64,000 nt of DNA, from NCBI RefSeq assembly GCF_000425705.1, contig NZ_AUDY01000012.1, positions 62,001-126,000 on the forward strand. Reading direction: 5' to 3'. The DNA comes from Halobacillus kuroshimensis DSM 18393 (GTDB taxonomy: Bacteria > Bacillota > Bacilli > Bacillales > Halobacillaceae). Of this stretch, positions 1-64,000 are shown in pieces. The notes under the pieces are model-generated. The model ran no database searches. It saw only the letters and a program-made list of their open reading frames with translations, and was not told the origin of the DNA. A program made the translations under genes and the position numbers. Within the stretch, counting starts at the first letter, position 1; each line of letters opens with the position of its first letter.

Positions 1-1084
1 TGGAATCGTAGGTTTACCGAACGTAGGGAAATCTACGTTGTTTAACGCAATTACACAGGCAGGCGCTTTATCCGCCAACTATCCGTTCGCCACAATAGAT
101 CCGAACGTCGGGATCGTGGAAGTACCGGATTCTCGGCTGGAAAAGCTGACCGAGCTTGTGAACCCTAAGAAAACTGTTCCGACCGCATTTGAGTTTACTG
201 ATATCGCCGGCATCGTCAAAGGCGCAAGTAAAGGGGAAGGTCTCGGCAACCAGTTCCTCTCCCATATCCGCCAGGTGGATGCGATCTGCCACGTTGTACG
301 CGCGTTCGAAGATGAAAACATCACCCACGTATCCGGTCAGGTCGATCCGATCACGGATATCGAAACGATCAACCTCGAACTGATCCTTGCCGACCTTGAG
401 ACGGTTTCGAAGCGTCTGGACCGTGTGGCTAAGCTTGCCCGTCAGAAGGACAAGGACGCCGTTGCTGAATATGCCGTTCTTGAAAAGCTGAAGGAAGCAT
501 TGGAAGCTGAAACACCCGCCCGCGCTGTCGAATTCAGCACCGATCAGGAAAAAGTCGTGAAAGGTCTCCATCTTTTAACTTCCAAGCCCATCCTCTATGT
601 GGCTAACGTAAGTGAAGATGAGATTGGCGAAGGCGATAATGACAAAGTGAAGCAGATCCGTGAATTTGCGGCTAAAGAGAACGCAGAAGTCATTGTCGTG
701 TGTGCAAAAATCGAGTCTGAAATCGCTGAGCTTGATGGCGATGAAAAGGACGAATTCCTGGACGATCTTGGAATCGAGGAATCCGGTCTTGATCAATTGA
801 TCAAAGCGACCTACAACCTGCTCGGCCTGGCGACATATTTCACTGCCGGCGAACAGGAAGTGCGCGCATGGACCTTTAAGGAAGGCATGACCGCTCCGCA
901 GGCGGCCGGCATCATTCATACGGACTTCGAGCGCGGCTTCATCCGTGCTGAGACAGTGTCCTATGAGGATCTTGTCGACGCGGGAACCATGGGGGCAGCC
1001 CGCGACCGCGGCCGTGTCCGCCTTGAAGGAAAAGAATATCTGGTCAAAGACGGTGACGTCATCCATTTCCGTTTTAACGTATAA
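1..1084 (+). CDS. ychF: Ribosome-binding ATPase/GTPase YchF (5' end outside window)
   Basis: Obg-family P-loop protein that binds ribosomes and prefers ATP; its exact cellular role is unsettled. The reading frame is open from base 2. The first residues in view are GIVGLPNVGKST, the G1/Walker A loop, so only about five N-terminal codons are missing compared with the roughly 366-residue family. The switch/G3 region (DIAGIVKGA) follows. The G4 position reads NVSE rather than NKxD, the family signature that relaxes guanine specificity. The C-terminal TGS domain covers about the last 85 residues. It sits directly before the rpsF operon, as in B. subtilis. Confidence 0.97.
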   Translation, partial: GIVGLPNVGKSTLFNAITQAGALSANYPFATIDPNVGIVEVPDSRLEKLTELVNPKKTVPTAFEFTDIAGIVKGASKGEGLGNQFLSHIRQVDAICHVVRAFEDENITHVSGQVDPITDIETINLELILADLETVSKRLDRVAKLARQKDKDAVAEYAVLEKLKEALEAETPARAVEFSTDQEKVVKGLHLLTSKPILYVANVSEDEIGEGDNDKVKQIREFAAKENAEVIVVCAKIESEIAELDGDEKDEFLDDLGIEESGLDQLIKATYNLLGLATYFTAGEQEVRAWTFKEGMTAPQAAGIIHTDFERGFIRAETVSYEDLVDAGTMGAARDRGRVRLEGKEYLVKDGDVIHFRFNV

Positions 1085-1106
1085 GCGGGGAACCCTCCAC
1101 AAAAGG

Positions 1107-1135
1107 TTGTAAAGTGAGGACAAGTTTGTTACAAT
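1107..1135 (+). promoter_or_regulatory. Sigma-A type promoter of the rpsF operon
   Basis: TTGTAA (1107-1112), a 17-bp spacer and TACAAT (1130-1135) fit a housekeeping promoter about 85 bp upstream of rpsF. The only upstream gene, ychF, ends at 1084, so this should start the rpsF-ssb-rpsR transcript. Confidence 0.75.
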
Positions 1136-1160
1136 ACTATATTGTGAGTAATTAAACGAA

Positions 1161-1200
1161 TTACTCCTTGCTCCTCTTTACGAAAAAGGAGCCGTTAAGT
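1161..1200 (+). promoter_or_regulatory. Putative S6:S18 autoregulatory leader of rpsF
   Basis: In the untranslated leader, GCTCCT (1170-1175) pairs with AGGAGC (1187-1192), and the 3' arm runs directly into CCG (1192-1194). A stem presenting a CCG element ahead of rpsF is the hallmark of the S6:S18 leader motif, which mimics the 16S rRNA site and lets the S6:S18 complex repress its own operon. Assignment rests on the hairpin, the CCG and the position; no covariance model was run. Confidence 0.5.
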
Positions 1201-1220
1201 CCATAAGGAGGTGAAAACGG

Positions 1221-1514
1221 ATGAACAGAAAATACGAAATCATGTATATCATCCGCCCAGATATCGAGGAGGAAGCGAAAACGTCTGTCAAAGATCGTTT
1301 CAGCAAAATCCTTACAGATAACGGAGCGGAGATCCAGGAAGTTAAAGAACTAGGCAAGCGCCGTCTTGCTTATGAAATTAACGACCACCGTGATGGAATC
1401 TACGTAACAGTTGATTTCAACGGTACACGTGAAGCGATCAATGAATTCGACCGTCAGGCGAAGTTCACGGATGATATTATCCGCCACATCGCAGTACGCG
1501 AAGATGACAAATAA
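1221..1514 (+). CDS. rpsF: 30S ribosomal protein S6
   Basis: Small-subunit protein that pairs with S18 on the central domain of 16S rRNA. The 97-residue length and the start [14 protein letters not shown] match the family. A strong Shine-Dalgarno (AAGGAGGTG at 1204) precedes the ATG. First gene of rpsF-ssb-rpsR; ssb begins 12 nt after the stop. Confidence 0.98.
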
Positions 1515-1526
1515 GGAGTGATTCTG

Positions 1527-2015
1527 GTGTTAAATCGTGTCGTACTAGCCGGCAGATTGACGAAGGATCCTGATTTACGCTATACGCCAAACGGAGTAGC
1601 TGTCGCCAACTTTACGATCGCTGTCAACCGCCCGTTCTCAAACAATCAGGGAGATCGCGATGCCGATTTCATCAACTGTGTCGTTTGGAGAAGAGCAGCG
1701 GAGAACCTTGCGAATTTCATGAGTAAAGGCAGTCTTGTCGGAGTGGACGGACGTTTACAGTCCCGCAGTTTCGACAATCAGGAAGGCAAGCGTGTGTTTG
1801 TAACCGAAGTCGTTGCAGACAGCGTACAATTCCTAGAATCCAAGGGTGGTTCTTCGCAGGGCGGAGGAAACCGTGGAGGTTCAGGATACCAGCCAAATCA
1901 GAATCAACCATCAGGAAACAACTTCGGTTCCAATAATAATAATCAACGAAACGATGACCCATTCGCAGATAATGGGGAACCCATCGATATATCAGACGAC
2001 GATCTACCATTTTAA
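1527..2015 (+). CDS. ssb: Single-stranded DNA-binding protein SSB
   Basis: Coats single-stranded DNA in replication, recombination and repair and recruits partners through its tail. The OB fold covers about residues 1-110 (start [20 protein letters not shown]), followed by a flexible Gly/Asn/Gln-rich linker and the acidic tip DDDLPF that binds partner proteins. I place the start at the GTG at 1527, not the in-frame GTG at 1518: the latter overlaps the Shine-Dalgarno AAGGAG (1513-1518), which lies 8 nt before 1527, and MLNRVV is the conserved N-terminus. 162 residues. Middle gene of the S6-SSB-S18 operon. Confidence 0.97.
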
Positions 2016-2036
2016 TCAGAAAGGAGTGAATGCTAC

Positions 2037-2264
2037 ATGGCACGTCGTGGACGCGGAAAACGTAAAAAGGTGTGTTTCTTCACAGCTAACGGAATCACAC
2101 ACATCGACTATAAAGATGTTGATTTGCTGAAACGTTTCGTCTCTGACCGTGGAAAAATTCTTCCTCGTCGAGTAACTGGAACTTCTGCTAAATATCAGCG
2201 TAAATTGACAAAAGCGATCAAACGCTCTCGTCAAATGGCCCTGCTTCCTTACTCTACTGAGTAA
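2037..2264 (+). CDS. rpsR: 30S ribosomal protein S18
   Basis: Basic 75-residue protein ([15 protein letters not shown]) that binds 16S rRNA as a dimer with S6. The [21 protein letters not shown] block is the S18 signature. AAAGGAGTG precedes the ATG. Last gene of the operon, followed by a strong terminator. Confidence 0.98.
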
Positions 2265-2282
2265 TAGCAGCGTTACTAAAAA

Positions 2283-2316
2283 CCGTGAAGTCTTTTAAAG
2301 ACTTCACGGTTTTTTT
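2283..2316 (+). terminator. Intrinsic terminator of rpsF-ssb-rpsR
   Basis: CCGTGAAGTCTTT pairs with AAAGACTTCACGG, followed by seven T. It closes the operon; nsrR converges from the other side. Confidence 0.92.
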
Positions 2317-2320
2317 ATGT

Positions 2321-2758
2321 TCAGGCCAGCCCCATCAGCTTCTGCAGTTCTCCCCGATTATCCAGTAAGTCCGCCAGTGTATAGCTGTCCAGCACTTGAA
2401 AGAATGCGGCCAGGGCTTCGTGCAGGGCACGCTTCAGCCGGCAGGCCGGTGTAAGGACACAGTAATCCGAGCCGCAGTCAAAGCACTCCAACAGGTGGAA
2501 ATTATCCTCCATCGCCCGTACGACGCTTCCAATGTTTATATCTTTCGGTTCTTCAGCCAGACGAATTCCTCCAGCTCTTCCCCGGATCGTTTCAATCAGA
2601 CCGAGCCTGCTCAATTCATGAATGATTTTCCCCAGATGGTTTTCAGATATATGAAACACCTCGGAAATTTCCTTTTTATTCGCCAGGGCACCGTCTTCCT
2701 TGGACCCGGCAAACATCAGTACCCTCAGGGCATAATCCGTATATTTCTTCAGATGCAT
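2321..2758 (-). CDS. nsrR: Nitric oxide-sensing repressor NsrR (Rrf2 family)
   Basis: [Fe-S] Rrf2 regulator that represses NO-responsive genes and releases DNA when its cluster is nitrosylated. The N-terminal winged helix (MHLKKYTDYALRVLMF) is followed by the recognition region, and cysteines stand at 92, 95, 100 and 106. C92, C100 and C106 coincide with the cluster ligands of B. subtilis NsrR; C95 is extra. I use the ATG at 2758, which has AAGGGGTG about 7 nt upstream; the open frame extends 15 codons further without a better site. 145 residues. Divergent from hmp, its classical target. An extended -10 (TGGTATGAT) lies upstream. Confidence 0.9.
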   Translation of the reverse strand: MHLKKYTDYALRVLMFAGSKEDGALANKKEISEVFHISENHLGKIIHELSRLGLIETIRGRAGGIRLAEEPKDINIGSVVRAMEDNFHLLECFDCGSDYCVLTPACRLKRALHEALAAFFQVLDSYTLADLLDNRGELQKLMGLA

Positions 2759-2868
2759 GTCCGGCACCCCTTTTGTTTTCCAGTTTCCTTTATCATACCA
2801 CATGTATTTCTATGGAAAGCGGTGAGAAGATTGCCTTCGAATTGTCAAATCTTTTTGTGAAAAAGACG

Positions 2869-2896
2869 TTGCAGAAGACGTCCCTTTCGATACAAT
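2869..2896 (+). promoter_or_regulatory. Sigma-A type promoter of hmp
   Basis: TTGCAG (2869-2874), 16-bp spacer, TACAAT (2891-2896). The NsrR-type palindrome begins 2 bp downstream of the -10, so bound repressor would cover the transcription start. Confidence 0.7.
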
Positions 2897-2897
2897 A

Positions 2898-2920
2898 AAG
2901 GTGTATACAAAATACATCTT
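2898..2920 (+). promoter_or_regulatory. NsrR operator upstream of hmp
   Basis: Inverted repeat AAGGTGTAT (2898-2906), 5-bp centre, ATACATCTT (2912-2920). The 9-bp arms match except for one base and follow the known NsrR consensus (AAGATGYAT, short spacer, mirror arm). Overlap with the hmp start region makes direct repression by the neighbouring nsrR product very likely. Confidence 0.82.
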
Positions 2921-2937
2921 TTAAAGGGGTTTGAATG

Positions 2938-4161
2938 ATGACCAATCACGTTAAACATCCGCTTGATGAAAAGACTGTACGGATTATCAAGGCCACCGTT
3001 CCTGTGCTGGAGGAGCATGGGGAGGCCATTACGACCTTGTTTTACAAACGACTTTTTGAAAATTACCCGGAGCTTAAAAACATTTTCAACCAGACCCACC
3101 AACGTGCGGGAGACCAGCCGAGAGCCTTGGCGAATATGGTTTACATGGCAGCTCTTCACATCGAAAACCTTGGGGCGGTGCTTCCTCAGGTGAGAACCGT
3201 TGCGGAAAAGCATCGAAGCTTGAATGTTCAGCCGGAACATTATCCGATTGTTGGTGAATATCTGCTGAAGGCGATGAAGGAAGTGCTTGGCGAGCAGGCG
3301 ACGGATGAAATCCTTGGAGCCTGGGGAGAGGCTTACGGTGTCATTGCAGGTGTTTTCATCGATGTGGAAAAAGATTTGTATGAAGCAGCCGAGGATCAGA
3401 AGGGTGGCTGGGCAGACTGGAGGTTGATGCAGGTCGTGGATAAAGTGAAGGAAAGTGATGAAATGACGTCCTTTTACCTGCAGCCGGAAGATGAGCGCCC
3501 ACTGCCCCGTTACAAAGCTGGTCAATACATTACGGTGAAGGCAGAGATCGAAGGGGAGTCTTATGATCATCTTCGTCAGTACAGCTTATCTGATGCTCCG
3601 GGCAGTGGTTATTTCAGAATCACCGTCAAACGTGAGGCAGGATCAGAAGGTGTTCCAGCCGGGATCGTTTCGACGTGGCTGCATGACCATGTGAACGTTG
3701 GAGATGCGCTTCCGGTAAGCGTTCCGGCCGGCGATTTCCATCTGGATGATCATAAGCGTCCGCTCGTTCTAATCAGCGGAGGAGCAGGATTGACTCCTTT
3801 GATGAGCATGCAGAAAGAAGCGGCAGCCCGGCAGCCTGAACGGGATATTTATGTTGTCCATGCCGCAAGAAGCGGAAGCGTTCATGCGTTCAGGGAGGAA
3901 ATGATGAAGAGGAAGGCCTGTTTCGTTTATGAACAGCCGACTGAGGAAGATATCCGCTCCGGATCGTTCCATGAGCGGGGGTTTATCAATCTGGATATCC
4001 TTCAGCGGACGGTTCCGAAAGATGCTGAATTTTACTTCTGTGGACCGAAGGGGTTTATGACAGCAGTGTACAGCAGTCTGACCGAGTGGGGTGTGAAGGA
4101 GGATGCGATGCACTATGAATTTTTCGGTCCTCAGGAGGCATTGCTGCTGAGAGAATCGTAA
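2938..4161 (+). CDS. hmp: Flavohemoglobin (nitric oxide dioxygenase)
   Basis: Oxidises NO to nitrate with O2 and NAD(P)H. The globin domain (about 1-140) has the distal Tyr in TTLFYKRLF and the proximal His in VAEKHRS. The FAD domain carries RQYSLSD, the NAD domain GGAGLTPL and CGPKGFM, and the protein ends with the FFGP motif. Two tandem ATGs (2935, 2938) follow AAAGGGGT (2923-2930); the second has the better 7-nt spacing. About 407 residues, normal for Hmp. Divergent from nsrR across an NsrR operator. Confidence 0.97.
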   Translation: MTNHVKHPLDEKTVRIIKATVPVLEEHGEAITTLFYKRLFENYPELKNIFNQTHQRAGDQPRALANMVYMAALHIENLGAVLPQVRTVAEKHRSLNVQPEHYPIVGEYLLKAMKEVLGEQATDEILGAWGEAYGVIAGVFIDVEKDLYEAAEDQKGGWADWRLMQVVDKVKESDEMTSFYLQPEDERPLPRYKAGQYITVKAEIEGESYDHLRQYSLSDAPGSGYFRITVKREAGSEGVPAGIVSTWLHDHVNVGDALPVSVPAGDFHLDDHKRPLVLISGGAGLTPLMSMQKEAAARQPERDIYVVHAARSGSVHAFREEMMKRKACFVYEQPTEEDIRSGSFHERGFINLDILQRTVPKDAEFYFCGPKGFMTAVYSSLTEWGVKEDAMHYEFFGPQEALLLRES

Positions 4162-4163
4162 CG

Positions 4164-4796
4164 TTACGACTCTCTCAGTGGAGCAGCCTGGAAGGTGCGC
4201 TGGTCGAACTGGTCAATCATCTTCATAAAGATATTAATGATATACCCGCTGAAAATGGTAATGATCACGGTGCCGATTCCCACGGCTCCTCCAAACAAGG
4301 CCGCCAGAATGACAAGAATGATGCTGATGAAGGCTCTCGATATCGAAACATTCCATCCTGTTAAATCTTTAATCACAAGCATCATCCGGTCGAAGGGATT
4401 CGGTGCGAAATCTGCCTGAAGGTTCATCGCAATCCCGAAACCGGCAATGATCATGCCGCTGATCAGGCAGATAAACTGTACGGCTCCCGTTGCCGGCTGG
4501 ACGGATTCTCTTAGAAGAAACACCCAGAAATCAATCCCTGCCCCTGTCATCAGAGAGGTGATGACAGCGAAAAGTTCCGGTTTTTTCCTCGATGCCGCCG
4601 CATTAAACAGGATCATCGTCAGGCCGACAACAATTTCCCAGCTACCGATCGTCAATCCGAATGTCCGGTGCAGTCCTACAAGAAGGGCGTCAAAAGGAGA
4701 GGTACCGAGGGAGGATTGAATCGTCAAGGCAATACCAGCGGTCATAATGAAAAGGCCTGCCATATAATACAAGCCTCGGATGTAATGGCGTTTCAT
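4164..4796 (-). CDS. YczE/YitT-like integral membrane protein
   Basis: 210 residues with about five hydrophobic segments. It resembles the YczE/YyaS/YitT group of Bacillus membrane proteins: two related halves, each with a polar turn of type SSLGTSPFDALL and ADFAPNPFDRMM. The internal duplication suggests a pseudo-twofold topology. No biochemical role is established, although B. subtilis YczE affects lipopeptide/polyketide production. ATG at 4796 follows AAGGGGTG. Convergent with hmp, with only 2 nt between the stop codons. Confidence 0.7.
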   Translation of the reverse strand: MKRHYIRGLYYMAGLFIMTAGIALTIQSSLGTSPFDALLVGLHRTFGLTIGSWEIVVGLTMILFNAAASRKKPELFAVITSLMTGAGIDFWVFLLRESVQPATGAVQFICLISGMIIAGFGIAMNLQADFAPNPFDRMMLVIKDLTGWNVSISRAFISIILVILAALFGGAVGIGTVIITIFSGYIINIFMKMIDQFDQRTFQAAPLRES

Positions 4797-4825
4797 GACA
4801 CCACCCCTTTTCTCGTTATCCTTAG

Positions 4826-4855
4826 ACTATACAGCGGGAGTCACCCGGATTTCAA
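4826..4855 (-). promoter_or_regulatory. Sigma-A type promoter of the YczE-like gene
   Basis: On the minus strand, TTGAAA (4855-4850), 18-bp spacer, TATAGT (4831-4826), about 30 bp before the start codon. Confidence 0.55.
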
Positions 4856-4890
4856 GGGAGAGGGTGTAAGGTGTAAATAAAAGTAAAAAA

Positions 4891-4911
4891 GCAGGAGCTT
4901 ATGGCTCCTGC
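4891..4911 (-). terminator. Hairpin terminator, near-duplicate of the oppA terminator
   Basis: GCAGGAGC / GCTCCTGC with a 5-nt loop. On the minus strand it runs into TTTTTTAC, so it would stop leftward transcription. It shares the stem and A-tract of the terminator at 5284-5307 on the other side of repeat copy A. Confidence 0.7.
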
Positions 4912-4959
4912 CTTTCAAGCTGGTGAGTGAGGAACCTTGACCACCATTTGGGTAGAACG

Positions 4960-5093
4960 GTCACGTTCCGCTTATCGGTGGATGCCTGCCGCGGGTACGG
5001 CCTCAGCTAACTTGGGCAGAAAGAACACCTGCCCAAGTGGATCTTCGACCTGTGCTGTTCCCGCAGGCGTCACCACCGAACGCTCCTCGTGAC
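4960..5093 (+). repeat. 134-bp hairpin repeat, copy A
   Basis: One of four full-length members of a family that recurs at 12264, 33113 and 54720, plus a shortened copy at 10283. It starts GTCACGTTCCGCTTATCGG and ends CGCTCCTCGTGAC. The ends are imperfect inverted repeats (GTCACG/CGTGAC, TCGGTGG/CCACCGA). Inside, GCGGGTACGGC faces GCTGTTCCCGC and ACTTGGGCAG faces CTGCCCAAGT, so the whole unit folds into one long hairpin. It has no coding capacity. The 4797-5323 gap also holds the YczE promoter and two terminators. Confidence 0.9.
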
Positions 5094-5277
5094 TTCACCA
5101 AATGATGAAGGCTCTAAACGATCCTTGTTTCACAAAAACATGCCGTACGGGTCATGACAGGAACCCTGAATGATGTGTCGTATACGTGCAGGGAGACGTC
5201 CACTTACCGTAATCGAAAGCATTTTACTTGAATAAGGAAGACTGGAGGCGTTGGGGTAAATGGGAGTTATCTACATA
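5094..5277. other. Intergenic stretch between repeat copy A and the oppA terminator
   Basis: Non-coding by inspection: short frames without ribosome-binding sites. No RNA gene or promoter that I can support. Confidence 0.5.
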
Positions 5278-5283
5278 TAAAAA

Positions 5284-5307
5284 AGCAGGAGCTAAAAAGC
5301 TCCTGCT
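5284..5307 (-). terminator. Terminator of the OppA-like gene
   Basis: AGCAGGAGCT / AGCTCCTGCT with a 4-nt loop, flanked by A6 and T6, so it can work in both directions. It lies 17 nt after the oppA-like stop. Confidence 0.9.
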
Positions 5308-5323
5308 TTTTTATAGGATAGAA

Positions 5324-7006
5324 TCACTCTTCAACGTAAGCCCACTTGAATTCGAATTCAGGGCCTGTTGCTGTAGAATACACGCCTTTAATGGACGGGC
5401 GGAACAGTTGTGCTTTAGCATCCTGATAGATAGGAGCCACAGCCTGATCTTCTTCAAGAAGCAGCTTCTCGGCTTCCAGGAAGGTTTCAAAACGCTTCGC
5501 CGGGTCCTGGGCGTATTCTGTGTTGGCTTTTTCAATTAAGCTGTCATACTCTTCGCTGGAGTACGCCATGTTGTTGTTCTGACCATCTGTCAGGTACATG
5601 TTCAAGTACGTGTTCGGGTCCACGTAGTCTGGTCCCCACGTAGCCGCTTCGATTTCGAATTCGGAATTGTTATCACGGCGGACACGTTCTTTAAATGGAA
5701 CTTCCAGAAGTTTGATTGTCAATCCTTCCAGGTTTTCCTCAAGCTGTCCTTTGTAATACGCAAGAGCATCTTTGGATGTCCCGGTATCATCACCAAGCAG
5801 CTCGATTTCAACAGAATCTGTACCGAGTTCCTCAAGGGCCTTGTCCCAGTGCTCTTTTGCTTTCTCAACATTGGATTCTACAAGTGACCCTTGTGCCTCG
5901 CGGAAATCTTCCTCACTGTCCGGCATGGACACGAAGTTGGATGGTACATAGCCTTCTGCAGGGACGGATCCGTCATTCAGGATGACATCGACAAGACCTT
6001 GACGATCGATCCCGTAGGAAATCGCCTTACGTACATTCACATTGGCAAGGGCCTCGTTATTTTCCTGGTTGAACTTGAAGAAATATAAGTATGGTTTTTC
6101 GACGACGTTGAACGCTTCGTTCGTACGATACTGGTCGACAAATTCCGCATTCAATTCTGTCTGATCAATTTCACCGGACTCATAAAGGTTCACACCGGTG
6201 GAAACCTCTTTTACAACTTTAGCATTGATTTTTTCAAGCTGTACCGTTTCGTTATCCCAGTACGAATCGCTCTTTTCGATGGACCAGCCTTCGCCGTGGC
6301 TCCACTCTGTCATTTCGAACGGTCCGTTGGAAATGGTATATTCCGCTTCTGTTGCGAACTTGTCCCCCTGTTCTTCAACGTATGCCTGGTTCAGCGGCAT
6401 GAACGTGATGAAGACCGTCATGGACTCAAAGTAAGGAACCGGCTTTTCCAGTTCGACTTCAAGTGTTTTATCATCTACAGCTGTTGCTCCGAGGTCTTCC
6501 AGGGAAGCTTCCCCGTTGCTGATTTCTGTCGCATTTTTAATAATCCCACCAAGGAAGTATGGACCGTACTCGGATCCCACTTCCGGATCAACCGCTCTTC
6601 TCCACGCGTAAACGAAATCATCAGCGGTAACCGGGTCGCCGTTTGACCATTCGGCGTCACGCAGGTTGAATGTCCACGTCAGGCCGTCTTCGCTCACTTC
6701 AGAGCTTTCCGCCATTCCGTTGACAAGCTGGCTGTTTTCATCGAGTCGGTAAAGTCCCTCGTAGGTTTCCCCTGCCCATTGGAATCCGACGGAATCCGTA
6801 ATCAAGGACGGGTCCATGCTTGGGATCTCACTTTTAGATGTAATCGTGATTTCCTGTTCTCCTGAAGCACTGCTTTCTTCTGTTCCTTCTGATGTTTCCT
6901 CATTACCTTCTCCTGATTCAGATGATGTTTCACTGTCCCCGCCGCTGCACGCTGCAAGTACGAGCACAAACATCAATCCGAAAAGCACCAACAGATGTTT
7001 TCTCAA
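5324..7006 (-). CDS. Oligopeptide ABC transporter substrate-binding lipoprotein (OppA/DppE type)
   Basis: Extracytoplasmic solute-binding protein of family 5, tethered to the membrane to deliver peptides to an ABC permease. The signal peptide ends in the lipobox LAAC, with the lipidated Cys at about residue 20, followed by an acidic Ser/Glu-rich linker (about 21-50). The SBP_bac_5 fold fills the rest (560 residues, normal). The start is TTG at 7006 with AGGGGGAG a few bases upstream. No permease or ATPase genes are adjacent, so it is an orphan binding protein that must share a system encoded elsewhere. Monocistronic: own promoter and terminator. Confidence 0.92.
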   Translation of the reverse strand: MRKHLLVLFGLMFVLVLAACSGGDSETSSESGEGNEETSEGTEESSASGEQEITITSKSEIPSMDPSLITDSVGFQWAGETYEGLYRLDENSQLVNGMAESSEVSEDGLTWTFNLRDAEWSNGDPVTADDFVYAWRRAVDPEVGSEYGPYFLGGIIKNATEISNGEASLEDLGATAVDDKTLEVELEKPVPYFESMTVFITFMPLNQAYVEEQGDKFATEAEYTISNGPFEMTEWSHGEGWSIEKSDSYWDNETVQLEKINAKVVKEVSTGVNLYESGEIDQTELNAEFVDQYRTNEAFNVVEKPYLYFFKFNQENNEALANVNVRKAISYGIDRQGLVDVILNDGSVPAEGYVPSNFVSMPDSEEDFREAQGSLVESNVEKAKEHWDKALEELGTDSVEIELLGDDTGTSKDALAYYKGQLEENLEGLTIKLLEVPFKERVRRDNNSEFEIEAATWGPDYVDPNTYLNMYLTDGQNNNMAYSSEEYDSLIEKANTEYAQDPAKRFETFLEAEKLLLEEDQAVAPIYQDAKAQLFRPSIKGVYSTATGPEFEFKWAYVEE

Positions 7007-7054
7007 AGTGACTCCCCCTATAGTTTAAATTTTCTAAAAATAATTACTTTTTGA

Positions 7055-7083
7055 ATTATACAAATAAATAAGAAAAAAAGCAA
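7055..7083 (-). promoter_or_regulatory. Sigma-A type promoter of the OppA-like gene
   Basis: Minus strand TTGCTT (7083-7078), 17 bp, TATAAT (7060-7055), in very AT-rich sequence about 50 bp upstream of the start. Confidence 0.7.
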
Positions 7084-7162
7084 AGTCTATTTTTGTCTAA
7101 TCCTTTGGCATACGCGGGAAAACACAGGCTTATCCTGCTTTAAACAGAATATTCCCATTACA

Positions 7163-7190
7163 TTGACATCGGGTTTACTTCTGATAGGAT
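7163..7190 (+). promoter_or_regulatory. Promoter of the aminotransferase-serA operon
   Basis: Perfect -35 TTGACA (7163-7168), 16 bp, extended -10 TGATAGGAT (-10 hexamer 7185-7190). The leader of about 80 nt shows no T-box or riboswitch that I can recognise. Confidence 0.65.
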
Positions 7191-7275
7191 TATAGAATAT
7201 CCAATTCTTTTCTAACGTTTTAACGCGTCTAAAAGATGAAAAGAGAGCATTGAATAAATAGGAGGTACAAGTCGA

Positions 7276-8436
7276 ATGAAGCGTGAATGGGATTTGCTTC
7301 ATACTCCGGGACCGACGCCGATCCCGCCGAGTGTGGACCGCAGTATGAGTCAGCCGATGATTGGACACAGAGGAGAAAAATGCAAGGAATTGATGCAGGA
7401 CATCGCCCCGAGGTTGAAGCCGGTCTTCGGTACATCCGGTGACGTTCTCGTTATAACAGGAAGCGGGACGTCCGCGCTGGAATCTGCTGTTGTCAATGCC
7501 ACCCAGCCGGGAGATGAAGTGCTTGTCGTTGTTGCCGGTGCTTTCGGTGATCGTTTTGCCCAGATTTGTCAAACCTATGAATTGAATGTCCATCGTCTCG
7601 ATGTCACATGGGGAGAGGCTGTGAAGGTCGAAGAGGTCACACGGGCTCTACAGGAGAACCCGGAAATCAAGGCTGTATTCGTGACGCACTGTGAAACATC
7701 GACCGGAGTTATGCACCCGGTGGAGGCCGTCGCTGAAAAAGTGAAGGAAGTCAGTGAGGCTCTTGTCATTGTTGATGGTGTCTCTTCGATCGGCGGCGCT
7801 GGTTTGAATATGGACGCCTCTGGAATCGATATCTTAGTCTCCGGTTCACAAAAGGCGATGATGCTCCCGGCCGGTCTTGCGTTTGTTGCAGTGGCGGATT
7901 CTGCCTGGACGGTCATTGATCAGAACCCGAGACCGCGCTTTTATTTGGATCTGCGCGTCTACCGGAAGCAGCTGATGGCCGGTCAGACCCCGTACACTCC
8001 GGCTCTTTCCCTGCTGTTTGGACTGCAGGAAGCGCTGCGTCTTTTAGAGGAAGAAACGTTGGAAAAAGTGTATGAACGTCATGCATTAATGAAGCAGATG
8101 ACACGTGAAGCGTTTCAGGCTCTTCAAATTCCTCTGCTCGTTTCCGATGGAGAGGCATCCACGACGGTCACCTCCGTCCGGCCGGAAACGTTCGAAGCCG
8201 AGCAGTTGAGAAAACTGGCAAGAGAAGAATTCGGCCTGCAGCTTGCCGGCGGACAGAAACAGCTGAAGGGTGAAATCTTCCGTGTCGGCCATATGGGGTA
8301 CTCCCGTCCGGCCAATGTTCTGCAGTATATCGGCATTATCGAAATCATTCTGAAGCGCCTTGGTCATACGTTTGAACCGGGTGCGGGTACAGCAGCAGCT
8401 CAGGCCGCGTACCTCGATTTTACAAGGGAGGATTAA
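7276..8436 (+). CDS. Class V PLP aminotransferase (serine/alanine-glyoxylate type)
   Basis: Fold-type I PLP enzyme of the alanine/serine-glyoxylate aminotransferase group. The cofactor lysine is K193 in SGSQKA, and D167 in the VDGVSS strand contacts the pyridine nitrogen. The N-terminal HTPGPTPIP motif is typical. GGAGG 11 nt before the ATG. 386 residues. serA starts 3 nt after the stop, so the two are cotranscribed and probably coupled. The pairing suggests amino transfer in serine metabolism, perhaps substituting for SerC. Purine-catabolic PucG is the nearest named relative I recall, but no purine genes are nearby. Confidence 0.85.
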
Positions 8437-8439
8437 TCC

Positions 8440-10026
8440 ATGCACCGAGTGTTAATTAGTGATCCATTGAGCGAGGAAGGCATCAAACCGCTCCGAGAAG
8501 CGGATGATATAGAAATCATTAAGGAAACGTCCATGTCCCATGAGGAACTGTTGGAAGCGGTCGGCTCCGCAGAAGCATTGATTGTCCGCAGCCAGACACA
8601 GGTGACGCGTGAAGTCATCGAACATGGAACCCACCTGAAAATCATCGGCCGTGCCGGTGTCGGTGTTGATAACATCGATTTGGATGCGGCCACCGACAAT
8701 GGTGTGATTGTCGTGAACGCCCCGGATGGCAATACGATTTCCACAGCCGAACACACTATGGCGATGCTCATGTCCCTGGCCCGCAACATCCCTCAGGCGT
8801 ATCACCAGCTTCAGCAGAAACGCTGGGAACGTAAGAAGTTCGTCGGTGTGGAGCTGAAGGACAAAGTACTCGGGATTGTTGGATTTGGACGGATCGGACG
8901 CGAGGTGGCCCAGCGTGCAAAAGGGCACCGCATGAAGGTCGTAGCCTTTGATCCTTTCCTTAATGAAGAAAAAGCGCAGAAGGCAGGCGTCACTCACGGT
9001 ACATTGGAAGAAGTGTTGCAGCAGGCGGATTTCCTGACTGTACATACGCCGCTGATTGAAAAAACGAAGCATTTGATTAATGAAGAAGCGATCGCACTCA
9101 TGAAAGACGGTGCCCGTATTTTGAACTGTGCCCGCGGCGGAATCGTGGAGGAGAATGCCTTGTATGAGGCAGTTAAATCCGGGAAAATTGCAGGAGCGGC
9201 TCTTGATGTATTTGAAGAAGAACCGGCAACCGAGCATCCGCTGCTGTCCCTTCCTGAAGTGATTGCCACTCCTCACCTCGGTGCAAGTACCGTGGAAGCG
9301 CAGGAAAACGTTGCGACAGATGTCAGTGCTGATGTGCTCGAACTGCTGCGCGGCGGAACCGTAAGAAACCCGGTCAATCTGCCTTCGGTTTCTACTGAAA
9401 TGATGGAGAAACTGTCTCCATACTTTACGCTTTCCGAACGTCTTGGTTCTTTTGTGTCCCGCATTGCGGAAGGCACATTTGAAAAGATCAATGTCTACTA
9501 CAGTGGTGAACTTCTCGACATCGATACGACTCCGTTGACGAGAATTGCGGTGAAAGGCATCCTCGGTCGTTACATCGGCAGCCGCGTTAACGATGTCAAC
9601 GCCTATAAGACAGCTGCGGATAAAGGGATTACCATCAATGAGCAGAAGTCTACGAAAACGAAAGGGTTCACGAACCTCATTACGGTTGAAATTGAAACCG
9701 ACAAGGAAACACGAAGTGCAGCCGGTACCCGGTTGAATGGACTTGGAGCGAGGATCGTGCAGCTCGACCAATACTCCATCGATATCGTTCCGGAAGGTCA
9801 TTTGATTGTCATTCACCATACCGACCAGCCTGGAGCCATCGGCCGTGTCGGAAGTCTGCTCGCTGAGCAGGACGTCAACATTGCAACGATGCAGGTCGGA
9901 CGTGCAAACGAAGGTGGAGAAGCGGTCATGGTCTTAACCGTCGATAAAGCCATTGATAAGCAGGCGGCTGATCAACTTTCTGAGATTGCCGACATCCGTC
10001 AGGTGGATTATTTAACTCTTAAATAA
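8440..10026 (+). CDS. serA: D-3-phosphoglycerate dehydrogenase
   Basis: Oxidises 3-phosphoglycerate to 3-phosphohydroxypyruvate, the first step of serine synthesis. The Rossmann loop GFGRIG lies at 148-153 and the catalytic set is R232, E261 and H279. After the catalytic half come an intervening (ASB) domain at about 320-450 and a C-terminal ACT domain ([12 protein letters not shown] onward), the long form of 528 residues with serine feedback potential. It follows the aminotransferase by 3 nt. Two stacked hairpins close the operon. Confidence 0.96.
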
Positions 10027-10032
10027 ACAAAA

Positions 10033-10054
10033 GACCGGCCTGAGCAGGCCGGTC
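10033..10054 (+). other. GC-rich hairpin just after serA
   Basis: GACCGGCCTG / CAGGCCGGTC, a near-perfect palindrome without a T-run. It precedes the real terminator by 2 bp and probably stabilises the 3' end. Confidence 0.65.
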
Positions 10055-10056
10055 TC

Positions 10057-10096
10057 AGCTTGTAAAGAAACCTATGTTTCTTTACAAGCTTTTTTT
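10057..10096 (+). terminator. Intrinsic terminator of the aminotransferase-serA operon
   Basis: A 15-bp perfect stem AGCTTGTAAAGAAAC / GTTTCTTTACAAGCT with a CTAT loop, followed by T6. Confidence 0.93.
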
Positions 10097-10282
10097 CTGT
10101 CTTACCGCCAGGAGCGTAAGCCCTTCCCTTTCCGCGCCCGATCTTCCTCCCCGGCCCACTCGTTCTTCCGGAACGGTCTGTGCCCCATACGTAATTGAAA
10201 AAAGTTCATTTTCGATTATATTCAGTCTAATAATAAGAGGCGATCTTCTGTTTAACGGAAAATCGTTCTCTTTTTGGGTGAG

Positions 10283-10344
10283 GTTACGAGGAGCGTTCGG
10301 TGGTGACGCCCGCGGCAAGCATCCACCGATAAGCGGAACGTGGC
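10283..10344 (-). repeat. Internally deleted copy (62 bp) of the 134-bp repeat, copy E
   Basis: In minus orientation both ends of the repeat are intact (CGGAACG side and GAGGAGCGTTCGG side), but the central 72 bp are missing. The junction falls at the short direct repeat GCGGGC/GCAGGC that occurs on both sides of the lost segment in full copies. The end bases also drift (GTTACG, CGTGGC). The rest of the 10097-10532 gap holds only the AbgT promoter. Confidence 0.85.
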
Positions 10345-10452
10345 CGCTCTGTATAGGGGGAACTTTATAATGAGGAACGTTCGATCTTGCCGTCTAATGA
10401 TCTGCCTGTGGGTTGATTTGTATGTGGTTTTTGTAAAAGTGAAACATAAACT

Positions 10453-10481
10453 TTGACTTTGAGACAATCCCTTGTTAAATT
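10453..10481 (+). promoter_or_regulatory. Sigma-A type promoter of the AbgT-family gene
   Basis: TTGACT (10453-10458), 17 bp, TAAATT (10476-10481), about 50 bp upstream of the start codon. Confidence 0.55.
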
Positions 10482-10532
10482 TAATGCCGACCTTATTTGT
10501 AAGTATTAAATAAAAAAACAAGGAGGACCATT

Positions 10533-12050
10533 ATGAATGCTCAACAAAAAGAAGCTTCTGCCCCGAAAAAGCTTCTCTTCCGTATATTAGACGGGATCGA
10601 GTGGCTGGGGAATAAGCTGCCCTCTCCTTTGCTGCTGTTTGCCATTCTGGCAGCGCTTGTCGTGGTGATTTCCGGCATCTTCTCCGGTGTATCTGTCACC
10701 AACCCGACCTCAGGAGAAGTGGTCGAAGTCAAAAACCTATTCAGTCTCAGTGGACTGGAGTATATATTCAACAGTGCCGTTGAAAACTTCATCGGCTTTC
10801 CGCCGCTTGGCGCCGTTCTTGTAACGATGCTCGGTATCGGGCTTGCGGAACAGACAGGACTGATCAACGCCTCGCTGAAGGGCATCGTCTTTTCCTTCCC
10901 GCGCCGCCTGCTTACAGCTGCGCTTGTATTTGCCGGTGTTATGTCCAGTGTGGCGGTTAACGCCGGATATGTTGTTCTTCCGCCGCTTGGCGCTGTCCTG
11001 TTCCTTGGACTGGGACGTCACCCGCTTGCTGGTCTGGCTGCGGCCTTCGCTGGTGTCTCCGGTGGTTTCGGTGCCAACCTGGCGCTGACGTCCACGGATG
11101 CCATTCTGCTTGAGTTGACGGCTGATGCGGCCAGTACCATTGACCCTGCCTACGCCGATACGATTACGGTGACGATGAACTATTTCTTTGCCGCTGTTTC
11201 GGTCGCATTGATTACGATTGTCGGTACATTCGTGACTGATAAAATTGTAGAACCGCGTCTAGGCACTTATAAAGGGGACGAAGCCGGGGATATTGATGAA
11301 CTGACGGCCTTGGAGAAAAAAGGGATGCGCCGGGCTGGTATCGGTTTCCTCCTTACCTTCGCCTTGATGGCCTATCTTTCCTTCGGGCCGCTGCGCGGGG
11401 ACGGGGCTTATATCGAATCGCCGTTCTTCAACGCCCTGGTCTTTGTTATTTTCATCCTGTTCCTCGTCCCGGGACTGATTTACGGGATTGTCGTCAAGGA
11501 GATTTCCAATGACAAAGACTTGACCAAACTGTTAGGAAAAACGATGGCCACGATGAGCGGCTACATCGCTCTCGCCTTTACGGCCGGTCAGTTTATTGCT
11601 TACTTCCGTGAAACCAATCTTGGAACCGTCATCGCTTTCAAAGGCGCTGATTTTCTTGATTCCACAGGATTTGACGGCATCGGGCTGATCCTGACGTTCC
11701 TCGGCCTGACGATGGTCGTCAACTTCTTTATCGGAAGTTCTTCGGCGAAATGGACGATTCTTGCACCGGTGTTCGTTCCGATCATGATGAATCTCGGGTA
11801 TTCCCCGGAATTCACGACACTGCTGTACCGGATTGCGGACTCTGTGACGAATATGATTACCCCGCTGCTCTTGTACTTCCCAGTGGTCATTGCATTTGCT
11901 CAGCGTTATGACAAGAAGCTCGGCATCGGTACCCTCATCTCCATGATGATTCCGTATTCGGTCGCCTTCCTGCTTGCATGGCTGCTGCTCTTACTTGTCT
12001 GGGTACTCGTTGGGATACCAGTCGGACCGGGAGCTCCAATCAGCTATTAA
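10533..12050 (+). CDS. AbgT-family transporter
   Basis: Integral membrane carrier of the AbgT (p-aminobenzoyl-glutamate) family, related to YdaH. Members take up p-aminobenzoyl-glutamate or export sulfonamide-type antimetabolites. 505 residues, with about a dozen hydrophobic helices starting near residue 30. The family features WLGNKLPSP near the N-terminus and the conserved FIGSSSAKWTILAPVFVP segment near residue 400 are present. AAGGAGG precedes the ATG. Monocistronic with its own terminator. The substrate cannot be read from the sequence. Confidence 0.88.
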   Translation: MNAQQKEASAPKKLLFRILDGIEWLGNKLPSPLLLFAILAALVVVISGIFSGVSVTNPTSGEVVEVKNLFSLSGLEYIFNSAVENFIGFPPLGAVLVTMLGIGLAEQTGLINASLKGIVFSFPRRLLTAALVFAGVMSSVAVNAGYVVLPPLGAVLFLGLGRHPLAGLAAAFAGVSGGFGANLALTSTDAILLELTADAASTIDPAYADTITVTMNYFFAAVSVALITIVGTFVTDKIVEPRLGTYKGDEAGDIDELTALEKKGMRRAGIGFLLTFALMAYLSFGPLRGDGAYIESPFFNALVFVIFILFLVPGLIYGIVVKEISNDKDLTKLLGKTMATMSGYIALAFTAGQFIAYFRETNLGTVIAFKGADFLDSTGFDGIGLILTFLGLTMVVNFFIGSSSAKWTILAPVFVPIMMNLGYSPEFTTLLYRIADSVTNMITPLLLYFPVVIAFAQRYDKKLGIGTLISMMIPYSVAFLLAWLLLLLVWVLVGIPVGPGAPISY

Positions 12051-12072
12051 TGACTCAGCACAGATTATGAAA

Positions 12073-12106
12073 AAAGGCCGGACTCCTTCAATGGAGTCCG
12101 GCCTTT
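12073..12106 (+). terminator. Terminator of the AbgT-family gene
   Basis: AAAGGCCGGACTCC / GGAGTCCGGCCTTT with a 6-nt loop, flanked by A and T runs. Confidence 0.9.
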
Positions 12107-12263
12107 CAACTTGTTAAGGGAACGTGGTGTTTTTCTAGTGCTTCCAGGCAAAAAAGACTCTGAAGCAGTCTCACATTCATGCAAACAATTCAGCAATTGC
12201 TCCGCTGAACTTATCGCTTTATCATTCGGTACATCCGATTTCCTTCATAAGGAATACGCGGTT

Positions 12264-12397
12264 GTCACGAGAAGCGTTCGGTGGTGACGCCTGCGGGAAC
12301 AGCGCGAGTCGAAGATCCACTCGGGCAGGTGGTTTTCCTGTCCGAGTTAGCTGAGGCCGTGCCCGCGGCAAGCATCCACCGATAAGCGGAACGTGAC
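12264..12397 (-). repeat. 134-bp hairpin repeat, copy B
   Basis: Full-length member in minus orientation, between two converging genes. Its inner stem reads ACTCGG / CCGAGT where copy A has ACTTGG / CCAAGT: a compensatory T-A to C-G exchange that supports selection for pairing. Between the AbgT terminator and this copy (12107-12263) I see nothing. No terminator separates it from the 3' end of the histidinol phosphatase gene. Confidence 0.9.
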
Positions 12398-12448
12398 GAT
12401 CAACTCAACATAGGACAAGTCTACGGGAGGACACGTGCTTTTTCTTGT

Positions 12449-13264
12449 TTACCCGATCGGATGACGTTCAGCCTTCCGGTTCGTAAACGTATGGATATGC
12501 GTATAGCCGGCGGATTTCGCAAGGTCGATGGCGGCATCATAGCGGTAGCCGATATGGTCCGGCTTATGGGCATCAGAGCAGAGAACGATTCCAACTCCGG
12601 CTCCCCTGCAGATGCTCAATAGATCAGGGTCAGGATACAGCTCCCCGACCGGTTTCCTCAGGCCGGCGGTACTGATTTCAATAAGTGTATTTGTAGAAGC
12701 CAGCGCTTCCGCCGCCCGCTTGTACTGCCCGATAAGAAAATCACGGTCATCCGGACGATAGCCGAATACTTTGATCACATCGATATGGCCGACAAAGTCG
12801 AACAGCCCGGATTCAGCGAGGGTGACGACGCGGTCGAAGTACTGCTCATAGACGTCTTTCAAATCTCTTTTTTCATATTCCTCGCGGTAAATGGCCAGAT
12901 CGATGCCCCATTCGTCGATCCAGTGCACGGACCCGATCACATAATCGAAGGGATGGGTATCGATAAAGGCTTCCATCTCTTTTTCCTTACCGGGCATGTA
13001 ATCCATCTCGATGCCCATCTTAATGGGAAGTCCCTGCTTTTCGGCTTCATCAAACATCTGCTGGTAGGTGTCGAAATCGAGGGTCCGTCGGTTGTTGACC
13101 CACGGATTGGAGAGAATCTCCTTTGTCTCCTGGAAAAAATACGCATGTTCAGAAATGCCTAATTCCTGAATGCCTTCGTTTTTTGCTTTTTGTATGTAGG
13201 TTCTCAGATAGTCGACGTCTAAATTTCCTGTTTCAGCCATATGCACGTGATAATCGGTCAGCAT
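12449..13264 (-). CDS. PHP-family histidinol-phosphatase
   Basis: Metal-dependent phosphatase of the PHP superfamily, HisK/HisJ type, which dephosphorylates L-histidinol phosphate in histidine synthesis. The N-terminal metal motif DYHVHM, EHAYFF, the GSVHW strand and the C-terminal CSDAHKPDHIG ligand motif are all present. The start is the ATG at 13264, preceded by GAGGAGG at 6 nt; the open frame extends 9 codons further upstream without a better site. 271 residues. No other his genes are in view. Confidence 0.87.
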   Translation of the reverse strand: MLTDYHVHMAETGNLDVDYLRTYIQKAKNEGIQELGISEHAYFFQETKEILSNPWVNNRRTLDFDTYQQMFDEAEKQGLPIKMGIEMDYMPGKEKEMEAFIDTHPFDYVIGSVHWIDEWGIDLAIYREEYEKRDLKDVYEQYFDRVVTLAESGLFDFVGHIDVIKVFGYRPDDRDFLIGQYKRAAEALASTNTLIEISTAGLRKPVGELYPDPDLLSICRGAGVGIVLCSDAHKPDHIGYRYDAAIDLAKSAGYTHIHTFTNRKAERHPIG

Positions 13265-13422
13265 GAACATCCTCCTCAGGTGGAATTTCATTCATCATAC
13301 CAGACTCACACTTGTTCACCAAGACAGAACAGGCGTGAGTAAACAACAACCCGTACAAACCGTACATATGTTAAAATAGGGTGGTTAAGACAGCGCGAAA
13401 AAAGTCGAGGTGCTACCTGAAT

Positions 13423-14376
13423 ATGAATAACTCTAAAAGAATAACCGAAGGGGCTTTAATGGCAGGGATATATCTGCTATTGTTATTGGTAATTATTTTC
13501 CTGCCGGGAGGAATCGGATCGTTACTCCTGTTCGTTCTGCCGGTGCCATACATTTATTACAGCAGCCGTCATGGCTGGAAGTCCGGCCTGCTCCTGTTTT
13601 GTTTAACGATGATCTTCAGTCTGCTGATCGTTCCGGTCCTTTCCATTCCCTTTACACTCACAGCGGGAATCGGGGGCGTGGTATCCGGCGGCGTCCTGCA
13701 TGCCGGCCGTTCAGCCTATGAATCTCTTGCTCTTGGAACCGTCGGGTATACGGGAGGACTTGTCCTCGGTATGGGACTTGTCCAGCTGCTTCTCGGGATC
13801 AATCTTATTGATGAACTGACAGCAGGGATGAGCGATAGTTTAGACACGGTGGAATCTACGATGGGCATCTTCCCACAGGGGGAGAGCTCAGAGGAAGCTG
13901 TGGACACAGTCCGTGAAGCGATTACCTTCATCCCGGACATCATCCCAAGTATTTTCGTCATGACAAGCGTCATCACGGCCTTGATCAGTTTGTGGCTGAC
14001 GTTCAAGCTCATGAACAGGATCGAAAATAAATCCTATGCCTTTGCTTCATTTAAAAATTTCCGATTGCCGACGTCTATTCTGTGGTATTACTTCTTTGCG
14101 ATGATTTTGAACTATGTGGTGACAGATCGGGAAGGCTGGGTGTATTTCGGAGCCATCAACGTCTTCATTGTGGCGGGCACACTGCTTGCCATCCAAGGCT
14201 TTTCATTCGTCTTCTATTACGCATCACAGAAGAAGTGGCCGAAGGCTGTCCCTGTCCTGGTGATCGTTTTTTCATTACTTTCTCCGGGATTGATCATGTA
14301 TCTTGTTCGAATTTTAGGTATAATTGATTTAGGATTTCCACTGCGCAGCTATGTCAGTGAGAAGAAAAAAAACTAG
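13423..14376 (+). CDS. yybS: DUF2232 membrane protein YybS
   Basis: About 317 residues with around eight membrane segments and the N-terminal signature RITEGALMAGIYLLLL of YybS (DUF2232). Function unknown; it is resident upstream of gdpP in Bacillus. I start at the ATG at 13423, behind GAGGTG at 10 nt; the frame is open from a GTG at 13381, which lacks a ribosome-binding site. gdpP begins 29 nt downstream, so the two are probably cotranscribed. Confidence 0.88.
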   Translation: MNNSKRITEGALMAGIYLLLLLVIIFLPGGIGSLLLFVLPVPYIYYSSRHGWKSGLLLFCLTMIFSLLIVPVLSIPFTLTAGIGGVVSGGVLHAGRSAYESLALGTVGYTGGLVLGMGLVQLLLGINLIDELTAGMSDSLDTVESTMGIFPQGESSEEAVDTVREAITFIPDIIPSIFVMTSVITALISLWLTFKLMNRIENKSYAFASFKNFRLPTSILWYYFFAMILNYVVTDREGWVYFGAINVFIVAGTLLAIQGFSFVFYYASQKKWPKAVPVLVIVFSLLSPGLIMYLVRILGIIDLGFPLRSYVSEKKKN

Positions 14377-14405
14377 CTCGGAGAAGATGGTAGGAGCTGA
14401 ATGCA

Positions 14406-16379
14406 ATGCCGAACTTTTTTAAGAAACCAACTATGAGCGGACACTTATGGATCATCTATGCGATTTCCTTAATTCTGCTCGGGTTTATCTGGTATTATCA
14501 GTGGATGCTCGGATTATTGATGACGCTGTTCCTTGCTGCATCGATATTCTATAGTGTCCGCACCGAACAGCACATGATCAATGAAACCGAAGAATATATA
14601 TCGACCCTTTCCTACCGGGTGAAAAAGGTGGGCGAGGAAGCCCTGTTGGAAATGCCGATCGGAATTATCCTTTACAGCGAGAATTACACCGTCGAATGGG
14701 CCAATCCGTACATGAACCGGTTCACCAATGAAGATACGGTTGTCGGAGAGTCCCTGAAAAAGCTGTCGGATCAGCTGATTCCTGCCTTGAAGGAAGAGGA
14801 GGATGAAGTGTGGATTACGATCGACGGCTATAAACTCCAAACAGTTGTCAAACGGGAGGAGCGCCTGCTATATCTATTTGATCGGACACAGCAGACCGAG
14901 ATTCATAACCGTTATGAAAACGAACAGACCGTACTTGCGATCATTTTTCTTGATAACTATGAGGAAATTACGCAGGGAATGGATGATACAGCGAAAAGCC
15001 ATATCAACTCCCAGGTAACCTCCATACTGAACAAATGGGCCGGGGACTACGGCATCTATTTGAAACGTACATCACAGGAACGGTTTATGGCTGTGATGAA
15101 TCAGGAAATTCTTTACACGCTTGAAAAAGCGAAGTTCGAAATCCTGGATGATGTCCGGGAACTGATTACCGATCAGAACGTCCCGCTGACACTGAGTTTC
15201 GGTATCGGTGTCGGTCCGATCAGCCTGCCTGAACTCGGGGAGCTGTCTCAGTCGAGTCTGGATCTTGCTCTCGGCCGCGGCGGCGACCAGGTGGCCATCA
15301 AGGATGATTCCGGGAAGGTCCGCTTCTACGGCGGTAAAACCAACCCGATGGAGAAACGGACGCGTGTACGGGCACGGGTCATCTCCCACGCCATGAAGGA
15401 GCTCGTCCAGGCGAGTGAAAAAGTCTTGATTATGGGACACAAATCGCCGGATATGGACTCGATCGGGGCTTCCATCGGCATACTGAAAATCGCTCAGGCC
15501 AACGACAAAAAAGCAGCCATCGTCCTGGATCCGGATGATATCGATACAGGCGTGCAGCGGATGGTCGAAGAGATTGAAAAGGACGAAGACTTGTGGCAGT
15601 ACTTCATCCCGCCGGAAGATGCGCTCGAAATGGTGACGAATAATACACTGCTCGTCGTCGTCGATACGCACAAACCGTCCATGGTCATGGAGGAAAAACT
15701 GCTGTCCAAGACCGAGCATGTCGTCGTCATCGATCACCACCGCCGGGCGGAGGAGTTCATCAAGGACCCGACGCTCGTCTATATGGAGCCGTATGCTTCT
15801 TCCACGGCCGAGCTTGTCACCGAGCTATTGGAATACCAGCCGAAGAAGCTGAAGCTGTCCATGCTTGAATCGACGGCCCTGCTTGCCGGGATCATCGTCG
15901 ATACGAAGAGCTTCACGCTCCGTACGGGCTCACGAACGTTTGATGCCGCTTCCTACCTGCGATCCAAAGGAGCGGATACCGTCCAGGTCCAGAAATTCAT
16001 GAAAGAGGATCTGGATGTCTATGTAAGGCGGAGCAAGTTGATTGAGAAGGCATCCATATATAGAGATGGGATAGCCATATCAACAGGCGACCACGGTGAA
16101 TCCTATGGTCCTGTCATCATCGCTCAAGCTGCGGATACGCTGCTTACGATGAGTGGAATTGTCGCATCGTTTGTCATATCTGAACGCAGTGACGGCCGAA
16201 TCGGCATCAGTGCCCGTTCCCTCGGCGATATCAACGTCCAGGTCATCATGGAGAAGATGAATGGCGGGGGGCATCTGACCAATGCGGCTACACAGCTGGA
16301 AGACACAACGATTGAAGATGCCAGAGATTTGCTGCAGGATATTATTGACGAATATTTTGAAGGGGGAGACACAGAATGA
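14406..16379 (+). CDS. gdpP: Cyclic-di-AMP phosphodiesterase GdpP
   Basis: Membrane-bound enzyme that hydrolyses c-di-AMP to pApA, tuning potassium and cell-wall homeostasis. Order: two transmembrane helices (about 13-50), a PAS domain (about 80-145, heme-binding in homologues), a degenerate GGDEF domain (about 150-300) and a DHH/DHHA1 phosphodiesterase (about 340-657) with [19 protein letters not shown] and [10 protein letters not shown]. 657 residues, the expected size. The stop overlaps the rplI start by 4 nt (ATGA). Confidence 0.97.
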
Positions 16380-16822
16380 AAGTAATATTCAAAACGGATG
16401 TAAAAGGTAAAGGGAAAAAAGGCGAAATCAAAGAAGTGAACGACGGTTATGCGCGTAACTACCTTCTGAAGAACAACCTGGCTGTCGAGGCGACCAAAGG
16501 CAATATGCAGGCGCAGAAAGCCAAGGATGCCAAGGTTGAGCAGCAGGCTCAGGAAGAAGTGGAAGAAGCGAAGCGCCTTAAGGATCAGCTCGCTGATCTG
16601 GAAGTGAAGCTTGATGCGAAATCCGGCGACAGCGGCCGTCTTTTCGGATCGATTACGAGCAAGCAGATCGCCGAGCAGTTGAAGAAGGATCACAACATCA
16701 AGATCGACAAACGGAAAATTGAGCTGGATGATCCGATCCGTACGCTTGGATACTCGAACGTTCCTGTGAAGCTTCACCCGGAAGTGACAGGCACGATCCG
16801 TGTCCACATCGCTGAAAAATAA
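16376..16822 (+). CDS. rplI: 50S ribosomal protein L9
   Basis: Primary 23S rRNA-binding protein. [21 protein letters not shown] with [10 protein letters not shown] is the L9 N-terminal signature. A long helix (about 40-75) joins the C-terminal domain. 148 residues, normal. It is coupled to gdpP by a 4-nt overlap; its ribosome-binding site (GGGGGAGA) lies inside gdpP. Confidence 0.98.
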
Positions 16823-16835
16823 ATGTATCAAAGAG

Positions 16836-16872
16836 GCGCCCTGTCCATTGTCCGGATGAACAGGGCGCTTTT
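16836..16872 (+). terminator. Terminator after rplI
   Basis: GCGCCCTGT / ACAGGGCGC followed by TTTT. Confidence 0.85.
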
Positions 16873-16960
16873 ACTTCTGCCCTTTCCGGCATATGGACAG
16901 CGGTCAGAATATGAGTTAATATGATGTATTGGTGTTAACGATTCAGAGGAGGAAAAGCTA

Positions 16961-18322
16961 GTGAGTGAAATGTGGAACGACCGTACCCCGCCTCATAATA
17001 TAGAAGCAGAGCAGGCGGTGCTTGGTGCGATCTTTTTAGAACCTGAAGCAATGTCGACAGCCGCAGAGAATTTACTTCCGGAAGATTTTTATCGAGCAAG
17101 CCACCAGCGGATATTCGAAGTGATGCTGACGCTTGCGGACAGAGGCGAGCCGATCGACCTGGTTACGGTCACCACGGCTCTTTCCAACAATAAGGTGTTG
17201 GAGGAGGTCGGCGGAGTTTCCTATCTGACGGATATCGCAAACTCGGTGCCGACCGCCGCCAACGTCGGTTATTATACGAACATCGTCGGTGAAAAATCGA
17301 CGCTCCGCAGTTTGATCAGAACCGCTACGAACATTGTGACGACAGGATATTCGGAGGAAGAAGAGATTGACGATGTCCTGAACTCCGCAGAGAAGGACAT
17401 ATTAGAAGTATCCCAGCGGAAAAATTCCAGTGCTTTCAAAAGCATTAAAGACGTCCTGATCGATGTGTATGACAACATTGAACAGCTGCACATGAACGAT
17501 GGATCGACGACAGGTATTCCGACGGGCTACCGTGACCTTGATCACATCACATCCGGCTTCCAGCGGAATGATTTGATCATTATCGCTGCGCGTCCATCGA
17601 TGGGTAAGACGGCCTTCGCCTTGAACATCGCCCAGAACGTCGCCGTACACACAGATGAGAACGTCGCCATCTTCAGTTTGGAGATGGGGGCTGACCAGCT
17701 CGTTTCCCGTATGCTCTGCGCAGAAGGAAACATCGATGCCCAGCGTCTGCGTACCGGAAGCCTGGAAACGGAAGACTGGAACAAGTTGACCATGGCGATG
17801 GGAAGCTTGTCCAACGCCGGCATCTACATTGACGACACCCCCGGGGTGCGCGTGAGTGAAATCCGCTCCAAATGCCGCCGCCTGAAGCAGGAACACGGAC
17901 TCGGCATGATTTTGATCGACTATCTGCAGTTGATCCAGGGAAGCGCGAATTCCAAAGAAAACCGTCAGCAGGAGGTTTCTGAAATCTCCCGTTCCCTGAA
18001 AGGTCTTGCCCGTGAGCTGAACGTGCCTTTGATTGCCCTGTCCCAGCTCTCCCGTGGTGTGGAATCCCGTCAGGATAAACGCCCGATGATGTCGGACCTT
18101 CGTGAATCCGGATCGATTGAGCAGGATGCTGATATCGTCGGATTCCTTTATCGTGATGACTATTATGATAAAGAATCCGAAAGCCAGAACATCATTGAAA
18201 TCATTATCGCTAAACAGCGTAACGGTCCGGTCGGAAACGTCGAACTTGCCTTCGTGAAGGAGTACAACAAGTTCGTCGACCTTGACCACCGTTATACCGA
18301 TGCCGATATACCACCGGCCTGA
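16961..18322 (+). CDS. dnaC: Replicative DNA helicase
   Basis: Hexameric fork helicase (DnaB family; called DnaC in B. subtilis). The N-terminal primase-interaction domain spans about 1-120, then a linker and a RecA-like core. Walker A is RPSMGKT (211-217) and Walker B is ILIDYLQL. The DnaB signature QLSRGVESR and a conserved C-terminal region follow. The start is GTG at 16961 after GAGGAGG. 453 residues. Position after rplI and before purA is conserved. Confidence 0.97.
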   Translation: MSEMWNDRTPPHNIEAEQAVLGAIFLEPEAMSTAAENLLPEDFYRASHQRIFEVMLTLADRGEPIDLVTVTTALSNNKVLEEVGGVSYLTDIANSVPTAANVGYYTNIVGEKSTLRSLIRTATNIVTTGYSEEEEIDDVLNSAEKDILEVSQRKNSSAFKSIKDVLIDVYDNIEQLHMNDGSTTGIPTGYRDLDHITSGFQRNDLIIIAARPSMGKTAFALNIAQNVAVHTDENVAIFSLEMGADQLVSRMLCAEGNIDAQRLRTGSLETEDWNKLTMAMGSLSNAGIYIDDTPGVRVSEIRSKCRRLKQEHGLGMILIDYLQLIQGSANSKENRQQEVSEISRSLKGLARELNVPLIALSQLSRGVESRQDKRPMMSDLRESGSIEQDADIVGFLYRDDYYDKESESQNIIEIIIAKQRNGPVGNVELAFVKEYNKFVDLDHRYTDADIPPA

Positions 18323-18340
18323 CAAAAGAAAGAAACGAAA

Positions 18341-18385
18341 AGACGCTCACATCCAGAGGGGAGATCTGGAGGAGCGTCTTTTTTT
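18341..18385 (+). terminator. Terminator after dnaC
   Basis: Outer stem AGACGCTC / GAGCGTCT with an inner CCAGA / TCTGG pairing, then T7. Confidence 0.88.
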
Positions 18386-18462
18386 GCAGCTTCTGTGAAG
18401 CCATGTATGATGATCACCACCCATCACGCCTCCCGGAGAGTCACGCTGGGTCGTGGGTGATC

Positions 18463-19317
18463 TTAAGAAAAGTAGTGCGTGATGGCATAGGCCGCGCCAT
18501 CCTCATCATTGGATTTTGTGATGTAATCGCTTGCTTCTTTCACATCACGGACCGCGTTTTCCATTGCGGCACTCCTTCCGGCGGCCTTCAGCATGGAAAG
18601 GTCGTTATGACTGTCTCCGACGGCCGCTGTCCGGTCCATCGGGATGCCGAGGTGATCTGCTACCGACTTCAGGGCACTGCCTTTGGAGGCGGTGTGGTCC
18701 TCAAGCTCAAAGTTATGCTCGGCAGAACTCACCATCGTGAACGATGGATGGTCACGGAACTTCTCTCTGCCTTTTTCGAGTTTATCCAGATCGAACGTGA
18801 AAGCGAGGATGTTGTACATCGGGTCCTTTGACTCGACGATCTCCTCATAGGATTCGACAAAAGCGAAGCCGTTTTGACTGAACTGCTTATCCAGTGCATG
18901 CCTCAAGCTCTGCTGATCGGTTTCCGGGTTGGCGCTGAGGAGGCGGTCCATCTCCACATGAAGAAGTTCCCGTCCATTCTGCGGCGTGTAAATCGATGAT
19001 CCGCTGAATACCTCATAATAATAATCCTCCTGCTCCAGCCACTCCAAGGCTTCCCCGGCATCTTCCCGATCCAGTGCTTTTTCTTCAAACAGGGTGCCGT
19101 CCGGTGTATGGATGACGGCGCCGTTTGCACTGATGACCCATGGCTGGAGGGGAAGACTGGAAAAAATCTTCTGGACGTCGAAATAGGCCCGACCTGTGGC
19201 TATAACGATTTCCACGCCGTTTTCCCTTGCGTTCTTAAGTGCTTCTGCATTTCCGTCACTGATTGAATTTTCCTTGTTCAAAAGCGTTCCGTCGAGATCG
19301 ATGGCAATCAAGTCCAT
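18463..19317 (-). CDS. Cof-type HAD phosphatase
   Basis: HAD-superfamily hydrolase, class IIB cap, of the Cof/YwpJ group that dephosphorylates sugar phosphates and similar small molecules. Motif I is DLDGTLLN at the very N-terminus, motif II follows in IVIATGR and motif IV is GDSHNDLSML. 284 residues. The start is the ATG at 19317, with GGAGGAG about 9 nt upstream and 10 nt inside the end of the upstream deoR-type gene, so the two are translationally coupled. The regulator next door suggests a sugar-phosphate substrate; which one is not shown. Confidence 0.87.
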   Translation of the reverse strand: MDLIAIDLDGTLLNKENSISDGNAEALKNARENGVEIVIATGRAYFDVQKIFSSLPLQPWVISANGAVIHTPDGTLFEEKALDREDAGEALEWLEQEDYYYEVFSGSSIYTPQNGRELLHVEMDRLLSANPETDQQSLRHALDKQFSQNGFAFVESYEEIVESKDPMYNILAFTFDLDKLEKGREKFRDHPSFTMVSSAEHNFELEDHTASKGSALKSVADHLGIPMDRTAAVGDSHNDLSMLKAAGRSAAMENAVRDVKEASDYITKSNDEDGAAYAITHYFS

Positions 19318-20090
19318 AAATCCTTCTCCTCCTCTTCTGTAACAATCAATTCTACTCCGCATTCCTTCAATAGATGCTGGAAGGGTTCCTCCGGTGCCTG
19401 ATCGGTAATGATCATGTCGATATCCTCCAGTCCTGCAAACGTGAAGAATTCCGTCATCCCGAATTTCGTATGATCAGCAAGGACGATCACTTCCTCGGCC
19501 TGCTTGATCATATTTTTCTTCACCATTCCGTCCTCTTCATGCCCGAGGGTCAGTCCGTGTTCAGAGATGCCGACTACGCCGATGAAGGCTTTATCGACAT
19601 GGTAGCTTTTCAGGCGTTCAATGACAGAGGCGCCGTAAAGAAACTGGTGCTCCTTCTGCAGGTAGCCTCCGAGGAGCTGAATGGAGACGAGACCGACATT
19701 GGAGAGGATATCCGCCTGGTGAATCGAATTGGTAATCACCTTGATCTCCATCGGTGAGATCTGACTGGCGCAGGCCTGTACGGTCGTGGATGTGTCTAAA
19801 ATGATATGATCCCCCGAATGGATCAACGAAGCTGCTTTTCTGCCGATTTCCTGTTTTTCATAGGATACAGCCTTCAAACGATGGGTATAATCCTGAATAG
19901 CCGCATGGGTTTTCGGCAGGATGGCCCCGCCCCGCGTCCGTACGATGGCTTTGCGCTCTTCCAGCTTCACCAGGTCACGTCTTGCGGTATCTCGTGAAAT
20001 GTCGAACATCTCACACATTTGATCAATCGTGATGCGGCGGTTGTTTTTTAAGTATTCGATGACGCCGATCAGTCTTTCTTCCTGATACAT
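19308..20090 (-). CDS. DeoR/GlpR-family transcriptional regulator
   Basis: Sugar-metabolism repressor. The N-terminal DeoR helix-turn-helix (ITIDQMCEMFDISRDTARRDL) is followed by the C-terminal DeoRC sensor domain with the phosphosugar-binding DTSTTV segment and GVVGISEHGLT. 260 residues, normal. First gene of a two-gene unit with the HAD phosphatase, overlapping it by 10 nt. The effector is probably a sugar phosphate, by family. Confidence 0.9.
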   Translation of the reverse strand: MYQEERLIGVIEYLKNNRRITIDQMCEMFDISRDTARRDLVKLEERKAIVRTRGGAILPKTHAAIQDYTHRLKAVSYEKQEIGRKAASLIHSGDHIILDTSTTVQACASQISPMEIKVITNSIHQADILSNVGLVSIQLLGGYLQKEHQFLYGASVIERLKSYHVDKAFIGVVGISEHGLTLGHEEDGMVKKNMIKQAEEVIVLADHTKFGMTEFFTFAGLEDIDMIITDQAPEEPFQHLLKECGVELIVTEEEEKDLWT

Positions 20091-20203
20091 GGGAGAACCC
20101 CTTCCATATCTATCCTCTTGTAAGTGATTATAAGTAATTTTATAATTAAAATCAATGGATAATAAGTTTTAATAAGTTGTTAGAAAAGCCTGATATATAG
20201 GCT

Positions 20204-20216
20204 ATTATCGAACATT
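20204..20216 (+). promoter_or_regulatory. PurBox 1 (PurR site) upstream of purA
   Basis: ATTATCGAACATT matches 12 of 13 positions of the Bacillus PurR consensus AWWWCCGAACWWT. It pairs with box 2, in the opposite orientation, 19 bp away. Confidence 0.82.
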
Positions 20217-20235
20217 GAAATATTTTATTGAAATT

Positions 20236-20248
20236 AATGTTCGGATTT
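20236..20248 (-). promoter_or_regulatory. PurBox 2 (PurR site) upstream of purA
   Basis: Read on the minus strand, AAATCCGAACATT matches the PurR consensus at all 13 positions. Inverted box pairs just upstream of the promoter are the standard layout for PurR repression relieved by PRPP. Confidence 0.87.
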
Positions 20249-20252
20249 AGCG

Positions 20253-20281
20253 TTGACTTTCACGTCGGGAATTGGTAAACT
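20253..20281 (+). promoter_or_regulatory. Sigma-A type promoter of purA
   Basis: TTGACT (20253-20258), 17 bp, TAAACT (20276-20281). It begins 5 bp downstream of PurBox 2. Confidence 0.72.
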
Positions 20282-20305
20282 GACGAAGGAAATTCAAACC
20301 AATAA

Positions 20306-21619
<1,314 letters not shown>

Positions 21620-21627
21620 TCAACGAG

Positions 21628-21656
21628 CACCTGGCTGTTATCAGTCAGGTGTTTTT
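21628..21656 (+). terminator. Terminator of purA
   Basis: CACCTGGCTG / CAGTCAGGTG (one G-U pair) with a TTAT loop, then T5. Confidence 0.87.
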
Positions 21657-21683
21657 GTATAGGATAACGATAAAGGAAAGGAG

Positions 21684-21699
21684 TGTTTCATGTGAAACG
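21684..21699 (+). promoter_or_regulatory. parS-like 16-bp palindrome
   Basis: TGTTTCATGTGAAACG matches the Bacillus ParB/Spo0J site TGTTTCACGTGAAACA at 14 of 16 positions. It overlaps the ribosome-binding region and start of the LOG-family gene. parS sites cluster near oriC, which fits the locus, but degenerate palindromes of this type also arise by chance. Confidence 0.35.
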
Positions 21700-22249
21700 C
21701 ATTTGTATTTTTGCCGGGTCAAGTGCCGGAAGCAGCCCGGTCTTCGCTGAACAGACGAAAATTCTCGGACAGGCCCTCGCTTCCCGTGGGATTGAACTCG
21801 TCTACGGAGGAGCCCGGAGCGGACTGATGGGCGCTGTGGCTGATGAAGTCCTTGCACATGGCGGGTCCGTTACAGGCGTCATGCCGACACATCTTTTTGA
21901 TAAAGAAGTCCCCCACCCGGATATTACGAAAATGATTGAAGTGGACACCCTCCATGAGCGAAAAGCGAAAATGAGTGAACTGGCCGATGGATTCATCGCT
22001 CTCCCCGGCGGCTTCGGCACGCTTGAGGAATTGTTTGAAACCGTCAGCTGGGCACAAATCGGCATTCATCAGAAGCCTGTCGCCCTCTTCAACATTGGAG
22101 GGTACTATACCCCTGTGATGAAGCTCGTGGAACACAGTGTCCAGGCCGGATTTGTGAAAGAGGAGCACCAGGACTTGATGGTAGCCTCTTCCGATCCGCA
22201 GCAGCTTTTGGATGAAATGGAAGCAAAAGAAAAACCGGGCCTTCGCTGA
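21692..22249 (+). CDS. LOG-family (TIGR00730) Rossmann-fold protein
   Basis: Member of the lysine decarboxylase-like/LOG family; characterised members release cytokinin-type bases from nucleoside monophosphates. The nucleotide-binding segment VYGGARSGLMG and the signature LPGGFGTLEE are present. The start is GTG at 21692, 9 nt after AAAGGAG; an in-frame GTG at 21683 overlaps the Shine-Dalgarno. 185 residues. A weak hairpin (22234-22257) spans the stop. The physiological substrate in Bacillaceae is not established. Confidence 0.85.
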   Translation: MKRICIFAGSSAGSSPVFAEQTKILGQALASRGIELVYGGARSGLMGAVADEVLAHGGSVTGVMPTHLFDKEVPHPDITKMIEVDTLHERKAKMSELADGFIALPGGFGTLEELFETVSWAQIGIHQKPVALFNIGGYYTPVMKLVEHSVQAGFVKEEHQDLMVASSDPQQLLDEMEAKEKPGLR

Positions 22250-22263
22250 GGTCCGGTTCCTTC

Positions 22264-22749
22264 CTATACGTGAATCGTTTTTGAAAAGATCAACCCGAAG
22301 TACCGGTATGTCACTTTAATTTTGCTGATGGTTGTTTTTTCGACAATACTCAGGCCATATATGGTGGCAGGGGCTGGATCAGTGGCAGCGGCAACGGTTT
22401 TAGCAGCAAGGGGAGATGTGTCGGGTCCTAGTGAGAATGAGGTGAAATCCTGTGTGCGTTGGCTCTCACCGAGGAGCGCATGTGTATCCGTAAGGGTGAA
22501 ACCTTGTTCTGTGTCGCTGATCTGAACATTCACGTGGGAAGGGGCTTCATCATCATTAATGGAAACATCCGTAATGTGGATACTTCCCAGCATGCTTTTG
22601 TTTCCTAAAGCGACAATGACCGACTGTTTGTCCTCCGTCGATCCAATCGATCCGTGCTCAAGCGGCGGATTCAGCTTCAGAAAGGCAATGGACGATACCA
22701 ATAAAAAGATAAGGGCGTAAACCAGATAGCGGAACCATATCCTCGTCAA
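22264..22749 (-). CDS. Small single-pass membrane protein, unknown function
   Basis: 161 residues. An N-terminal helix of about 20 hydrophobic residues (RYLVYALIFLLVSSIAFL) is followed by a polar extracellular region without a recognised domain. I set the start at the TTG at 22749 because AAAGGAGG lies 6 nt upstream. The frame stays open further up, but that extension runs antisense through tRNA-Asp and cannot be coding. It stands between the LOG-family gene and the tRNAs and converges on the former. Confidence 0.62.
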   Translation of the reverse strand: MTRIWFRYLVYALIFLLVSSIAFLKLNPPLEHGSIGSTEDKQSVIVALGNKSMLGSIHITDVSINDDEAPSHVNVQISDTEQGFTLTDTHALLGESQRTQDFTSFSLGPDTSPLAAKTVAAATDPAPATIYGLSIVEKTTISKIKVTYRYFGLIFSKTIHV

Positions 22750-22887
22750 CGAGATCCTCCTTTCTATGTATAATGGCAGCTGTTCAGACAAAGGACTGAA
22801 GGAATTCTTACATTCTATGAAATTTACTATTGCTTCCCCTTTGACCGTGTGGTACGATAGATATCGTTGCGGTGAACGAGCCGTATT

Positions 22888-22964
22888 GGTCCGGTAGTTC
22901 AGTTGGTTAGAATGCCTGCCTGTCACGCAGGAGGTCGCGGGTTCGAGTCCCGTCCGGACCGCCA
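22888..22964 (+). tRNA. tRNA-Asp (GTC)
   Basis: Cloverleaf with acceptor GGTCCGG / CCGGACC, anticodon stem CCTGC / GCAGG around GTC, and T-loop GTTCGAGTC. CCA is encoded (22962-22964). Confidence 0.97.
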
Positions 22965-23086
22965 TTTTCATTATATCATTCTGTGTGGTCGAATTCACAC
23001 GTAATGTGATTCTGTAATGGAAAGAAGAAGTCGAAAACTCGGTAATTGCAGGAGTTTCATCCATTTTGAAAAATTCATCTTACTAT

Positions 23087-23159
<73 letters not shown>

Positions 23160-23166
23160 CTTCTTT

Positions 23167-23212
23167 AAAAAGCCTGTAGAAGAACTTAGCGTTCCTCTAC
23201 AGGCTTTTTTTT
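23167..23212 (+). terminator. Terminator after the tRNA pair
   Basis: AAAAGCCTGTAGA / TCTACAGGCTTTT stem, then a T-run. Confidence 0.92.
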
Positions 23213-23444
23213 GTGTTCATTTACAGGAAAATATTATCCGTGTTTCCACATCCTCATTTTAATGCTAATTTATATCAATATATATAAGATTATTATCTAT
23301 TTCGTAAAATTGCCAGGAAAATTATATCTTTTTTACAAGTTTTAAAATCTATTTTATTAAAAGTTTGGCTATGATAGATTAATGAAGGTGAATTTTACAA
23401 TTTTTTATAGATAGATACACATAAAAATCCAGGGGGAAGGAAAC

Positions 23445-24683
23445 ATGTGGAAGAAGGTTGTCATTACGGTGCTTGGGATCGCTGTACTCGGAGTCGGAAC
23501 GGTTTATGCAGAGCAGTCCATGCAGACCGTTTATCACGTCCAGATGGATGGCCGGGAGATCGGTACCGTGACAGAGAAAGCTGTCGTTCAGGATGAACTG
23601 GAAGCATTAGTGAAACAGAAGGAAGAGCAGCATGAAGATTGGAACTTGACGGTGGCTGAAGATATTACATTCAAGCCGGAGCGCGTCTTTTCTGTTGAAG
23701 CAGACGAGGGACAGGTGCTTGAAAGCTTGGAGCAGGACGTGTCGTACGCGGTGGAAGCGGTACAAGTCCAAGTGAATGGGCAGTCCATCGCTTACCTTCC
23801 GGAGGCCGGAGATGTAGAGGAAGTGATGGAGACGTTAAAAGCGGAATACGTCAATGACGAGCGCGGCTCTGAGGAAGAGGACGTGTCTGCCGGCGAAACG
23901 GAACTTGAAAACGTCTACGTCAATGGTGTGATCGACTATGCCCCTGTTCAAGCGGCCCCTTCGTCCATCAATACCGTAGAGGAGACGGTGGACCGCATTC
24001 AAACCGGTAACCTGTCAGAGCAGGTGTCGCTGAGCAGCGGCGAACCGCTGGTCGATGTGATCGTAACCGAACAGGAACGGGAAGCAGAAATGATTGCCCA
24101 CAAGGTCGAAGTCCGGAATACGGATGCGCTGTATGAAGGAGAAACGGAAATCCATCAGGAAGGACAGGATGGGAAGAAGGAAACCTTGATTCAGACGGTG
24201 ACGGAAAACGGTGAGACCACAGAGGAGGAAGTCCTTGAAGAGGAAGTCGTCGAGGATCCTGTCACACAAGTCGTGTTGAAAGGCACGAAGCCGTCGCCAT
24301 CCACCGGATCCGGGAACTTTGTGTGGCCGGCAGTCGGAGGAGTCATTACGAGTAAACAGGGAGAACGCTGGGGGCGTTATCACAAAGGGATCGATATCGC
24401 CGGCGTTTCCGACCTGACCATAAAAGCCGCCGATCACGGGAAAGTGACCGAAGCCGGTTACCAGGAGAGCTTTGGTAACAAAGTCGTCATTGATCACGGC
24501 AACGGCTATGAGACATTGTATGCCCACCTGTCTTCCATCGATGTCCAGGTGGGGGACACGGTTCAGCAGGGGGAAAAAATCGGTGATATGGGAACGACCG
24601 GTCATTCCACCGGTGTCCATCTCCACTTTGAAGTGCATAAGGATGGCGGCCTGGAAAACCCGCTTTCCCACGTATCTCAATAA
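23445..24683 (+). CDS. Secreted G5-M23 peptidoglycan endopeptidase
   Basis: Exported zinc metallopeptidase of the LytM/M23 type. Signal peptide or N-terminal anchor at about 1-22 (ends VYA-EQS), an acidic region to about 200, a G5 domain (about 205-285, IVTEQEREAEMIAHKVEVRNT onward) thought to bind cell-wall polymers, and M23 at about 305-405 with HKGIDIA and HLHFEVH as metal-binding motifs. 412 residues. It lies just upstream of walR, whose regulon is wall hydrolases, so control by or functional linkage to WalRK is plausible. Terminator at 24686. Confidence 0.9.
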   Translation: MWKKVVITVLGIAVLGVGTVYAEQSMQTVYHVQMDGREIGTVTEKAVVQDELEALVKQKEEQHEDWNLTVAEDITFKPERVFSVEADEGQVLESLEQDVSYAVEAVQVQVNGQSIAYLPEAGDVEEVMETLKAEYVNDERGSEEEDVSAGETELENVYVNGVIDYAPVQAAPSSINTVEETVDRIQTGNLSEQVSLSSGEPLVDVIVTEQEREAEMIAHKVEVRNTDALYEGETEIHQEGQDGKKETLIQTVTENGETTEEEVLEEEVVEDPVTQVVLKGTKPSPSTGSGNFVWPAVGGVITSKQGERWGRYHKGIDIAGVSDLTIKAADHGKVTEAGYQESFGNKVVIDHGNGYETLYAHLSSIDVQVGDTVQQGEKIGDMGTTGHSTGVHLHFEVHKDGGLENPLSHVSQ

Positions 24684-24685
24684 TG

Positions 24686-24719
24686 AAAAGCCGCTATGCA
24701 GAGTCATAGCGGCTTTTTT
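24686..24719 (+). terminator. Terminator of the M23 peptidase gene
   Basis: AAAAGCCGCTATG / CATAGCGGCTTTT with a 6-nt loop. It separates the peptidase from the wal operon. Confidence 0.9.
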
Positions 24720-24861
24720 CATGGGAATGACTAATCATGGAGACCTATAGATAGGATGAACGGATGATTTCCTCTCGTGTCTTCAGATGAAATAAGACAT
24801 TTAGCAGGAAATAAGTTAAAATGAGGGAAAGAACAGAAGTCGATGAAAGGGATGAGACAAG

Positions 24862-25566
24862 ATGGCTCAAAAGATCTTAGTTGTAGACGATGAAAAACCA
24901 ATTGCTGATATATTGAAGTTCAACCTTGAAAAGGAAGGCTATGAAGTCGTGTGTGCCTATGATGGGGACGAAGCGATCGCTAAAGCGGATGAGGAAGAGC
25001 CGGAACTGATTCTGCTTGATATTATGCTTCCGAATAAAGATGGCAATGAAGTGTGCCGGGAAGTGCGTAAGCGCCACAATATGCCGATCATCATGCTGAC
25101 GGCTAAAGACGCTGAAATTGATAAAGTGCTCGGACTGGAAATGGGTGCGGACGATTATGTAACGAAACCGTTCAGCAACCGCGAACTGATTGCCCGTGTC
25201 AAAGCGAACCTGCGCCGCCAGCAGCAGGAGCCGGAGGATTCCTCCCAGCAGACGAAGGACATTGAAATCGGCCGCCTGGCGATCCATCCGGATGCTTATA
25301 CGGTGACGCGTGATGGGACATATATCGAGCTTACCCACCGTGAATTCGAGCTGCTTCACTACTTAGCCCGCCATATCGGACAGGTGATGACGCGTGAACA
25401 CCTGCTTGAAACCGTATGGGGCTACGATTACTACGGTGATGTCCGTACCGTTGATGTGACTGTCCGCCGTCTCCGTGAAAAAATTGAGGAGAACCCGAGT
25501 AACCCGATGTGGATCGTGACACGACGCGGGGTCGGCTACTATTTGAGAAATCCAGAGCAGGACTGA
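24862..25566 (+). CDS. walR: Response regulator WalR
   Basis: Essential OmpR-type regulator of cell-wall metabolism. The receiver domain has phosphoacceptor D53 (LLDIMLP) and K102 (TKPFS); the C-terminal winged helix ends in [13 protein letters not shown]. 234 residues. First gene of walRKHIJ; walK starts 4 nt after the stop. Confidence 0.98.
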
Positions 25567-25570
25567 CTTT

Positions 25571-27418
25571 ATGAAGAAAGTGGGTTTCTTTCAGTCGGTC
25601 CGGCTGAAGCTGATTGTTGTTTATATACTGCTTTTATTATTAGGCATCCAAGTGATTGGGGCCTATTTTGTTAGTCAGCTTGATAATCAGCTGACAAGCA
25701 ATTTCACCAGTTCCATCGATAACCAGCTGAATTCCCTGACTTTCAGCCTGCAGAATGCGTTTAACGCCGAACGGGACGAGGACAGCCCGACACTGGAGGA
25801 TGAAGTGCAGGGGCTGATCAGTGACTTTATAGAAGAAACGCAGAGCATCAATCCCCGCAAACTGCAGATTTTGAACAGCAACTCCAATATCATCGCCTCG
25901 GTCGGCAACCGGGATGATTCATCCGATATCGGAAAAAAGGTCACCGATTACCAGCTGACCAACGTGCTGGTTATCGGTGAGGCGACCGAACCGAAGTTCA
26001 AGCGGGAAGAGGGCAGCAATGACCGCGTGTATGTAGGTACGCGCCCGATCACCGATGAAACGGGCGAGGAAGTCCTCGGTCTTCTCCATTATGAAATCTA
26101 CGGGGATGAAATCTCGACACAGATGCAGGAGATCAGCAGTATTTTTGCCAAAGGGACGGTCTTAGCCATCGTCGTAACGGCTCTGCTCGGGATTTTGGTG
26201 GCCCGGACCATTACGAAGCCGCTGACGGAAATGAAGCGTCAGGCCCAGATAATGGCGACCGGTGACTTTTCCCAGAAGGTCAATGTCCGGGGAAATGATG
26301 AAATCGGTGAACTGGGGCATGCGTTCAACGATATGAATGATAAATTGAAGCTGGCTCAGGCGACAACCGAAGGAGAGCGGAGGAAGCTGAGTTCTGTGCT
26401 TTCCAACATGTCGGACGGCGTGATTGCCACGGACCGGCTGGGCGCCATTATTTTAATGAACGCGCCGGCTTCCAAGTTGATCGGCCAGCGCTTTGAGGAT
26501 ATCCAGGGGCAGTCGCTCATCGATGTGCTTGATTTGAGCGACCAGATTGAAGAAATGGAGGAAGTCGAAGAAACCAACTCGATGATTATCGATTTGAGTA
26601 ACGACGACGACCACCTGTTATTGAAAGCGAACTTCTCAGTGGTGGAGGATGAAAACAATGAAATGGACGGCTTCATCACGGTAATCAGTGATGTAACCGA
26701 GCAGCAGCGCGTCGAGCAGGAGCGCCGCGAATTCGTTTCCAATGTTTCCCATGAACTCCGCACGCCATTGACGACGATGCGCAGCTACATCGAAGCGCTG
26801 AACGACGGAGCATGGCAGGATCCGGAGATCGCCCCGCGCTTCCTTGATGTCACCCAGAATGAAACGGACCGGATGATCCGGCTCGTCAACGATCTGCTCC
26901 AGCTTACGAAAATGGATCATAAAGAAACGACCCTTATGAAGGAACGGGTGGAATTCGTCAGCTTTTATGAAAGCATTATTGAGCGCTTTGAAATGAACAA
27001 GGATGATAAAGTGAACTTCGTCCGCAGCCTGACGAAGAAAAAGATGCATGTATGGATTGATAAGGATAAAATCACCCAGGTGCTGGATAATGTAATTTCC
27101 AACGCCATCAAGTATTCCCCGGAAGGCGGGCGGATTACCTTTGAAGCCTCCTCAACGCGGAAACAGCTGCGTGTCAGCATTACTGATGAAGGCATCGGGA
27201 TGCCGCCGGATACGGTCGATAAAATCTTTGACCGCTTTTATCGTGTAGATAAGTCAAGGGCCCGGGAAATGGGCGGTACTGGTCTTGGTCTTGCGATTGC
27301 CCGGGAAATAATTGATGCCCACCACGGGAAAATATGGGCGGAAAGCCGTGAAGGGAAAGGAACAACCGTTTACTTTACTCTCCCGCTCATGAGTCAGAAG
27401 CGGAGGGATAAATCATGA
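25571..27418 (+). CDS. walK: Sensor histidine kinase WalK
   Basis: Membrane kinase partner of WalR. TM1 about 13-35, an extracytoplasmic PAS-like domain, TM2 about 193-211, HAMP 212-264, cytoplasmic PAS about 275-375, then HisKA with phosphorylated H394 (NVSHELRTPL) and a HATPase domain (DNVISNAIKYSP, GTGLGLAIA). 615 residues. The stop overlaps the walH start by 4 nt. Confidence 0.98.
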   Translation: MKKVGFFQSVRLKLIVVYILLLLLGIQVIGAYFVSQLDNQLTSNFTSSIDNQLNSLTFSLQNAFNAERDEDSPTLEDEVQGLISDFIEETQSINPRKLQILNSNSNIIASVGNRDDSSDIGKKVTDYQLTNVLVIGEATEPKFKREEGSNDRVYVGTRPITDETGEEVLGLLHYEIYGDEISTQMQEISSIFAKGTVLAIVVTALLGILVARTITKPLTEMKRQAQIMATGDFSQKVNVRGNDEIGELGHAFNDMNDKLKLAQATTEGERRKLSSVLSNMSDGVIATDRLGAIILMNAPASKLIGQRFEDIQGQSLIDVLDLSDQIEEMEEVEETNSMIIDLSNDDDHLLLKANFSVVEDENNEMDGFITVISDVTEQQRVEQERREFVSNVSHELRTPLTTMRSYIEALNDGAWQDPEIAPRFLDVTQNETDRMIRLVNDLLQLTKMDHKETTLMKERVEFVSFYESIIERFEMNKDDKVNFVRSLTKKKMHVWIDKDKITQVLDNVISNAIKYSPEGGRITFEASSTRKQLRVSITDEGIGMPPDTVDKIFDRFYRVDKSRAREMGGTGLGLAIAREIIDAHHGKIWAESREGKGTTVYFTLPLMSQKRRDKS

Positions 27419-28794
27419 ATAGAGAAACGTTGAAATCAATCATTCTCGTTATTCTGATTGCCTTCAGTCTCGTGTTGACCGTCGCCCTCTGGAGTTACCA
27501 GCCGGCTTCGGAAACGTTGGAAGAGGGTGGAAGCACAGCCGACAACAAGCTGGAAGGTCTCGGTACCGAAGAAGATCTTTCTGATTTATTGATTCCTGAA
27601 CTGGTCGTCTATCATGAAAATGACGGACATTTCACATTTCCTGAACCGAATGGAAAGACGAGCTTTAATGACCAATTCAAGAAATGGTCGTTATCCAATT
27701 TTGATACCACACCTGGTGAAATCGATCTGAATACGATCGAAAAAGGCGTGGAAGTCATTTTTCCGACCTCTCTGCCGTTAAAAGTGATCAAAGACCTGTT
27801 TACCGTCAACAATAATGTCATTCTTGATAATTTCAATAAGAACTTTGAACGGGTATTCCTTGTCCAAAATGAAGAGCGCTCTTCCTCTACTTATGAGCTT
27901 TGGTTCGTCCAGGCCGGCAGCCAGGGGGACGAAGTCACCTTGAAGGCAAGTGTCAATGCGAGTGCGGGAGACAGAGCACTGAAGGCATTCGAAGATCGGA
28001 ATGACCTGACGGAAATTGTCCGTCTTGCCGATGAAATGCCGGCCGTCGATGCGGCGAATATCGGCGCTAACCATATCTATCTGCCGAAAGATGATATTTT
28101 TGTGCCTCAGGTCGTCCTGCAGACGACGGCTGTGCCGGTCACACCGCTGCAGAATGATTTGTTCCCGTCGCCATCCAGCACCATCTTCTATGAGGCGGGA
28201 GAAGGGATCAAACGGACGAAAACGAATGACCGGAGGCTGGATCAGAAAAAGGATGACCGGCTGATGGAGTTTCTATTTTTAACAACGAAGAGTATCAATG
28301 AATCCGGGATGACCGAATACGACCTGCTGACAAAAAGTGTGCAGGACATCAACAGTCATCTTGGATGGACAAACGAATTCAGGATCGAATCCTTATCCAC
28401 CGGGCTGGATGAACTGAAATACCGGATGTATTTCAATGAATTCCCGGTCATGGAAGACGAGGCCACACAGGGGTTTGCGCAGATATCCATGACGTATGAG
28501 GATAGTGACATCCAAAGCTACGACCGGCCGCTGATCAAGTTCGTACGGACTCCGTATGAAACAGATTCCATGGCTGAACTGCAGTCCGTCGATGATGTGA
28601 TTACTCAAATCCAGAATTCCAACACGTATGACTTCAACAGCATCAAAAATATCGGAATTCGCTACACGTTGGAAGAGCAGACGAACAATCTGGCGTATAA
28701 CTTGATACCGGAATGGTATATCGAGACCGAATCCGAAAGCTGGGCACCATTATTCAAGGAAGAGCCGATGCCGAATGGCGAAGCGGCACCTTAA
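27415..28794 (+). CDS. walH: WalK regulatory protein WalH (YycH)
   Basis: Membrane-anchored extracytoplasmic protein that, with WalI, restrains WalK in B. subtilis. One N-terminal helix (about 8-26), then a long exported region in the YycH fold. 459 residues, normal. Sequence conservation is modest, so the call rests on the anchor topology, length and fixed position between walK and walI. Confidence 0.93.
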   Translation: MNRETLKSIILVILIAFSLVLTVALWSYQPASETLEEGGSTADNKLEGLGTEEDLSDLLIPELVVYHENDGHFTFPEPNGKTSFNDQFKKWSLSNFDTTPGEIDLNTIEKGVEVIFPTSLPLKVIKDLFTVNNNVILDNFNKNFERVFLVQNEERSSSTYELWFVQAGSQGDEVTLKASVNASAGDRALKAFEDRNDLTEIVRLADEMPAVDAANIGANHIYLPKDDIFVPQVVLQTTAVPVTPLQNDLFPSPSSTIFYEAGEGIKRTKTNDRRLDQKKDDRLMEFLFLTTKSINESGMTEYDLLTKSVQDINSHLGWTNEFRIESLSTGLDELKYRMYFNEFPVMEDEATQGFAQISMTYEDSDIQSYDRPLIKFVRTPYETDSMAELQSVDDVITQIQNSNTYDFNSIKNIGIRYTLEEQTNNLAYNLIPEWYIETESESWAPLFKEEPMPNGEAAP

Positions 28795-28813
28795 GAGGAA
28801 GGCGGGATAACGA

Positions 28814-29725
28814 ATGCAGTGGGGCCAGATAAAATTATTGTTCATCCTCAGCTTTTTGATTCTCGACCTTTTCCTCTTGCAGCAGTTTATTACCAAACAG
28901 TCGCAGGATGTTCTGGGACAGATTTCAACAGCTGAAGAAAATATTGAAACCGAGCTTGAAGAAGATGGCATAACGATCGCCGATGACGCCAACCCGCAGG
29001 AGCCGGGGGAAGTGTCGACGATCAAGTCCTCAGGCAGCACGTTCTCTGATGAAATTCTTGGACAGATTGAAGATATGGACGAAGAAAACCAGACCGTCGA
29101 AGTGCTGAATGAGAACCGTGTACTGAAAGTCGAACTGGACGAGCCTGTTCCTGTCACAAAGGATAATTTGATTGAAAAAGTCCGGGCGCTCGTGCCGTTC
29201 TATTCCCAGTATTCGTTCTGGGGATGGAATGAAGAAAAAGGAGCGGCGCTGTTTTTCCAGAAAGCCAACGACCGGACGATCTACTTCAATAACAGCGGAT
29301 CCCTGCTCGTCTCGATTGAAGACGGGGAGATCACCGGTTATGTAGCAACGATGCTTGCGTTCAATGAAGGGGAAATGATCATTGATTCCGAACAGGACGG
29401 GGCGGTTATTGCGCCCCTCAGTGCAATGAGAAATCTCCGTAACCAGGGGATGCTGAAGAGCGGGGACGAAGTGACCTCGATGAGCATCGGGTATTATACG
29501 GAAATTTTTGTTGAACCGAGTGAGGAAAAAGGGGAGCAGGTCTTTGCTCCTGCCTGGAAAGTGACCGTCAATGGAGAACGCAGCCACTTTGTCTATGCTT
29601 TGTCGGGCGGCGTCATTGATGTCGAAGAAGGGGAATTTATCGAAGAAGAGTTACAAACGTACAATCTTCAGGAAAATCCATTAGAGAGTACGACAGAGGA
29701 GAACGAAGAAAGTGAAAACAATTAA
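28814..29725 (+). CDS. walI: WalK regulatory protein WalI (YycI)
   Basis: Single-pass protein (anchor about residues 5-22, [18 protein letters not shown]) with a YycI extracytoplasmic domain; partner of WalH. 303 residues, a little longer than B. subtilis WalI because of an acidic Glu/Asn-rich tail. AGGAAGGCGGG precedes the ATG. Confidence 0.93.
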
Positions 29726-29742
29726 ATGGAGTGTCTTACATC

Positions 29743-30537
29743 ATGACCTTACGCTTTAGTGTACTGGCTTCAGGCAGTACGGGGAACGCGTTTTTTATTG
29801 AATCAGGGGACGAACGGATTTTGGTGGACGCCGGCTTGAGCGGCAAAAAGATGGAAGGGTTGATGGAGCAGGTGGACATCGACCCCGCATCGCTGTCACG
29901 GATCCTCGTCACGCACGAGCACAGCGATCATATTAAGGGGCTCGGCATCATGGCGCGCCGCTACAACCTGCCTGTCTATGCCAACGAGAAGACGTGGCAG
30001 GCGATGGAAGGGCAGATCGGCAAGCTGTCTCTGGACCAGAAGTTCCTTTTCGGAATGGAGGAAGTGCAGACATTCGGGGGCATCGATGTAGAAAGCTTCG
30101 CGGTATCCCACGATGCGGCGGACCCGATGTTTTATACGTTCCATCAGGACGGGAAAAAGGTGGCACTGGTCACCGACCTCGGCTACGTGTCGGAGCGCAT
30201 CAAAAAGACAGTGGAAGGTGCGGACGCCTATGTGTTTGAATCCAATCATGATGTCAGCATGCTTCGGATGGGACGGTATCCTTGGAATGTGAAACGGCGG
30301 ATCCTCGGTGATTCCGGGCACGTTTCCAACGAAGATGCCGCGCTTGCCTTGACCGATATCATCACCGATCAGACGAAGCGGATCTACCTGGCCCACCTGA
30401 GTCTGGATAACAACATGAAGGATTTAGCCCGGATGTCAGTCTCTAACATTCTCGAGGAGCGTGGTTTCGAGCTGGGGACGAAAGTAGCGCTGTATGATAC
30501 AGATCCCGCTGAAGCCACACCGATTTTTGAGGTTTAA
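29743..30537 (+). CDS. walJ: Metallo-beta-lactamase fold hydrolase WalJ (YycJ)
   Basis: Cytoplasmic MBL-fold protein of the YycJ/VicX family, a probable nuclease linked to DNA repair and cell-division coordination. The HEHSDHIKG metal motif, then DLGY and DSGHVSN ligand segments, are present. The start is the ATG at 29743 ([15 protein letters not shown], conserved), with GGAGTG about 9 nt upstream; the in-frame GTG at 29731 overlaps that site. 264 residues. Confidence 0.94.
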
Positions 30538-30616
30538 AAGGTTTGATTTAGTTAAACATAAGGGAACAATACCTATTGAAGTTCATAGGAACGAAGGAAA
30601 GGTAAGGTGAAGCGGA

Positions 30617-31843
30617 GTGGGTTATTACGATGACCATTCACCCCAGACACAGCAGAAAAGAACCCGCAGGCGCTGGGTCATGCCGACCATCGTCGGAGGG
30701 GTCTTAGGTGCTGTGCTCGTCCTGCTTGCTCTCCCGGCACTCGTCCAGACCGAGCTGCTCCCATACGATATGACGATTCCGGAGGATGAAAGCGGCCTTG
30801 TGGATGACAACCAGGGTCTGACCGGCGATACGAAGAGTGTCTCGGTCGATGTAACGACACAGATTACCGATGTCGTCGAACAGGTCACCCCGACGGTTGT
30901 CGGCGTCGTCAATCTGCAGACGAGGGAGAATTTCTGGCAGGAAGGCGCTGAGGATTCCTCCCAGCAGGCAGGCGTCGGTTCCGGTGTCATTTATAAAAAG
31001 GAAGACGGGACCGCTTATGTGGTAACGAACAACCATGTTATTGAAGGCGCCAGTGAAATCGAAGTCGTGCTCGCTGATGAAACAAGGATTACAGCCGAAT
31101 TGATCGGCGGCGATGTATTCACAGACCTCGCTGTTCTGAAGATGCCGGGCGAACAAGTGGAACAGGTGTCCGAGCTTGGCAGTTCTGAAGATTTGAAAGT
31201 CGGTGAACCGGCCATTGCTATCGGGAACCCGCTCGGCTTGAGTTTCGCCGGATCCGTCACACAGGGCATCATCAGTGGAAAAGAACGGGCCATTCCGCAG
31301 GATTTCAACGGAGACGGCCTGGAAGACTGGCAGGCGGAAGTTATCCAGACTGACGCCGCCATCAACCCCGGAAACAGTGGAGGGGCTTTAATTAATATCG
31401 AAGGACAGCTGATCGGAATCAACTCGATGAAAATCGCCCAGTCCTCTGTAGAAGGGATCGGTTTTGCCATTCCGATCGATTCAGCCAAACCGATCATCGA
31501 TGAGCTCGAGCAGAAGGGCCAGGTCGACCGTCCTTATATCGGCATTGAGGCATACGGACTGAACGAAGTACCGACCTCCGAATGGGGCAATACGTTGAAC
31601 CTTCCTGAGGATGTGGAAGGCGGCCTGTACATCCGCAGCATCCGGCAGATGTCACCAGCCGCGAAAGCCGGGCTGGAGCCACTCGATGTCATTACCGCCC
31701 TTGATGACGAACCAGTTGAGGATATCATCGATCTCAGAAAGTATTTGTACAATGAGAAGAATCCTGGCGAAGAGATGGAAATCACCTACTACCGCGATGG
31801 ACAGCAGCAGACAACAACGATTACCCTCGGTTCGCAGGAATAA
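30617..31843 (+). CDS. htrC: Membrane-anchored serine protease HtrC (HtrA family)
   Basis: DegP-type protease acting outside the membrane. Basic N-terminus, one TM helix (about 21-43), acidic linker, trypsin-like domain with the triad H140 (NNHV), D170 (TDLAVL) and S254 (GNSGG), then one PDZ domain (about 305-400). 408 residues. GTG start at 30617 with a weak GGTGAAG site. Last gene of the wal region, followed by a terminator and the DnaA-box cluster. Confidence 0.95.
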   Translation: MGYYDDHSPQTQQKRTRRRWVMPTIVGGVLGAVLVLLALPALVQTELLPYDMTIPEDESGLVDDNQGLTGDTKSVSVDVTTQITDVVEQVTPTVVGVVNLQTRENFWQEGAEDSSQQAGVGSGVIYKKEDGTAYVVTNNHVIEGASEIEVVLADETRITAELIGGDVFTDLAVLKMPGEQVEQVSELGSSEDLKVGEPAIAIGNPLGLSFAGSVTQGIISGKERAIPQDFNGDGLEDWQAEVIQTDAAINPGNSGGALINIEGQLIGINSMKIAQSSVEGIGFAIPIDSAKPIIDELEQKGQVDRPYIGIEAYGLNEVPTSEWGNTLNLPEDVEGGLYIRSIRQMSPAAKAGLEPLDVITALDDEPVEDIIDLRKYLYNEKNPGEEMEITYYRDGQQQTTTITLGSQE

Positions 31844-31850
31844 ATCATGA

Positions 31851-31885
31851 AAAAGAGTACCTTCGTTGTGAAGGTACTCTTTTTT
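31851..31885 (+). terminator. Terminator after htrC
   Basis: AAAAGAGTACCTTC / GAAGGTACTCTTTT with a 5-nt loop, then T. Confidence 0.93.
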
Positions 31886-31928
31886 GATGGTCAGCAATCG
31901 ACATTCTTCTCTTTTATTCAACATATGA

Positions 31929-32152
31929 TTATCCACAGCCTGTGTATAGAGTTCTGGATAACTGTCATATATGGTAGGGAACGTATATTCCGATACCATA
32001 TAGCCAAAAGGGGTGTGAATATGTGGATAAAATCTGTGTATAACCTGTTTATATCTAAGTGAACCCTGTGAATATCAGAAAATTAACAAGGTTTGTGCAT
32101 AAGTCTGTGGACAGTTGTGGGTAACTGCTTTCGTTAGTGCCTGTTTTCCACA
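31929..32152. promoter_or_regulatory. Cluster of DnaA boxes
   Basis: Two perfect DnaA boxes (TTATCCACA 31929-31937; TGTGGATAA 32022-32030) and five with one mismatch (31953 TCTGGATAA, 32035 TGTGTATAA, 32094 TGTGCATAA, 32116 TGTGGGTAA, 32144 TTTTCCACA), plus weaker ones at 31941, 32014, 32067 and 32106. Most share one orientation. Nothing else occupies this 388-bp gap. There are no AT-rich unwinding stretches or replication genes beside it, so it looks like a DnaA-binding titration/control locus, not an origin. Confidence 0.8.
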
Positions 32153-32231
32153 TGTGTATGAAATTCAAACGTTCCCTTTATCGGTTCTGTGAAAAAAATG
32201 TCTAATGCTAACGTCATTCGTGAGTACCTGT

Positions 32232-32936
32232 TTAAGAGGCTGATTTTTTAACTCTTGGAAGATTGAACTTCCTCCTGTAGTAGAAATTGAAGCTGTAAAT
32301 CAGAGGAGTCAGGACCGCCGCCGGCAGAAACCAGAGCCAGATGCTTACACTTGAGATATTCAATAATCTCGGAGCACCAAAAACGACAAAAGCTGTAATG
32401 GTGGCAATCGAGCAGCCGATCAAGTTTCCGTAATGCTCAAAATACCAGTGCATTTTTGTTTTTGGAGGGGTGAGCCAATAAGAAAGCTGACCACTTCCGA
32501 GCACGAGACCCAGGATCGGGAAAAATTTCAGCAGGGCAAAATCATCCATCCAGCCGACCACCATTGTGACGAGGGACATGATGACGAGCAGACCGGATAT
32601 CCCCAAATCATAAGGGTTGCGGTGAGCGTCTGTCCGGCGTTTGAAACGGAGGACACGGATGCCCATCCAGGCTGTCGCTGCACTCAAGACGGCGATAAAC
32701 AAAAGAAAAAAGGAAAAAGCCTGTTCGGCTGATGTTCTTTCCTGATCGATAAACAGGCGGTACAACCCCATGAACAGCGCACTGCCCGCGACTGTATACA
32801 TGGCCCAGACGTATACCCAGCCGATTTTGCGGTGCGCACGGCCGCCTTTTTTCGTGACGAGTGGGATCCAGAATACGGTGAGCGCGGTAAACCCTGCGGC
32901 GATATGAAGCATGAGTATGATTGAAAATAAAGACAT
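32232..32936 (-). CDS. DUF2306-like membrane protein
   Basis: About 234 residues, seven hydrophobic helices, with conserved histidines in LHIAAG, GRAHRKIGW and AHRNPYDLG that recall heme- or quinone-type membrane proteins of the DUF2306 group. Function unknown. I use the ATG at 32936 because GAGGAGTG sits 7 nt upstream; the in-frame GTG at 32945 lies inside that site. Monocistronic. Confidence 0.7.
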   Translation of the reverse strand: MSLFSIILMLHIAAGFTALTVFWIPLVTKKGGRAHRKIGWVYVWAMYTVAGSALFMGLYRLFIDQERTSAEQAFSFFLLFIAVLSAATAWMGIRVLRFKRRTDAHRNPYDLGISGLLVIMSLVTMVVGWMDDFALLKFFPILGLVLGSGQLSYWLTPPKTKMHWYFEHYGNLIGCSIATITAFVVFGAPRLLNISSVSIWLWFLPAAVLTPLIYSFNFYYRRKFNLPRVKKSAS

Positions 32937-33033
32937 GGTTTTCACTCCTCTCTACTCTACCAGTTATACGGAACGAAGGAAGGGAATTCCTGCATTCTTA
33001 ACGATTTTTACAAAGGAACGACAAAATGGAGAT

Positions 33034-33068
33034 GAAAAAAACGGCTGTCCTTGTAAGGACAGCCGTTT
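33034..33068 (-). terminator. Terminator serving the AGCS gene
   Basis: AAACGGCTGTCC / GGACAGCCGTTT with a 6-nt loop; the T-run lies on the minus strand. It is separated from the agcS stop by repeat copy C. Apart from these two elements the 32937-33276 gap is empty. Confidence 0.85.
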
Positions 33069-33112
33069 CATATTGTAGAAAAAAGTATTTCTCTTCTTGT
33101 GGAGCTGTGATT

Positions 33113-33246
33113 GTCACGTTCCGCTTATCGGTGGATGCTTGCCGCGGGCATGGCCTCAGCTAACTTGAGCAGGGAAACCACCTGCCCAAGTGAATCTTCG
33201 ACTCGTTCTTTTCCCGCAGCCGTCACCAGCGAACACTCCACGTGAC
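33113..33246 (+). repeat. 134-bp hairpin repeat, copy C
   Basis: Full-length member, lying between the agcS stop (33277) and its terminator (33034-33068), so it is transcribed into the agcS 3' untranslated region, in antisense orientation to the family consensus. Some paired positions are degraded (CTTGAGCAG / CTGCCCAAG; CCAGCGAAC). Confidence 0.9.
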
Positions 33247-33276
33247 CTTCCCAATTATCTTTTGGGATGGTTTTAT

Positions 33277-34620
33277 CTAGGATTGAAGGCGGTCGCTGTT
33301 CCACGTCTTTTTGATGATTTTCGTTAAGGCGAGGACAGCGATCAAGTTAGGAACGACCATCAGTGCGTTGAACGTATCGGCCATCTGCCAGACGAATTCC
33401 ACTTGGACGACGGCTCCTGTTACGATGAACAGCAGCACGAACGCGCGGTACGCCGGTACGGCTTTTTCGCCGAACAGGAACTTCACGTTCACCTCTCCGA
33501 AGAACGCCCAGCCGAGAATCGTCGTGAAGGCGAAGAACAAGAGGCAGATCGCGATAAACGGAATACCGAATTCACCGAGTCCGCGGGCGAACCCTTCCTG
33601 TGTAATCGCACTTCCCTCAAGGCCTGTTTTATGGGCGCCGGTTACAAGTACGACGAGAGCGGTCATCGTACAGATGATCACGGTATCAATGAAAACACCG
33701 ACCATGGCGACAAGCCCCTGGTGGGACGGACGCTTCACTTGAGCGACCGCGTGGGCGTGCGGTGTGGAGCCCATTCCGGCTTCGTTCGAGAACAACCCAC
33801 GGGCAATACCATAACGGATCGCTTCTTTCACCGTGGCACCGAGCACACCACCGCCGGCGGCTTCCGGACTGATCGCGGCCTGCACGATCAGCTGCAGCGT
33901 CGGCAGCACCTGATCCCAGTACTCCACCATAATGACGAGGCTTCCGCCGATGTACAACAGCGCCATGACGGGGACGACATTTCCGGCAAAGGTGGAGATC
34001 CGGTCAATCCCGCCGAATAAAATAAGACCAATTAAAATAGCAATAACAATACCAAGACCGAGATTGAGACCGAATGAAGTGGAGTCAAGCGCCTGATTCA
34101 TCGCTGTAGCGATCGCGTTGGACTGCACCATGTTTCCGACAAAGCCGAGGGCAATGATAATGGCTACAGCGAAAAAGCCGGCCAGCCATTTGCTGCCAAG
34201 GCCGTCACGGATGTAATACGCCGGACCACCGTGGACGGATCCATTTTTCTTTACCTTATAGAGCTGGGCGAGGACCGCTTCGGCAAAAATCGTCGCCATG
34301 CCGAAGAACGAGCTGATCCACATCCAGAAAATCGCACCGGGTCCACCGGCAGCAATCGCCGTGGCGACACCGGCCAGGTTTCCGGTTCCGACCTGAGCGG
34401 AAATCGATGTGGCGAGCGCCTTGAACGAATGGATGCCTTCCTGTTTTTCCTTTTTGAAAAGCGGTGCGAAGGTGATTTTAAATCCTTTACCAAGAAAGCG
34501 CACCTGGATGAAGCGGAGCTGGAAGGTGAGCCATACTCCCGTTCCTAGAAGGAAGATGAGCATAACCGGCCCCCAAAGAACACTGTTTATATCTTTAAAA
34601 AGCTGCGTCAACTGTTCCAC
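33277..34620 (-). CDS. Sodium:alanine/glycine symporter (AGCS family)
   Basis: Na+-coupled amino-acid carrier. 447 residues with about ten membrane helices. AGCS signatures are present: FKALATSISAQVGTGNLAGVA, and SNEAGMGSTPHAHA near the middle. GTG start at 34620 with AAAGGAAA upstream. Monocistronic. Exact substrate (alanine, glycine or glutamine) not determinable. Confidence 0.93.
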   Translation of the reverse strand: MEQLTQLFKDINSVLWGPVMLIFLLGTGVWLTFQLRFIQVRFLGKGFKITFAPLFKKEKQEGIHSFKALATSISAQVGTGNLAGVATAIAAGGPGAIFWMWISSFFGMATIFAEAVLAQLYKVKKNGSVHGGPAYYIRDGLGSKWLAGFFAVAIIIALGFVGNMVQSNAIATAMNQALDSTSFGLNLGLGIVIAILIGLILFGGIDRISTFAGNVVPVMALLYIGGSLVIMVEYWDQVLPTLQLIVQAAISPEAAGGGVLGATVKEAIRYGIARGLFSNEAGMGSTPHAHAVAQVKRPSHQGLVAMVGVFIDTVIICTMTALVVLVTGAHKTGLEGSAITQEGFARGLGEFGIPFIAICLLFFAFTTILGWAFFGEVNVKFLFGEKAVPAYRAFVLLFIVTGAVVQVEFVWQMADTFNALMVVPNLIAVLALTKIIKKTWNSDRLQS

Positions 34621-34850
34621 GTAGAGTTTCCTTTCTTTCTTTCGCTAATGAATAACCATAAAAAAGAGTATCGCACGTGGAAGCGTTTCACAGCAAGTGA
34701 CATTTTGAGGCAGGTAGGTTATATATGAAAACAGTTGATCCAAACGACTGTTTTTACCTTTTGAAAAAGAGGATAAAGGAAGAGGAGGGTTTAGACACAT
34801 GATACATGCAGCCATAATAAACAATTGAAAGTGCATCTTGTGTGTAATCC

Positions 34851-34882
34851 AAAAAAGTCAGCTGGGAAATTTTCCAGCTGAC
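34851..34882 (-). terminator. Terminator of the mannose-family PTS operon
   Basis: GTCAGCTGG / CCAGCTGAC with an 8-nt loop; T6 follows on the minus strand. Confidence 0.88.
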
Positions 34883-34915
34883 CGAGGGATGTTGGGTGAG
34901 ATTGATCTAATTTAA

Positions 34916-35722
34916 TTAAAATATACCCAATAGGACCCCGACAATAGATATTCCAATTAAGATTAACAATACTTTTGTAGCAGAAATCCTTTTTTTAGCT
35001 ATCAGATACCAGCTGAATATGACGGATATTAAACCTAACAAACCCGGGAAAAAGCTGTCTAAGGTTTCCTGTAACACAAGTGTTTCCTCACCATTAGGGA
35101 TTTCAATGGCTGTACTCAATTTTACAAAAGAAGCGGCGAGGCCTCCAATGACTAAAATACCTAAGATGTTAAAGGCATCCCTTAATCTTTCCGACCCTTC
35201 ACCTACGATGGTATCTATCGAATTAACCCCTAATTGATACCCTCTCATATATAGAAAATAAGAGAGCCATCCAGCTATGGAAACATATCCAACCATATAA
35301 AGCAGTACACCTAATGGGTTGCCGCTTGAGGATATAGCCATTGCTATGGATAACAGGACGGGGATTAAAATTCCTTGAATGGTTGAATCACCAATGCCCG
35401 ACAAAGGCCCCATAGTGCTTGTTTTTACACTTACAAATATATCATCATCAATATCTTTTCCGTTAGCCCGTTCTTCCTCCATAGATGCAGTGATCCCATT
35501 GATCACGCTGCCCACTTGTGGTTCTACATTATGAAAAACAGAGTGACGTTCTAAAGCTTTTCGATATTCTTCCGGATCATCTTTATACAATTTCTTTATA
35601 ATCGGAATCATAGAATGAGCAAACCCATGAGCTTCTAGCTTTTCAAAACTCATAGAAGATAAATTGTACATGGCCCAGTTCAACCATGACTTCCGCAGGT
35701 CTTTCTTTGTTAACTTCGGCAT
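34916..35722 (-). CDS. PTS mannose-family EIID component
   Basis: Membrane subunit that, with EIIC, forms the sugar channel of a mannose-type phosphotransferase system. The N-terminal LTKKDLRKSWLNWAMYNLSSMSFEKL is the EIID signature; a central amphipathic region and C-terminal helices follow. 268 residues. It starts immediately after the EIIC stop with GAGGTGA upstream. Last gene of a PMI-EIIA-EIIB-EIIC-EIID operon. Confidence 0.93.
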   Translation of the reverse strand: MPKLTKKDLRKSWLNWAMYNLSSMSFEKLEAHGFAHSMIPIIKKLYKDDPEEYRKALERHSVFHNVEPQVGSVINGITASMEEERANGKDIDDDIFVSVKTSTMGPLSGIGDSTIQGILIPVLLSIAMAISSSGNPLGVLLYMVGYVSIAGWLSYFLYMRGYQLGVNSIDTIVGEGSERLRDAFNILGILVIGGLAASFVKLSTAIEIPNGEETLVLQETLDSFFPGLLGLISVIFSWYLIAKKRISATKVLLILIGISIVGVLLGIF

Positions 35723-36520
35723 TTATATCACCTCATCATCGTCAGAAATTGGTGAAGGTGTTGAGTTGCTGGCAACTAAATAAATCACATAGGCAATAAG
35801 GAGCGAGAATATTGTGAGCGCTATCATGTTGTTGGAAATAAAAACAATGAACGCGAATCCTGTAACGAAGAATATAAAGTGAGATTTTTCACGGATTAAA
35901 AGATTCATCAGCAATGCGATCCCTAAAGCGGGCAGCAAGCCTCCTAATACATCCATCATGTGAGTCACTTTGTCCGGAACAAAATCAAGGAACGCTTTTA
36001 CAAACCCTTCTCCTAAATAAACCGCAAGACCGATAGGAATGACTCTCAGCAGAAAGTTAACAATCTGAGGATATATCCCGTTGTTCCTGGCAATCCCCTG
36101 GGCATCTCCTTTTTTAGCGGCATTCTCTGCTCGTCTATTCCAGCCGGAGTTCAATACCATCATTAGATTGTGTAAAAAAAGACCCAGGACTCCAATTCCA
36201 ACAGACAAAGTTACTGTGACCCCTGTGGAGGCCTCTGCAAGAATCCCTAACGCAATACCGCCATAGGCTGCATAGGTGATTTCCTGGTTCTGCGTACCCC
36301 CTGTGGAGATTGTTGCTATGAATGCTGCCTGGACAGCCACCCCTAAAATAATTCCAGTTGTAACATCCCCTAGAATAATCCCGATGATTAAACCTGCTAC
36401 AAGCGGCCGGCCAATAGTGTAATAACCACCAGTGACACCAAGAAGCCAAGGAGATGATACGGATCCAAGGTAGCAGAAGATCCCTATGGCTAATGCTTGA
36501 ATCATTAATATAATATCCAT
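35723..36520 (-). CDS. PTS mannose-family EIIC component
   Basis: Sugar-translocating membrane subunit, 265 residues with about seven helices. The N-terminal half has the family GRPLVAGLIIGIILGDVTTG segment and VQAAFIATISTGGTQNQE. AAAGGGGTGA precedes the ATG. It abuts EIID. Confidence 0.92.
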   Translation of the reverse strand: MDIILMIQALAIGIFCYLGSVSSPWLLGVTGGYYTIGRPLVAGLIIGIILGDVTTGIILGVAVQAAFIATISTGGTQNQEITYAAYGGIALGILAEASTGVTVTLSVGIGVLGLFLHNLMMVLNSGWNRRAENAAKKGDAQGIARNNGIYPQIVNFLLRVIPIGLAVYLGEGFVKAFLDFVPDKVTHMMDVLGGLLPALGIALLMNLLIREKSHFIFFVTGFAFIVFISNNMIALTIFSLLIAYVIYLVASNSTPSPISDDDEVI

Positions 36521-36537
36521 CCCGTCACCCCTTTAGA

Positions 36538-37017
36538 TTAACTTTGGATGTCCTTCCATTTATAAACATTTTCTTCCGGAACTAATTGAAAGGAAATGTC
36601 GATATCATTACTGTCTAAATAGTCAAAAGCCTGACGTTCATCTGGAGTGATAGAAACATTTTTTCCGATATATTCGGTGTTTTCTCGTGCACTCATGGGT
36701 CCTACATTAATTGCATGACCGAAATCTGCGCCTTTTTCTATAAGTCTTTGTAATGTAAGGGGGGATTTTACTATAACAAAATAGCTGTTTTTAGCCCCTT
36801 TGGCTTTGTTGATCTTCTCAACGCCTTCATCCATTGTATAAATTCCAATCTTTATGGATTTGGGAACGGCGTTACTGAATATTTTCTTCTGCATAGGATC
36901 CTGTGCTATTTGGTCGTCAATGACAAGGATGCCGTGGCAGTCTTTCCAACGGGTCCACCGGGTAACAATTTGACCATGAATGACTCGATCATCTATCCTT
37001 ACGAAGCTGATTGGCAT
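36538..37017 (-). CDS. PTS mannose-family EIIB component
   Basis: Cytoplasmic phosphocarrier that passes phosphate from EIIA to the incoming sugar. The active histidine is H14 in RIDDRVIHGQ. 159 residues, complete. AGGAGG upstream of the ATG. Confidence 0.94.
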   Translation of the reverse strand: MPISFVRIDDRVIHGQIVTRWTRWKDCHGILVIDDQIAQDPMQKKIFSNAVPKSIKIGIYTMDEGVEKINKAKGAKNSYFVIVKSPLTLQRLIEKGADFGHAINVGPMSARENTEYIGKNVSITPDERQAFDYLDSNDIDISFQLVPEENVYKWKDIQS

Positions 37018-37038
37018 ATGAAAAACCTCCTATATAAA

Positions 37039-37419
37039 TTAATCCGTTATGGCTTCTTGTCCAAATTCAACCGCCTTTTGAGTGAGGGATGGTAAATCGC
37101 TGCTTTCTAAAATCAAAGAAGTTTCGATGATCATAGGTAAATTCACACCGGCTATAACCTTTACTTTATCTTCGTGGATGAACGATTGTTTCAGCGAAAC
37201 ATTATAAGGTGTTCCTCCTTTAAGGTCAGTGAGCACTAAGATCCCTTCATACTCTTTCAATAAATCCTCTATAAGTTTCTCTGTAGAACTTGTAAAGGAA
37301 TCGATTCCTTCCTCTAAAGACACGGGATACACATGTTGTGACTCCCCTATAATCATTTCAAATGAGTTTTTCAATCCATAACTTAATTGGCCGTGGGTTG
37401 CGATTACTATGGATAACAT
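37039..37419 (-). CDS. PTS mannose-family EIIA component
   Basis: Accepts phosphate from HPr on H9 (VIATHGQ) and hands it to EIIB. The LTDLKGGTPYN segment is family-typical. 126 residues, a stand-alone domain, unlike the fused EIIAB of E. coli. Confidence 0.94.
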   Translation of the reverse strand: MLSIVIATHGQLSYGLKNSFEMIIGESQHVYPVSLEEGIDSFTSSTEKLIEDLLKEYEGILVLTDLKGGTPYNVSLKQSFIHEDKVKVIAGVNLPMIIETSLILESSDLPSLTQKAVEFGQEAITD

Positions 37420-37439
37420 ATAATATCTCCTTTCTTTTA

Positions 37440-39179
37440 TCAGGTCCGTACACTTGCTTTAATGGTTGCCAATGTTTTACCTTCCGCTGCACCATAAGGG
37501 CGGATGGTGTATTCTGGAACAGATTGTGGAATTATGAATGTTTCCGCATAATGGACGACAAAAGGATCAAATAAATGATCGGGACTTTCAATAATCGCCT
37601 CGTCTCCTTCTACTAAGTTCAGGACGTTTACACTGGATCCTGTAGTATGATGCACTTTTTTGGAGAACCAATGTCTTCTTGTTTCGATGAATTCTCTTTC
37701 ATGTAATCCGGTTCTTTCTTCTGTCCATCCATCGCCTGTATGGATGGTTTCTATTTGGTTGATTAAGTTCTCTTCCACCCATGTCGTGTCACGATCCCAC
37801 TGAATTACTTCCTTCCCGTGTTCAAGGTGCACAGGTCTTGGAAGTCCATCCAATCCCAACCGGCCCCAATCCCATAGTTTAAAAGTGAAGATATATGGAG
37901 TGGCACTTATTTCTAAAACCATAGAGTCCGTACCGGAGCAGTGAATCGTTCCTGCCGGGATGAGGAAATGATCATGCTTCTTAGCTGGATACTGATTAAT
38001 GTATTTCTCGTCAGGAAAAGCTTTTCCACCATTATTAGCCGTGTAGAGGTCCTGCAGCATTTCTTCCTTGTCCACATTGTTTTTTAATCCAAGATAAACC
38101 TTGGCGTTTTCCTTGGCATCCAGCATATAGTAACTTTCATCCTGCGTGTAATGCATTCCGAATTTATCTTGTATATATTCTGTGAGAGGGTGGACTTGGA
38201 GGCTTAAATTCTGTCCTCCCATAGTATCTAGAAAATCAAAGCGGATAGGGAATTCATCACCAAACCTGGCGTGGACTCTTTCACCCAGCAGCTCCCGCGG
38301 ATGCATAAACACGACATTCATAGAAGGTATGGAAAGTTTTACGTCTCCATATGTCAGCTGCACGCTGTTCTCTTCAGGAACACCATCAAAGCTCCAGGCA
38401 TAATTATCCTCCGAAGGGTCAAGTTCGAATTTCTCTTTCATCCACTGACCTCCCCACACGCCTGGTGCGAAATAAGGAACTAATCGGAATGGCTGCTTTG
38501 TTACTTTCTTCATCCCCTCCAGGAAATTTTCTCCTGTAACCATTTTCGGAGTTGCTTTCACATTCGTGTCGAGTAAAAAATTGATGTTATGAAATAACTT
38601 CTTCTTATGCTTATCGGCTATTCTCCATTCAACAAAGTAACCCCTCTTGTATTTCTTCAAAATATCTTCATCTTTGTTATCTGCTTTCCAGTTCGGCATC
38701 CGTTCCTGACTGAACCTTCTTTGAATTTCCCATCTCGTTAAATCCGCATAGACCAATAGATCGGGTTCATGGACTAACTGAGCTCCTACACCATACACGA
38801 CAATAAGTCCATCCTTGCGATCGATCTCAACGCGCGCTTTTTCCAATTGCTGTTGATTAAAGAAATCTTTCAATTCATGATGGCTTTTAACTCCGAACAC
38901 CCGGTCATCTGTAAGGTTCTGTTCAATCAATTGCTGAATTTCTTCGTTTGTCGAAGTCAATTCATCTGAGTGCACGATATGATCTGGGTTTAAAGGATTA
39001 ATGAAAGACTCCACCAACTCTTCGTAGTCCACGCCAGGATAGCATTCGATGGTCAGTACAGTTCTGCCCTTATTAGTAATCGCTTTCAAAATTGCTTGAG
39101 TAATCTCCCCGTATCCTTGCCACGCTCCATCATTGGTGGAGCGGATTAAAATTTCCGGGCTTTTGTCATAATTTTTCAC
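37440..39179 (-). CDS. Class I mannose-6-phosphate isomerase with an extra N-terminal domain
   Basis: Interconverts mannose-6-P and fructose-6-P. The C-terminal part (about 230-579) is a cupin-type class I PMI with metal ligands Q328 and H330 (LSLQVHP), E348 (DESYY) and H413 (PAGTIHCSG). The first 225 residues look like a nucleoside/uridine-kinase-type fold (HIVHSDELT, YADLTRWEIQRR) but lack a Walker A loop, so they are probably non-catalytic. 579 residues, roughly twice a simple Bacillus ManA. GTG start with GGAGG. First gene of the PTS operon, which it identifies as a mannose-type sugar route. Confidence 0.85.
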   Translation of the reverse strand: MKNYDKSPEILIRSTNDGAWQGYGEITQAILKAITNKGRTVLTIECYPGVDYEELVESFINPLNPDHIVHSDELTSTNEEIQQLIEQNLTDDRVFGVKSHHELKDFFNQQQLEKARVEIDRKDGLIVVYGVGAQLVHEPDLLVYADLTRWEIQRRFSQERMPNWKADNKDEDILKKYKRGYFVEWRIADKHKKKLFHNINFLLDTNVKATPKMVTGENFLEGMKKVTKQPFRLVPYFAPGVWGGQWMKEKFELDPSEDNYAWSFDGVPEENSVQLTYGDVKLSIPSMNVVFMHPRELLGERVHARFGDEFPIRFDFLDTMGGQNLSLQVHPLTEYIQDKFGMHYTQDESYYMLDAKENAKVYLGLKNNVDKEEMLQDLYTANNGGKAFPDEKYINQYPAKKHDHFLIPAGTIHCSGTDSMVLEISATPYIFTFKLWDWGRLGLDGLPRPVHLEHGKEVIQWDRDTTWVEENLINQIETIHTGDGWTEERTGLHEREFIETRRHWFSKKVHHTTGSSVNVLNLVEGDEAIIESPDHLFDPFVVHYAETFIIPQSVPEYTIRPYGAAEGKTLATIKASVRT

Positions 39180-39209
39180 GTAAATCCTCCTTCACCTATC
39201 AATTGTTGT

Positions 39210-39223
39210 ATTGTTATGACAAT
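39210..39223. promoter_or_regulatory. GntR operator 1 of the PMI-PTS operon
   Basis: Palindrome ATTGTTATGACAAT (arms ATTGT / ACAAT), between the promoter and the PMI start. The same sequence recurs at 39245. Confidence 0.65.
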
Positions 39224-39234
39224 TGATTAAGTAG

Positions 39235-39263
39235 AATATATCATAATGTTATGACAATGGCAA
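39235..39263 (-). promoter_or_regulatory. Promoter of the PMI-PTS operon
   Basis: Minus strand TTGCCA (39263-39258), 17 bp, TATATT (39240-39235). Operator 2 occupies the spacer. Confidence 0.68.
39245..39258. promoter_or_regulatory. GntR operator 2 of the PMI-PTS operon
   Basis: AATGTTATGACAAT, 13 of 14 identical to operator 1 and 35 bp from it. It sits between -35 and -10, so occupancy should block polymerase. Confidence 0.65.
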
Positions 39264-39268
39264 TTTTT

Positions 39269-40018
39269 TTATTTGGTTTTGTTTAGTTCCACGTAATAAC
39301 GATAATCTTCACCAACGTAAAAGCATTCCGTGTATTCTGTGAACGTGTTATCGGCATTTCTCGCGAGGCGGACTCTTTTTAACACGGGTGTTTCTAAGCT
39401 GATATTCAGTTTGGCTGCCACTTCTTCACTTGGAAGAACAGCTTCTAAATATTCCTGAATATTTTCTAAAACAATGCCCTTTTCATTTAACAGCTCATAG
39501 AAAGACCCGTAGTAGTCTTCTGAATTCGTAGAGAAGTGGTCCTCAAATTTCCAGTAGGTTTTAAAGAATACCGGATGCATATTTTCGCTCCCGCGCACTC
39601 TTAAGAGTTCGATCACGTCATTACCCGGGAGCAGGTTGAGATTTTCTGCCACTTTTTTGTCTGCTTCTTTCTTTTGTACAGATACTTGATAGGTTTTGGC
39701 TTCCTTACCTAATTCATTAAGCTCATACGTATAACTCTTCACGTAAGTATAATAATCTTTATCTATACTGCGCTCTTTATAATCGAGAACGAAAGTCCCT
39801 CTGGCACGTTTCCGAATTAAATAATTTTCCCAGACTAACTCATTTATGGCATCACGTACGGTTGTTCTGCTTACATTATATACGTCACATAGTTCCAGTT
39901 CTGATGTGATTTTGTCGCCGGGCTTCCAATATCCCTGATCGATTTTGTTCTTAAGGTCATTTTTCACTTGTATATAGAGAGGGGGGGCATCCTTACCTGA
40001 ATTTAATTGTATGTTCAT
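39269..40018 (-). CDS. GntR/HutC-family repressor of the PTS operon
   Basis: N-terminal winged helix (about 10-75, TSELELCDVYNVSRTTVRDAINEL) and a C-terminal UTRA ligand domain that typically senses a sugar phosphate. 249 residues. Encoded just upstream of, and in the same direction as, the PMI-PTS operon. Near-identical TTGTnATnnCAA palindromes lie before both transcription units, so it probably represses the operon and itself. Confidence 0.9.
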   Translation of the reverse strand: MNIQLNSGKDAPPLYIQVKNDLKNKIDQGYWKPGDKITSELELCDVYNVSRTTVRDAINELVWENYLIRKRARGTFVLDYKERSIDKDYYTYVKSYTYELNELGKEAKTYQVSVQKKEADKKVAENLNLLPGNDVIELLRVRGSENMHPVFFKTYWKFEDHFSTNSEDYYGSFYELLNEKGIVLENIQEYLEAVLPSEEVAAKLNISLETPVLKRVRLARNADNTFTEYTECFYVGEDYRYYVELNKTK

Positions 40019-40044
40019 AGAAAGGCTCCTTTGTATTTTAAGAT

Positions 40045-40064
40045 CATATTGTTATGTCAATATG
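40045..40064. promoter_or_regulatory. Autoregulatory GntR operator
   Basis: CATATTG (40045-40051), six bases, CAATATG (40058-40064): a perfect palindrome whose core TTGTTATGTCAA matches operators 1 and 2. It lies about 27 bp upstream of the gntR start. Confidence 0.6.
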
Positions 40065-40218
40065 ATAACCGAATCTAAAAGTAAATAAAACCTACAAAGG
40101 TTCTAAAACCATGTTTTTACATATTCAAAGATTAAAAGAGGGAGCGGGTGCATTCGTAAGCGAAGCTCTATAAGGATAGGCTGGCCCAGCCGATTAACTG
40201 GTTGGAAATGGAAGGTTT

Positions 40219-40434
40219 GTGGGTATACAGAGACTACAACACACTTGGAGGTGGGCTCTGATCGCAGATGTCATTCCATTCCGGTCAGGTGAGCGTACGT
40301 CAGCTGCAGAACGTGAATTTGTGGAGTTATATGAGCGCGATCCGTACATGAATGACAATATCCCTCTGGATGAACTCGGTCATCATCTGCGCCGGACGTT
40401 GACGAACCGGCAGAAAGGCTGTAAGAAAAAATGA
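40219..40434 (+). CDS. Possible small protein (about 60-71 aa) with uncertain start
   Basis: An open frame of up to 71 residues, ending in a basic KKGCKKK-like tail, with an acidic middle (AEREFVELYERDPYMNDN) that looks like real protein. The GTG at 40219 has no ribosome-binding site. GGAGGTG at 40245-40251 is well placed only for a non-standard start near 40259 (CTG/ATC). A terminator follows within 10 nt. I do not recognise a family. The rest of the 40065-40218 gap appears empty. Confidence 0.4.
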   Translation: MGIQRLQHTWRWALIADVIPFRSGERTSAAEREFVELYERDPYMNDNIPLDELGHHLRRTLTNRQKGCKKK

Positions 40435-40436
40435 AC

Positions 40437-40466
40437 AAAACCCCCGTGAATGGGCACGGGGGTTTT
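40437..40466. terminator. Bidirectional terminator between the small ORF and nox
   Basis: AAAACCCCCGTG / CACGGGGGTTTT with a 6-nt loop, A- and T-flanked, between converging genes. Confidence 0.88.
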
Positions 40467-40472
40467 CGTTTA

Positions 40473-41831
40473 TTAGACAAGGGCTGGTGTTCGGTTGTAA
40501 TCCTGCTGAGCTTCAAGTCCCGCCTTGTTTAAGAAGTTCCACGGCTGGTTGAAGTGCGGCTGGAAGAAGAAATCGACGTAGGCGAGCTGGTCAATCGTCA
40601 TGCCGGCCTGGATGCAGACGCTCATCGTATTGATGGACTGCGTCACATCGGCTTTGGACAGAACCTGGGCGCCGAGAATCTTCCTTGTTTCCGGATCGAT
40701 CGTCACTTTCAGCTTCACATTCTCGGCCGTCGGCATGAACGCCGGACGGTGCGTCTCTTCTATTGTGAAACTTTTCACATGAACATCTAAAAGTTGAGCA
40801 GATGTTTCTGTCAGCCCCGTGGATGCCATGTTGTAGTCGTAAATGTGCAGCCCGGATGTGCCCTGGGTTCCTCCGTGGGGCATGACCGGCTCCATGATGT
40901 TACGGGCGGCGAGTGTTCCCATACGAACCGCGTTCGTTGCGAGCGGAATATAGGCGTGTTTTCCAGTCGGGTTGTACGTCACGGCACAGCAGTCTCCCGC
41001 TGCAAAAATATCAGGATGGCTCGTCTGCATATATTCATTGACGATGATCGCACCGTTATCGAGCGTGTCGACGATTCCTCTGACAAGATCGGTATTCGGA
41101 CGGAACCCGACACACATGATGACAAGATCGGTCTCATAGCTTCCGCCGTTCGTGATCACACGTCCGACTTGGCCGCCGCTCCCTTCAAACCGCTGGACAG
41201 TTTCATTCATCGCTAACGTAATCCCGCGGTTTTCGAAGTCCTCTTCGACGATGGACGTGAATGCCTCATCCAGATATTTGTTCAAAATCCTGTCGGCACC
41301 ATCAATCAATGTCACCTCTTTGCCAGCTTTCTCAAAGGCTTCGACAAGCTCGACACCGATATAACCAGCTCCGACGACGGTCACTTTTTCGGCGTGTTCC
41401 GCCCGTTCAATGATGGTATTCGCCTGGTTGTAGTTTTTCGCAAGCAGGATGTTCTCAAGATCGATGCCTTCAATCGGCGGTGTCACCGGCCATGAACCGG
41501 TCGTGATCACTAATTTATCATACGAATCGGTGAGGTGTTCACCGGTCACAAGATTCTCGGCATAGATCGTTTTCGTTTCAGCATCAATGTCTTTCACGTC
41601 GTGCTGCATCCGGATGGTAACGCCGAGCTTCTGCAGCTCCTCCGGAGAAGAATAAAAGAGTCCCTGTGGGTCTTCGACGACTCCGCCGACATAGAGAGCG
41701 AGTCCGCAGGATAGAAAGGAGACGTTATCGTTTCGTTCATAGACGGTAATCTGAGCTTCAGGATACATGTTCGCTATATTCGTCACCGCAGCGGTTCCTG
41801 CGTGGGTACTTCCAATTACTGCAATTTTCAT
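40473..41831 (-). CDS. NADH oxidase (water-forming) / CoA-disulfide reductase family
   Basis: FAD enzyme that regenerates NAD+ by reducing O2. The single redox cysteine C42 (SFLSCG) replaces the CxxxxC pair of disulfide reductases. FAD loop in VIGSTHAGTAA, NAD loop VVGAGYIGVE, second FAD motif IFAAGDCC, and a C-terminal dimerisation domain. 452 residues. Closest in pattern to lactic-acid-bacterial Nox; CoA-disulfide reductase is the alternative. ATG at 41831 behind GAGGAGG; an in-frame TTG upstream overlaps that site. A Rex-type operator next to the promoter supports an NADH-balancing role. Confidence 0.88.
   Translation of the reverse strand: MKIAVIGSTHAGTAAVTNIANMYPEAQITVYERNDNVSFLSCGLALYVGGVVEDPQGLFYSSPEELQKLGVTIRMQHDVKDIDAETKTIYAENLVTGEHLTDSYDKLVITTGSWPVTPPIEGIDLENILLAKNYNQANTIIERAEHAEKVTVVGAGYIGVELVEAFEKAGKEVTLIDGADRILNKYLDEAFTSIVEEDFENRGITLAMNETVQRFEGSGGQVGRVITNGGSYETDLVIMCVGFRPNTDLVRGIVDTLDNGAIIVNEYMQTSHPDIFAAGDCCAVTYNPTGKHAYIPLATNAVRMGTLAARNIMEPVMPHGGTQGTSGLHIYDYNMASTGLTETSAQLLDVHVKSFTIEETHRPAFMPTAENVKLKVTIDPETRKILGAQVLSKADVTQSINTMSVCIQAGMTIDQLAYVDFFFQPHFNQPWNFLNKAGLEAQQDYNRTPALV
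40763..40780. promoter_or_regulatory. Rex-like palindrome inside nox
   Basis: TTGTGAAACTTTTCACAT: 13 of the 14 arm positions of the Rex consensus TTGTGAA-N4-TTCACAA. Intragenic, about 1 kb inside the coding region, so it may be an auxiliary site or coincidence. Confidence 0.4.
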
Positions 41832-41854
41832 GGAATAGATCCTCCTCAAACGTT

Positions 41855-41874
41855 CATGTGAAGTGTTTCACATG
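41855..41874. promoter_or_regulatory. Rex-type operator at the nox promoter
   Basis: CATGTGAA (41855-41862), GTGT, TTCACATG (41867-41874): 8-bp perfect arms around a 4-bp centre. It fits Rex (TTGTGAA-N4-TTCACAA) except that the outer T/A is exchanged. It lies just downstream of the -10, where Rex would block transcription until NADH rises. Confidence 0.6.
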
Positions 41875-41888
41875 TTAACTATGATTGT

Positions 41889-41917
41889 ATTATAAGACGG
41901 ATCGGAGGAGAATACAA
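41889..41917 (-). promoter_or_regulatory. Sigma-A type promoter of nox
   Basis: Minus strand TTGTAT (41917-41912), 17 bp, consensus TATAAT (41894-41889). Confidence 0.78.
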
Positions 41918-41951
41918 CCCTTTTGCTCACTATTTCACAAAATAAAAATAA

Positions 41952-41971
41952 CCCGCCGGAAAGCCGGCGGG
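41952..41971 (-). terminator. Terminator of the small repeat-containing gene
   Basis: CCCGCCGG / CCGGCGGG hairpin; on the minus strand followed by a T-rich tract. Confidence 0.78.
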
Positions 41972-41977
41972 CAGGGG

Positions 41978-42259
41978 TTATTCCTTATCCTTGCGGGGAA
42001 ATGTTTTATTTTTTACTTTCTTGAAGGCTTCAGAGGACGTATCCACCGTTTTGTCGATGGCTTCGGTGCTTTTTTCGGACGCTTTTTTAATGATGTTCCC
42101 TGATGAGTCGACGGTTTTGCCAATCAATCCGCCTTCACCGGTAATCGATTTGATGACCTTCCCGGACGAATCGACCGTCTGATGGACGATGTTGTTGGCC
42201 TCTTTGGCCACCTGCTTGAAGAAGCCGTCTTTTTCCTTAGAGCTTCGCTTTTCACTCAT
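41978..42259 (-). CDS. Small charged protein with internal 'VDSSGxxIK' repeats
   Basis: 93 residues, no membrane segment or signal. Segments of similar phase recur: QTVDSSGKVIKSI, KTVDSSGNIIKKA, then KTVDTSSEAFKKV, spaced about 19-22 residues, suggesting an amphipathic repeat like those of stress-related proteins. AAGGAGGAG stands upstream of the ATG and a terminator follows, so the gene is real. Family not recognised. Confidence 0.72.
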   Translation of the reverse strand: MSEKRSSKEKDGFFKQVAKEANNIVHQTVDSSGKVIKSITGEGGLIGKTVDSSGNIIKKASEKSTEAIDKTVDTSSEAFKKVKNKTFPRKDKE

Positions 42260-42496
42260 GTGAACATCTCCTCCTTGGAATCAATGGCTTACCCTTTATA
42301 CATATGTATCCGTGGCGCTCCTATGACAGAAGGAAAGAAATCTGATTCGGACGTCATGCGCCGGAGGTCCTCATTATGAAGCGCATGTTAACACTCTGTG
42401 AGAATCGTGCTAACTTCACAGTTTCAGGCAGGAAATCAGAGGTGGGTATGGAAAGAAGCGGTGTAAGGCCATATGACAAACAAGGGAGTGTACATG

Positions 42497-43624
42497 ATGA
42501 AGAAATTATTTTTGATCGTCTTTAGTCTTGTCTTTTTCACCGGGGGACCAGCTGTAAGCGCTGCTGGAAACCTGTCTGTCCAGGAAGCGATGCAGACGTC
42601 GAACGGGACCGATGTGATTGTTGAGGGGTACATCGTGGGCGTACCGGTATCCCAGTCGACCGTGGAGCAGAGCAATTTTTCCTCGAATTATGCCCTCGCG
42701 CTTGCGGATGATGCCGGCGAAACGGATATGAACGACATGATCCTGGTCAAATTGGATTCTGAATACCGCTATGAGTGGGGACTCCAGAACAACCCCGGAT
42801 TGATGGGGGAAAAAATCGTCGTGGACGGCACCCGTGATGCCTACTTCGGCCATGAAGGCGTCGAATACGTAAGCTCGATCACCAAAACGTCCGGCGACTG
42901 CGGCGGTGGCGACACCGGAAGCGGGGACGGAGACGGCTCGACGTCCGGTGACTACTACAGCAGTGCGGATGGATTGACAGGAGATGCGTTGAAGCAGGAG
43001 CTTCACAACGTCATCGACGATCACACGGAGCTTACATATTCGGACGTATGGGATGCGCTTCGTCATACCGATGAAGATCCGAACAACACAGGCAATGTCC
43101 TGCTACTGTATACAGGGAACTCGATTTCCAAGTATGAGAACGGTGGGTATGTCGATGAGTGGAACCGCGAGCACGTCTGGGCGAAGTCCCACGGCGATTT
43201 CGGCACGAGCATGGGAGCCGGCACCGACATTCATCACCTGCGTCCGACCGATGTATCGGTGAACTCTGCCCGCAGCAACCTTGATTTTGATAATGGCGGC
43301 TCCGCTTATGCCGACGCCCCGGATACGTATTCGGACAGTGACTCCTGGGAGCCCCGTGATGAGGTCAAAGGGGATGTAGCCCGGATGATTTTCTATATGG
43401 CCGTCCGCTATGAAGGCGACCAGGGCGAACTGGACCTTGAAATTGCGGATTACACCGGAACGAGCGGTCCATACTTAGGGAAGCTTTCCACATTGAAACA
43501 GTGGCACGAGAGCGATCCGGTCGACAGCTTTGAGCGTAACCGTAACGAAATCATTTTCAGTGACTATCAAGGCAACCGCAACCCGTTCATCGACCACCCG
43601 GAATATGTGGAACAGATCTGGTAA
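42497..43624 (+). CDS. Secreted endonuclease I-type nuclease (BsnA/YurI-like)
   Basis: Exported nuclease. Signal peptide about 1-24, an N-terminal OB-like domain (about 25-140) found on such nucleases, an acidic Gly/Ser/Asp-rich linker, then the endonuclease I beta-beta-alpha-metal domain with NREHVWAKSH (general-base His) and DIHHLRPTD. About 375 residues. Tandem ATGs at 42494/42497 follow GGGAGTG; the second has better spacing. Likely degrades extracellular RNA or DNA for nutrients. Confidence 0.88.
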   Translation: MKKLFLIVFSLVFFTGGPAVSAAGNLSVQEAMQTSNGTDVIVEGYIVGVPVSQSTVEQSNFSSNYALALADDAGETDMNDMILVKLDSEYRYEWGLQNNPGLMGEKIVVDGTRDAYFGHEGVEYVSSITKTSGDCGGGDTGSGDGDGSTSGDYYSSADGLTGDALKQELHNVIDDHTELTYSDVWDALRHTDEDPNNTGNVLLLYTGNSISKYENGGYVDEWNREHVWAKSHGDFGTSMGAGTDIHHLRPTDVSVNSARSNLDFDNGGSAYADAPDTYSDSDSWEPRDEVKGDVARMIFYMAVRYEGDQGELDLEIADYTGTSGPYLGKLSTLKQWHESDPVDSFERNRNEIIFSDYQGNRNPFIDHPEYVEQIW

Positions 43625-43631
43625 AGAGAAG

Positions 43632-43664
43632 ATCCCCGGAAGCGGCCTGCTTCCGGGGATTTTA
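43632..43664 (+). terminator. Terminator of the secreted nuclease gene
   Basis: ATCCCCGGAAGC / GCTTCCGGGGAT with a 5-nt loop, then TTTATCTT. It lies between converging genes. Confidence 0.87.
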
Positions 43665-44711
43665 TCTTCCCTTTTTATGAAAAGCTTCCTGAAAAGCCGC
43701 CGCATCATCCACTTTGAGATAAATGGAGGTCACGTTCTTTTTCATTCCGAATGGCCGGCGGATGGTAACTGGATCTTTCAGCCGGATCACATACGGTGGT
43801 GTTTCTTTTTCCAATCCGTAAAAAGCGAGTTCAATGCTGTCCGCTTCTGCCGGCTGATCATTGTTGTATAATCCCTCGACCTTCTCCCATGGAACAGATC
43901 CAAAGGCCCGGATCCCTTTTTGAAAATGAATCCCGTGACGATCGAGAACGATTGGCGACAGACGTATGGCCTGGTAATCAGCAATGATAAACAAAAGGGC
44001 ATACACATCCAAAGCTGTGACAATCCAGGCGGCTGTATGACTGAACTGAGCGACCATCAGATGGACAGCGATGATTTCAATGAGCATCGCATGGACAAGC
44101 ATAAAAAACACGCCGGTGTACGCCCCGTCCTGATGGAACGTATACCCATCCGGACGCTGCTTCCGCCAGCTGAACAAGCTGTAGTAAAAAGCGGAAAGGT
44201 CCACAGCCAACACGTGGAAAACCTTCTGCACATGAATAACTCTTTTGAAAGAAAAGGAGTGGTCGACAGCTGCAGAAAAGCTCGCCAGAAAATGATACCG
44301 TTCCTTTTTTTGAGCTTTGTAGTTTCTTATAAAAAGAGGAACTTTCCTGACGGCTATAAGGAGAAGCAGCAATTCAAAGCTGATGACGGCTGCTTCCAGG
44401 ACGATGACAGAATGGTTGAAATAAGAGAGGTATCCGTCGGCGTGACTCGGGATAATCAGGTTGGCAAGCAGGACACCGATAAAAAGAAGAACAGGCAGAA
44501 CGATCCACGAGGCGCGTGTTTTGAATCCGAAGAAATAAAGCAGGAGCGGGAGAATGATACCGAGATCAATCGCTGTCGCCGTGCCAATCCGGTCATCAAT
44601 CGGTCCGGCCAGCTCCAGACGCATCACAAGCAGGTTGGGGATAAGAATAAGCATCATGAAAAAGAAGATTCGTTTCAGATGAATGTTGGAGAGAGAAAGA
44701 GAAGTTGTCAC
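43662..44711 (-). CDS. Polytopic membrane protein, unknown function
   Basis: 349 residues: four N-terminal helices (about 10-120), a soluble loop, two more helices (about 205-245) and a C-terminal cytosolic region of mixed strands that reads like a PH-type domain (LDRHGIHFQKG, VPWEKVEGLY). GTG start at 44711 with a weak AGGGAT site. I recall similar Bacillus proteins carrying unreliable 'beta-carotene monooxygenase' names; nothing here supports that enzyme. Confidence 0.6.
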   Translation of the reverse strand: MTTSLSLSNIHLKRIFFFMMLILIPNLLVMRLELAGPIDDRIGTATAIDLGIILPLLLYFFGFKTRASWIVLPVLLFIGVLLANLIIPSHADGYLSYFNHSVIVLEAAVISFELLLLLIAVRKVPLFIRNYKAQKKERYHFLASFSAAVDHSFSFKRVIHVQKVFHVLAVDLSAFYYSLFSWRKQRPDGYTFHQDGAYTGVFFMLVHAMLIEIIAVHLMVAQFSHTAAWIVTALDVYALLFIIADYQAIRLSPIVLDRHGIHFQKGIRAFGSVPWEKVEGLYNNDQPAEADSIELAFYGLEKETPPYVIRLKDPVTIRRPFGMKKNVTSIYLKVDDAAAFQEAFHKKGR

Positions 44712-44897
44712 AGCAGATCCCTGCTTTCTGTCTTTTCTATCAGTATACGGGAAGAAAGTGGGTCGTTGTCCGTTTGTATAGGATTGTCATCATTTTTCCA
44801 TAAAACACATCCGCCCCCATAAAAAATAAAGGACTCCCGCCCCCGTCCGGCGTATGTAATAGGAATGGGATTTGTTAACGTAAAAGGGGGCAGACGG

Positions 44898-45365
44898 ATG
44901 GATGTACGATTCCGCAGCGACGGCCGGTTTTTCAATCACCGCGCCGCCGGCATACTAATTCAGCAGGGGCATGTGCTGTTACATAAACAAAAGAAAGATG
45001 CCCACTGGTCCCTGCCGGGTGGTGGCATTGAGCTCGGCGAGGATTCGATGAATACGATCATCCGTGAGATGAGGGAGGAACTCGGCTGGGAAGTCGAGGT
45101 CGAGCGTACGGTCTGGATTGCCGAAAGCTTTTTCCCTCACCGCGGGGAAGCGCTTCATGAGGTGGCTTTTTACTATGCGCTGGAAACGAAGGAGCCCAAG
45201 TTCAGAGCCGGACCTTTTCACGGAAAAGAAGGCGATCACCTGATCTATCAGTGGATTGCTCTCGATGATCTTTCCCTGCATGAGGTGAAGCCGGCGTTTC
45301 TTAAAAAGTCGCTGCTGGAAATTCCGGATCATCTGATGCATCTGATCCTGAAGGAAACGTTCTAA
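44898..45365 (+). CDS. NUDIX hydrolase
   Basis: Hydrolyses a nucleoside diphosphate linked to some moiety. The complete Nudix box lies at about residues 42-64: GGGIELGED, then REMREELGW. 155 residues. ATG at 44898 after AAAGGGGG; an upstream in-frame start lacks a site. Followed 55 nt later by the M48 peptidase gene. Confidence 0.88.
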   Translation: MDVRFRSDGRFFNHRAAGILIQQGHVLLHKQKKDAHWSLPGGGIELGEDSMNTIIREMREELGWEVEVERTVWIAESFFPHRGEALHEVAFYYALETKEPKFRAGPFHGKEGDHLIYQWIALDDLSLHEVKPAFLKKSLLEIPDHLMHLILKETF

Positions 45366-45420
45366 GCGGACAGGCGGGCTCGTACACTATGACGAATGCG
45401 TATGTCAGGGAGGGCAGGCA

Positions 45421-46689
45421 GTGAAGAAAAAATTTATCACATGGACGTTCATTCTCTACGGCCTCTATAGTCTGGTGCTGGGCCTGTATTTTTTCCAGTG
45501 GTCAAACCCCGGCGTGCCTCCGGAATACGAAGGGACCGCCGCCGACCCTGCGACATTTATGACCGCGAGGGAGCTTGAACTTAGTCAGGAATACTCGACC
45601 TATCAGAACTTCCTCTCCTTTCTCGGCGAGCCGTTGGAGTGGATCGTCTACCTCGGTGTGATGATTTTCGGCGCGTCGATCGTCTTCAAGCAGTTCGGGG
45701 AGAAGGTGTCACGCTTCCGCATCATCCAGATTCCGTTGTTTGTGCTGCTGTTATCGACGCTGACATCGATCCTGTTATTCCCGATCGATTACGTAAAGCG
45801 GCGCTTGTCGGTGGAGTACGGCATTTCCACCCAGAGCTTTTCAAGCTGGATGCGCGATGAGCTGCTCAGCTTCTGGATCGGCTGGCTCATCATGGCCGTT
45901 CTCATTACTGTGTTATATTTCTTAATGAAAAAATTCGAAAAGCGCTGGTGGCTGATCGCCTGGCTGCTCATGATTCCGTTTCTCATTTTCATGATGTACC
46001 TGCAGCCGGTCGTCATCGACCCGCTTTATAATGATTTCGGTGAACTGCAGGACAAACAGCTCGAGGAAAAAATTCTCACGCTCGCCGATGAAGCGGATAT
46101 TCCCGCTGACCGTGTTTATGAAGTGAACATGTCGGAGAAAACGAACAGCATGAACGCCTATGTGAACGGCATCGGCTCCAATCTCCGCATCGTTTTATGG
46201 GATACGACGCTCAACCGGCTTCAGGAAAATGAAGTGCTTTTCATCATGGCCCATGAAATCGGCCACTACGTCATGAATCACCTGTACTGGAATCTCGCCG
46301 GTGCGATCTTCGCCACCTTCCTAGGACTGCTGGCGACCTATCATCTGCTGCGGTGGAGCGTCCGGCGCTACGGAGAAAAACTCGGGTTCACGAAGGTGTC
46401 CGACATTGCCAGTCTTCCGATGTTTTATTTGATCCTGACGCTGCTTTCCTTTATCGCAAGTCCTGTTGAGCTTGCGGTATCACGCGATGCAGAAGCGGAT
46501 GCCGACCGTTATGCGATCGAGATGACACAGGATACGGAAGCGGCTGTCGGGTCCTTCCAGGAGCTCACCGTCAACGGCTTGAGTGACGTCGATCCACCTG
46601 CGCTCGTGAAGTACCTGCGCTACGGGCATCCGACGATGATGGAGCGGATCTATATGTTGGAAAACTATGAGCTGAGCGAAGAGGAGTAG
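45421..46689 (+). CDS. M48-family (Ste24-type) membrane zinc peptidase
   Basis: Integral membrane metallopeptidase with catalytic HEIGH (H278, E279, H282) and the third ligand in SRDAEADADRYA. Several helices surround the active site (about 8-28, 70-90, 102-122, 150-170, 178-195, and more after the HEIGH). 422 residues, CAAX-protease-1 type. GTG start with GGGAGG. Bacterial members probably clear membrane proteins; the substrate is unknown. Confidence 0.9.
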   Translation: MKKKFITWTFILYGLYSLVLGLYFFQWSNPGVPPEYEGTAADPATFMTARELELSQEYSTYQNFLSFLGEPLEWIVYLGVMIFGASIVFKQFGEKVSRFRIIQIPLFVLLLSTLTSILLFPIDYVKRRLSVEYGISTQSFSSWMRDELLSFWIGWLIMAVLITVLYFLMKKFEKRWWLIAWLLMIPFLIFMMYLQPVVIDPLYNDFGELQDKQLEEKILTLADEADIPADRVYEVNMSEKTNSMNAYVNGIGSNLRIVLWDTTLNRLQENEVLFIMAHEIGHYVMNHLYWNLAGAIFATFLGLLATYHLLRWSVRRYGEKLGFTKVSDIASLPMFYLILTLLSFIASPVELAVSRDAEADADRYAIEMTQDTEAAVGSFQELTVNGLSDVDPPALVKYLRYGHPTMMERIYMLENYELSEEE

Positions 46690-46694
46690 GTACG

Positions 46695-46716
46695 AGCCCC
46701 CGGGTATCCGGGGGCT
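46695..46716. terminator. Terminator between the converging M48 and PilZ-like genes
   Basis: AGCCCCCGG / CCGGGGGCT with a GTAT loop; T-rich on the plus side. Confidence 0.8.
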
Positions 46717-46724
46717 TGTTCTGT

Positions 46725-47246
46725 TCAGAGCGCCTTATTATTTGTCACGATCTGCAGCTGGTAAAGGACGCGCGCCAGGCGCTCCCGGTTCTTTTCGCTG
46801 ACCTCGATGAACTCCACCCCGTAGACGACAGCGGAGCTTGATAATTCTTCATGCTTCCGGGCCATCCGGGCATGCAGGTCAAAATCTTCGTCATTCAAGG
46901 AAAAGTGCAGCGAAATGGTGATGTTCTCCTGGATAGGGATGTTGTACTCCGATGAAAATTTCAATCCGGTAAGGTTGATGTTTTCGATGTAGCCGATAAA
47001 GTATTTCTGGTTCAAGGCCTTGAACCGTTTGGTGTCGATATCAATGATGATGATTTTACTTTCGACACGGGGGACATCGACCCGCAGGCTTCTTTGGACG
47101 TAAGGATGATTCGATGGGGGACCGCTTCTTTTCGGGGCGTCGTCTGCTGATGGAGTGGCCGCGGGTTTTCTTTTGAACAAACCTTTCATTATCATCACGG
47201 CGAATACGACAATGATCAGGGCTTCTGCCCATACGATATAAACCAA
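46725..47246 (-). CDS. Membrane-anchored PilZ-like protein
   Basis: N-terminal helix (about 3-22), a short polar linker, then a PilZ-type beta barrel (about 50-170). The c-di-GMP motifs are altered: RSLRV in place of RxxxR, and NINLTGLKF in place of D/NxSxxG. I set the start at the TTG at 47246, since the in-frame GTG at 47255 falls within the Shine-Dalgarno GAGGTGG. About 173 residues. Ligand binding is uncertain. Confidence 0.6.
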   Translation of the reverse strand: MVYIVWAEALIIVVFAVMIMKGLFKRKPAATPSADDAPKRSGPPSNHPYVQRSLRVDVPRVESKIIIIDIDTKRFKALNQKYFIGYIENINLTGLKFSSEYNIPIQENITISLHFSLNDEDFDLHARMARKHEELSSSAVVYGVEFIEVSEKNRERLARVLYQLQIVTNNKAL

Positions 47247-47255
47247 GACAACCAC

Positions 47256-47553
47256 CTCGTAACCCTTCTAATTTATCCCGGTTCTCTCTGACTGGCCCGG
47301 GCTGAAATGTTGGATGCACGCAGTCTCCTGGTTTTCCTTCTATTTAGAGGGCCTCACACTCCTTTTTGGGTATTTTTATCTATATTATTGCATGATAAAG
47401 GTGTTTGCTTTTACATATCCCATGTTTGTTTTAGGAAAAGCTGTGATTTTTACAAAACGTGAGTGGAAAGGAGGCTGCTTAGAACACTTCCTTTATTTAT
47501 GGATCTCCTTCATGGTAATGTTTAGGTGATACATCAAAGAGGAGCGTGATCGT
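47256..47553. other. Gap between the PilZ-like and lipoprotein genes
   Basis: About 300 bp, AT-rich in the middle. No gene, hairpin or convincing promoter seen. Confidence 0.4.
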
Positions 47554-48162
47554 TTGTTAACAAAATGGAAGGCTGTGCTGGTTCTTTTTACTATTTTGTT
47601 CATTTCAGCGTGCAGTTCAGAAGGTACAACAGAGAAGGCTGATGAGCCGGAAGAAAAAGTGGAGGAAGAATCTTCTTCTAATGATGAAAAGGAACCTGAA
47701 ATTGTGGAAACCGACCGGGGGAATTTTGAAATGGTCTCCACCGCCGAAGATATAGGTACATATGAAACAGGACCTGTTACCTTGGATTTCGCAGCGGCAA
47801 GCCTTGTTACAGGCACCTATACCGATGACTTGTTCATCGACTTGATTGGCAGAGAAGACGTAGAGTACTTGAATCTGGGAATGGACCTTGCCGTGTCCAA
47901 TAAGGATATTATTTTCACATGGGATCATTTCCGTGTGGAGACAGGTACGGGTGAAATGGTTGATCCGGATGAGAAGATGAGTGATGGCCTCGTGGAACGT
48001 ATTTTCCGTGAAGAGGGTGTTTCAAGGTTGTTCACGTTCTTCTTTGATGAAACGAACGTGAAGGATATTGAGGAACTGACCCTCTATGTCAAAGCTCCGA
48101 CTGATCAAACAGGAAACCCTTTAGGCGATGATCTGGAGATTGATCTTCCTTTGCATCCATAA
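47554..48162 (+). CDS. Lipoprotein of unknown function
   Basis: 202 residues. Lipid-type signal peptide ending FISAC (Cys about 20), an acidic Glu/Ser linker (about 21-55), then a compact domain that may be an immunoglobulin-like or DUF-type fold. TTG start with AGAGGAG upstream. Monocistronic with a terminator. No family recognised. Confidence 0.72.
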   Translation: MLTKWKAVLVLFTILFISACSSEGTTEKADEPEEKVEEESSSNDEKEPEIVETDRGNFEMVSTAEDIGTYETGPVTLDFAAASLVTGTYTDDLFIDLIGREDVEYLNLGMDLAVSNKDIIFTWDHFRVETGTGEMVDPDEKMSDGLVERIFREEGVSRLFTFFFDETNVKDIEELTLYVKAPTDQTGNPLGDDLEIDLPLHP

Positions 48163-48168
48163 TGCAGG

Positions 48169-48197
48169 AACCTCCCTCGTTCATGAGGGAGGTTTTT
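48169..48197 (+). terminator. Terminator of the lipoprotein gene
   Basis: AACCTCCCTC / GAGGGAGGTT, then T5. The stop codon of the converging small gene lies in its loop. Confidence 0.87.
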
Positions 48198-48306
48198 CGT
48201 TGCTTTTCCGCTCCTTCAACCTCTTATTCTCTTTTTTCGCCTGTTCCGCTGTATAAAAGGCACCGCCAGCCAAAGATAAGGCCATCCAGCTCCACAACCC
48301 GTCCAT
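48181..48306 (-). CDS. Small membrane protein, 41 aa
   Basis: MDGLWSWMALSLAGGAFYTA gives one short membrane helix, followed by a strongly charged tail (EQAKKENKRLKERKSNE). GGGAGGTG stands 7 nt upstream of the ATG at 48306; the frame is open further up without a site. Such 40-50-residue helix-plus-charged-tail proteins are common in Bacillus, without assigned function. Confidence 0.65.
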   Translation of the reverse strand: MDGLWSWMALSLAGGAFYTAEQAKKENKRLKERKSNEKPPS

Positions 48307-48404
48307 ATCGAACACCTCCCTTTCCCATCCTATCATGGTAAAAAAAGGAGGTGGGGTATCTAGCAACTCCACCTCTCTTTTGATAGACTCAAAGTAGCGA
48401 CTAT

Positions 48405-48418
48405 TGAAAACGTTATCA
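48405..48418. promoter_or_regulatory. cre site (CcpA) upstream of the sigma-54 activator gene
   Basis: TGAAAACGTTATCA matches the catabolite-responsive element TGWAANCGNTNWCA at all positions. It lies 20 bp before the start codon, so CcpA bound here should repress or road-block the activator gene when good sugars are present. Confidence 0.72.
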
Positions 48419-48438
48419 TATCAAAGGAGTGACCCAGG

Positions 48439-49800
48439 ATGCCATCGATGCTTGAGGAGCGCAATCATGTGCTGGAGACGCTGTTTGGCAATGTGAAGCA
48501 CTGTATCGTCGTCGTCGACCGGGACGGCCGGATTTCCTATATGAACGAAAGCTACGGCCGGTTTTTAGAAGTCGACCAAAAAGAAATCACCGGCCGCCAC
48601 GTCACCGAAGTGATCGAGAATACGCGGATGCACATCGTCGTCGACACCGGGGAGGAGGAGATGGCCGATCTCCAGAAGATCCGCGGCGACTATATGATCG
48701 CCCACCGCATTCCGCTCCAGGAGGATGGGGAAGTGATTGGGGCCCTCGGCATGGTGCTGTTCCGTGATACCGATGAATGGAAAATCATGAACACCCACAT
48801 CAAGGATCTCCTGCTTGAGCTCGAGACATACCGCAGCCAAATGCAGCACGTGAACGGCGCGAAGTATTCGCTGCATGACATCATCACCACCTCACCGGAA
48901 GTACTGCAGGTTAAGGAAAAGATCCGCAAAACCGCCTACAGCGACGTGTCGGTGCTCGTCCGCGGCGAAAGCGGGACAGGAAAGGAATTGTTCGCCCACA
49001 GCATCCACCACTTGAGTGAACGGAGCCAGCAGCCGTTCATCAAGGTGAACTGCGCGGCTATCCCGGAACATTTGATCGAAGCGGAGCTGTTCGGCTATCA
49101 GGAAGGAGCGTTTACCGGTGCTAAAAAAGGCGGCAAGCCGGGCAAATTCCAACTCGCCCACGGCGGCACGCTGTTTCTTGATGAAATCGGCGACATGCCG
49201 CTCCACGCCCAGGTGAAAATCCTACGCGCCCTGCAGGAAGGCGAAATCGAAGCGGTCGGCGCAGAGAAGCCGCAGGCCATCGACGTCCGCATCATCGCCG
49301 CCACCAACCGGCCGCTCGAAGCGCTCATCAAGGAGGACAAATTCCGGGAGGATCTCTTTTACCGCATCAATGTCGTCCAGATCGATATTCCGCCGCTCCG
49401 CAGACGCCGGGGCGACATCAAGGTGCTCACGAAGTTTCTGTTGAAAAAGCTCAGTGACCGGACCGGCAAACGGGTCGAGACGCTCGCCCCGGACGTGGAG
49501 GCTCTCTTTAACAAACACGACTGGCCGGGGAATGTTCGTGAACTGGAAAACGTCATCGAATCCGCCATTCATATGACCGACGACGGGGAAATCCGTTACG
49601 GCGACCTGCCGGATTACCTATCATCATCAGGAAACGGCCAGCGTGCCGGACAGACGCTCAAGGATGTCGTTGAGGAAGCGGAAAAAGCGGCGATCCTCCG
49701 GGCAATCGAAGAAGCGGACGGTGACAAATGTACAGCCGCCGACCGCCTCGGCATCGGCAAATCAAGCCTGTATGACAAAGTGAAAAAGTACGACCTGTAA
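48439..49800 (+). CDS. Sigma-54-dependent activator (PAS-AAA+-Fis)
   Basis: Enhancer-binding protein that opens sigma-54 promoters. PAS domain (about 8-115, [21 protein letters not shown]), AAA+ domain (about 148-385) with Walker A GESGTGKE (176-183), the sigma-54 contact loop GAFTGA (223-228) and Walker B LFLDEIGD, then a C-terminal Fis-type helix-turn-helix ([21 protein letters not shown]). 453 residues. AAGGAGTG precedes the ATG. The gene downstream begins with a textbook -24/-12 promoter, so this protein almost surely drives the ketone-body operon, sensing a ligand through PAS. Confidence 0.93.
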
Positions 49801-49851
49801 CCCATTCCAGATTTCAGGAATCCGTTCCGGAAATCCGGAATGGGTTTTTTT
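49801..49851 (+). terminator. Terminator of the activator gene
   Basis: CCCATTCC / GGAATGGG with further pairing of GATTTC and GAAATC inside, then T7. The TCCGGA repeats in it (49826-49840) recur at 49902 and might double as activator-binding sites. Confidence 0.8.
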
Positions 49852-49947
49852 ATGCCTTTTTGTAAGGGTTTTCATGAATGTTGCATCAGTTTTTCCATAA
49901 ATCCGGAAACCAAAAACCCAGAAACCTTTAGTACCGCGGTTGAAAAG

Positions 49948-49964
49948 TTGGCATGAAACTTGCA
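49948..49964 (+). promoter_or_regulatory. Sigma-54 (-24/-12) promoter of the scoAB operon
   Basis: TTGGCATGAAACTTGCA: GG at 49950-49951 and GC at 49962-49963 with the required 10 bp between, fitting TGGCAYRNNNNTTGCW throughout. Expected start near 49975, just upstream of the scoA ribosome-binding site. Confidence 0.92.
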
Positions 49965-49994
49965 TGTAGAAGGGTGGAAGGGGTGGAAACCAAT

Positions 49995-50690
49995 ATGAAA
50001 CACATTCACACATCATTTCAGGAAGCGGTTAAGGACATAAACGATCACTCAACGATTATGGTCGGAGGATTCGGACTCGTCGGAATCCCGGAAAATCTCA
50101 TTTTGGCACTCGTCGAATCGAACGTGAAGCATCTCACCGTCATCAGCAACAACTGCGGCGTCGACGACTGGGGTCTCGGCCTGCTTTTGGAAAACAAACA
50201 GATTGATAAGATGATCGGCTCCTACGTCGGCGAAAACAAGGAATTCGAACGCCAGGTGCTCGCAGGCGAACTGGAAGTCGAGCTCACGCCGCAGGGAACA
50301 CTCGCAGAACGCATCCGTGCAGGAGGCGCCGGCATCCCGGCCTTCTACACACCCGCAGGCGTCGGAACACCAATCGCTGAAGGAAAAGAAGTGCGCACTT
50401 TCGACGGCAGGGACTACCTGCTGGAGACCGGACTTACCGCTGATGTCAGCCTCGTCCGTGCCCTGAAGGGAGACAAGCACGGTAACCTCATTTATAACAA
50501 AACGGCGCGCAACTTCAACCCGATGATGGCCGCTGCCGGGGCTGTCACGATCGCTGAAGTCGAAGAGCTGGTCGAGCCGGGCGAACTTGATGCCGATCAA
50601 ATCCACACACCAGGCATCTACGTACAGGGACTCATTGAAGGACAGCAGGAAAAACGCATCGAACGCCGGACCGTACGCACTCACGCATAA
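49995..50690 (+). CDS. scoA: Succinyl-CoA:3-ketoacid CoA-transferase subunit A
   Basis: Activates acetoacetate by CoA transfer from succinyl-CoA. The [13 protein letters not shown] motif and the CoA-transferase alpha fold are present. I use the ATG at 49995 ([12 protein letters not shown]) with AAGGGGTGG upstream; the longer frame from 49953 would begin inside the sigma-54 promoter, before the transcript starts. 231 residues. First gene of scoA-scoB-hbd-thl-gntP. Confidence 0.95.
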
Positions 50691-50707
50691 CAAAAGGAGG
50701 GGCTATT

Positions 50708-51388
50708 ATGGCCGTAGAAATGGATAAAGCGGCAGTCAGGGAACTGATTGCCCGACGTGCTGAAAAGGAAATTGAAAGCGGTTACTATGTGAACCTTGGA
50801 ATTGGAATGCCGACGATGGTCGCCAACTACATCGATAATGATAAGGAAGTCGTCCTGCAGTCGGAAAACGGACTGCTCGGCATCGGACGCTCTCCGTATG
50901 AAGAGGAAGTCGACCCGGACTTGATCAACGCCGGAAAGGAAACTGTCACCGCCTCCATCGGCGCCGCCTACTGTGACAGTGCTGAATCGTTCGCGATGAT
51001 CCGCGGTGAGCACCTCGACCTTGCGATTTTAGGCGGCATGGAAGTCGCAGAGAACGGTGATCTCGCCAACTGGATGATTCCCGGAAAAATGATCAAAGGC
51101 ATGGGCGGGGCGATGGATATCGTCCACGGCTCCAAAAAAGTCGTCATCATCATGGACCACGTGAACAAGCACGGCGATCCGAAAATCCTGAAGGCATGCC
51201 GTCTGCCGCTCACAGGAAAAGGCGTCGTCGACCGCATCATTACCGAGCGTGCCGTTATGGACGTAACAGAGGAAAGCCTGAAGCTGATCGAAATCGCTGA
51301 AGGCTGGACAGTAGACGAAATCAAGGCATCAACAGAAGCGGATCTGATTGTCAGCGACGAACTGATGACAATCCAGTCCAACACGTGA
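50708..51388 (+). CDS. scoB: Succinyl-CoA:3-ketoacid CoA-transferase subunit B
   Basis: Beta subunit with the catalytic glutamate E53 in QSENGLLG. NLGIGMPT and the GGAMDIVHGSKKVV segment are family-typical. 226 residues. AAAGGAGG precedes the ATG. Confidence 0.95.
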   Translation: MAVEMDKAAVRELIARRAEKEIESGYYVNLGIGMPTMVANYIDNDKEVVLQSENGLLGIGRSPYEEEVDPDLINAGKETVTASIGAAYCDSAESFAMIRGEHLDLAILGGMEVAENGDLANWMIPGKMIKGMGGAMDIVHGSKKVVIIMDHVNKHGDPKILKACRLPLTGKGVVDRIITERAVMDVTEESLKLIEIAEGWTVDEIKASTEADLIVSDELMTIQSNT

Positions 51389-51401
51389 GGAGGAACACCG
51401 G

Positions 51402-52178
51402 ATGGTAGAAAATAAAGTCGTCTTCATTACAGGCGCGGCCAGCGGCATCGGCTATGAAATCGGCACCGAATTCGCCAAGAACGGCGCCAAGGTCGCCTTG
51501 AGCGATATAAACGAGGAAAAAGTGAAGGAAGCCGAAAAGCAGCTGTCTTCAGAAGGGTATGACGTCACTGGTCTCGTCTGTGACGTGACGAAGGAAAAGG
51601 ATATCCAGGACGCCATTGATGCAACCGTGGACAAGTACGGCCGTCTCGACGTGCTCGTTAACAACGCCGGCCTCCAGCACGTTTCGTCCATCGAGGAGTT
51701 TCCGACAGAGAAGTTCGAGCTGATTACGAAAATCATGCTCGTGGCCCCGTTCATGGCGACGAAGCACGTATTCCCGATTATGAAAAAGCAGGGCTTCGGC
51801 CGCATCCTCAATATGGCCTCCATCAACGGCCTGATCGGATTCGCCGGCAAGTCCGCCTACAACAGCGCCAAGCACGGCGTCATCGGTCTCACAAAAGTGA
51901 CCGCTCTGGAAGGCGCGGAGGACGGCATTACCGTCAACGCTATCTGCCCGGGCTATGTCGATACACCGCTCGTCCGCAACCAGCTTGAGGATCTCGCCAA
52001 CAACCGTGGCGTCTCGCTCGATAAGGCACTTGAGGAAGTCATCTATCCGCTCGTGCCGCAGAAGCGTCTTCTAAAAGTCCAGGAAATCGCCGACTACGCG
52101 CTGTTTTTAGCCAGTGACAAAGCGAAAGGCATTACCGGTCAGGCGGCTGTCATCGACGGCGGCTATACGACCCAGTAA
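51402..52178 (+). CDS. 3-hydroxybutyrate dehydrogenase (SDR)
   Basis: Oxidises D-3-hydroxybutyrate to acetoacetate with NAD+. Short-chain dehydrogenase: TGAASGIG cofactor loop (10-17), NNAG (87-90), catalytic S140, Y153 and K157 (YNSAK). 258 residues; it ends GQAAVIDGGYTTQ as 3HBDHs do. In the operon its product is the substrate of ScoAB. GAGGAGG upstream. Confidence 0.92.
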   Translation: MVENKVVFITGAASGIGYEIGTEFAKNGAKVALSDINEEKVKEAEKQLSSEGYDVTGLVCDVTKEKDIQDAIDATVDKYGRLDVLVNNAGLQHVSSIEEFPTEKFELITKIMLVAPFMATKHVFPIMKKQGFGRILNMASINGLIGFAGKSAYNSAKHGVIGLTKVTALEGAEDGITVNAICPGYVDTPLVRNQLEDLANNRGVSLDKALEEVIYPLVPQKRLLKVQEIADYALFLASDKAKGITGQAAVIDGGYTTQ

Positions 52179-52195
52179 CCGAAAGGGGTATTTCA

Positions 52196-53374
52196 ATGAA
52201 ATCCGTATATATCGTAGAAGGAGCGCGCACGCCGTTCGGTACGTTCGGCGGCGCCCTCAAGGACGTGGAGCCGACAGACCTCGGCATCACCGCAGGAAAA
52301 GAAGCGCTGAAGCGGAGCGGCATCGACGCCGCCAGCATCGACTTTTCCGTCATCGGCAATGTCATTCATTCATCTCAAAACGCACCGTACATGGCGCGTC
52401 ACATCGCGCTGAAAACAGGCATCCCGATGGAAAGCCCGGCCCTTGCCGTCAACCGCCTCTGCGGTTCGGGCATGCAGTCCGTTGTTTCCGCAGCCCAGTC
52501 CATTCTCCTCGGGGAAGGGGAAACCGCGCTTGCCGGCGGTGTCGACAGCATGAGTCTCGCCCCGTTCGCCCTGCGCGGCAGCCGTTTTGGTACGAAGCTC
52601 GGCACACCGAAGGTCGATGATATGCTCTGGTCTGCGCTTACCGATGAGTACATCGGTGCCGGCATGGGCATGACAGGGGAGAATCTGGCCGAACGTTATG
52701 AAATCTCACGCGAAGCCCAGGATGAATATGCGACCCGCAGTCACCAGCGTGCCGCCGAAGCCCGCCGCTCCGGCCGTTTTGCTGAGGAAATCGCTCCGGT
52801 GGAAGTGAAGGGACGCAAAGGCACGACCGTCGTCGATCAGGACGAGCACATCCGGGAAGACACGAATTCAGAAAAGCTGGCCAAGCTGAAGCCCGCCTTC
52901 AAAAAAGACGGCAGTGTCACAGGCGGAAACGCGAGCGGCATCAATGACGGTGCAGGAGCGGTCGTTCTGGCCAGTGAAAACTACGTCCAGGACCACAGCT
53001 TAAGCCCTGTGGCAAGAATCGTCTCCTGGTCCGTGGCCGGTGTGGATCCGCACTATATGGGCATCGGTCCTGCGCCGGCGATCCGTCAGGCGCTTGAAAA
53101 AGCGGAGCTCTCCCTTGAGGATATGGATCTTATCGAAGTGAACGAAGCCTTTGCCGCGCAGTATCTGGCGGTGGAAAAAGAGCTCGGGCTCGACCGTGAA
53201 AAAGTGAACGTCAACGGCGGTGCCATCGCCCTCGGCCACCCGGTCGGTGCCAGCGGGACCCGCGTGTTGTATACGATGATCAAGGAACTGAAGCGCCGCG
53301 GCGGACGCTACGGAGTCGCTTCACTCTGCATCGGAGGCGGACAGGGGATTGCCATGGTCGTCGAATCCGTCTAA
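52196..53374 (+). CDS. Acetyl-CoA acetyltransferase (thiolase)
   Basis: Cleaves acetoacetyl-CoA from ScoAB into two acetyl-CoA (biosynthetic direction also possible). Nucleophile C89 in [20 protein letters not shown] with the catalytic His, and CIGGGQG with the second Cys near the C-terminus. 392 residues. GAAAGGGG upstream. Confidence 0.95.
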
Positions 53375-53410
53375 AATCTTAATGTAAAAATCATTTAGGG
53401 GGAAACACCA

Positions 53411-54694
53411 ATGTTCGGGATATTACTCGGCCTCATCGTCCTGATGGCGCTCGCCTACCTCGGCTGGTCGATCATCTGGGTCGCACCGATCGCTGCCGGC
53501 GTCGTCGCCGTCACCGGCGGCCTCGACCTGCTCGATGCTTATAAAGATACGTACATGGGCGGCTTTGTCGCCTTTGCGAAATCATGGTTCCCGGTCTTCA
53601 TGCTCGGGGCGATCTTCGGAAAACTGATGGAGGACACCGGCATGGCCCGCTCGGTCGCCGTCGCATTCACAAAAGTGATCGGCACCAAGCGCGCCATTCT
53701 CGGCGTACTCGTCTCCGCCGCCGTCTTAACATACGGCGGGGTGAGCTTGTTCGTCGTCGTCTTCGCCGTCTATCCGCTCGCCTTATCGCTGTTCCGGGAA
53801 GCCAACATCAGCCGGAAGCTCATACCAGCGACCGTCGGGCTCGGCGCCTTCACCTTCACGATGACGGCCCTGCCTGGTACACCGCAGATCCAAAACCTCA
53901 TTCCAATGGAATACTTCGGTACAACCGCATCCGCGGCCCCGGTCATGGGGATCGTCGCCGCCATCATCATGGCGGTCGGAGGCTATTTGTACCTGCGCTT
54001 TAGAGAGAAACAGCTGCGCGACAGTGGCGACATCTTCGTCGAACCGGAGGATAAAAGTTCACTCGGTGACGTGGAGCGCGAGCCGCACTTCATCCTGTCA
54101 ATTCTGCCGCTGCTGACCGTGTTACTGACACTCAACTTGCTGCAATGGGACGTTGTCACCGCATTAATCGCAGGAATTCTTTTAATTATGCTGTTGAACA
54201 TCACCTTGTTCAAAAAGTTCGTCACATCCATCAACAAAGGGGCGAGCGGCTCCGTCATCGCCATCATCAATACCAGTGCCGCCGTCGGCTTCGGGACCGT
54301 CGTCCGCGAAGTGCCCGGCTTTGAGAAGCTCACGCAGATCCTCGTCGGCATCAAAGGCAACCCGCTCATCTCCGAAGCGGTCGCCGTCAACGTCCTCGCC
54401 GGCGCCACAGGCTCCGCCTCCGGCGGCCTCGGCATCGCCCTTGAAGCCCTCGGCTCCAAGTACTATCAAATCGCCCAGGACACCGGCATCAGCGCCGAAG
54501 CGTTCCACCGCGTCGCGTCCCTGTCCTCCGGCGGCCTTGATGTACTGCCGCACAACGGAGCGGTGCTCACGCTGTTTGCGATCACCGGCATGACCCACAA
54601 GGACAGCTACCGTGACATCTTCGTTGTCGCGCTGTTGATTCCGGTCATCTCCGTTGCGGTCGTCATTCTGTTGAATACGATAGGCATTCTATAA
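53411..54694 (+). CDS. GntP-family permease, probably 3-hydroxybutyrate/acetoacetate uptake
   Basis: About twelve membrane helices in 427 residues. GntP-family patterns include TMTALPGTPQIQNLIP and the C-terminal GGLDVLPHNGAVLTLFAITG. B. subtilis has a GntP-type gene (yxjC) with scoAB and a 3-hydroxybutyrate dehydrogenase, so ketone-body uptake is a reasonable inference from context. TAGGGGGAA upstream. Last gene of the operon. Confidence 0.85.
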   Translation: MFGILLGLIVLMALAYLGWSIIWVAPIAAGVVAVTGGLDLLDAYKDTYMGGFVAFAKSWFPVFMLGAIFGKLMEDTGMARSVAVAFTKVIGTKRAILGVLVSAAVLTYGGVSLFVVVFAVYPLALSLFREANISRKLIPATVGLGAFTFTMTALPGTPQIQNLIPMEYFGTTASAAPVMGIVAAIIMAVGGYLYLRFREKQLRDSGDIFVEPEDKSSLGDVEREPHFILSILPLLTVLLTLNLLQWDVVTALIAGILLIMLLNITLFKKFVTSINKGASGSVIAIINTSAAVGFGTVVREVPGFEKLTQILVGIKGNPLISEAVAVNVLAGATGSASGGLGIALEALGSKYYQIAQDTGISAEAFHRVASLSSGGLDVLPHNGAVLTLFAITGMTHKDSYRDIFVVALLIPVISVAVVILLNTIGIL

Positions 54695-54719
54695 AGAGAG
54701 ATAAACATGTCATGGGATA

Positions 54720-54853
54720 GTGACGTTCCGCTTATCGATGGCTGCTTGCCGCGGGCACGGCCTCAGCTAACTTAGGCAGAAAGATCTCCTGCCCAAGTGG
54801 ATTTTCAGCTCGAGCTTTTCCTGCAGGCGTCACCACCGATCGCTGCTCGTGAC
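54720..54853 (+). repeat. 134-bp hairpin repeat, copy D
   Basis: Full-length member in plus orientation, 25 bp after the gntP stop and upstream of that operon's terminator, so it lies in the 3' untranslated region. First base pair altered (GTGACG) and paired positions slightly eroded (CTTAGGCAG / CTGCCCAAG). Confidence 0.9.
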
Positions 54854-54894
54854 CTTAACTTAAAAGGGAGTAAACACTCTCGAAAGCTTGCATG

Positions 54895-54922
54895 AACACC
54901 ACAGGATACCTGTGGTGTTTTT
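54895..54922 (+). terminator. Terminator of the scoAB-gntP operon
   Basis: AACACCACAGG / CCTGTGGTGTT with a 3-nt loop, then T. Confidence 0.85.
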
Positions 54923-54980
54923 CTATTCCTGGAATCGTCATGGTAAACTAGAGGAAACAGAACGTACGGGAGGAACCACC

Positions 54981-55460
54981 ATGAAAATAACCATTGTCAC
55001 CGTAGGAAAATTGAAAGAAAAATATTTGAAGCAGGGGATCGCTGAATATGTGAAGCGACTCGGCCCCTACGCTAAAGTCGAGGTAATCGAAGTGCCCGAC
55101 GAAAAAGCTCCGGAGAATCTGAGTGAAGCACAGATGCTTGAAGTGAAGCAGAAGGAAGGCGAGCGTATCCTGAGCAAGATTTCCCAGGATACGTATGTCA
55201 TTACGCTTGAAATCGAAGGGAAGCAGCTGACGTCTGAGAAACTGGCGAAAAAGATGGACGAGCTTGCGACGTACGGAAAAAGCAAAGTGGCGTTCGTGAT
55301 CGGAGGATCGCTTGGACTGAGTGATGAGGTGCTGGAAAGAAGTGACTTCGGACTGTCATTTTCAAATATGACGTTCCCGCACCAGTTGATGCGGTTGATG
55401 CTGGTGGAGCAGGTGTATCGGGCGTTTAAGATTAATAGGAATGAACCGTATCATAAGTAA
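54981..55460 (+). CDS. rlmH: 23S rRNA pseudouridine-1915 N3-methyltransferase
   Basis: SPOUT methyltransferase that methylates the pseudouridine at 1915 in helix 69. The SAM-binding knot [14 protein letters not shown] and the conserved C-terminus [22 protein letters not shown]...YHK are present. 159 residues. ATG at 54981 behind GGGAGG; the open frame starts earlier, in the upstream terminator, without a site. In B. subtilis this gene lies close to htrC; here they are 23 kb apart. Confidence 0.97.
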
Positions 55461-55482
55461 GGTTATCAGTTCCCTAAAACGT

Positions 55483-55520
55483 AAGAGAAGGTTATTCCAA
55501 AGTGAATAACCTTCTCTTTT
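55483..55520 (+). terminator. Terminator after rlmH
   Basis: AAGAGAAGGTTATTC / GAATAACCTTCTCTT with a 6-nt loop, then T. Confidence 0.92.
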
Positions 55521-55554
55521 GTTATTTAGAAATCAATGATCTCAGCAAGACTTG

Positions 55555-56175
55555 TCACCGGTTCCTGGATATATGTAGGAAGAAGTCCAGGTCTGCTTGT
55601 AAATGATCCTTCATCAGTGCCTCTGCTCGATCAGGCTCACGGTTAAGGATGGCCTGATATATGTCCTCATGCTCTTCAATTAATCCAGGTCGGTTATGAT
55701 ACACAACCGTTTTACGAAATAGATAGATAATGGATTGCATCCGGTTAATGGTTTCGATCATAAATGTGTTGTTACTTGCTTCCACAATGACATCATGGAA
55801 TTGTTTGTTTGACGTCATGGTTTCTTCGTAGTTTCCGTTTTTACTCGAATCAATACAGCCTTTCAAAATGGCTAAGGTCGATGGATCCATATAATTAGCT
55901 GCTAAACGAGCGGCATCTCCTTCGAGGAGCATCCGGACCCGGAACATATCGCGCAGATCGGATTCTGTTGGCTGGACGACCCGCTTATCCCTTACAAGTC
56001 CTTCTTCTTCCAACTTTCGTAAGGCTTCACGAACCGGCGTGCGGCTCACCCCGAGTGCTTTTGCAAAGCGATCCTCGACTAATTTGGTTTTTCCTTCGAT
56101 TTCGCCGTTTAAAATTTGCTCCCGAATATATTCATAGGCCTGAGTATAAGCGGAAGCGCGTTTAGATGTACTCAT
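55555..56175 (-). CDS. GntR-family regulator with FCD domain
   Basis: N-terminal winged helix (about 10-70, VEDRFAKALGVSRTPVREALRKLEEEG) and an all-helical FCD ligand domain (about 78-200) with the metal/carboxylate-type histidines (QFHDVIVEAS, EEHEDIY, MKDHLQ). Such regulators sense small organic acids. 206 residues. Divergent from the hydroxyacid dehydrogenase-kinase-permease genes and almost certainly their regulator. Weak ribosome-binding site. Confidence 0.9.
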   Translation of the reverse strand: MSTSKRASAYTQAYEYIREQILNGEIEGKTKLVEDRFAKALGVSRTPVREALRKLEEEGLVRDKRVVQPTESDLRDMFRVRMLLEGDAARLAANYMDPSTLAILKGCIDSSKNGNYEETMTSNKQFHDVIVEASNNTFMIETINRMQSIIYLFRKTVVYHNRPGLIEEHEDIYQAILNREPDRAEALMKDHLQADLDFFLHISRNR

Positions 56176-56309
56176 AATCGGTTGGCTTCTTCAATCAGAA
56201 TTCATAATTTTAAAAGCATGGATTGAATTAGCACTCACGCCCCCTTTTGCTGGTTTTAGTATAACATTTCTATCCTGTCATAAAATGACTGGTCACAAAA
56301 TGATTATTT

Positions 56310-56340
56310 TTGTATACAATTTTAAAAATAATGTATACAA
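56310..56340. promoter_or_regulatory. Paired GntR(FCD) operators upstream of the acid-sugar cluster
   Basis: Two palindromes TGTATACA (56311-56318, 56332-56339), 21 bp apart, i.e. two helical turns. They fit the FadR/FCD pattern TnGTnnnACnA. They overlap a possible promoter (TTGTAT 56310, 18 bp, TATACA 56334), so binding would block transcription toward 56407. Confidence 0.65.
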
Positions 56341-56406
56341 AAGTGCAAAGGTGTAATACAATGACTTTAACGAATTATGAAAGCGCTATTACAGGAGGTC
56401 TTCATT

Positions 56407-57291
56407 ATGCGAATTGGATTTATTGGATTAGGTATTATGGGAAAGCCGATGGCAGCCAATTTATTGAATGCAGGTTATGACTTAATCGTCTTTGACGTAA
56501 ATGAGCGTGCGACCGAGGAAGTAAAGGACCTTGGAGCTTCTACAGGGGGGCATGCCGCTCACGTAGCAAAAGAAAGTGATGTTATTTTCACAATGCTTCC
56601 GAAGGGGGAGCATGTAAAAAGTGTTCTGTTTGGTGAAAACGGTATCATAGAAGGGGCAGATGCCGGTACAACGGTTGTGGATATGAGCTCCATTTCGCCG
56701 GTCGATACAAGATCCTTTGCAGACCAATTGGAAGATAAAGGGCTATCCCTCATTGATGCCCCTGTCAGTGGTGGGGAGCCAAGAGCGATTGATGGAACAC
56801 TCTCCTTTATGGTTGGTGGAAGGAAGGAAAAATTCGAAGAAGTTAAACCATTGCTTGAGGTAATGGGAGAGAACATCGTATTAGTCGGTGAGGTTGGAAG
56901 TGGAACCACAGCAAAGCTTGCCAACCAAGTGATGGTCAATGTAAATATCGCTGCTATGTCTGAAGCCTTTACTCTTGCTGCCAAATCCGGTATTGATTTA
57001 GAGAAAATGTATGAAGCCGTACGTGGAGGACTTGCTGGAAGTGCTGTACTCGATGCGAAAACGCCTCTTGTCCTGGAGCGCAACTTCAAAGCCGGCGGCC
57101 GCATAGATATTAACGCTAAGGATCTTACCAATGTGATAGGAACGGCGGAGGAGCTGGAGTTAGACCTGCCTCTTTCCCAGCAGGTGCTTCGTATGTTTGA
57201 ACGTTTAATAGAAGAAGGGAAAGCAGGCGACGATCATGCCGGCTTGATCCAGTATTATGAAAAGCAATTTCAAACGAATGGGACTCTTTAG
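56407..57291 (+). CDS. NAD(P)-dependent beta-hydroxyacid dehydrogenase
   Basis: 3-hydroxyisobutyrate dehydrogenase-type enzyme (GarR/LtnD group). Cofactor loop GFIGLGIMGKPMA at the N-terminus, substrate motif DAPVSGGEPRA, catalytic lysine in GSGTTAKLANQ. 294 residues. ATG at 56407, AGGAGG 8 nt upstream; an in-frame start at 56377 lacks a site. With the kinase that follows, it is likely an L-threonate/D-erythronate-type dehydrogenase; tartronate semialdehyde reductase is the alternative. Confidence 0.88.
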   Translation: MRIGFIGLGIMGKPMAANLLNAGYDLIVFDVNERATEEVKDLGASTGGHAAHVAKESDVIFTMLPKGEHVKSVLFGENGIIEGADAGTTVVDMSSISPVDTRSFADQLEDKGLSLIDAPVSGGEPRAIDGTLSFMVGGRKEKFEEVKPLLEVMGENIVLVGEVGSGTTAKLANQVMVNVNIAAMSEAFTLAAKSGIDLEKMYEAVRGGLAGSAVLDAKTPLVLERNFKAGGRIDINAKDLTNVIGTAEELELDLPLSQQVLRMFERLIEEGKAGDDHAGLIQYYEKQFQTNGTL

Positions 57292-57315
57292 AAGCGAAAC
57301 AGAAAGGGTGAAAAC

Positions 57316-58743
57316 ATGAATCAAACGATAAATGTGAACGAGTATATAAACAGCTTGAATAACCATGAAGACAGCAGCTTGAAGCAGCAGTGGGAGGAGG
57401 CATATGCTTCTTTTCAACATAAGATCGTTGTGTTGGATGATGATCCTACAGGTGTTCAAACCGTCCATGACGTAGCTGTCTACACCGACTGGGAGGAAGA
57501 TACGATTCACAAAGCTTTTCAAGAGGACAATCAAATGTTTTTTATCCTGACGAATTCGAGGTCCTTCAGTGAACAACAAACGGCTGATGTTCACCAGACT
57601 ATAGCTGAGCGTGTGGAGTCCATCTCTAACCAGACGAATATTCCATACATTTTGATTAGTCGAGGGGACTCTACTTTACGAGGGCATTACCCTTTGGAGA
57701 CGGATACGTTAAGAAACGCAATCGAAGACCGTTCACATTCTTCCGTGGACGGAGAAATCCTTATTCCCTTTTTCAAAGAAGGGGGCCGCTTTACAATTGA
57801 AGGGGTTCACTATGTAAAAAGCGGGAATGATTATATTCCAGCTGGTGAGACCGAATTCGCTAAAGACCGTACGTTTGGTTTTCAATCGAGCGATTTGCGG
57901 TCCTATGTGGAAGAAAAAACAAAAGGGGCATACGCTGGCGAAGATGTAACAACGATAACCTTAGAATCCTTAAGAGCGATGGATATAGATACGATCCACT
58001 CCCAGTTACAGAAGGTGTCCGGCTTTGGGAAAGTGGTTGTCGACGCTTTAACTGAAGAGGATCTTCAAGTATTCTCTATTGCCTTAATCCGCTCCATCCA
58101 AGCAGGGAAACAATTCTTGTTCCGAACAGCTGCCTCCTTTACAAAAGTCATTGGAAATATTTCTTCCCAACCTCTGCTTACGAAAGAAAAGCTCGTTCAT
58201 AAGCACTCCAATCATGGCGGGCTTATCATCGTAGGGTCACACGTGAATAAGACAACCGAGCAATTGAACGAATTGAAAAAGCTTGAAGAGCTTCACGTCA
58301 TCGAATTTGACAGCCACCTCGTGTTAGATAAGAAAGCATTGGAAAAAGAAGTGGAACGTGTGATTAAAGAAGTGGATGAGACTATTCAAAGCGGTCTTTC
58401 TACGGTGGTTTATACAAGAAGGGAACGTCTCGACCTTGGAGAAGGCAAGGAAGAGGAGGAACTAAAACTTTCCGTGGATATTTCAAAAGCAGTCACGAAT
58501 ATCGTACGTTCCCTTACCAGTCAACCAAAGTATATGATTGCAAAAGGCGGCATTACTTCAAGCGATATCGGTACTCATGGATTAGGCGTTACCCGAGCGA
58601 ATGTCATGGGCCAGGTCGCCCCGGGGATACCCGTTTGGAAGACGGATGAAGAAAGCAAGTTTCCCAACCTTCCATATATTATTTTTCCCGGAAACGTTGG
58701 AGACCGAAGTACATTAAAGAATATCGTACAGTCAATTTCTTAA
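57316..58743 (+). CDS. Four-carbon acid sugar kinase (DUF1537 family)
   Basis: ATP-dependent kinase for threonate/erythronate-type acids or their 3-oxo forms. The N-terminal DDDPTGVQTV motif binds the acid sugar; SRGDSTLRGHYP, then the C-terminal nucleotide-binding segment AKGGITSSD and FPGNVGD are diagnostic. 475 residues. GAAAGGGTG upstream. Phosphorylates the product of the preceding dehydrogenase, by the pathway known for this family. Confidence 0.88.
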   Translation: MNQTINVNEYINSLNNHEDSSLKQQWEEAYASFQHKIVVLDDDPTGVQTVHDVAVYTDWEEDTIHKAFQEDNQMFFILTNSRSFSEQQTADVHQTIAERVESISNQTNIPYILISRGDSTLRGHYPLETDTLRNAIEDRSHSSVDGEILIPFFKEGGRFTIEGVHYVKSGNDYIPAGETEFAKDRTFGFQSSDLRSYVEEKTKGAYAGEDVTTITLESLRAMDIDTIHSQLQKVSGFGKVVVDALTEEDLQVFSIALIRSIQAGKQFLFRTAASFTKVIGNISSQPLLTKEKLVHKHSNHGGLIIVGSHVNKTTEQLNELKKLEELHVIEFDSHLVLDKKALEKEVERVIKEVDETIQSGLSTVVYTRRERLDLGEGKEEEELKLSVDISKAVTNIVRSLTSQPKYMIAKGGITSSDIGTHGLGVTRANVMGQVAPGIPVWKTDEESKFPNLPYIIFPGNVGDRSTLKNIVQSIS

Positions 58744-58813
58744 CGAGGCGCCAACCCGTTTTTGTAGAGAGGGAAGAACGGGTTGGCTTCTCCACTAAAA
58801 AAGGAGTGAGTCC

Positions 58814-60169
58814 ATGTTGTCTGGTAACCTGTTGATTTTGATCTTTTTCCTATCCTTAGCGTTCTTGTTTTTCCTTATTTTAAAAGTAAAGCTGGAGCCA
58901 TTCTTATCCTTGATCGCTGTAGCTCTTCTTACCGGCCTGATCATAGGAATGCCCGCATCTGAAGTTCCGGGCATCATTGTAAGCGGTTTCGGAAATACGT
59001 TGGCTGGTGTAGGGATTCTCATTGGTTTAGGTGTCATCTTTGGACAGTTCCTTGCTGCATCTGGAGCAATCGAAAAGATTGCGCAGTCCATCTTAAAGGT
59101 GTTTGGTAAAGAAAAATCCCCTGCAGGGCTGTCTTTAACAGGTGCAACGGTTGGGATTCCTGTCTATTTTGATGCTGCCTTCGTTATTTTAACTGGACTT
59201 ATAAAAAGCTTATCTAGAAAAACAGGAATCTCCATCGTATCCTTTGTGACGGCGCTTGGGGTAGGATTAATTGTCTCCCACAGTATGATTGCTCCAACGC
59301 CTGGGCCGTTAGTCGTCGCTGAAAATACAAGCGCAGATCTAGGATTGTTTATTGTTTACGGCCTTATATGTGCCATACCAGCAACACTGGTAGGCGGCTA
59401 TTTTTATGGGATGTTCATAGGAAGAAGAGTAAAACAACAACAGGACCCAGAGCAGGGCATAGCAGAAACCGCTGCTGCTGTAGAAGAAGTGGAAGGACCG
59501 ACGATCAGCACAGGTTTGTCCTATGCTATCCTTACCCTTCCTATCGTATTGATTTTGTTGAATACGATCACGGATCTTGTAGCTGGCGGTACAGGATTAG
59601 CGACGGTTTTCGGCTTTATTGGTGACAAAAACGTTGCCCTCTTTATCTCCGTCATCGTTGCTGTTATCGTTCTCCCTAAATACATTAAAGAATCGAATCA
59701 AACGTTATACAGTCAGGCTATTAATACAGCAGGAAGTATTCTGCTTATCACGGGTGCCGGTGGTGGATTCGGAGCGGTGATTAATGAAAGTGGTATCGGT
59801 GACCACTTAATCCAGACGATGCAGAACTGGAGCATTCCAGTTATCCTGCTCGCCTTTATCTTCTCGCAAATTCTGCGTGCTTCCTTAGGATCTACAACGG
59901 TTGCCCTGGTTACAACATCCAGTATCATCGGTCCAATGGTTGCAGAACTAGGTGTCTCTCCTGTTCTCGTCGGCCTCGCGATCTGTGCGGGTGGTGTAGG
60001 GTTGTCCCTGCCGAATGATTCTGGATTCTGGGTGGTCAGTCGTTTCAGTAAACTGTCTGTTCCGGATACCCTGCGTGCTTGGACATTAGGTGGTTTTGTT
60101 GCAGGAGTGAGTGCGCTTGTTATGGTGTTTGTATTAAGCTTATTCAGCGGTATACTTCCTGGGATTTAA
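58814..60169 (+). CDS. GntP-family permease (gluconate/acid sugar type)
   Basis: 451 residues with about twelve helices, including the family PVYFDAAFVIL and SHSMIAPTPGPL segments and the C-terminal LPNDSGFWVVSRF. AAAGGAGTG precedes the ATG. Cotranscribed after the kinase and so probably imports its acid sugar. Distinct from, and only distantly related to, the GntP-type protein at 53411. Confidence 0.9.
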   Translation: MLSGNLLILIFFLSLAFLFFLILKVKLEPFLSLIAVALLTGLIIGMPASEVPGIIVSGFGNTLAGVGILIGLGVIFGQFLAASGAIEKIAQSILKVFGKEKSPAGLSLTGATVGIPVYFDAAFVILTGLIKSLSRKTGISIVSFVTALGVGLIVSHSMIAPTPGPLVVAENTSADLGLFIVYGLICAIPATLVGGYFYGMFIGRRVKQQQDPEQGIAETAAAVEEVEGPTISTGLSYAILTLPIVLILLNTITDLVAGGTGLATVFGFIGDKNVALFISVIVAVIVLPKYIKESNQTLYSQAINTAGSILLITGAGGGFGAVINESGIGDHLIQTMQNWSIPVILLAFIFSQILRASLGSTTVALVTTSSIIGPMVAELGVSPVLVGLAICAGGVGLSLPNDSGFWVVSRFSKLSVPDTLRAWTLGGFVAGVSALVMVFVLSLFSGILPGI

Positions 60170-60221
60170 CGTATATGAATATAAGGATTTATTTCGGCGT
60201 TAACCCTCCTTTTTTGAAATC

Positions 60222-60261
60222 AAAGAGCATCGGTCGTATGAATACGATCGATGCTCTTTTT
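60222..60261 (+). terminator. Terminator of the acid-sugar operon
   Basis: AAAGAGCATCG / CGATGCTCTTT, extended inward by TCGTA / TACGA, then T. Confidence 0.9.
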
Positions 60262-60344
60262 GCCTTTCATCTTCCATCAAACTCTTTGATCATTTATTGT
60301 AAGTTATAACCATAGTTTTACTTGCATAAAGGGAGAGTCAGGAT

Positions 60345-62084
60345 ATGGACAATATATTTAGTGAGGAAAAGAAGAATCGTTTAACTCACATCATTACAAA
60401 GATCACGAGTGAGTATTTATCCGAAAGAACAACACCATTTAAAGCGAATACCTTCGGTCAATTTGTGCGCTCAAGCGTACCAGAGTTAATGAATACGTTA
60501 GATTTTATAGATCAGAATCGCTTTATTGTCAAAGCATCAGTAGGACAAGGGAATTGGGCTCAGGTTCCTTGGATTTCGATTCTGGACAAATACATTACCA
60601 CAAGCACTCAACGAGGCTATTACCTTGTCTATTTATTTAGTGAGGATATGAAGCGGGTGTATCTCACTTTTGCGCAAGGTATTACAGAATCTACACGAGA
60701 AGATATCCAACGTACAAGAGAGGATATTCGAGAAAAAGTTGTAACAGGACGCTATGAGACGTCCTCTCCTATACAAAAGAATCAAAACATCAACCTTGGC
60801 GGCAGTTCTAAAGGGAAGGGCTATGAAGATTCTACAGCATTGTATATCCAATACGACCCTACAGCTTTACCTTCTGAAAACGAATTGCAGCAAGACCTCT
60901 CTGCTATGATTGATATTTATAAGTATTACGTGAGTGTTCAAAGTGAACACGTAGAAGAAAATAACAAGAGCATCCCCATGGATTGGACCGATGAGAAAAT
61001 GATTGGCCATATTCATACGTACATAAGAAATAAGGGATTTTACTATGAGAAAGAAGACGTTAAAAATCTTTTTCTTTCCCTAAGAACAAAGCCGTTTGTT
61101 ATTTTATCTGGTATATCTGGGACAGGAAAAACAAAAATCATCGAGCTTTTCTCTGAAAGTCTAGGAGCCACAGAAGAGAATAATCAATTCACGCTTATTC
61201 CAGTAAGACCAGACTGGAGCGATGGATCTGACTTATTGGGATATACCGATATTAAAGGTGATTTTCAAGAAGGGCCATTAACTTCTGTTATTAAAGAAGC
61301 GAACCGCCACAAGGATGATCCTTATTTCGTCGTTCTAGACGAAATGAACCTAGCGCGAGTAGAGTATTACTTTAGTGATTTTCTTAGTGTGATGGAAAGT
61401 CGCAAGTGGGACAATGGCGAGATACAGACACTTCCTATTATAAGCGAGAGTCAGGTAGGGGAGCGGTTAACGATCCCGTCGAATCTTTATATTGTAGGAA
61501 CTGTGAATATGGATGAGACGACGCATCCGTTCAGTAAGAAAGTGTTAGACCGGGCAAACACGATAGAATGTAATGATGTTCATTTAGATACGTTAGTGTT
61601 TTTAGAAGAAGAAGAGGAAGACCTAGACCCTGTCTCTGTTAAGAATGACCGACTTCAATCTAACTATTTACGATTGAAAGATGCGTATGCTTCCCATAAG
61701 GATACGATTGCCTACGTCACTAATGAACTCGTGACGGTGAATGAGTTGTTGAAGCCGATCCAAGCTCATGTAGGGTATCGGGTGAGGGATGAAATTTCTT
61801 TTTACACGATTTATAGTCGCTACCTAATGACAATGGACGAGGCTTTGGATTTTCAATTTTACCAAAAGATCCTTCCAAGGCTGACCGCAAGTCATGGTCA
61901 AGCTTTTCAAGTCTTAAAGAATTTATTTACCTACTTCACCAATCATACGTATGAAGAAGACTTACCTCAGGATCTAATCGAAGATATTCTGCATCAAGCC
62001 CGTTTTCCTAGGAGCGGAAGAAAGGTTTATGAAATGATTTGCCGAGGTGATTTAGATGGTTTCACATCCTTCTGGAACAGCTGA
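60345..62084 (+). CDS. McrB-like AAA+ NTPase with MrcB N-terminal domain
   Basis: Motor subunit of a McrBC-type (type IV restriction-like) system. The N-terminal domain (about 15-200) resembles the MrcB/DUF3578 module (GQGNWAQVPWISILD, GYYLVYLFSEDMKRVYLTFAQG), expected to read DNA or modified bases. The AAA+ domain (about 225-480) has Walker A SGISGTGKT (255-263), GYTDIKGDFQEGPL, Walker B VVLDEMN (329-335) and the GTVNMDE sensor (385-391), with Arg 403 in LDRA. 579 residues. Its last 29 nt overlap the nuclease gene, implying coupled synthesis. AT-rich compared with the core genes. Confidence 0.87.
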   Translation: MDNIFSEEKKNRLTHIITKITSEYLSERTTPFKANTFGQFVRSSVPELMNTLDFIDQNRFIVKASVGQGNWAQVPWISILDKYITTSTQRGYYLVYLFSEDMKRVYLTFAQGITESTREDIQRTREDIREKVVTGRYETSSPIQKNQNINLGGSSKGKGYEDSTALYIQYDPTALPSENELQQDLSAMIDIYKYYVSVQSEHVEENNKSIPMDWTDEKMIGHIHTYIRNKGFYYEKEDVKNLFLSLRTKPFVILSGISGTGKTKIIELFSESLGATEENNQFTLIPVRPDWSDGSDLLGYTDIKGDFQEGPLTSVIKEANRHKDDPYFVVLDEMNLARVEYYFSDFLSVMESRKWDNGEIQTLPIISESQVGERLTIPSNLYIVGTVNMDETTHPFSKKVLDRANTIECNDVHLDTLVFLEEEEEDLDPVSVKNDRLQSNYLRLKDAYASHKDTIAYVTNELVTVNELLKPIQAHVGYRVRDEISFYTIYSRYLMTMDEALDFQFYQKILPRLTASHGQAFQVLKNLFTYFTNHTYEEDLPQDLIEDILHQARFPRSGRKVYEMICRGDLDGFTSFWNS

Positions 62085-64000
62085 CGAACGTGAACTGGTG
62101 GAGATCGAGACGGATCAGTTTTCGCTCTATATAAAGGGCAAACCTTATCACACGCGCTATGAAAGCCTCAAGCAATATAAGGCCATTCAGCCTCACGAAA
62201 CCATGCACTTTTCTGTTCATGGGTCAGGGATAGAGTCGATTAAGGTTTTTGATGTTCAGAAGGAGCAGCTTGTGCAGCATACCGCGGTTCCACCGTTGTT
62301 TTTTGAAAATGGCGTGTATCAACTGGTTGTGACGCCAAAGGGAGAGACGGCTTTATCCTTTGATCATGAGCACCCTTCGTTAAAAAAAGCGATTAGTCAG
62401 GTTGGAAAGTCCCCGCACCAATTGCTGATGGGGAATTTATCATTCATAAATGAAGTGGGCTATAGCACGTTTTCTATATATGCCAACGACAAAAAGCAGT
62501 TGGATGTTACGTTAGAGATTTTTCCAACAAAGCTTTCCTATAAACAGGATTATCAGAAGCTATTAGAGGAAGTAAACGAAGAAGTATATAACCTCGCTTA
62601 TCACTTTGTGAAGAAAACATATCTAGGAGCGACGACTACCCAAACCGTTGATTCTTCTTGGAGTGAGTTCTATCGTTTAGTGATGCAATATTTCCAACAG
62701 TTCCAAAAGGCCGTTTCGCAAATCGAAAATCAACCTCACCATCAATTGAAAAAGGAACACCGGCTAGTCCGTGGGGATCAATTAAAGCGGCAGGATGCTA
62801 AGGGGGTAAAGTATTTAAGGAAGCACCCAGGTTTGTTCGTGGAAGCCCAAAACGGAATCAACGTCTATCATAAAAATAGAATGCCTACGAAGGGGCTCAA
62901 TGTAAAAAAAGAGGCCACCTACGATACGTTAGAGAATCGTTTCGTTAAATGGATGATGGTCAGACTTTCTCATAAACTGAACGGACTTCGGGGTGCTCTT
63001 GAGAGAGGATCGGATTATTTTACGGAAAAACCCTACCAAGACAAAGTAGAGATCGTGAAAGGAATGGAGAAGGATTTGCAACGAAAGCTTTCAAGCCCTT
63101 TTTGGAGAACCATCGGAAAGCTCGATCGCTCTGTCATGAGCTTGGTGCTGCAAATGGCCCCGGGTTATCGAGACGCCTATCAATCCTATTTAACATTATC
63201 CAGAGGCTTAGTTTTACATGGAGAGCTGTCCAAAATGTCTGTAAAGGACGTAGCTACGCTATATGAATATTGGACGTTCTTGAAGCTCGGACAAATGTTA
63301 GCTTTGAAATACCCGATGGTGAGTCAAGATATAGTCAAAGTAAACCGTGACGGGTTATTTGTGACGTTAGATCAGTCAAAAACAGCGAAAAGAGTATTTC
63401 GCCATCCTCACACAGATGAGAAAATTACGCTACAATTTCAAAAGCATTCCGGTCAGTTACCGACAGTTAGGCAAAAGCCCGATTCCATGCTTAGCATAGA
63501 GAAAGTTGGCAAAGATCATACTTATGAATATGTGTTTGATGCTAAGTACAGAGTGGACTTCGCTGCAGAGGGAAGCTATTACAGTCGTGTATATAAAAGC
63601 CCAGGACCACTGGAAGAGGACATCAACACGATGCACCGCTATCGGGATGCTCTTGTAGAGGGAAAGGGTGGAGAATTTGAACGTTATACATTCGGGGCAT
63701 ACGTGTTGTTTCCATGGGGAGAAGAACACGAGTATGAACAGCATGCCTTTTATCGGAGTATCCAGAGTGTAAATATTGGTGGCTTTCCTTTTCTTCCGCA
63801 ATCGACGTCACTTGTCGAACGTTTTCTAGACCGACTCATTGAATGCTCGCCCCAACAATTACAAGAAGAGGGCATATTACCGAGGGGAACGCTGGATGAA
63901 TGGAAGACTCGGCACGAAGAAAAAGTCCTCGTGGTGAAGATTAACAGTGAGGAAGAGTTAAAGAGAATGATTCAATCTGGTCATATATTCATTACGGATG
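62056..64000 (+). CDS. DUF2357/DUF524-type PD-(D/E)XK nuclease, McrC-like partner (3' end outside window)
   Basis: An uninterrupted frame from the ATG at 62056 (GAGGTGA 5 nt upstream, inside the previous gene) to the window edge, 648 codons so far. An N-terminal DUF2357-like region (about 1-280) is followed by a nuclease domain: YEYVFDAKYRVDF, where D495 and K497 form the D-x-K core, and further on DINTMHRYRDAL, the conserved helix of this family. Pairing with a McrB-like NTPase makes it the probable DNA-cleaving subunit. C-terminus and further partners are not visible. Confidence 0.83.
   Translation, partial: MVSHPSGTADERELVEIETDQFSLYIKGKPYHTRYESLKQYKAIQPHETMHFSVHGSGIESIKVFDVQKEQLVQHTAVPPLFFENGVYQLVVTPKGETALSFDHEHPSLKKAISQVGKSPHQLLMGNLSFINEVGYSTFSIYANDKKQLDVTLEIFPTKLSYKQDYQKLLEEVNEEVYNLAYHFVKKTYLGATTTQTVDSSWSEFYRLVMQYFQQFQKAVSQIENQPHHQLKKEHRLVRGDQLKRQDAKGVKYLRKHPGLFVEAQNGINVYHKNRMPTKGLNVKKEATYDTLENRFVKWMMVRLSHKLNGLRGALERGSDYFTEKPYQDKVEIVKGMEKDLQRKLSSPFWRTIGKLDRSVMSLVLQMAPGYRDAYQSYLTLSRGLVLHGELSKMSVKDVATLYEYWTFLKLGQMLALKYPMVSQDIVKVNRDGLFVTLDQSKTAKRVFRHPHTDEKITLQFQKHSGQLPTVRQKPDSMLSIEKVGKDHTYEYVFDAKYRVDFAAEGSYYSRVYKSPGPLEEDINTMHRYRDALVEGKGGEFERYTFGAYVLFPWGEEHEYEQHAFYRSIQSVNIGGFPFLPQSTSLVERFLDRLIECSPQQLQEEGILPRGTLDEWKTRHEEKVLVVKINSEEELKRMIQSGHIFITD

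Follow-up and report, generated by a model that had tools for sequence, protein, structure and literature searches.

A 134-bp hairpin repeat of Halobacillus kuroshimensis as a probable module of IS1182-family mobile elements

The 134-bp hairpin that recurs between the genes of Halobacillus kuroshimensis DSM 18393 is probably a structured module sitting just inside the left end of an IS1182-family lineage of halophilic Bacillaceae, with the copies in the window (the whole analysed stretch of 64,000 nt) as non-autonomous derivatives. Most likely these derivatives entered terminators. The link provides a likely mobiliser for a repeat that is abundant in many genomes of the order. An earlier note on this DNA had described four copies of an intergenic hairpin of fixed length, and proposed selection on structure or a MITE- or REP-like element mobilised by a transposase elsewhere, with no family named. 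Its interpretation is partly supported: a MITE-like element moved by a transposase encoded elsewhere agrees with the data, and the family can now be named as IS1182. Our literature searches, which had little subscription coverage, returned no description of the repeat, nor of IS1182 elements carrying such a hairpin.

Repeat comparison and a covariance model place copy A at 4960..5093 on the plus strand; copies B (12264..12397, minus strand), C (33113..33246, plus strand) and D (54720..54853, plus strand, decayed) complete the set. All four are 134 bp long, lie in two orientations at the positions first reported, and are intergenic in agreement with the open reading frame listing and family matches. 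They are flanked by ordinary genes, with products that are YczE-like, OppA-like, of the AbgT family, histidinol-phosphatase-like, AgcS, RlmH and, as a weak match, GntP-like. In the pairs reported, copies A to D are 84-91% alike. The replacement of T-A by C-G in the inner stem of copy B, with pairing kept, is real and falls in columns 54 and 76. Folding z-scores on the strand in the orientation of the earlier note are -5.55 for A, -3.59 for B, -2.21 for C and -0.76 for D, and on the opposite strand -5.10, -4.99, -2.93 and -2.52. Copy D has the weakest scores and is therefore considered decayed, its fold not being significant on one strand.

A fifth copy at 10283..10344 on the minus strand, within 10267-10350, is an internally deleted 62-nt form that has lost the inner part of the hairpin. 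The palindromic, right-end-like AGCTTGTAAAGAAAC... at 10056..10091 (minus strand), beside a terminator at 10031-10056, is, we infer, probably the other end of the unit holding this copy. Copy C has a left-end-like ATTGTAGAAAAAAG at 33072..33085 (plus strand), preceded by a terminator hairpin at 33039..33068, and another terminator hairpin lies downstream of copy D at 54894..54922 (plus strand); no clear pair of ends is found at A, B or D. The terminators at 10239-10270 of the window and in the right flanks of loci L003, L004, L008, L012, L013 and L015 have a common TTCTGTTNAACAGAA-like inner core and differing outer stems.

The genome-wide covariance-model search that the earlier note had suggested, for which 43 copies were used to build the model, locates the hairpin at 90 or more places in the source genome (92 matches, with two same-place matches on opposite strands merged; 65 at 100 bits or more), a lower bound, since 150 of 1331 first-look candidates were scored. 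Of the 249 genomes and 105 genera of the order, 98 genomes and 57 genera have matches with E up to 1e-5; in the genus and family of the source genome presence is patchy (27 of 61 genomes positive). Among the plasmid and phage records searched, the hairpin is found in one plasmid, from Radiobacillus kanasensis, and in no phage. The claim of a length of exactly 134 bp stands as a strong tendency and not as a rule: 112 of 134 non-identical near-full copies have 134 nt, 12 have 133, four have 135 and six have other lengths, and a second class of 62 nt exists. Short matches in the source genome number seven of exactly 62 nt (G000:C6:16592-16653, C2:91831-91892, C12:518-579, C6:185239-185300, C6:173278-173339, C1:397048-397109 and window 10283-10344) and three of 63-67 nt. 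What the 62-nt form has lost is a 72-nt stretch bordered at the stem base by two 8-base words that are almost identical, CCGCGGGC and CCGCAGGC; these near-repeats suggest that the short form arose by slippage. Forms of this length occur in more than one kind of flank. Other arrangements are also observed: G030 has two same-orientation hairpins about 300 bp apart (L075, L076), the hairpin of L143 (H. litoralis) is partly duplicated, and several copies from H. andaensis and Halobacillus sp. Marseille-P3879 (L078, L085, L098, L123, L146) match the model only to position 105 and continue with a common sequence (GACGCACCGGACGTG...), a piece of about 60 nt inserted in the stem, ahead of the normal 3' arm.

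The hairpin of 134 bp is only part of a larger unit. When nine copies are aligned with long flanks, a unit emerges that follows a terminator, has its start near GGCTGTAGAAAAAG and measures up to about 600 bp; six of the nine units end near TACAAGCTGA, followed by a second copy of the same terminator. The left and right flanks have a common segment scoring at least 18 in 12 of 35 copies, compared with 3 of 197 mismatched pairs. With one flank pair left out as not being a terminator (L047:16997, score 24), a terminator hairpin is duplicated around 11 of 35 copies, and the terminator-to-terminator distances give units of about 211-618 bp. Copy A is the only window copy among them. Its terminator hairpin at 4884..4915 recurs at 5278..5310 (flank comparison score 22), enclosing an inserted unit of about 362 bp at 4916..5277 (plus strand, ends approximate). 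Flank comparison finds no duplicated terminator at the remaining 24 of 35 copies, window copies B, C and D included.

Empty sites in relatives, which the earlier note had proposed to look for, support the right-hand terminator of copy A as a duplicate. Nine of the 21 other genomes of the genus were read at this site, with synteny judged by eye: seven (G002, G005, G007, G008, G011, G013 and G016) have one terminator and no element, G014 shares the element, and G012 has a different neighbour. None of nine other genomes, each read over 330 bp at the gene end next to copy C, has the hairpin. The left-end motif, with up to two changes allowed, has 21 matches in the sampled part of the source genome, eight of which were judged by eye to be true ends; the hairpin follows each of these, internally deleted in one case and degenerate in another. 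The repeat thus has the hallmarks of a MITE, being non-autonomous, present in many copies and accompanied by target duplication for 11 of 35 copies.

Transposase genes or remnants linked to the hairpin, which the earlier note had suggested looking for, are found in the source genome, in the Thalassobacillus genome G027 and in G103, from another family of the order. The source genome has nine matches to the transposase profile NF033551 (E 2e-13 to 1.9e-4) that cover its C-terminal part; none exceeds the cut-off of 270 bits, and all are remnants. At all nine the hairpin lies directly upstream on the same strand, 0-110 nt away, with two overlapping by a few bases; eight of these hairpins are full and one is the 62-nt form. 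G027 contains two intact IS copies of about 1.87 kb, 93.8% identical over 1868 bp, with the ends GAGGCCACTG...CAGTGGCCTC; in both, the hairpin lies upstream of the transposase, 58 bp in from the left end. Their transposase frames extend over 484-486 aa from the first Met and score 364-367 bits against NF033551. Both copies are located in terminator loops with an apparent 8-bp loop duplication, the ends and duplications having been read by eye. Insertion into hairpins is thereby indicated by the duplicated terminators, the terminator loops of G027 and the empty site of copy A. In G103, a transposase over the cut-off has an upstream hairpin scoring 82.8 bits, and two remnants are similarly arranged (63.4 and 52.6 bits). 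By its transposase the element belongs to the IS1182 family, as shown by the loci in G027 and G103 where the hairpin lies upstream of a gene over the cut-off. The same left end, again with the hairpin, is found in loci from Virgibacillus senegalensis, Sediminibacillus and Thalassobacillus, some of which also contain fragments of the transposase gene. The association is not universal: among 17 transposase loci over the cut-off, the model finds an upstream hairpin in three (L202, L203, L307), a second hairpin subtype is upstream in another three (L175, L179, L181; the subtype pattern search covered 13 of the 17), and 11 have neither.

The covariation noticed among the window copies is real across copies and genera. 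Over 43 distinct copies, 92.1% of cells keep the pairing of the 42-pair hairpin, and two-sided changes that keep pairing are found at 18 of 42 pairs (64 cells). Shuffled controls average 7.9 pairs and 23.7 cells, with 0 of 500 as high, and slid controls reach at most 9 pairs and 24 cells; the supplied structure is favoured over the slid controls because it was derived from single folds of members of the set, the RNAalifold consensus having missed the inner stem. The six terminal pairs are the weakest, formed in 74.4% of cells. Covariation of this kind is what a host RNA element, either a 3' UTR structure or a small RNA under selection for RNA folding, would produce, and such an element would also agree with the location of copies at gene ends and with two pairs fixed as G.T on the plus strand. 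These two pairs leave room for an RNA role in the mobile lineage. However, usually Watson-Crick pairs in the 112 copies of 134 nt have turned into G.T in 60 cells and into A.C in 76, counted as sequences and not as events; the two are about equal and give no sign of one RNA strand being kept. Selection on structure finds support for the lineages that spread, but the copies show no visible preservation of RNA folding on one strand. The equal decay and the patchy presence in genus and family weaken the case for a host RNA gene, deleted 62-nt copies persist, and Rfam gives no match at gathering score in the window and nine further loci. We consider a host RNA element improbable; strong covariation in a repeat does not have to signal a host RNA gene.

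The slow change of the hairpin speaks against the preferred reading of the window copies as non-autonomous IS1182 derivatives, and for a host RNA. Comparison of seven orthologous copies between the source genome and G014 gives 48 differences over 938 hairpin positions with zero gap columns, and 207 over 1052 with 136 gap columns for the adjacent 80-bp flanks. Three of the fourteen flank alignments look non-homologous (43/69, 30/63 and 38/80 different), and leaving them out lowers the flank count to 96 of 840. Copy D is an exception, differing from its G014 ortholog at 17 of 134 positions. A dead insertion would not need to change more slowly than its flanks between two species. Gene conversion may contribute to the slow change but is not its dominant cause: in four of seven cases no copy is closer than the ortholog, ties included, and in the other three the ortholog stands 2nd, 3rd and 18th. 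The pattern agrees with old insertions that are under some constraint or undergo conversion now and then. The REP-like half of the earlier proposal, a palindrome moved by a RAYT (Y1) transposase, would suit a palindromic, intergenic, high-copy repeat, but it is very unlikely because no Y1 transposase was found: the search for Y1_Tnp (PF01797), the RAYT gene that the earlier note had asked about, has no match in the source genome and is positive in 5 of 14 control genomes. Several units, moreover, are flanked by duplicated terminators.

The leading rival makes the hairpin module itself primary: it would be a family found throughout the order, with a core that is conserved and outer stems that vary yet remain self-complementary, and IS1182 and other small elements would have picked it up. 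Its main support is that the module occurs in elements with other ends and is therefore not tied to one element. In G115 it lies inside a small element with AGCTCTGTTAA...TTTAACAGAGC ends, read by eye; IS1595 was considered as parent of that element and had no match in four genomes. The module is absent from most of the over-cut-off transposase loci, and its distribution over genomes and genera of the order is wide, as given above. The core pattern fits 154 copies among the loci collected, with 26 distinct outer stems. For 19 of these 26 the own partner is the best pairing; outer-arm duplex energy has a median of -18.0 kcal/mol with the own partner versus -8.2 kcal/mol in mismatched combinations, and 13 of 26 fall below the mismatched 5th percentile. 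The second, related subtype, CTTTCCGCGGG...CCTCCTCG...GGGGTCTC...CCCGCAGGAGTC, has 14 pattern matches in the loci scanned for it (among its places are L043:15617, L053:455, L062:637, L073:467, L175:1261, L179:1243 and L181:1301), and has different outer stems that are still self-complementary. IS1182 copies in G002, G031 and G045 (L206-L208) are inserted after half-hairpins of this subtype, as judged by eye. Against a primary role of the module stands its constant place relative to the transposase in the nine remnants, G027 and G103; nor was a bare hairpin with its own target duplication met among the loci, which were examined non-systematically. A primary module is a possibility that we regard as rather doubtful, and as regards the window copies it overlaps with the IS1182 explanation.

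Under the IS1182 explanation, the autonomous element would carry terminal repeats; 58 bp in from its left end would come the hairpin, followed by a terminator-like hairpin and then by a DDE transposase gene. The window copies would be MITE-like forms that arose by internal deletion and were moved in trans. The transposase may read extruded hairpins as targets, as published for IS1272, and joining at the 5' feet of a stem-loop would let repair duplicate the target hairpin. Entry into a terminator that leaves one terminator on each side should do the host little harm, and this may account for the number of copies. The least certain step is the role of the carried hairpin itself. It is plausibly, if not quite probably, a cis-acting DNA structure for the transposase; alternatively, it could serve as a leader that insulates the transposase gene. 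More speculatively, transposition in the order might be guided by structure in general: IS1182-type transposases would target extruded hairpins, both terminators and each other's modules, and may duplicate them whole, and the conserved core with drifting self-complementary outer stems would be a cis signal common to several small mobile elements. The copies are natural substrates for asking whether a DDE transposase recognises DNA shape over sequence.

Small, intergenic, non-coding and hairpin-forming repeats in tens to hundreds of copies are familiar from ERIC, BOX and other bacterial MITEs, as far as these are covered in the part of the account consulted (PMC10969869); those have other hosts and sequences, whereas here remnants of a transposase from a named family lie inside or beside the units. 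The Bacillus stem-loop repeats Bcr1, Bant-1 and Bhal-1 are likewise intergenic, folding and from Bacillaceae, and have listed sizes of 167, 72 and 74 bp (PMC2267715, sections consulted); a kinship with one of them, such as Bhal-1, is conceivable. A close likeness exists to IS1272 and TnSha1 of staphylococci, IS1182-family elements that, according to the available portions of their descriptions, insert into hairpins with little sequence preference, including terminators, several of them confirmed as such by RNA-seq (PMC4923244, PMC5678879). An IS1182-family transposase and insertion into hairpins are common to both systems; a carried 134-bp hairpin is not described in these portions. The two staphylococcal elements are reported there to remove part or all of the target hairpin with no duplication, whereas here the target is duplicated, as a whole terminator hairpin in the source genome or as an 8-bp loop in G027. 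The same work (PMC5678879, in the portion available) proposes that joining at the 5' feet duplicates the whole hairpin and joining at the loop duplicates the loop. The source genome shows the 5'-foot pattern and G027 the loop pattern, and whole-hairpin target duplication, only proposed in the IS1272 work, thereby gains sequence evidence.
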